Of a stretch of 23,189 bases of DNA, positions 1 to 23,189 are shown in pieces. The stretch is from a virus. Within the stretch, counting starts at the first letter, position 1, and each line of letters opens with the position of its first letter. The DNA is taken from positions 1-23,189 of IMG/VR virus record IMGVR_UViG_3300048029_000059; one strand, 5' to 3'. Both the position numbers and the translations under genes were made by a program. The notes under the pieces were generated by a model. It had not been told where the DNA came from. It saw only the letters and a list, made by a program, of their open reading frames with translations, and did no database searches.

Positions 1-923
1 ATTTTCTCAGGAGCAGTATCCTTATCACAGCTATATATGATTAAGTCACTTAACTTGAGTGGGTATTTGTTGGAGTCACTCAAAGATGTGTCTAACATGA
101 ACTGCAATGCAAAACCTGAACGACCATATGAAAGCTCTCTTTCCAACAAGTCTTCATCGTCAAACCGTTTAGGGTCTGTAGGAAGCCCATACAGAGCCTT
201 TTGCTCCTTTTGCATAGAATCATACAAGAGAGGTGCTAACCTACCCCCATAGGCTTTCTCTGCTCGTTCTAGAGTAGGGTAACGTGCTGTCCATATCCTC
301 ATGTCATAGCCACGAGTAAGCAGTATGTTGTATAAGGACATCTCATTCTGAGGTGTACCTAAGTAAATAATCTTTCCATCAGGCTTTAACACAGCATCAA
401 ATTCTTTAACAGTCTCATACAGCTTCTCTCTCATCATGTGAGTCATAGAATTGTTAGGGACTTCTACGTCATCTGCAATGATTATGTCTGCTCTAGAACC
501 TGTTAGCTGTCCTGTGACCCCTACGGACTTCACTGAGGGACTTCCAGAGGCTTTGGCTGGTGCAACATCAAAAGCTATCTTAGACCATCTCTGACCGTCT
601 CTAGCAACGAGGTGTTGGCACATAGGAAGCTCAACAATGATACGTTGTGTAAAGGTTGAGAAGTCATCTGCACGTGCTTTAGAAGCTGATACAACCATAA
701 ACTTTAGTTCAGGGTTAAGTAGTAGCTGATGTACTACGTATGCAGCAGTGATGTAAGACTTACCTACACCACGAAAAGCTTCTATTATGCTACGTTTTGG
801 ACTGTTCTGCAAGTAGTGAGCTATGTCATACTGTATTGGAGTGGGTTCAGGTAAGCCTAAGTGTGACCATACAAGGTATGTAAAGTTTCTAAAATCTTTA
901 AGTTGTTCTGGAATGTTAGTCAT
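1..923 (-). CDS. Terminase large subunit (gp19-like), 3' part beyond window
   Basis: DNA-packaging ATPase of the T7 gp19 (DNA maturase B) type, which pumps genome into the prohead through the portal. About 307 residues are visible, roughly half of the usual length of near 580; the rest, including the C-terminal nuclease domain, lies off the left edge. I translated it by hand. The ATPase core is intact: Walker A AFRGVGKS at residues 49-56, Walker B IIIADDVE at 147-154, and the coupling motif YLGTPQ at 187-192. The ATG at 923 overlaps the end of the upstream 104-residue gene by 8 bases, which suggests translational coupling. It is the last gene of the overlapping packaging cassette, the place gp19 holds in T7. 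The identity is firm from the motifs and synteny; the C-terminal half cannot be assessed. Confidence 0.95.
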   Translation of the reverse strand, partial: MTNIPEQLKDFRNFTYLVWSHLGLPEPTPIQYDIAHYLQNSPKRSIIEAFRGVGKSYITAAYVVHQLLLNPELKFMVVSASKARADDFSTFTQRIIVELPMCQHLVARDGQRWSKIAFDVAPAKASGSPSVKSVGVTGQLTGSRADIIIADDVEVPNNSMTHMMREKLYETVKEFDAVLKPDGKIIYLGTPQNEMSLYNILLTRGYDMRIWTARYPTLERAEKAYGGRLAPLLYDSMQKEQKALYGLPTDPKRFDDEDLLERELSYGRSGFALQFMLDTSLSDSNKYPLKLSDLIIYSCDKDTAPEK

Positions 924-1230
924 CGTACACCACGTGTAAAGGATGGTCATGTGTATCTTCTGCTTTAGCCCATACAGCATTGATAGGAGCTACGTTAAAC
1001 TGAAATGTAACTTCGTGTGTTTTATGATTAGAAGTTGCTCCATCTATAACAAAACCACTTGTAGGAGCTGTTGTATTTGTACCAAATCCTACCTCAATTT
1101 GATGTGAGTCTGCATTATTCTGTATCATTAAGTAAGTACGTTGAACATTTGTGTCTATTAGTTTAGTCCAGTTACCTCCTGTTAAAGTTACAGTAATATG
1201 TTTTAGTGTAGCATTTGGTGCTTCTCTCAT
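916..1230 (-). CDS. Hypothetical 104-residue beta-rich protein
   Basis: I do not recognise a function. The sequence has alternating hydrophobic residues typical of beta strands (ITVTLTGGNW, RTYLMIQN, HEVTFQF), no membrane segment and no signal peptide, so it is probably a small soluble beta-sandwich. It lies between the small and large terminase subunits, where T7 has its spanin genes 18.5 and 18.7, but it lacks the TM or lipobox of a spanin. The ATG overlaps the upstream stop as ATGA (bases 1227-1230), and an AGGAG lies about 10 bases before the start. Its own end overlaps the start of the large terminase. A minor virion or fibre-associated protein is possible, but that is a guess. Confidence 0.8.
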   Translation of the reverse strand: MREAPNATLKHITVTLTGGNWTKLIDTNVQRTYLMIQNNADSHQIEVGFGTNTTAPTSGFVIDGATSNHKTHEVTFQFNVAPINAVWAKAEDTHDHPLHVVYDD

Positions 1231-1445
1231 TGTAATTTCTCTCCTACATCAAAGGGTAGCTCATGTAATAAACTAGCCATAGGATTGTCTGACGTTATGA
1301 CATCTAAGGATGCTCCATTATCTTTAAGAAATTTAACAGCTACTGATAGCTCACTGGCTGTTGCCTCTCCACTACGTACACGTAGGAGTAACTGTTGAGT
1401 TACTTCCTCATGTAGCTTATCTATTGTTTTTCTATCTGCTGACAT
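1227..1445 (-). CDS. Terminase small subunit (gp18-like)
   Basis: Small terminase subunit (DNA maturase A), which recognises concatemeric phage DNA and recruits the large subunit. At 72 residues it is somewhat shorter than T7 gp18 (89). The N-terminal half is helical (KLHEEVTQQLLLRVRSGEA), followed by the segment TASELSVAVKFLKDNG. This pattern is typical of short podophage terminase small subunits, in which a helical region is followed by an 'A-[ST]-ELSVAxKFLKDN' stretch. Its position three genes after the holin and one gene before the large terminase matches the T7 order 17.5-18-19. The start overlaps the stop of the upstream 49-residue gene as TAATG, and its stop overlaps the next start as ATGA. 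The call rests on recognised sequence style and synteny, not on a search. Confidence 0.8.
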   Translation of the reverse strand: MSADRKTIDKLHEEVTQQLLLRVRSGEATASELSVAVKFLKDNGASLDVITSDNPMASLLHELPFDVGEKLQ

Positions 1446-1594
1446 TATGTTTTCTTCTTGTACTTATCTGTCTTCTTTTTCTTAGGAAAACCTGCTTTCA
1501 TGTTTGCGTATGACTTAGCTGATACTGTACTCTTTGACTTGGGTCTAGATATACCAAGCTTCTTTCTTCTGTTAATGTTTTCATAAAGACTCAT
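1445..1594 (-). CDS. Small basic protein, 49 residues
   Basis: Short gene read by hand. It begins MSLYENINRRKKLG and ends in a lysine cluster (FPKKKKTDKYKKKT). About a third of the residues are Lys or Arg, with no hydrophobic segment, so it probably binds nucleic acid or another acidic partner. Short proteins opening SLYENI or SLYANI are common in marine phages, but I know of no assigned function. The start overlaps the stop of the 32-residue membrane gene as ATGA. The stop TAA overlaps the ATG of the small terminase as TAATG. This exact fit between two overlapping junctions is the main evidence that it is a real gene. Confidence 0.75.
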   Translation of the reverse strand: MSLYENINRRKKLGISRPKSKSTVSAKSYANMKAGFPKKKKTDKYKKKT

Positions 1595-1689
1595 TTTTTC
1601 AACCTATATACTATGTTAATAGCTGTGTTTGCACAGACAGCTAGTAGTGTTAATATTTGTAAGAATATACTTATTATCTCAACTTCCAT
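1591..1689 (-). CDS. Tiny single-span membrane protein, 32 residues
   Basis: Read by hand. The protein starts MEVEIISIFLQILTLL and ends in a basic tail RLKK. Residues 5-22 form one hydrophobic segment, with acidic residues before and basic residues after, which predicts an N-out, C-in single-pass membrane peptide by the positive-inside rule. It follows the holin with a TAATG overlap and overlaps the next gene as ATGA. A membrane peptide directly after a holin could be an antiholin or accessory lysis protein, but no sequence feature proves this. Reality of the gene rests on the two tight overlaps and the well-formed TM segment. Confidence 0.65.
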   Translation of the reverse strand: MEVEIISIFLQILTLLAVCANTAINIVYRLKK

Positions 1690-2084
1690 TATTTAGTTAT
1701 ACCTTTTATCTTCTCTGCTGTACGTAATCCACCTAAACCAAGCATACCAAGTAGTACAGTCATAAGACTATCCATGTCAAACACTGGTAAAGCTGGTATG
1801 GGTACGTTAAAGTAAGCACAAACAAACATTGTAGCAGGTGCAAATACAAAGTGCCACCCCATTGCAGCAGCTAGTATCCAACCCAGAAAGGGTCTCCAAC
1901 CTGCAACAAACAGTGACCTGTGCTTGGCTTCTTCTTTGTTAATCTCTAGTTGACCTTTTGCTAACTCCTGTGCATGTTTCTCTGACATTGTTGCAATCTC
2001 ATGGGCAATCTTTTGCTTAGTATCTGCATCAGGGATAAACTTGTCTAACAGTGAAGCAACTGGTGCTATTAATGCTTGTATCAT
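1689..2084 (-). CDS. Holin, three-TM (gene-transfer-agent type)
   Basis: Probable holin, which forms inner-membrane lesions and lets endolysin reach the peptidoglycan at the end of infection. The 131-residue protein has a helical, charged N-terminal part (residues 10-55), then the landmark RSLFVAGWRPFLGW (56-69), which is characteristic of the holin family described from gene transfer agents of alphaproteobacteria. Hydrophobic segments follow at about 66-93 (probably two spans or one long one) and 105-120, and the tail is basic. It occupies the position of T7 holin gene 17.5, between the fibre genes and the terminase. The start overlaps the upstream 37-residue gene as ATGA and its stop overlaps the next start as TAATG. 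Family assignment is by recognised motif; no functional data are implied. Confidence 0.85.
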   Translation of the reverse strand: MIQALIAPVASLLDKFIPDADTKQKIAHEIATMSEKHAQELAKGQLEINKEEAKHRSLFVAGWRPFLGWILAAAMGWHFVFAPATMFVCAYFNVPIPALPVFDMDSLMTVLLGMLGLGGLRTAEKIKGITK

Positions 2085-2194
2085 CTTGTACGTTCCTTAA
2101 TCTGTTTCCTTCTTAAAGCTTTAACATGTTTGTTGTAGAAGTAAGCATTAATCTTACCAAAGAATTTAGACATACTTAAATAAAAATCTATCAT
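2081..2194 (-). CDS. Small basic protein, 37 residues
   Basis: Read by hand. It starts MIDFYLSMSKFFGKI and ends with the strongly basic KALRRKQIKERTR. Aromatic and aliphatic residues in the first 22 positions suggest an amphipathic helix that could sit on the membrane, followed by a basic tail. No family recognised. Its ATG overlaps the stop of the 67-residue gene as ATGA (2191-2194), and its own stop overlaps the holin start as ATGA (2081-2084). It fits exactly between the two genes, which would otherwise be separated by an unusually long 106-base gap in this very compact cassette. A second in-frame ATG at residue 8 would give a 30-residue form. Confidence 0.65.
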   Translation of the reverse strand: MIDFYLSMSKFFGKINAYFYNKHVKALRRKQIKERTR

Positions 2195-2394
2195 GTAAAT
2201 TTACCTTTCTGAAGTTCTATACATTTGTAGACAATAGGCTTCATATCTTTTAGTTCTTCTACAATATCCTTTCTCATCTCGTAAGCTCTTTCTATACACT
2301 GTTGCTCAGTCTCTAGTTTCTTTAGTGTGTCCTCAAAGGTTATACACATCTTAGGGTCTGCTATAGCACAAGCTATAACAAGAAGTTTAAACAT
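2191..2394 (-). CDS. Small cysteine-containing, possibly exported protein
   Basis: Hypothetical protein of 67 residues. A short hydrophobic start (MFKLLVIACAIADPKMC) is followed by a charged helical region with four cysteines in total at 9, 17, 33 and 58. The spacing resembles small periplasmic phage proteins with paired disulfides: a Cys, an acidic loop, then 'EQxCxERAxEM' and a late Cys. The hydrophobic stretch is only about 10 residues, shorter than a normal signal peptide, so export is uncertain. VIAC resembles a lipobox, which would make it a candidate outer-membrane spanin, but the weak h-region argues against this. The start overlaps the stop of the upstream gene as TAATG, and its stop overlaps the next start as ATGA. 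Confidence 0.75.
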   Translation of the reverse strand: MFKLLVIACAIADPKMCITFEDTLKKLETEQQCIERAYEMRKDIVEELKDMKPIVYKCIELQKGKFT

Positions 2395-2846
2395 TAGAAT
2401 CCTCCTTGCAGGAACTTAACCCAAGCTACAATAGCAACTGTACCTAGTACGACTAAAGCAGTGATTGTGGTTATCATTAAGTTTCTGTCTTTTATTCTCT
2501 GTTGTTCAGCTAGTTCTTTCTTAATCCTAGCTCTTTCTTGGGCTATTTCTGCTTGGAGTCTTTCCCATTGTCCAGCTTTTCCAAAGTACTGAAAAGCTTT
2601 ACGCAGTTCATCTCTCATATCTTCTAGAGCTTCTTTCTTAAAGTGCTTTTCTATAGCTGAATCTTCTGCAAAAGAGAACCTACTCTTCTTCTTCTGTGAT
2701 TCAGCATGTTGAAGATGAGCTTCTCCTTGTGCAAATTTACCAATAGCTGTGGAAAGAGAGCTTAAATCTTTGCCTATTTTTATAGCACCCATAATAGTTT
2801 TGTGCCCAGCAGTAATTGCAGCAAAAGCTGATATGGGGTCAAGCAT
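2394..2846 (-). CDS. Tail-anchored coiled-coil membrane protein
   Basis: Hypothetical protein of 150 residues, of a type common in marine phages and opening with LDPISAFAAITAG. Residues 60-122 are highly charged and helical (many E, K, R, Q) and probably coiled coil. Residues 124-143 form one strong membrane segment (MITTITALVVLGTVAIVAWV), leaving a short C-terminal tail. The topology is therefore C-tail-anchored, with the bulk in the cytoplasm or periplasm depending on insertion. It is preceded by AAGG seven bases before its ATG and overlaps the next gene as TAATG. Its location beside the holin suggests a role in lysis or membrane handling. It is not a classical Rz spanin, which has an N-terminal TM. 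Confidence 0.8.
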   Translation of the reverse strand: MLDPISAFAAITAGHKTIMGAIKIGKDLSSLSTAIGKFAQGEAHLQHAESQKKKSRFSFAEDSAIEKHFKKEALEDMRDELRKAFQYFGKAGQWERLQAEIAQERARIKKELAEQQRIKDRNLMITTITALVVLGTVAIVAWVKFLQGGF

Positions 2847-2858
2847 CTCTTTACCTTT

Positions 2859-3053
2859 CTATTTCATTATTATACTTATCATTAAAGCTACGACAGTAAC
2901 TGTACTAGCCATGAGCATTGCTTCTAGTCTCCAAAGTCTTTTATCAAGAGCACCTAGTTTATCTTCAACTACTTTGTAACGTATTGCACATTCTTTCTCA
3001 TGGGCTTCAAGCTCCAGTTGTACTTGGAGTTCAGGCTTCATTTCTAATTTCAT
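2859..3053 (-). CDS. Small tail-anchored coiled-coil protein, 64 residues
   Basis: No family recognised. The N-terminal 44 residues are charged with a heptad-like pattern (LEAHEKE, VVEDKLGALDKRLWRLE), and residues 46-63 form a membrane span ending in a single lysine. This is the same architecture as the larger neighbour at 2394-2846, and the two may work together. The ATG at 3053 overlaps the end of the upstream gene by 23 bases and has GAGGA about 11 bases upstream. An alternative start at residue 5 (3041) has no better ribosome binding site. Position within the lysis cassette suggests a role at the host envelope; function unknown. Confidence 0.72.
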   Translation of the reverse strand: MKLEMKPELQVQLELEAHEKECAIRYKVVEDKLGALDKRLWRLEAMLMASTVTVVALMISIIMK

Positions 3054-3267
3054 CTGGGACAGATTCCTCTTCCTTGTTTAAGGACTGTATCAGTGAGTTA
3101 GTAAAAGCATTCTGAGCTACAGTTACTTGGTCTAGTTGAAATCTAAGATTAGCACCCTTGGTTTGTAAATCTTTTATCTGATTGATAAAGTAGGTTTGGT
3201 CTTGAGATAAATCCTCTTGATTATACTCTTTACCATCAATAGTGATTACGTTTGATTGTTCAGTCAT
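3031..3267 (-). CDS. Hypothetical coiled-coil protein, 78 residues
   Basis: Soluble small protein found in many marine phages; no function known to me. The N-terminal part NVITIDGKEYNQEDLS looks like a short beta hairpin, and the rest is a long helix with heptads (YFINQIKDLQTKGANLRFQLDQ) that ends in an acidic tail. I choose the ATG at 3267 over the TTG two codons upstream. The ATG overlaps the upstream stop as TAATG, and GGAG lies 10 bases before it, while the TTG would leave only 4 bases. The helix may trimerise, which would suit a fibre-associated or chaperone role since it follows the fibre genes, but that is inference. Confidence 0.8.
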   Translation of the reverse strand: MTEQSNVITIDGKEYNQEDLSQDQTYFINQIKDLQTKGANLRFQLDQVTVAQNAFTNSLIQSLNKEEESVPDEIRNEA

Positions 3268-3578
3268 TACCAAGATACTCCACTTGCTGTTGTTGGATTA
3301 GCCATTGCATCTATCTGACTAGCTATACCTGCTTCTATTGATGCCACTTCGTCTGCACCAAGTGCATCTTTAGCCCATCCAATAGCTTGTGTCTCTGTGA
3401 TATCTGCATATGGTGTTGGTGTACCTACAAGTGTTACACCGACTGTGCCATAAGCTGACCCTGTGTTACCATCTGCGTCTTCATCAGATGCTCTCCAGTG
3501 CAAGATAGTCACAATATCTGTGTTGTCTCCCTGCACCAAGTCTCTTTCCATTGTTCCTATTGTCCAAGTTACTGCCAT
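3267..3578 (-). CDS. Hypothetical fibre-linked protein, 103 residues
   Basis: Hypothetical protein of a kind often seen beside fibre genes of marine phages. It opens VTWTIGTMERDL, contains the conserved-looking block VTILHWRASDEDADG and the acidic, glycine-rich TGSAYGTVGVTL, and ends with a helix containing KDALGADEVASIEAGIASQ. It has no membrane segment or signal peptide and is probably cytoplasmic. A strong ribosome binding site AAGGAG lies 6 bases before the ATG. Its final codons GGAGTATCTTGG supply the ribosome binding site of the next gene. A role in fibre assembly or as a small virion protein is plausible from position only. Confidence 0.8.
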   Translation of the reverse strand: MAVTWTIGTMERDLVQGDNTDIVTILHWRASDEDADGNTGSAYGTVGVTLVGTPTPYADITETQAIGWAKDALGADEVASIEAGIASQIDAMANPTTASGVSW

Positions 3579-3594
3579 TTTATTCTCCTTTTAA

Positions 3595-5100
3595 TTAGGC
3601 TGTTTCTAATGCTACTATTCTAGCTTCTAGTTCTTGTATTGTCTTCACGAGTAAAGGTACAAGCTTGCTTTGGTCTATACCTTGGTATATGGGATTGCCA
3701 TCATCGTCAACTGCATCTTTTTCACCAATAACAGCTTCTGGTACAACTTCTTGTGCTTCATGTGCTATAAAACCATCTAATGTAGTATTTGGAAATCTTT
3801 TAAAATTAAATCTACAAGGTTTGAGTTCTTTTAATCTTGTTGTTGCATTCCAATCTTCTGTTACATTTTCTTTTAATCTGTAATCTGATATTTGATTAAA
3901 TGAAGTTTGACCAGCATTATTAAAAGTTATACTACCTACAGAATTTCCATTTCCATCTTGAAAACCCATTAAGTAATTTGTTGTGGTAGGTGAATCTTCC
4001 CCAGTTTGTATAGCAATACCAAATCTATTAGAGGCATTACCATCATTTATAACTTTAAAAGCATAAGCACCACTAGCATTTGCTGTTAATACAGTTCCTC
4101 CATTGCTTCCAATACGCATACGTTCTGTTGTATTAGTAGCAAATATTAAAGGTCTTGTACTATGTGTGCCTAAAGTTACTGAGTTTGTGTCAGCATTGTT
4201 TGCAAATGCTTCGTTTACAAAATAAGCATTATAATCTGTACTAGAATTACTTCCACCTAAAGTTATGCTATTTCTAAATTTAGCTATACCATTTACACTT
4301 ATCTTTCTTTGTGGATTAGAATCTCCAATACCAACATTACCTGCTGATGTTATACGCATACGTTCTGTGCCGTTTTGATAAAGACTTACAGGATGGTTAG
4401 TGCTAGACCCTATCCTAATATCACTATCTTGTACTGTCTGTATAAAGGCTTTGGTGCTTTCACTATTAGATTTAACTTGAAAGTTTGTGTGTGATGCTCC
4501 CTTTACAGTTAGGGTACTATCAGGGTCTGACTCACCAATACCTACGTTGCCATTATTAAGAACAGAAACCTTAGTACTGTCTTGCATAGAAATATTAAAA
4601 ACAGGTGAACCAGTTGTACCACCAGTATCCACTTTAATATTTAAATTTCTTGCTCCACTTTGACCACTAAGTTCATGTGATGCTGTTGTATCTGAATCTG
4701 TTAATCTCAGTATTGGAATACTTGATTGAATATGCAAAGATGAAGCAGGACTACTAGTGCCAACACCCAATCGCTCTTCACTAGCATCCCAAAATAGCTT
4801 TGGTGTTGTGCCTGTGTCCTCGTAGAAGCTGATGTCTCCTGTGTCACGACCAATAGATAATGATTTGTTAGTAGAACCAGCAGTTTTACCACCAATAACG
4901 ACTTCACTAGAAGCGTCATAAAAACTAAAATGTGCTCCATAGCCAGACGCAGAAGGGTCTTCTATCTCCAAACCACCTATACCACCAATAGATAGCCCAT
5001 CAACAGTCAATCCACCTGCTGTCACTGTACCTGCTACATCAAGAGTACCACTGAGGTCTGCATCAGTGACTATCTTGGATATGTCTTTTGCTCTTGTCAT
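3595..5100 (-). CDS. Second tail fibre/spike with C-terminal S74 self-cleaving chaperone
   Basis: Phage fibre or spike protein of 501 residues with a C-terminal intramolecular chaperone of the peptidase S74 type. The start MTRAKDISKIVTDADLSGTLDVAG is common in marine phage fibres. The middle is beta-rich with repeated NVGIG and TERMRI units that suggest a trimeric beta-helical stalk. From about residue 402 comes ISDYRLKENV, with the expected Ser405-Lys410 dyad, then GFIAHEAQEVVPEAV and a C-terminal helix. In this family the chaperone drives trimer folding and then cuts itself off before the Ser, so the mature protein should end near residue 404. There is no T7-type virion-binding N-domain, so it may attach through the main fibre or another adaptor. 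The ribosome binding site GAGGTG lies in the final codons of the upstream gene. Confidence 0.9.
   Translation of the reverse strand: MTRAKDISKIVTDADLSGTLDVAGTVTAGGLTVDGLSIGGIGGLEIEDPSASGYGAHFSFYDASSEVVIGGKTAGSTNKSLSIGRDTGDISFYEDTGTTPKLFWDASEERLGVGTSSPASSLHIQSSIPILRLTDSDTTASHELSGQSGARNLNIKVDTGGTTGSPVFNISMQDSTKVSVLNNGNVGIGESDPDSTLTVKGASHTNFQVKSNSESTKAFIQTVQDSDIRIGSSTNHPVSLYQNGTERMRITSAGNVGIGDSNPQRKISVNGIAKFRNSITLGGSNSSTDYNAYFVNEAFANNADTNSVTLGTHSTRPLIFATNTTERMRIGSNGGTVLTANASGAYAFKVINDGNASNRFGIAIQTGEDSPTTTNYLMGFQDGNGNSVGSITFNNAGQTSFNQISDYRLKENVTEDWNATTRLKELKPCRFNFKRFPNTTLDGFIAHEAQEVVPEAVIGEKDAVDDDGNPIYQGIDQSKLVPLLVKTIQELEARIVALETA
4112..4128. repeat. 17-base fibre repeat, copy 1
   Basis: ATACGCATACGTTCTGT on the plus strand encodes the end of TERMRI in the S74 fibre. 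Identical copies stand at 4352-4368 and 6174-6190, the last in the other fibre gene. Confidence 0.85.
4352..4368. repeat. 17-base fibre repeat, copy 2
   Basis: Second exact copy in the S74 fibre gene, in the segment TERMRITSAGNVGIG. Confidence 0.85.
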
Positions 5101-5101
5101 G

Positions 5102-5362
5102 CTACACCTCTTGGTTAGCTAAATGTGTTGCATAGGCTGTCTTGATTGCATCTGTATGTACTGCATTGCATATTGCTTGTACTTCTGCACTCTCATTTGC
5201 TAAGTCATCTGCACTTATATCAGGTGCTACAACGTGCCTTGAGAAGCTTCTGCTTATCTCTGTGCCATCTCTCTTGATGACTGTGGCAGTTCTTACTTGA
5301 ACGTGCTTGTAGTCACCTACGATTTCTATTTTGTCTTGTATTATCTCTTCTGTTAAAGCCAT
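5102..5362 (-). CDS. Hypothetical protein between the two fibre genes, 86 residues
   Basis: No assigned function, but the type is frequent in marine podo- and myophages next to fibre genes. The N-terminal part contains beta strands (IEIVGDYKHVQVRTATVIKR) with the turn KRDGTEISRSF, then RHVVAPD. The rest is a helix (residues 50-84) ending HLANQEV. It is probably a small soluble alpha/beta protein. The ATG has an excellent ribosome binding site AAGGAG 6 bases upstream, and its own last codons (CAAGAGGTG) act as ribosome binding site for the S74 fibre. Tight coupling to both fibre genes suggests a fibre-assembly chaperone or adaptor, which is inference from context. Confidence 0.82.
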   Translation of the reverse strand: MALTEEIIQDKIEIVGDYKHVQVRTATVIKRDGTEISRSFSRHVVAPDISADDLANESAEVQAICNAVHTDAIKTAYATHLANQEV

Positions 5363-5392
5363 TTTTATCTCCTTTTGGTTAATGGACTGACT

Positions 5393-5411
5393 ACCCTATG
5401 TCCAATAGGGT
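5393..5411 (-). other. Intergenic hairpin after the tail fibre gene
   Basis: A perfect 7-base inverted repeat, ACCCTAT and ATAGGGT, with a 5-base loop, starts at the stop codon of the tail fibre. No T-run follows in the transcribed direction, so it is not a typical rho-independent terminator. It may protect the mRNA end or be a processing site, and chance cannot be excluded. Confidence 0.35.
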
Positions 5412-8176
5412 TAGGCTGTTGTTTTGTAAGTTATTTCTCCAATGTAATAACCTGTTGACAAAATATCTTGTGTTGCTGAACCAGTTTTGCTTGTCCTCAA
5501 TCTTAATTCAGATACACTTGTTGTTGTCTCAACAATCGGAGAGCCATCAAAAGTTACTAGATAACATCTTAATGCTCCGACAGAATATTCACTTGGTGTA
5601 AAAGGAAGTGCAATTTGCAATGTACCAGAAACTCCAGAAACACTTGAGCAATTAAACTCAAACTGAAAACTAACTAAATTACCAATTTTAGTATATTGAT
5701 AATCTGCACTACCTGATGTAGTTGCTGTTCCACCACTAGTTCCTGTAATCGTTAAAGTTCCACTTCCCTCTTCATAGTCATCAAGCTTATTAGCTGAACC
5801 AGTGCCACCTAAGTATACACCACCTGATAGGTAGAGGTGATTGAAGCGAACACCACTAGAACCTAAATCAATAGACGCATCACGATTTGCAAGACCTGCA
5901 ACATCCATAGGAACAATAGCATTTGTATCATCTCTAAAACGAATACCAGTATCGCCTTCACCAATATATAATCTGTACCAGTGACCAATACTTCCCACAG
6001 TAGAGCCGTCTTTGTGGAACACTGCAATATCGCCGTCAGAGGTTTTTCGGTTAAGACGTAAGACCTCACCCCCATCACGAGTATGATATGTAAATCCATT
6101 TGGATTTAACCCATGTCCCACATTTGCACTGTTACTAGAGGTTGCACCCACCAGCAAAATACCGCTGCTGTCTATACGCATACGTTCTGTATTGTTGGTT
6201 GAAAATTGCATTGTTGCGGCTTCATAGTTCCAAATAATTGCATCATTTCCTGAAGCACCAACTAAAAATCCATTAGAAGCTCCTGAACCAGTGGTTGAGT
6301 TATGCCACATTGCAAAAGAAGAGCCTCCAGAAGAAGTTACATCTAGTTGATATGTAGGACTCACAGTACCCACACCAACCCTATTGTTAGCTGAGTCTAC
6401 ATAAAGTGTGTTTGTGTCTACTGTTAGGTCACCTGACATTGTAAGGTTAGTAATACCAGTGTAAGCACCAGTTATCCTTGCATCAGGAACTGTGCCACTG
6501 TCTAGGTTATCTGCGTTTAAACTAGCTACACTAAATGTACCATATGCAACTATGTCTACCTCATCTCCATCAGCTAGAGCTTCTGTAAATGTTACTGTGT
6601 CACCACTGGTAATAGTAATATCAGCATCTGACATACGTACACCATTGACGTACACATCTACATAACCTGCATCATAAGCTAGTGTACTGCCATTGGCATC
6701 TGCTCCAGTCACACTTGTTGGAGTTCCTGATATATCATAGTGAAACCTAGCTGAAGTTCCGTTAACTGTAGAACCTGCTGCTGCCCAACCACTTGACTTG
6801 TATACCTTTAACTCATTAGCTGTAGTATCAAAGTATAAGTCACCTATATCTAATGATGTAGTTGGTGCAGAAGATGCAATACGATAAACTTCACCAAAGT
6901 TATTTACTGAAGCAAGGTTGCTTGCCACTGTGTTTACGTTGGCTATAGAACCACCAACATTTGATATTGCATTAGTTGCAGTTGTTCCATCTTCTATATC
7001 AGCTAGAGCTTGAATATCTGTACTCAATCCTGCTACTGTGCCTATATCAGCACTATCCCCTGCTACTATAGCTATATTATTAGTAGGACTTATTTGCCCT
7101 GCAACTGTATTTACATTTGCTTGATTGGCTGATGTAAGTGTTAACTGTCTCCAAGTTGTATTGGTTAAATCATACACTTTCATTATGTCGTTAGTTGTGT
7201 CAAAGTACAAAGCACCATCAAGTAAAGCATTACCATCATTGTCTAATACTGGGTCTGTTGCTTTTGCTCCTAAAAATCTATCATCAAAATTATCAAGGGC
7301 AGCTTCTGCTGCTGCTTGTGCATCCTCTGCTAAACCTTGAGCAGTTTGGGCATCAGTAGCAGATTGTGCTGCATTTGTTGCATTTGTACTAGCATTTTGT
7401 ATTGCAGTTAAGTTATCTGTTACATTCTGTAAATTAGTTGTTTGACCTGCAACTGTAGTCACATCATTTTCTATACCTGCAACTGTAGTTACGTTACCTT
7501 GTATATCTGCTACAGTTTGTATAGCATTAGTAGCAACAGTACCATCTGTTATGTCAGCAAGTGTTGCTATATCTGTTACAACAGGAGCTAATGTATTTAC
7601 ATCAGTTATGCTAGTTGCTACTATTCCTATGTCAGCTTCATCAGCTGCCACATCATTAACATCTGAAATGTTAGTTGCAACAGTGTTAAGGTTAGTTGTA
7701 TTCAAAGAATTTAACTGAGCTTTATCAGCAGGAGTTAACCAAGTATTTTCTAGGTAATCCTTTGTTGCAGCATCTTGAGCATTTGTAGGATTAGCTACAT
7801 TCTTAATGACTTTGCTTTCTGCATCCCATTTACTATCTATATCTTCTTGGATAGTATCGTCAGTTAAGTCAACAGCTTCTTGCGATGAGTGAAAGATTTG
7901 TATGTTAGCATTGTCTAAGTCTTCTTCAGTCAATACTGAACCAGATGCAAAGTCTACAGCTCTTGATGTTAAGTCTGTTGTACGTCTAACTTGTACGACA
8001 GTACTACTAGCAGGAGCACTGGTTAATTGTACCTGAGAAGATGAAGGGAAAGTCAAACCTGTTTGAGCTACCCCATCAACTGTAACACTTATCTCACTAG
8101 TCGCAGTGTACGTAAAGGGGATGTTAAACGTAGTTGTAACGTTATCCCCAGTGTAGTTTTGATATGATAATGGCAT
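5411..8176 (-). CDS. Tail fibre with T7 gp17-type virion-attachment domain
   Basis: Main tail fibre, a trimeric host-recognition protein attached to the tail through its N-terminus. Residues 1-145 match the T7 gp17 N-terminal domain style (YTGDNVTTTFNIPFTY, VQVRRTT, FASGSVLTEEDLDNA). Residues 150-300 are a helical shaft with repeated NVTTVAG-like units. Two short cassettes with the pattern G-x-LYFDTT..KVY..W follow at 321-345 and 445-465. Residues 475-550 form a compact beta domain (YVDVYVNGVRM) widely shared by marine phage fibres. A beta stalk with TERMRI and GVGTVSPTYQLDV leads to the C-terminal tip (about 820-921), which has no recognised family and is likely the receptor-binding part. 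At 921 residues it is much longer than T7 gp17 (553). Ribosome binding site GAGGAA lies before the ATG. Confidence 0.93.
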   Translation of the reverse strand: MPLSYQNYTGDNVTTTFNIPFTYTATSEISVTVDGVAQTGLTFPSSSQVQLTSAPASSTVVQVRRTTDLTSRAVDFASGSVLTEEDLDNANIQIFHSSQEAVDLTDDTIQEDIDSKWDAESKVIKNVANPTNAQDAATKDYLENTWLTPADKAQLNSLNTTNLNTVATNISDVNDVAADEADIGIVATSITDVNTLAPVVTDIATLADITDGTVATNAIQTVADIQGNVTTVAGIENDVTTVAGQTTNLQNVTDNLTAIQNASTNATNAAQSATDAQTAQGLAEDAQAAAEAALDNFDDRFLGAKATDPVLDNDGNALLDGALYFDTTNDIMKVYDLTNTTWRQLTLTSANQANVNTVAGQISPTNNIAIVAGDSADIGTVAGLSTDIQALADIEDGTTATNAISNVGGSIANVNTVASNLASVNNFGEVYRIASSAPTTSLDIGDLYFDTTANELKVYKSSGWAAAGSTVNGTSARFHYDISGTPTSVTGADANGSTLAYDAGYVDVYVNGVRMSDADITITSGDTVTFTEALADGDEVDIVAYGTFSVASLNADNLDSGTVPDARITGAYTGITNLTMSGDLTVDTNTLYVDSANNRVGVGTVSPTYQLDVTSSGGSSFAMWHNSTTGSGASNGFLVGASGNDAIIWNYEAATMQFSTNNTERMRIDSSGILLVGATSSNSANVGHGLNPNGFTYHTRDGGEVLRLNRKTSDGDIAVFHKDGSTVGSIGHWYRLYIGEGDTGIRFRDDTNAIVPMDVAGLANRDASIDLGSSGVRFNHLYLSGGVYLGGTGSANKLDDYEEGSGTLTITGTSGGTATTSGSADYQYTKIGNLVSFQFEFNCSSVSGVSGTLQIALPFTPSEYSVGALRCYLVTFDGSPIVETTTSVSELRLRTSKTGSATQDILSTGYYIGEITYKTTA
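6174..6190. repeat. 17-base fibre repeat, copy 3
   Basis: Third exact copy, in the main tail fibre gene, in the segment TERMRIDSSGILLVG. It links two different fibre genes 1.8 kb apart. Confidence 0.85.
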
Positions 8177-8211
8177 TTGTATTCCTCGTTATTAATGTTG
8201 TAACTTTAGGT

Positions 8212-11200
8212 TTAGTTAGCAAATTCATTAGCTGTAGCATTTATTATCTGCCTAGCTCCATATAAAGATTGATAAGGAAATATCCTTAAAGCTTTTCTCC
8301 ATTCAGATTCTGTAGCATCTTGGTCATCAAATAAGTTATTAATAGTTGAACCTCCATTAACTAACAAAGAAGCAATAGGAGGAGTTATAGCATAGGAGTT
8401 ACCATTTAGTACCCCTGAACTTAACTGAGCTATATAACTAAATATAGAAGTCATTCCTATTTGAGCCACAGCACCCTTAAGTAGGTTGCCTGTTTCCATG
8501 CGTTCTGCTACATACTCATTAGCATCACTACGTCCAGCAGCATTTAAATGTACTCTAGCTGTATACATCAGAGCACCCATACCCATAGCAGCAGTAAATA
8601 ACTTAGCTACTGCACCTGCATCTCCATTCATTGTTCTGACAGCTAAACGTTGAGTTTGTTGCTCCATAGATGAAAAGGTAAAGTTTAAAAACTGAAACAT
8701 TGACCTACCTATCTGAGTAGACTTTAACAATCTATTACTTGTAGATAAATCAGATTCCTGAACATTTGTTCTAGCATCTCTATGACCTATGTTAGCAAAA
8801 GCTTCTCTAACATCTTCATCCCACTTTTCAATGTTAAGATTTTTAACAGTTCCATTTGGATTCTTTGTTACAATGTTACGGTTGTTTAATGTTTGTACTA
8901 TTCTAGCACCCATTTCATCAGATATACCAAGCTGTTGTCTTTTAATCTTAGAGAAAGGTAACTTACCTTTTGCAGCAGCTAAAGCAAACTCATTAGTAAA
9001 GTTTATCATAGACATTCTACGTAAAGTCTGTGTAACACCTGTTAAACCAGATAGAAAGGCTACATGTTTTTGAGAAGCATAAGCAAACTTTTCTGTGGCT
9101 CTACCTATTTTGTTCCCTGTTGCAGTAGTTATAGTAGCTCCTACATCTTCTGAATCAAAACGTGTAACAGCTGTCCATTTACCTAAATCAACTTCTGCAC
9201 CTAACCCAAAAAGTTGTACTAATTCTTGAACTAAATTTGGGTCAGCATCTGCTGTACTTAGACTAGTCATAAGTTGTTTATATTGAGGAACAGACTTAAG
9301 TAAAGTCATAAAACTATATTCCATCATAACGTTAGTCAACTCCATTAAAGCTGACATACCTGACATACCCATGTTAACAGCAAAAGACCAAGCTCGTAAA
9401 GCTACGTTAAGGTCATGTACTGTTTGAGTTTCACTTCTGTTTCCTAATCTACCAGTGATACCATCATACATAAACTGTACTGCATCTAATTCTGCTTGAA
9501 ACTGGTCTTTTGTAAGGTTTCTTCCGTCTATGTCTTTTAGTATTTTACCTGTAACTAATTCAGAGAAATCAGTACCTTTTACGTTAGTGTTAATCCCATT
9601 TCTAGCTAAACCTATAGCACCTGACATTTGAAATATATAAGAGTTTACAAGCTGTTCACCATCTTCTTCTAGTAAATCAGTAAATCTTAAATCTTCTATA
9701 TCTCCGTTTTTATTAGTAGCTTTAATAACAGCACCTTCACTTAGAATTACACGAGACTGAGCACGTTTAAAAGATTTAGGTGTTTTAGATTGTGTAACAA
9801 GGTCTATAATATCATCTATATCTTCTTCAGCAAACTCACCTTTTAAGGCTGCCTCTAAGTCTTCTCTAACCATTGGGTTAGTATCTGTTATACCTGACTT
9901 CCTAAATTTAGCACTTATTATAGATTTAGTATAACCCCTAGCAAACTTTCTTATGTAGTCATTAACAGCATCAAAAAGTTCTTCGTCTGTCTTACCTTTT
10001 GTTTTACCTCTTTTACCTAATGTTTTTAAAACCTGTTCTTCTATATTAGGTTGTCCTCTACGTATAGCATCCTCAATCAAATCAACGATTACTTCGTCAT
10101 CAAATTTATCTCTAACGTTCTTAACTTTTAAGTCGTTAAATAAACGTGTTAAATAATTACGATTATCGTCTATTTGTTTTTTTGTAAGACCTACAACATC
10201 TGCTTTCACTCCTAAATAACCTAAATCATCTAGAACTTTTCTAGCTATTTCTCCTATCTTTGTTACTTCAGGAGCTACGTTTGTATCAATGCCTCTTAAA
10301 TAACGTGACAAAGCTGTATTAAATTCCTCTTCAGTTAAGCCTGTTCTCTTAATAAACTTAGACCTTTCTCTTGGAAGTATCCCTGCAAGTTGTGCACGGT
10401 ATTGACCTTGTAATCTGCCCATTACTTCTGTGACTGAACCTGCATTAGTAACTCTACTACTATTAGAAAAACCTGCTACGTTCATACCTAGAGTATTACC
10501 TGCCCATCTTACTGAACCCAAAGGAGAGTTCATCATTCTTGCACCTACTGATATTAGTTTACGTAAACCAAAAAGACTGTAACCAGCTTGTTTAGGTGTT
10601 AACTGCATCTCTTCAAGAGTAGGAGGAGTTGTGTGTCTATTAGTGTTAAAAGTTCTACCAGCTTCTGTGAAAGAAGGGTCACTTAGTTCTTTATCTATAA
10701 TTTTGTTAGCAAGTGTTCCTTCATTAAAGGCATCATAAAATAAACTTTCTGATGGTGTAAGTTTCTGACCTAACCTAAATTTATTATCAATAGTTGCACG
10801 TTGCCCTGCCTTTCTAAAAGCTGTTATACCTGCATTTAAACCACCACCTATAACTGCTCCTGCTCCTCCTGCTATAAGAACATCATTAAAATCTATGTTA
10901 TATCTAACATCATTTCTAATAGCTTCAAACGCAGCATTTTCACTTGCACCTACTAAAGCACCAATCTTAACGGCTCTTTTAACATCATAAGCTCTTTTGA
11001 CAACACCTGCAGTAAGAGCAGCTGCTCCTCCTATTGGAGTTGTTGTAGCTGAAGCTAAAGCAGTAGTACCAGCTATGATTGCCCATTCAGCTGGGTCAAA
11101 CATCATAGCAAATATTCTACCTGTAGTTCCCTTCCAACCTGCTGCATCTAAGTCTGCTAAGTTTTTCTGAGTAGCTAAGTTAATCTTTCGTTGCTTCATA

Positions 11201-11547
11201 GCTGTGTTAAAACCATAAGCACTAGCATTCTCTAATACGTCTATAGCTGCATCAGTTTGTAAACCATCTGTTAACTCTTTAATAAGTTCAGGAGTGAAGT
11301 TAGTCACAGGTACGTCATTTACCACTTCCAGCTTGTCTGCGTGGTCAGAGATAGCTGATACAAGGCTATCTTCTTTGTAGCCTATTCCTACACTTTCCCA
11401 GAAGCCCTGTATCTCCTTACCTTCTGCCATCTTTCTTTGTTGATTTAGTAGGACACTTTCTTGAACAGTGTTAACTATAGGTATAGTAGAATCTTTAGCT
11501 ACTACTGACTCTAGTCCTAAATCTTTTAACAACATTTCCTGAGACAT
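8212..11547 (-). CDS. Internal virion protein D (gp16-like), without SLT domain
   Basis: Large core protein ejected into the cell envelope during infection, equivalent to T7 gp16, which with gp14 and gp15 forms the DNA-ejection channel. It has 1111 residues, against 1318 in T7. The N-terminal lytic transglycosylase of T7 gp16 (a Glu-Ser motif and GLMQ-type block) is not seen. The protein instead starts directly with helical sequence. A glycine- and alanine-rich hydrophobic region lies at 145-245 (AIIAGTTALASATTTPIGG, VLIAGGAGAVIGGGLNAG), and other amphipathic helices occur near the C-terminus (FTAAMGMGALMYTA). The identity comes from size, position after gp13-gp15 and before the fibre, and overall style. 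The missing enzyme appears to be supplied by the gp15-like protein upstream. AAGGA lies before the ATG. Confidence 0.88.
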   Translation of the reverse strand: MSQEMLLKDLGLESVVAKDSTIPIVNTVQESVLLNQQRKMAEGKEIQGFWESVGIGYKEDSLVSAISDHADKLEVVNDVPVTNFTPELIKELTDGLQTDAAIDVLENASAYGFNTAMKQRKINLATQKNLADLDAAGWKGTTGRIFAMMFDPAEWAIIAGTTALASATTTPIGGAAALTAGVVKRAYDVKRAVKIGALVGASENAAFEAIRNDVRYNIDFNDVLIAGGAGAVIGGGLNAGITAFRKAGQRATIDNKFRLGQKLTPSESLFYDAFNEGTLANKIIDKELSDPSFTEAGRTFNTNRHTTPPTLEEMQLTPKQAGYSLFGLRKLISVGARMMNSPLGSVRWAGNTLGMNVAGFSNSSRVTNAGSVTEVMGRLQGQYRAQLAGILPRERSKFIKRTGLTEEEFNTALSRYLRGIDTNVAPEVTKIGEIARKVLDDLGYLGVKADVVGLTKKQIDDNRNYLTRLFNDLKVKNVRDKFDDEVIVDLIEDAIRRGQPNIEEQVLKTLGKRGKTKGKTDEELFDAVNDYIRKFARGYTKSIISAKFRKSGITDTNPMVREDLEAALKGEFAEEDIDDIIDLVTQSKTPKSFKRAQSRVILSEGAVIKATNKNGDIEDLRFTDLLEEDGEQLVNSYIFQMSGAIGLARNGINTNVKGTDFSELVTGKILKDIDGRNLTKDQFQAELDAVQFMYDGITGRLGNRSETQTVHDLNVALRAWSFAVNMGMSGMSALMELTNVMMEYSFMTLLKSVPQYKQLMTSLSTADADPNLVQELVQLFGLGAEVDLGKWTAVTRFDSEDVGATITTATGNKIGRATEKFAYASQKHVAFLSGLTGVTQTLRRMSMINFTNEFALAAAKGKLPFSKIKRQQLGISDEMGARIVQTLNNRNIVTKNPNGTVKNLNIEKWDEDVREAFANIGHRDARTNVQESDLSTSNRLLKSTQIGRSMFQFLNFTFSSMEQQTQRLAVRTMNGDAGAVAKLFTAAMGMGALMYTARVHLNAAGRSDANEYVAERMETGNLLKGAVAQIGMTSIFSYIAQLSSGVLNGNSYAITPPIASLLVNGGSTINNLFDDQDATESEWRKALRIFPYQSLYGARQIINATANEFAN

Positions 11548-11563
11548 TTACATTTCCTTTTAT

Positions 11564-14392
11564 TTATAATGATAGCTCAACATCACTTACAGCATTAGCC
11601 ATTTCAAAAGCACGTTCTTTAGTTTGTTTAGCCCATTTGTTTAAGACAACTTTACCATCTTTAGTTCTACTATACAACATTTCAAACTTAGCTTTAGCTA
11701 GAGCTTCTTCTTGTTGAGGAGAACCTACTTCATATTGTCCTGCTTCTTTAATAGCAGCTGTAAACTTTTTCCAAGTCTTTGGAATATTAGTTACACCTAA
11801 TTGATAACCCATACTAATGATAGCTGATTGTGCTTCTTCAGGTATGTTTCTAAAACCTTGTATTTCTTTGTCTAGATAGTTACCAATCTTCTGCACCTTT
11901 AACTTAAGAACTTGAGTAGCTTCTTCTTTTGTGACATTGTTAATGTCTTTAATCAAAGCTTTCTCATCATCTTCTAGAGCAGGTAAGTAGAAGCCAAAAC
12001 CTACTGATTTATTCTTACCATCTTTGTAAGGGGTACTAGAGAAACCTTCTTGAGTTGCTATCATATTAGCTGTTTTCTCTTCTATGTTACTACCTTCTAT
12101 AGTCATTTTATTTCCTATTGCTTGATTACTGGGCATGTTACTAGGTGTAAACTCACCTACTTGTGTTTCGTCTAAAGTAGAAGCACCTGCTGGTTTAATG
12201 ACATTTAAATCTCCACTGAATAAAGCTCTAATGTTATTAATAGCTGCTTCAGGACTTCCTTTAATGTATTCAATAAGGTCATCACCAAACTTTTTTACAT
12301 TCTCTGCTTCAGCTACAAAATCTTTTTTAGACTCAGTTGCTTTAATAATAGTATCACCTATTCCTTTTATTAAATTTAAAGATGCTTCAGGACTTCCAGC
12401 AATGTAGTCAACAAAATCATCACCAAATTTCTTAGGAGCACGTTCTCTTCGTTCATCACTGTCAAAGCTAATCAAAGATTCTACACTATTCTCAAGAGGT
12501 TCAGCTTCTGCTCTTGCTAAATCTTTTGCAACCATGTTATATAATATTTTAGGGTCTGATAGTATTTTAACTTTATCAAACATTCCTAATATATTTGTGA
12601 AATTTCCATCATTATCAGTTACTCTAATACCAACTTCTACTGGATTAATAGGGTTAGGTACTAAAGATATATCATAAGTACCTGCTTCCAAACCTTGTGT
12701 TGCTAGTATATGCTTTTGAAGTGCTGGATTATTTACAAGACTTTTATTAATCTTAGGAATAACTTCTTCAGGTTTTAAACCCATAGGTACATTTTGATAT
12801 AAATGAGGAAAACCATACTTAAAGTTTTTGTTTCCAGCAGATTCTATAATAGGATAATTCTTATTAACTATTGCTATAGCTTTTTCTATGGACGTTTTTT
12901 CATCATTACCTAAAGCTCTAAAATAACGAAAGTCTTCTATAGCTTCTTTGAATATTAAAGAAGAAGTAGGTAAATCATCTATAGCAGTCCCAAAGAAAGA
13001 CGTTAAATCATCTGTAACTTTCTTTGCTAAAGCTGTGGTCATCTCAGGCTCATTGTTTTTATCATAACCTTGTAAAATAGAAGCAGCTGATACATAATTA
13101 GCTTGGTTATAATCTACTTCTGTAGTGTAATCTTCTTCACTAAGAGGTTTTTCTGCTATAAATTGTGGTTGTTTAGCTTCTCTTACAATTAATAAATCAA
13201 GCCCTTCCATAAGTTTTTCTTCTTCAGGTTTAAGATAAGAACCTGTAGGAATACCAGCAGCTTTTAATATTTGATACTGTTGAAAACCTAATCTCAAAGC
13301 TTCGTTACTTTCTTCCGTGTTTGGAGTACCTCCTCGTATCTTATCTATAGTACTTTTAACAACGTTTGTCACTACCTCAGGAAGAATACCAGTTATTCTA
13401 TATTGGTCTGCTTGTTGTTTAGGATTTAATTTAGTAAAAGGAACATCTGTGCCATTAACATTTACAGTGCTTCTTAATAAACCTAAACTTAATTCATCTT
13501 GACTAGCTGTTATACCAAGTGTATTGACACGTGTTCCTTTGTTTATAGCTTCTTGTACTCTAAGTTGAACAGCTGCTCCTTTATTAGCTTTAGCTATAAA
13601 TGTGTCTCTCTTAGCTCGTAGTTCACTACCTTTATCTAAATTTTCTGAAGTATCTAATTGTTTAAGTTCTTCTAAAGCTGCTAGATAAATGTTATTAGGA
13701 TTACTTTCTTTAACATCGTCTGCTAAACCTAGAAGAATTTTATTAACTCTTTTATAATCAGGTTTACCATCAATAGTAGGAAAAGACTTTGCATGTGTAT
13801 CTACTAAATCTTTTGCTAACTCTACAGCTTTAATAGGGTTTTCTTTATTTAAAGTATCAAGAGCTATAAAGCTTTCTCTCATCTTAATGTTTTCTTGAGT
13901 TATAACATTAGATTTTTTAGCATCAGTAATATCAGAAAGAAACTTTATTTTACGTTCTTCCATATCAGCTTTATAAGTTTCAATGTGAAGTTCATCTACA
14001 CCCTTATCTCTTAATTTTTCTACATAATTAAAAGTATGGTTATCTATATCAGCTATGATTGCTTCATCAGGTGTATTAATATAAGCTTCTGGATTTCTTT
14101 TATAACTATTAACCATTTGAGAATGAGTTACTAAAGCCTCAGTCTTAACTTGATTTTGTTTTTTAGTAAAATTAAAATTCTCTATACGTCTTTCACGTTT
14201 TAGTTTTTCTTCTAATTGTTTATCTGCAGCTGCTTGAACAGCAGGAGTTATAGCATTCACAAATTGAGATAAAGGTGAAAGAGTGGTTTGTTCTTGGGCT
14301 GGTGGTACATAAGTATCAACAGGACTTGCAATAGGTTTAGTAGAGATACTACTTACATCTAGCCTTTGTACTGGAGTTCTTTTTTTTGCCAT
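11564..14392 (-). CDS. Internal virion protein C (gp15-like) fused to a C-terminal lysozyme domain
   Basis: Core protein of the ejection apparatus, equivalent to T7 gp15 but 942 residues against 747. Residues 1-about 640 are mostly helical, as in gp15. Two near-identical segments follow at 654-678 and 700-724 (pattern KKFGDDxxxYIxGSPEA). Residues about 765-935 resemble a GH24 muramidase of the T4-lysozyme type: ATQEGFSSTPYKDGKNKSVG places the catalytic Glu at 782 and Asp at 791, nine residues apart as in T4 lysozyme. Later come the typical helices with SAIISMGYQLGV and PKTWKKF. The usual Thr is Ser796, and the usual GxGH is GFGF. The domain probably opens peptidoglycan locally at genome entry. 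GAGGAA lies before the ATG. Confidence 0.88.
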   Translation of the reverse strand: MAKKRTPVQRLDVSSISTKPIASPVDTYVPPAQEQTTLSPLSQFVNAITPAVQAAADKQLEEKLKRERRIENFNFTKKQNQVKTEALVTHSQMVNSYKRNPEAYINTPDEAIIADIDNHTFNYVEKLRDKGVDELHIETYKADMEERKIKFLSDITDAKKSNVITQENIKMRESFIALDTLNKENPIKAVELAKDLVDTHAKSFPTIDGKPDYKRVNKILLGLADDVKESNPNNIYLAALEELKQLDTSENLDKGSELRAKRDTFIAKANKGAAVQLRVQEAINKGTRVNTLGITASQDELSLGLLRSTVNVNGTDVPFTKLNPKQQADQYRITGILPEVVTNVVKSTIDKIRGGTPNTEESNEALRLGFQQYQILKAAGIPTGSYLKPEEEKLMEGLDLLIVREAKQPQFIAEKPLSEEDYTTEVDYNQANYVSAASILQGYDKNNEPEMTTALAKKVTDDLTSFFGTAIDDLPTSSLIFKEAIEDFRYFRALGNDEKTSIEKAIAIVNKNYPIIESAGNKNFKYGFPHLYQNVPMGLKPEEVIPKINKSLVNNPALQKHILATQGLEAGTYDISLVPNPINPVEVGIRVTDNDGNFTNILGMFDKVKILSDPKILYNMVAKDLARAEAEPLENSVESLISFDSDERRERAPKKFGDDFVDYIAGSPEASLNLIKGIGDTIIKATESKKDFVAEAENVKKFGDDLIEYIKGSPEAAINNIRALFSGDLNVIKPAGASTLDETQVGEFTPSNMPSNQAIGNKMTIEGSNIEEKTANMIATQEGFSSTPYKDGKNKSVGFGFYLPALEDDEKALIKDINNVTKEEATQVLKLKVQKIGNYLDKEIQGFRNIPEEAQSAIISMGYQLGVTNIPKTWKKFTAAIKEAGQYEVGSPQQEEALAKAKFEMLYSRTKDGKVVLNKWAKQTKERAFEMANAVSDVELSL
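12221..12433 (-). repeat. Duplicated 25-residue unit in the gp15-like protein
   Basis: Residues 654-678 (bases 12359-12433) and 700-724 (12221-12295) share KKFGDD, then YI, then GSPEA, then a hydrophobic helix end. They are separated by 21 residues and lie just before the lysozyme domain. Confidence 0.8.
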
Positions 14393-14406
14393 GTGTTCCT
14401 CTTAAA

Positions 14407-15057
14407 TTAAAAGCCTGTTGTAACATCTATCATTGATTTATTTGAAGTAAACGATGGATTAAAAGTACCTGAACTAGGTAAAGAAGGTTCAGATATACCA
14501 CCACTAAACATCTTACTAATATTAATATCACCTTTTAAATCAATGCCAAACATTTTACCATCACCGTATTTAATATCTGCTGCTGCTGCTGCACCAATAC
14601 CAGTGACTACTGCACCAATTAAACTAGGTGGTTGACCTTGTTGCATAGAGTTAATACGGTTCATAGCTTGTGCATTAAGACCAGCTTTTTCTAGTTCAAC
14701 TTGTGTAAGGAGGTTCTTAATACTAGCATTATACTTTGAAACCCCTCTAAGTTCTCTGGCTTCTGTTAAAGCTATCTGCTGTTTAACTGATTTACCAGCT
14801 ACTCCTGCTTCACCTGCAGTTACCTTCTGTCGTTCTTTTGTTTCTAAAGCTTTGATAGCTAAAGCCATCTTATCTTCTGCAACAGCCTCAGACTCTTGTA
14901 TAGCTCGTTGGTTAAGAGATTGAATCTTTAAGTCACGTGCAGCTACTGCAGCAATCCTATTAGCTTCGTATCTTGCTTGCTGTTCTCTAGCTGCTTTTCT
15001 TTGCTCAAGAAAACCTAAAGCTGATTGCCCAATACTGAGCATGGTCATGGGTTCCAT
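14407..15057 (-). CDS. Internal virion protein B (gp14-like)
   Basis: Core protein of the T7 gp14 type, ejected early and thought to form the outer-membrane pore. The 216 residues compare with 196 in T7. It starts with a small hydrophobic-amphipathic segment (MTMLSIGQSALGFLEQ). A long alanine-, glutamine- and charge-rich helix follows (residues 15-140), and a glycine- and alanine-rich segment LIGAVVTGIGAAAAADIKYG sits near 160, which could insert into membrane. The C-terminal part is Ser- and Gly-rich. Position between gp13-like and gp15-like genes is the main support. The ribosome binding site GAGGA lies at the end of the upstream gene, one base away from coupling. Confidence 0.85.
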   Translation of the reverse strand: MEPMTMLSIGQSALGFLEQRKAAREQQARYEANRIAAVAARDLKIQSLNQRAIQESEAVAEDKMALAIKALETKERQKVTAGEAGVAGKSVKQQIALTEARELRGVSKYNASIKNLLTQVELEKAGLNAQAMNRINSMQQGQPPSLIGAVVTGIGAAAAADIKYGDGKMFGIDLKGDINISKMFSGGISEPSLPSSGTFNPSFTSNKSMIDVTTGF

Positions 15058-15058
15058 T

Positions 15059-15514
15059 TTATATCCTCACAAATTCTAAGAAGGGTTTATCACCTTCACC
15101 ATATTTATCATGCTTTTTAATAAAAGTAAAACCTAAAAACTTTAACCATTTTATAGATAAAGTATAGTCTGCATCAACTGCATTAGTTAAAATAGCATAT
15201 TTTTTATTTAATTGTTGTGTTACTTTTTTAGACTGTCTTAGAAAAGGTAACCATACCTTTGTAATAGCAGGAGTACTAAGTAGCCATATACATCCAACCA
15301 TGTCAGACTGTCTGGCTACTCCATATATACCTGCTATCTCGTCTGTCTTTTTTACTAGAAATGTCCAACATTCTTCTGATATATCAAAACCTGTTTGTAG
15401 AGCTTCTTTAGTACTACCATGAGAAGCTACTACTTCTTCTTTATCTTCAGGTCTAAGATTGTTAACCAAGTAATCTATATCTTCTTGAATACTTTGTCTA
15501 ACATAAACTTCCAT
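15059..15514 (-). CDS. Internal virion protein A (gp13-like), GNAT fold
   Basis: Equivalent of T7 gp13, a small protein required for morphogenesis of the head core. The 151 residues (138 in T7) show a GNAT-acetyltransferase-like layout: MEVYVRQSIQEDIDYLVNNL at the start, the strand-rich centre WTFLVKKTDEIAGIYGVAR, and the helical end WLKFLGFTFIKKHDKYG typical of the last acetyltransferase elements. The Q/RxxGxG/A acetyl-CoA loop is not clear (the region reads LPFLRQSKKVTQQLNKKYA), so catalysis is doubtful, as for T7 gp13 itself. The start overlaps the stop of gp12 as TAATG with AGGAG upstream, showing coupling to the tail gene. Confidence 0.88.
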   Translation of the reverse strand: MEVYVRQSIQEDIDYLVNNLRPEDKEEVVASHGSTKEALQTGFDISEECWTFLVKKTDEIAGIYGVARQSDMVGCIWLLSTPAITKVWLPFLRQSKKVTQQLNKKYAILTNAVDADYTLSIKWLKFLGFTFIKKHDKYGEGDKPFLEFVRI

Positions 15515-17856
15515 TAGAGTCTCCTAGAACGTAATACAAAGAACCCTTCCCATTCAGCTGATTGAAAGACACAAGGAAAGTGACTAGAACTTTTTAGTAC
15601 GATGCTTGTTTCATCACCATGACCTAGTACTCCAAAACGATAAGTACCTGAGTCAATACCAGCTTGGTTTAGAATGTTAGAAGCAGCACCTACAATACGT
15701 CCTGTAAAGTTTCTTACATAAGGAGTACGTTTAGAATGTGTTACTTCTGCTTGGAAGAAACCTGTGTTACTATAAACAACTGCATAGTTTCTTATATGTA
15801 GTTTACCTGTCGTTATAGCTTTGTCACCACTTTTAACAACTGGTTCAGAGAATTGATATTTAAATTCAAAAGGTACACCTGCATAGACTACTTCACTATT
15901 AGCTAGTTTACCTGCTACAGCACTTAAGTCTATAATCTTACCTGTCTGGTCTATATAAATTACACCAGCATCAGTATAAGGTATAGTTGTTAAACCACTT
16001 GTTTCTAGTTGTACTCTTCTATCTAAGTGTATACTAAACTTATTAGTAGTATAGTTAGTAGCATCATCTACAGATAAATTAATTCTTTCTAGATATAAAT
16101 CATTACCTCTTTTTATCAGTAAAGTTATATCAGCACGGTTAAAAGAAACACCTATAACATCACCACTAAATGTCCAACGTGACCAAGAGGCTTGTAGCTT
16201 TTCTCTACCTCTCCAGTAATATCTATATACATATATAGCCTGTGGGTCATTATCTGTTTGTACGAGTATCATATCTTCATTAGAAGAAGCTTCTATGTTT
16301 ATGACTTCTCCATCTAGATACTCAGGTACATGTGCTGTAACCTCTGTAGCATCGTTAGTGTCTGTGTCAGTGTCTACAAAGTATTCCCATAAGCCAGACC
16401 ATGCTCCTCTCTTAGAAGCAAAGTAAACAAACTTACCTACCTGTGCTGGTTTAGCTCTTAGTGAAGCCTCAAACTCTGTGGTGTTAGCAATGTTAACAGT
16501 CTCAGGTGTTAGTACTGGGTCAGCAGTAAGTTTAAACTGTGTTAAATCTGAGAACAATAGTAAAGCTTCGTTAAAAGGTACAGCATGTTTAAGTATGCTA
16601 ACCTTGTTAGACGAGACTGCTACATCAATAGGGTCACTGTCTACTATAGTTAATACTGATTTACGAAAGAAGTCAAAGCTTGTAAATTCACCTGCTCTAG
16701 CAAAGATAACATTCTCATCAGCTAGTACACCTAGTCTATTACGATGGAAGAATATATCACTTAGAGTAAAACCTACAAAAGAAGGATAAGAGTTTGTGTC
16801 ATCATCACCTACAGTTCTTTCATCATATGTAACAGGGTCAAACTGAAAGTTACCATTGGCTAACTTAGTTAACTTGTGTGGCATTGTAGAAGCATTTAAC
16901 TGGGTAAGAATGTTAGGCTCTAATGTTTCTTTCCATACTTCTTCATCTGTAAACTTTACATAGTAATCATCTTGAGCTTTTTGATTATCACCTGATACTT
17001 TAATAGTATAATTAACTGGTGCTTCTACAGGTAACTTTTTAAAGTCAGCTGTCTCATCTTTAAATACAAGTAGATGGTCTCCACCATGAGAGTCTCCTAC
17101 TTCTACTTGGAAGTCAGTGCTATTTGTAGATTGAATATGTAAGACGTTACCATACTGTGTAACTGTTAAACCTGATACAGCACTACCATCAGTTATATTC
17201 TCGTAGTAAGTTGTATTAACAGCAGTTCCAGAAAAAGTATTTAAGTTAGTAGCAATCAAATCTGTTGATGCACCACGTTCTGCATTCTGTGTCTCAGAAG
17301 TTGTGTCTTGTGTTGAAGACTTTGTTGCAAATTCTACAGTACTAGTATTACCACCTTTGGTTAATACTACACGATATGTTGAAGAGTAGTCAGCTTGTTT
17401 AACATATACTAAAGCTTCTGGATTACGACTTGAAGAAGTAGCAGTTCCTTTAGCTACAATAGTATTCTTGTTAACAATAAAAGTAGAGTCTGCTATTGAT
17501 ACAGCTGCTAATTCTTTGTTAGGGTCAGTTAGACCACTTAAGTAAGAAGCAGCATTATTAGTTACGGTTTTAGATACACCATCTTTGTCAAACACCCTTA
17601 TAGTACCTGCAGTATCTACTACCATAGAATAAAATTCATTCTCATCTCTACGAATAGTATGTATAAAAGCTTTATCTAAGTTAGAGATTGTACCTAAGTT
17701 AGCTATGTGTGAAGAACTAGGACGTTTAGATAATCCTGTTACAACATTAGACAAACCATTCTCTTGTAGTTCTGCTTGAGTACTAAGCCTTAAAGATGGT
17801 GGTTGTTGTGATACCCCATTTATAAGATTTGGGATAGATTGACTGATGAGTGCCAT
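15514..17856 (-). CDS. Tail tubular protein B (gp12-like nozzle)
   Basis: Tail nozzle protein that extends the tail below the gp11 ring and touches the fibres. At 780 residues it is close to T7 gp12 (794). The N-terminal signature IPNLINGVSQQPPSLRL is diagnostic of this family, followed by LQENGLSNVVTGLSKRP. The rest is beta-rich, in agreement with a beta-propeller fold, and includes FHRNRLGVLADENVIFARAG near the middle and SRWTFSGDVIGVSF later. The C-terminal part ends FFVLRSRRL. The start overlaps the stop of gp11 as TAATG with GGAG upstream. Together with gp11 it forms the tail, and no truncation or frameshift is visible. Confidence 0.95.
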   Translation of the reverse strand: MALISQSIPNLINGVSQQPPSLRLSTQAELQENGLSNVVTGLSKRPSSSHIANLGTISNLDKAFIHTIRRDENEFYSMVVDTAGTIRVFDKDGVSKTVTNNAASYLSGLTDPNKELAAVSIADSTFIVNKNTIVAKGTATSSSRNPEALVYVKQADYSSTYRVVLTKGGNTSTVEFATKSSTQDTTSETQNAERGASTDLIATNLNTFSGTAVNTTYYENITDGSAVSGLTVTQYGNVLHIQSTNSTDFQVEVGDSHGGDHLLVFKDETADFKKLPVEAPVNYTIKVSGDNQKAQDDYYVKFTDEEVWKETLEPNILTQLNASTMPHKLTKLANGNFQFDPVTYDERTVGDDDTNSYPSFVGFTLSDIFFHRNRLGVLADENVIFARAGEFTSFDFFRKSVLTIVDSDPIDVAVSSNKVSILKHAVPFNEALLLFSDLTQFKLTADPVLTPETVNIANTTEFEASLRAKPAQVGKFVYFASKRGAWSGLWEYFVDTDTDTNDATEVTAHVPEYLDGEVINIEASSNEDMILVQTDNDPQAIYVYRYYWRGREKLQASWSRWTFSGDVIGVSFNRADITLLIKRGNDLYLERINLSVDDATNYTTNKFSIHLDRRVQLETSGLTTIPYTDAGVIYIDQTGKIIDLSAVAGKLANSEVVYAGVPFEFKYQFSEPVVKSGDKAITTGKLHIRNYAVVYSNTGFFQAEVTHSKRTPYVRNFTGRIVGAASNILNQAGIDSGTYRFGVLGHGDETSIVLKSSSHFPCVFQSAEWEGFFVLRSRRL

Positions 17857-18440
17857 TAAAGTGTTCTCCGTCCCTGTCTGTCGATGATAGCATATGTGTC
17901 ATAATTGTCAAAGATATTGTTATCTTCTGTTATTTGGTCAAACTCTTTTAATTGTAGTAATGCACTCTGCTCATCTCTTAGTTGAAATTCATGTAATGTA
18001 CCTGAACCTACTACCCTGTCTTGGAAGACTCTAGTAGCACGTAGTACGATATATCTCTTAGCTACCTCAGGTAAGTCATCAAAGTCTAACTGTACTATTA
18101 CATCTAAATATGTATTAGTCCCTATGTTAAACGTGTGGTTCTTCTTGTCATACATTTTTAAACCACGTTGTACTAAGTCAGGACTCTGTGGTGCAAGTGT
18201 AGCATCTGCTCTTAATATATTATTAGGTAGAATTATTTCACCATCTGTACTTTGAGCAAAGCTTTTGTTTAATTCTTTGTTGAAGTGCCAACCCATAGAT
18301 TGTACTTCTCTGTCTATTGTGTTTAATATTGTTTCAGCTATCTCTGCTTCTATCAATCCAGATGACAGACTACTTACTGGTGCTTCTCCAATAGCAGATA
18401 ACATAGTATTGACTGCATCTAGTTGTGTTGTTCCTGCCAT
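17856..18440 (-). CDS. Tail tubular protein A (gp11-like adaptor)
   Basis: Head-to-tail adaptor that forms a dodecameric ring under the portal and carries the nozzle and fibres. The 194 residues match T7 gp11 (196). Family hallmarks include TQLDAVNTMLSAIGEAPV at residues 4-21, then the helix with IDREVQSMGWHFN, the strand IILPNNILRADA, and the region LPEVAKRYIVLRATRVFQDR near 130. The C-terminus ends in the basic RQGRRTL. An AGGAG ribosome binding site precedes the ATG. It overlaps gp12 by one base of TAATG, so the two tail proteins are likely made in a fixed ratio. Confidence 0.95.
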   Translation of the reverse strand: MAGTTQLDAVNTMLSAIGEAPVSSLSSGLIEAEIAETILNTIDREVQSMGWHFNKELNKSFAQSTDGEIILPNNILRADATLAPQSPDLVQRGLKMYDKKNHTFNIGTNTYLDVIVQLDFDDLPEVAKRYIVLRATRVFQDRVVGSGTLHEFQLRDEQSALLQLKEFDQITEDNNIFDNYDTYAIIDRQGRRTL

Positions 18441-18449
18441 TGCATTCTC

Positions 18450-18707
18450 CTATGCTTTCCATTTAGTTTTATTAGCCCAGTAAGCTGCAGATGTCTCACC
18501 CTTTTTAATATTCTTTCTATGTCTATCTTTAAAAGCTTTACGTTGTTTTGGGTTTTGATTAGTCTTAGCACCTTGTTCACCAAACCTAATCATCTTAGGC
18601 TTGTCTTGAGTTCCTATTAATACAGCATGTGACTTTGTTGAATGACTTGGAGTACGTTTAGGTATGCGTAAACCACTAAAGGTTTCTCCCCTATACTCTA
18701 TACTCAT
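18450..18707 (-). CDS. Small basic protein with a repeated marine-phage domain, 85 residues
   Basis: Hypothetical protein of 85 residues. The C-terminal half (about 40-84) reads IRFGEQGAKTNQNPKQRKAF then KDRHRKNIKKGETSAAYWANK. I recognise this basic 'IRFG..GA......R.KAFK.RH.KNI..G..SAAYWA.K.KW' pattern as a domain recurring in marine phages and some other viruses, with no known function. The N-terminal half contains RIPKRTPSHSTKSHAVLIG. The Arg- and Lys-rich content suggests nucleic-acid binding. It overlaps the upstream 52-residue gene as ATGA. It is unusual to have two such genes between capsid and gp11; in T7 this interval holds only the terminator region. Confidence 0.82.
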   Translation of the reverse strand: MSIEYRGETFSGLRIPKRTPSHSTKSHAVLIGTQDKPKMIRFGEQGAKTNQNPKQRKAFKDRHRKNIKKGETSAAYWANKTKWKA

Positions 18708-18862
18708 TTCTTTTTCTTTCCATACTTAGCCATTATAGCAGCTACTTGTTTCTTAGGTTTACCACCAAAGGACATCTTCTTACCAGTTTCTTTGGCTTCT
18801 TTTTTAGCTTTAGCTACACCTTCTTTAGTATACTTATATTTCTTTCCACCTACTTCTGGCAT
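18704..18862 (-). CDS. Lysine-rich small protein, 52 residues
   Basis: Read by hand. The protein starts MPEVGGKKYKYTKEG and ends GKPKKQVAAIMAKYGKKKK. Over a third of the residues are lysine and there is almost no acid in the C-terminal half, which contains a short motif GKPKKQVAAIMAKYG that could form a helix. This suggests DNA binding or condensation, or a decoration of the capsid interior. A good ribosome binding site GGAG lies 6 bases before the ATG, and it is the first gene after the terminator that follows the capsid gene. Its stop overlaps the ATG of the next gene as ATGA. Similar lysine-rich 50-residue proteins occur beside capsid genes in marine phages. Confidence 0.8.
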   Translation of the reverse strand: MPEVGGKKYKYTKEGVAKAKKEAKETGKKMSFGGKPKKQVAAIMAKYGKKKK

Positions 18863-18872
18863 AATACACTCC

Positions 18873-18908
18873 AATAAAAATAGAGAGAGGCTCTAGAAAC
18901 CTCTCCCT
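18873..18908 (-). terminator. Rho-independent terminator after the major capsid gene
   Basis: In the transcribed direction a 9-base stem (AGGGAGAGG with CCTCTCTCT, one G-U pair) with a 9-base loop TTTCTAGAG is followed by ATTTTTATT. It lies 10 bases after the capsid stop codon. This is the site where T7 has its T-phi terminator, so it probably lowers expression of tail genes relative to capsid. The ribosome binding site of the next gene follows the T-run directly. Confidence 0.8.
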
Positions 18909-18918
18909 GTTATTATAA

Positions 18919-20034
18919 TTAAACTTCAAGTAATCCAATACAAGCAGCAGGACGTAATACGTTATGTCCCATTGCATACTTGGCTACCATTAGTGTACCT
19001 TGTCTATTGATTTGGTACTCTGATTCCATACCTAAGTCTAGTAGCTTAACAGTAGCTACAGCTTCAGGTGTAAAGATAAAGCCTCTCATCTTAGAAGCAA
19101 TAGCCACCATGTCTGCACCATCTACAGCAGCAGTTGGTAAGTCATAGTGAGTAGTTCTACCTGAACCAGCAGTGTTAGCTAGTGGAGCATTGTCAGAAGT
19201 CTTACCTTCGTTAGCATCACCTGTAGTAAAGTTTACATATAGGTTAGATACTTTAGCATGGTTAGACATAATGACAGGCATTCCAGCAATCATAGGAACA
19301 GTAGCTCCTGCAAGATTACCGTTACCACCAAAGTCTTTATTCATATAAGTTAGCTTTGAACCGTCTGAAACATCTAGTAATGCGTAGTACTGGTCTGGAG
19401 CAAGAGCCACCACAGCACTGCTATGGTCAACGTTCTTGATATCAAACTCTTTCTTTGCATCAAAGATAGCTTTAGCTAGTTTAGCAGGGTCTATAGAATC
19501 TGCAGTAGCAGTACCAATAGTTACGTTATCAGTAAAGTCTTCTTCATCAAAGTCTTTATATCCTTGAACAAGACCTGCTGCTCTAGTTGCATTAGTTGAT
19601 AATGCAGCTTTGGTTAACATTCTTGCAACGTTTCTATCAGCTTCATTAGCCAATGCAATACCAGCTTCTTTAGAGTAGATGCTTCTTACATCGTAATGAT
19701 TCATAGCCTCATCAATGTTAGCAATGAACTGACTAGAGATGAGCAAGTCATCAATAGTTACAATTCTCTCACTAGCTCTGATGTTGCCACCTGTAATTTC
19801 ATTCCCAGGGGTTAGGTATTCAGCTGATGCTCTACCTGTCATAGGAAATGATGCAGATTTACCCTTACTAATTGTACGAGTTCTCACTTTGTCCATTAGG
19901 ACTTTCTTTTCTTCAAATGCAGTTAGGACTTCCCCAGCATATAGCTTGAGGAACAGGTCTCTAACGTCACCTGTATTATTAGTTTGACCCTGAAAGCTTA
20001 CGGTGTAAGCAGGGTTTGAAGCAGCTTGTGCCAT
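18919..20034 (-). CDS. Major capsid protein (gp10-like)
   Basis: Main shell protein with the HK97 fold expected for T7-like phages; 371 residues, close to T7 gp10A (345). Recognised family features are FLKLYAGEVLTAFEEKKVL near residue 28, ISKGKSASFPMTGRASAEYL near 55, and IDDLLISSQFIANIDEAMNH near 95. Later come VVALAPDQYYALLD, and GMPVIMSNHAKVSN near 250. It ends IGLLEV. There is no sign of a frameshifted second form like gp10B. The ribosome binding site AAGAGGT lies 9 bases before the ATG and overlaps the stop of a short leader ORF. The gene is isolated by hairpins upstream and a terminator downstream, as expected for the most abundant protein. Confidence 0.96.
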   Translation of the reverse strand: MAQAASNPAYTVSFQGQTNNTGDVRDLFLKLYAGEVLTAFEEKKVLMDKVRTRTISKGKSASFPMTGRASAEYLTPGNEITGGNIRASERIVTIDDLLISSQFIANIDEAMNHYDVRSIYSKEAGIALANEADRNVARMLTKAALSTNATRAAGLVQGYKDFDEEDFTDNVTIGTATADSIDPAKLAKAIFDAKKEFDIKNVDHSSAVVALAPDQYYALLDVSDGSKLTYMNKDFGGNGNLAGATVPMIAGMPVIMSNHAKVSNLYVNFTTGDANEGKTSDNAPLANTAGSGRTTHYDLPTAAVDGADMVAIASKMRGFIFTPEAVATVKLLDLGMESEYQINRQGTLMVAKYAMGHNVLRPAACIGLLEV

Positions 20035-20048
20035 TTTTTAATTACCTC

Positions 20049-20084
20049 TTAGTAGTTAAGTTGAGTTGAAATTACACTCAGCAT
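20049..20084 (-). CDS. Possible 11-residue leader peptide before the capsid gene
   Basis: The ORF MLSVISTQLNY is preceded by AGGA 7 bases upstream and ends in TAA within TACTAAGAGG, so its stop touches the ribosome binding site of the capsid gene. Such an arrangement can couple translation or keep the capsid start open. Only the layout supports it; the peptide itself has no recognisable function. Confidence 0.35.
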   Translation of the reverse strand: MLSVISTQLNY

Positions 20085-20160
20085 TTCTACATCCTTTCTC
20101 CAAGATTGTCCCTCGCAAGGGGTCAGGGGTAATCGTTTGTCTTTAGCTTAGTGTGTAGGA

Positions 20161-20189
20161 ATGATATCAGTTCCTTTTAAATACACCAA
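20161..20189 (-). promoter_or_regulatory. Possible sigma70-type promoter before the capsid gene
   Basis: TTGGTG (bases 20184-20189) and TATCAT (20161-20166) are separated by exactly 17 bases. The -10 box matches 5 of 6 consensus bases, the -35 only the TTG. Transcription would start near 20154, giving a leader of about 120 bases. The -35 box lies within the long hairpin. In an AT-rich genome such matches arise easily. Confidence 0.25.
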
Positions 20190-20212
20190 GTTAATCGTGT
20201 ACTTAAAAGGAA
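20171..20212 (-). other. Long RNA hairpin upstream of the capsid gene
   Basis: In the minus-strand transcript TTCCTTTTAAGTACAC pairs with GTGTATTTAAAAGGAA across a 10-base loop: 16 base pairs, with one G-U. On the plus strand the same position would be an A-C mismatch, which shows that the structure is selected in the minus-strand RNA. It may be an RNase III processing site or an mRNA stabiliser, as T7 transcripts carry at several places. Confidence 0.7.
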
Positions 20213-20231
20213 GGGGGAATACTCCCCCAAC
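20208..20231 (-). terminator. Possible rho-independent terminator after the scaffold gene
   Basis: GGGGGA pairs with TCCCCC over a 4-base loop GTAT (bases 20213-20228), followed by TTCCTTTT. Outer AGG and CCT can add three pairs beyond a TT/TT internal loop. The T-rich tail is at the same time the left arm of the next, longer hairpin, so the two structures compete. Confidence 0.5.
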
Positions 20232-20244
20232 CTGAACAACAATA

Positions 20245-20994
20245 TTAGAACAGACTTGACCTTGCTAACTTATTAGCTACCTCTTGTCTGTAGGCAGGGT
20301 CATTTGCGTATCTAGGGTCTGCCATTGCAGCAGTCATTTGTGCTGTACTTTCAAATTTCCCACCTGAAGCTCCAGAACTATTAGTACCTTGTATAAGGTT
20401 TGGTTCTGCTTCAGAACGATAACGTGCAAACATCCCTTGAACAGCAAGTTCAATCATATTTTTATCTTGCGTATTCATTGTTGCGTTAAAGGCATCTATC
20501 TCATGTTCAGGTAAGTTTTCAGAAGCCCAGTTTATCATACCAGCATACTGTTCTTCTCCACCTGTCAATGAGAATACACCTTGTTTAGTGGATTCAGCAA
20601 GAGCATCTTGTCCTGCTATCCAAGAGTCTACCATAGACTGAGGAAAACCTGCTTCTTCTAAAGCTTGATAAGCTTCCTCTGATAGTGTACCAGTATCAGC
20701 ATACTCTTCTTGGAATGCTGAGAAATCTAAACCTCTATCATCTAGAAGTTCAGCAACTTCAGAGGGATTTTCAGTAGGGGATACGTCTGTTTCCTCTGTA
20801 GTTTCTTTAGGCTGACCAAGCTTTGATTCTAAAGATGCGTAAGCTTTAGCCATATCTTCTGGACTTTTAAACTTTTCAGGTAGCCATTCAGGACGTTCAT
20901 CTACCTCTTCTACTCTTTCTCTGTCAAGCATAGCTTGTTGGTGCTCTTCAGACTCTGGAGCTTCTGGTTGAAAAGTATTAATTGAATCTGCCAT
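20245..20994 (-). CDS. Scaffolding / capsid assembly protein (gp9-like)
   Basis: Scaffold that directs assembly of the procapsid and leaves before DNA packaging. The 249 residues are somewhat fewer than T7 gp9 (307). The composition is right for the family: strongly acidic with many Glu, Gln and Ser, and the N-terminal block RPEWLPEKFKSPEDMAKAYA (residues 37-56), followed by SLESKLG. This 'PEWLPEKFKSxEDLAKAYxELExKLG' signature is typical of podophage capsid assembly proteins. The C-terminal end with MADPRYANDPAYRQEVANKL probably contacts the capsid protein. It lies between portal and capsid genes. The ribosome binding site GAAGGA is formed by the last codons of the portal gene. Confidence 0.93.
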   Translation of the reverse strand: MADSINTFQPEAPESEEHQQAMLDRERVEEVDERPEWLPEKFKSPEDMAKAYASLESKLGQPKETTEETDVSPTENPSEVAELLDDRGLDFSAFQEEYADTGTLSEEAYQALEEAGFPQSMVDSWIAGQDALAESTKQGVFSLTGGEEQYAGMINWASENLPEHEIDAFNATMNTQDKNMIELAVQGMFARYRSEAEPNLIQGTNSSGASGGKFESTAQMTAAMADPRYANDPAYRQEVANKLARSSLF

Positions 20995-21000
20995 GTATTA

Positions 21001-22536
21001 TTATCCTTCTTCTACAGCAGCCTTTGCTAAATTAGGTGCAGCACTTTGTGCCATACCTGCTACTGCTTGTTGTTCTAACATTGCTTGTTGTTGTTGTTGC
21101 ATCATCATCTGTTCTTGCATCTTCTGCTCTTCAGATTTAATTAAGCCAGAAGTATCAATTCCTAATGATGCTGCTAGTCTGTCTATATAATCATTTACAT
21201 TCATCTCACTAGCAATAATCTCTTGACCTAATGGCTGTAGATATTGCAAGAATGTAGCTAATTTGTTTAAGTCTTGTCCACGTCCTAGTGCTTCAATACC
21301 TGTAACTACTGTAGGCTTGATGCTATCCTTAGGCATACGTGGCATTTTACCTTGCTTCGTTAATGAATCAAGTAGTAAGTTTATTAAGGGTAACTGAAAC
21401 TCTTGTGATAGTATAGAGTATACACCACCTAAAGAAGTCTCTAGTTCTTGTGCCATGAAACGTATCTCTTCTGCTGTAACACGTTCTGCCTGTCTTTGTA
21501 CACTAGTGTTTAACAAGAAGGCTGCACTTAATCTATCGTTAATCATCCTCATAGTTTCTAATGCTACACGAAAGTCACTAGCTTTTTGTACTTGTAATGT
21601 TGAAACGTCATTAACATCACCTGCTATGAAAGCACCATTAGGAGCTTTAGCTAGACTACTAGACTTTGTTGTACCATTGGGACGTACAAGAAATAATACC
21701 TTAGAAGAAGCAGCTGAACCTTGTACGATAGACTGAGTTAAAGCTTCTAAACTACGTAGGTCACCTAAGTATTCTTCTATAAAACCTCTACCATAATCCT
21801 CACCATCAATACGTATGAACCGTAATGGTATATAAGGGTTTTGGTCTTTCTTAAACATGCCTCGTGAGTTAGGTACTTCTATACCTGCTACCTCTTGGTA
21901 TACTTCCCACCCTTTATCAACTAGACATACCTTAGTATACAAGTCATAGTTCTTTACAGGTGAGTCTGACTCAGGTAATAATACCTTTACTGACTCAGGT
22001 AAGTTTAAGACATTAAGACTTTCCTTAGTAATAACCTCAAGTAGGTTACCCATTGTATCACGTTTAGTAACATAACGGTCAGGTCTGTACACCTTCATAC
22101 CACCTTCTTTAGGCATGTACACTAGTGAGTTACCTGTTACTATAAGGAGTTTAAGGGCTTCAAAAGCTGGTACTCTAATAGCTTTAGACTCTATCTCTGC
22201 CATAGCTGCACGTTCAATACGTGCTAGTCCTTCTTCAACTTGACCTCTGTTATCACCAGCTATAGCTTGTAAATCAAAGTCATCAATAGTTAAACGAAAG
22301 AAAGGACTGTTAGGTGGTAGTAGTGCAAGTAGTAATTTAGATGCTAAGTTATTTACACCTCTTGCTCCAATACCTTGATAAGGTGTAGGATATATAGACG
22401 AACTACTATGTCCTTCCTCTGGTAAAAGAGTAGGTATAGTTAGTTTAGCAGCTTCACGTCCTCTCTCAAGGAACGTATCTCGTTCACTTTCAAGTTGACC
22501 ATAACGTTTAGCCACACTTCCTGTTTCCATTTCCAT
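21001..22536 (-). CDS. Portal / head-tail connector protein (gp8-like)
   Basis: Dodecameric portal through which DNA enters and leaves the head. The 511 residues match T7 gp8 (536). Characteristic segments are RYGQLESERDTFLERGREAA near the start, RGVNNLASKLLLALLPPNSP and FFRLTID (residues about 59-85), IVTGNSLVYMPKEGG near 150, RFIRIDGEDYGRGFIEEYLGD near 240, IVQGSAASSKVLFLV, and ERVTAEEIRFMAQELE near 355. The C-terminal 45 residues are rich in Gln and Met (QEQMMMQQQQQAMLEQQA), a low-complexity tail. A second ATG lies two codons downstream. The start ATG has GGAA upstream, provided by the Lys-Glu codons at the end of the previous gene. Confidence 0.95.
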   Translation of the reverse strand: MEMETGSVAKRYGQLESERDTFLERGREAAKLTIPTLLPEEGHSSSSIYPTPYQGIGARGVNNLASKLLLALLPPNSPFFRLTIDDFDLQAIAGDNRGQVEEGLARIERAAMAEIESKAIRVPAFEALKLLIVTGNSLVYMPKEGGMKVYRPDRYVTKRDTMGNLLEVITKESLNVLNLPESVKVLLPESDSPVKNYDLYTKVCLVDKGWEVYQEVAGIEVPNSRGMFKKDQNPYIPLRFIRIDGEDYGRGFIEEYLGDLRSLEALTQSIVQGSAASSKVLFLVRPNGTTKSSSLAKAPNGAFIAGDVNDVSTLQVQKASDFRVALETMRMINDRLSAAFLLNTSVQRQAERVTAEEIRFMAQELETSLGGVYSILSQEFQLPLINLLLDSLTKQGKMPRMPKDSIKPTVVTGIEALGRGQDLNKLATFLQYLQPLGQEIIASEMNVNDYIDRLAASLGIDTSGLIKSEEQKMQEQMMMQQQQQAMLEQQAVAGMAQSAAPNLAKAAVEEG

Positions 22537-22539
22537 ATC

Positions 22540-22740
22540 TTATTCCTTAGGTATACCCCCTTCTATAAAGGGCATTAGTTGAACTTTTTTCTTTTTATAT
22601 TTACTGTCTGAGACAGCTTCAGTTTCTTCAGGCTCTTCGTCATTGAAAGGCATAGTGGTATTCTGGTCTATATCTTTAGAATCTCTACCCATAAGCTTCT
22701 TCATTTCACCTGTATTATAAGTTGCTATTAAACCACCCAT
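22540..22740 (-). CDS. Hypothetical 66-residue protein at the gp7.7 position
   Basis: No family recognised. The N-terminal MGGLIATYNTGEMKKLMG is followed by an acidic centre (NDEEPEETEAVSD), then the basic YKKKK and the tail LMPFIEGGIPKE. The order basic patch, then glycine-containing IPK tail mirrors the end of the upstream gp7.3-like gene, so it may be a shortened relative. It is directly before the portal gene, which in T7 is the place of gene 7.7. The start has AAAGGA, part of the end of the upstream gene, 7 bases before the ATG. It may be a small virion or assembly protein. Confidence 0.72.
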   Translation of the reverse strand: MGGLIATYNTGEMKKLMGRDSKDIDQNTTMPFNDEEPEETEAVSDSKYKKKKVQLMPFIEGGIPKE

Positions 22741-22744
22741 ATTA

Positions 22745-23149
22745 TTATCCTTTTGGTATGTTTAGTCCAGAGCCTTTACCAGCTATTTCTTTTGTAGGTT
22801 GTATTTTAAGGTCTGTTCTTAATTGTTTCTTACCTTTACGTACTCGTCTTAGCTTCTTAGCTTCACCTGTTGTTACAGTTTCTACTTCTTCTCCTTGTTC
22901 TCTAGGAGCAGCTGTTTTAGCTTCAGGTTTTGGAGCAGGAGCAGGAGCAGGTTTGGGTTTAGGTTTACTTACTATTTTCTTAATAGGTTCAGTAACTTTC
23001 TTAACCACTTTCTTAACTGGTTTTTCTATAGGCTCTACTACTTTTTTCTCTATATCTTTAGGTAAGTCTTTTACTTCTTTAGTAACTTTCTTAACAACCT
23101 TCTTAACTTTTTTAGCTATTTTTTTAATTGGTTTTGCTGGTGCTCCCAT
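22745..23149 (-). CDS. gp7.3-like basic virion protein
   Basis: Probable relative of T7 gp7.3, a small protein needed for tail assembly and fibre attachment and ejected with the DNA. The 134 residues (99 in T7) begin with a lysine-valine repeat (KKIAKKVKKVVKKVTKEVK) closely like the start of gp7.3. Next come a second KK repeat and a proline-rich linker (KPKPKPAPAPAPKPEAK, about 65-81). An acidic patch follows, then the basic RRVRKGKKQLRTDLKI, and the end GSGLNIPKG, comparable to the glycine-rich, INI-type end of gp7.3. It stands two genes upstream of the portal as in T7. A TonB- or histone-like role is an alternative reading of the composition alone, but architecture and location fit gp7.3 better. 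Ribosome binding site AAAGGGG lies upstream. Confidence 0.65.
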   Translation of the reverse strand: MGAPAKPIKKIAKKVKKVVKKVTKEVKDLPKDIEKKVVEPIEKPVKKVVKKVTEPIKKIVSKPKPKPAPAPAPKPEAKTAAPREQGEEVETVTTGEAKKLRRVRKGKKQLRTDLKIQPTKEIAGKGSGLNIPKG

Positions 23150-23153
23150 AACA

Positions 23154-23189
23154 TTACCCCTTTGGTATTTGTAAACCAGACCCCTGACT
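23154..23189 (-). CDS. 3' end of an upstream gene with an IPKG tail
   Basis: The last 11 codons of a gene entering from the right edge read SQGSGLQIPKG and end in TAA. This reading frame is chosen because its end is almost identical to the GSGLNIPKG end of the next gene. It may be a gp6.7- or gp7.3-like virion protein. The final codons AAG GGG serve as ribosome binding site for the following gene. Confidence 0.6.
   Translation of the reverse strand, partial: SQGSGLQIPKG

Follow-up and report, generated by a model that had tools for sequence, protein, structure and literature searches.

A lysozyme domain at the C-terminus of a gp15-like ejection protein in an uncultured T7-type virus, and a putative exchangeable enzyme slot in its relatives

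The window analysed here is a 23,189-base record of an uncultured virus, itself a fragment, whose minus strand carries a structural gene cluster of the T7 type. The protein in the gp15 position of this cluster ends in a domain of the GH24/T4-lysozyme type that retains the catalytic residues of its family, and the adjacent gp16-like protein lacks the SLT segment of T7; muramidase activity is predicted for the domain on the basis of its sequence and modelled structure. Very probably, a T7-type ejection machine here carries its virion-associated lysozyme as a C-terminal fusion to the gp15 equivalent, which would be packaged in the core, ejected and assembled into a tunnel, where the lysozyme would cut glycan locally. 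Taken alone, the window is a highly diverged further instance of a published arrangement, and so widens the range of known cases without establishing a new principle. The part that we judge worth pursuing is the apparently exchangeable slot for one or two enzymes that is seen at the same place in its relatives.

The features on which this reading is based are collected in Table 1. Following the direction of transcription, the gp15-like ORF has a PF24072 gene upstream and a PHROG 342 gene downstream, which gives the gene order gp14-gp15-gp16. Tail fibre genes are also part of the minus-strand structural cluster.

Table 1. Features of the window, with positions counted from its first base
Feature	Position	Strand	Evidence or remark
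Capsid gene	18919-20034	-	closest isolates ~40% identical
Tail tube gene		-	PF17212
780-aa protein in gp12 position	15514-17856	-	
Internal virion protein	15059-15514	-	phrog_308, E 4e-38; weak similarity to T7 gp13 (PF11090, E 0.011)
gp14-like ejection protein	14407-15057	-	PF24072 T7_gp14, E 9.6e-18
gp15-like ejection (core/tunnel) protein, 942 aa	11564-14392	-	between gp14-like and gp16-like genes; body fold
Linker from tunnel body to lysozyme, aa ~640-770	12083-12475	-	low to medium model confidence; repeat pair
Approximate mosaic border	12142-12150		blastn blocks and per-domain identities; relatives L005, L006, L007, L012
GH24/T4-lysozyme-type domain, aa ~771-942	11567-12082	-	PF00959, PDB profile matches, Foldseek, hhalign
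Glu782 codon, equivalent of T4 Glu11	12047-12049	-	invariant in 21 homologues
Asp791 codon, equivalent of T4 Asp20	12020-12022	-	invariant in 21 homologues
Ser796 codon at T4 Thr26 position, SVGxG motif	12005-12007	-	Ser in 20/21 homologues
gp15-like stop codon	11564-11566	-	
gp16-like ejection protein without N-terminal SLT, 1111 aa	8212-11547	-	PHROG 342, E 3e-100
Holin gene	1689-2084		

When the whole gp15-like protein is searched against Pfam, PF00959 (Phage_lysozyme) matches residues 781-872 with an E-value of 2.9e-6 and 28 bits, and the isolated domain matches the same family at E 2.4e-7. Across both searches, the scores range from 28 to 31.6 bits, and the curated Pfam cut-off for this family is 22.3 bits. 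The match is not a chance hit, because a profile built from 21 homologous domains finds T4 lysozymes among the PDB sequences (from E 1.3e-5, the best match being a lysozyme-like designed protein at E 7.6e-6), and because a Foldseek search with the predicted gp15 model agrees (T4 lysozyme, probability 1.00, target TM ~0.63). An earlier note, made from the letters of this DNA, had proposed that the gp15-like protein ends in a GH24-like lysozyme domain with Glu782 and Asp791, and both the family and the predicted lysozyme fold are borne out by these searches. Its range for the domain, 11573-12100, was right as to location, and the borders have been corrected as given in Table 1.

Glu782 and Asp791 are nine residues apart and do not vary in any of the 21 aligned homologous domains. 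At the position of T4 Thr26, the window has Ser796, as do 20 of the 21 homologues in having Ser, and the remaining one (L066) has Ala. A Thr is common as the third residue of the triad in GH24/PF00959 proteins, and the Pfam definition does not demand it. We have not treated Ser796 as disqualifying for membership in this group, because Ser is likewise found there in SP6 gp36 and in phiKMV gp36C, an active domain. Both of these proteins can be aligned with the window's lysozyme family by hhalign (SP6 gp36, E 1.5e-6; phiKMV gp36C, E 4e-7 with 26% identity over 127 columns), and the SVGxG motif is read in each alignment. The phiKMV gp36C domain has been reported to be active in vitro (PMC5380687).

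These residues also bear on whether the domain could be a catalytically dead relic with a remaining role in virion-core packing. Such a role would be compatible with the Ser, or in one relative the Ala, at the Thr26 equivalent, and with the ejectosome of phage PhiM1, whose lysozyme-like domains shape a structural groove that putative DNA follows (PMC11440229). However, neither the catalytic Glu nor the catalytic Asp varies among 21 diverged sequences, the SVGxG motif is common to SP6 gp36 and active phiKMV gp36C, and the presence of other enzyme classes at the same spot in relatives argues for selection on catalysis. Moreover, the differences between the window's lysozyme domain and those of relatives fall mostly on third codon positions (6, 5 and 31 for the three positions against L004), as would be expected for a constrained protein. 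We therefore consider a dead relic most improbable.

The AlphaFold model of the entire gp15-like protein has a mean pLDDT of 75.7, with values of about 90 in the lysozyme core. For the gp15 body, the best PDB match found by Foldseek is the T7 core protein 9jyy_G (E 2.1e-3, probability 0.99, 677 columns), at a low TM, and the modelling moderately supports a T7 gp15 fold. This likeness is seen by fold alone, given that hhalign of the body against the T7 gp15 sequence was negative. A profile of the whole gp15 alignment likewise found nothing among PDB sequences. Homologues of T7 gp15 are assigned by size and synteny, and sequence similarity between them is not expected (PMC8954989). In the BFVD library of viral models, the best match is a full-length protein named 'Lysozyme' from Erwinia phage vB_EamP-S2. 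The lysozyme is preceded by a linker of ~100 or more residues with low to moderate predicted order (pLDDT 26-74). Within this linker lies a 60-nt direct repeat (12236-12295 and 12374-12433), whose copies are 80% identical and encode a duplicated KKFGDDxxxYIxGSPEA segment. A repeat pair resembling this duplication is also present in one relative (L032).

The gp16-like protein comprises 1111 residues, compared with 1318 in T7 gp16, and so is 207 residues shorter, while the gp15-like protein is 195 residues longer than its T7 counterpart, as the earlier note had estimated. From residue 32 onward it aligns with PHROG 342, but it enters this profile at position 208, whereas T7 gp16 enters at position 4. 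The SLT domain of T7 gp16 occupies residues 15-127 (E 1.7e-31), and Pfam SLT (PF01464) was found neither in the window nor in any of 21 diverse gp16 homologues of its relatives. Late entry into PHROG 342 is likewise seen for SP6 (position 206), K1-5 (162), phiKMV (168) and PhiM1 (192), and because all of these alignments start late, absence of the N-terminal segment is a common property of the tested phages that have a lysozyme on gp15. The periplasmic tunnel of T7 is made of gp15; residues 1-156 of gp16 are seated on this tunnel as wings that bear the transglycosylase, and residues 157-228 of gp16 constitute a 'molecular tape' that binds gp15 (PMC8954989). The N-terminal segment is missing in its entirety from the gp16 relatives, so that the equivalent of this tape may also be lacking in part or completely.

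From the sizes of the two proteins, it had been proposed that the wall-cutting domain moved from gp16 to gp15. The layout and the difference in enzyme class (GH24 rather than SLT) stand, but we reject a transfer of the domain as originally worded, since SLT and GH24 belong to separate families and the comparison revealed neither an intermediate nor a direction. A related expectation, that an enzyme on gp15 always goes with its absence from gp16, holds to the extent that no T7-type SLT occurs in any tested phage with a gp15 enzyme. As a strict either/or rule it fails, because both proteins of PhiM1 bear enzyme-like domains and because no wall enzyme was detected on gp15 or gp16 of five relatives (L060, L073, L074, L076 and L081). 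In four of these (L060, L073, L074 and L076), gp15 is about the size of T7 gp15 or slightly larger or smaller, and gp16 is without SLT.

Most likely, and by analogy with T7, SP6, phiKMV and PhiM1, this protein is ejected, takes part in assembling the tunnel and cuts the wall locally. The gp15-like protein would be packed into the core of the head, pass out through the tail and refold as a periplasmic tunnel. The GH24 domain at its C-terminus, held by a flexible linker, would then hydrolyse nearby glycan strands of the peptidoglycan to let the tunnel pass, taking over the job that the SLT performs at the front of T7 gp16. If there are six gp15 copies per tunnel, as inferred from T7, their enzymes should be able to reach the surrounding wall.

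A search of IMG/VR with a gp16 profile returned 78 loci (designated by L numbers), and architectures were counted over 51 distinct gp16 rows. The gp15 body is homologous in every C-terminal architecture for which sufficient body sequence is available. The gp15 C-terminus carries GH24 plus CHAP in 18 rows and GH24 alone in 12, while a module that we provisionally call GH23-like is followed by CHAP in six rows and stands alone in another six. GH24 is joined to an unassigned module in two rows, one row has an unassigned module alone, and no module was detected in five. In a single row of the 51 (L032), GH24 is encoded by a separate 179-aa ORF directly after gp15.

Loci in which GH24 is followed by a CHAP/NlpC-P60 module on one gp15 include L043, L017, L019, L025 and L065, among others. 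In the CHAP module, Cys53 and His121 (alignment numbering) are invariant in 15 of 15 sequences, matches to PF05257 reach E 4e-7, and Foldseek leads to MepS and other NlpC/P60 proteins; the module thus combines the catalytic Cys and His with a predicted papain-like fold. The GH23-like module (for example in L067, L055, L059 and L050) stands in the place of GH24 and has an SLT-like motif (HES..GT / GPARG.MQ.EP) with an invariant Glu. It matches PF18013 weakly (E 0.03 to 0.05) and gives a weak hhalign match to the T7 SLT, and no clear match was obtained against PDB sequences and folds. When this module alone served as the search seed, nearly all of its occurrences were again at the C-terminal end of gp15.

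For the extra modules of L057/L062 and L026/L031, the label 'colM' was considered on account of a colicin-M-like DxYDFN motif, and was dropped because the two pairs are dissimilar to each other and have no PDB or Pfam support. The module at L057:5350-5913, which carries this motif, shows similarity (E 1.8e-9) to the end of a PHROG that bears the name endolysin. The one at L031:3746-4417 is a further C-terminal gp15 module without a family, and is not similar to that of L057. The only match in bacterial or archaeal genomes is L126, a single-cell genome labelled Candidatus Poseidoniales archaeon, wherein a GH24+CHAP gp15 lies in a T7-type ejection cluster. Given that Poseidoniales archaea are not known to have peptidoglycan, L126 is most likely co-sorted virus DNA.

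Relatives of the modules also exist as free-standing genes in cultured marine phages, namely CHAP in CRP-804, CRP-403 and CRP-118 and the GH23-like module in MEP301, which suggests endolysin-like genes as the source of the gp15 C-terminal modules. The same observation could be taken to mean that the window's domain is a lysis endolysin, synthesised within a structural protein and set free at a late stage for cell lysis, particularly as the free CHAP genes lie downstream of tail genes in the manner of endolysins, and as a Pfam scan of the 23-kb record revealed no other PF00959 match despite its holin gene. However, the domain is fused in frame to the ejection protein in nearly all loci, and precedents with the same layout are virion enzymes. 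The window is also a fragment, and relatives with larger contigs (L044 and L060) have separate small PF00959 lysozyme ORFs, so the lysozyme on gp15 is not necessarily the one used for lysis. An endolysin role is accordingly very unlikely in our judgement, and a virion enzyme is the reading that we retain.

Across the 78 related loci, sequence comparison indicates that the C-terminus of gp15 acts as a slot for exchangeable enzymes. We lean towards a slot with two positions, a glycan cutter (GH24 or GH23-like) and then an optional CHAP/NlpC-P60 peptide cutter, which would be filled by recombination with endolysin-like modules. During entry, a single ejected protein could then cut the glycan bonds as well as the peptide bonds of the wall, which is presumably Gram-negative. 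Such putative dual cutting on a single ejection protein may be new; full-text searches of the open-access literature found no earlier report of a CHAP-on-gp15 arrangement. According to a 2017 review, every two-domain virion lysin known at that time was from a phage infecting Gram-positive bacteria (PMC5380687).

Pairwise comparisons reveal how module and body are related. L005 has 97% DNA identity to the window over 14181-21489, yet its gp15 body is only 33% identical while its GH24 domain is 93% identical, the border lying near 12142. A mosaic border in the same place is found in L006, L007 and L012, with the enzyme side common with the window and the body side diverged. The opposite holds for L002, whose gp15 body is 94% identical and whose lysozyme is 76% identical, and whose gp15 ORF continues into the start of a CHAP module. 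In two pairs, L016/L017 and L005/L039, the bodies are 97% identical over the first 640 residues, with CHAP in one member and without it in the other. The modules recombine INDEPENDENTLY: as judged from these identities, the C-terminal enzyme modules and the gp15 body are shown to have been exchanged independently.

A sharp difference in identity between body and domain, in data that are all metagenomic, might also arise if an assembly error had joined an unrelated lysozyme to gp15. Yet the same fusion recurs in dozens of contigs from different samples, the window-like form is 99.5% identical in DNA in another contig, and cultured phages provide precedents, so that the likelihood of a chimeric ORF is next to negligible and we take the fusion as genuine.

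On a tree of 51 gp16 proteins, the C-terminal architecture of gp15 changes at least 17 times, compared with 26 or more times for shuffled labels, with at least nine changes in CHAP presence and at least six in glycosidase class. Because of this difference, the architecture is, on this tree, inherited yet labile, although recombination of gp16, and not gain or loss, may account for some of the changes. Separately, in L005, L006, L008 and L012 the gp15 body (12142-14181) and a patch in the middle of gp16 (9841-10684) have strongly diverged together, while flanking structural genes are up to 97% identical in DNA to the window. It is possible that these two stretches are a co-exchanged cassette of interacting regions.

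A labile enzyme site set against a conserved, SLT-less gp16 amounts to an evolutionary experiment on where wall cutting is attached. The survey allows enzyme class, and single or dual composition, to be tested against host wall chemistry, and the gp15 position to be tested against the gp16 position. The natural pairs L016/L017 and L005/L039 are good reagents for such tests.

A lysozyme on gp15 is not in itself new; it is a widespread arrangement that has been published for SP6, K1-5, phiKMV and PhiM1. A 2022 review notes that the gp15-like proteins of K1E and K1-5 hold the lysozyme activity that in T7 resides on gp16, and names this arrangement swapping of functional domains (PMC8954989). SP6 gp36 and phiKMV gp36 have been tabulated as virion lysozymes, the domain of the latter being named C-terminal (PMC5380687). 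In the 2024 cryo-EM study of the PhiM1 ejectosome, a lysozyme-like domain (Gly718-Ser903) is located on the gp15 equivalent, OEP, and a second, endolysin-like domain lies inside the gp16 equivalent (PMC11440229). Among the phages that we scanned, Pfam detected SLT in T7 gp16 only, and Phage_lysozyme only in the gp15 equivalents of SP6 and K1-5.

The window shares with T7 the three-gene ejection module and the fold of the gp15 body, but T7 has its SLT transglycosylase at the N-terminus of gp16 and no enzyme on gp15. In the marine Autographiviridae Pelagibacter phage HTVC120P and MedDCM-OCT-S42-C7, a lysozyme-superfamily domain is likewise present in the ejection cluster, but it is of the Pesticin type (E ~1e-39) and forms the N-terminal part of an additional protein located between gp15 and gp16 (L090:3500-5581 and L091:3691-5598, respectively). 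This additional protein is perhaps a split gp16. PhiM1 of Pectobacterium (OEP/TEP) resembles the window in its lysozyme-like domain on the gp15 equivalent and differs in its additional endolysin-like domain on the gp16 equivalent; no profile similarity was detected between the OEP lysozyme-like region and the window family. SP6 gp36 and K1-5 gp35 have PF00959 near the C-terminus of the gp15 equivalent and an adjacent gp16 equivalent without SLT, as in the window, but extend ~70 residues beyond the Pfam match. phiKMV gp36 also has a C-terminal lysozyme domain on the gp15 equivalent, with gp37 lacking SLT, although, unlike the window's, its domain is missed by Pfam. The SP6 and phiKMV proteins belong to PHROG 4290 ('lysozyme domain-containing protein') and PHROG 2083 ('internal virion lysozyme motif'), respectively, and the window family matches neither. 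As read from its sequence, the layout of the window is nevertheless that of SP6, phiKMV and PhiM1, with a predicted lysozyme near the C-terminus of gp15 and a gp16 free of the T7-type SLT.
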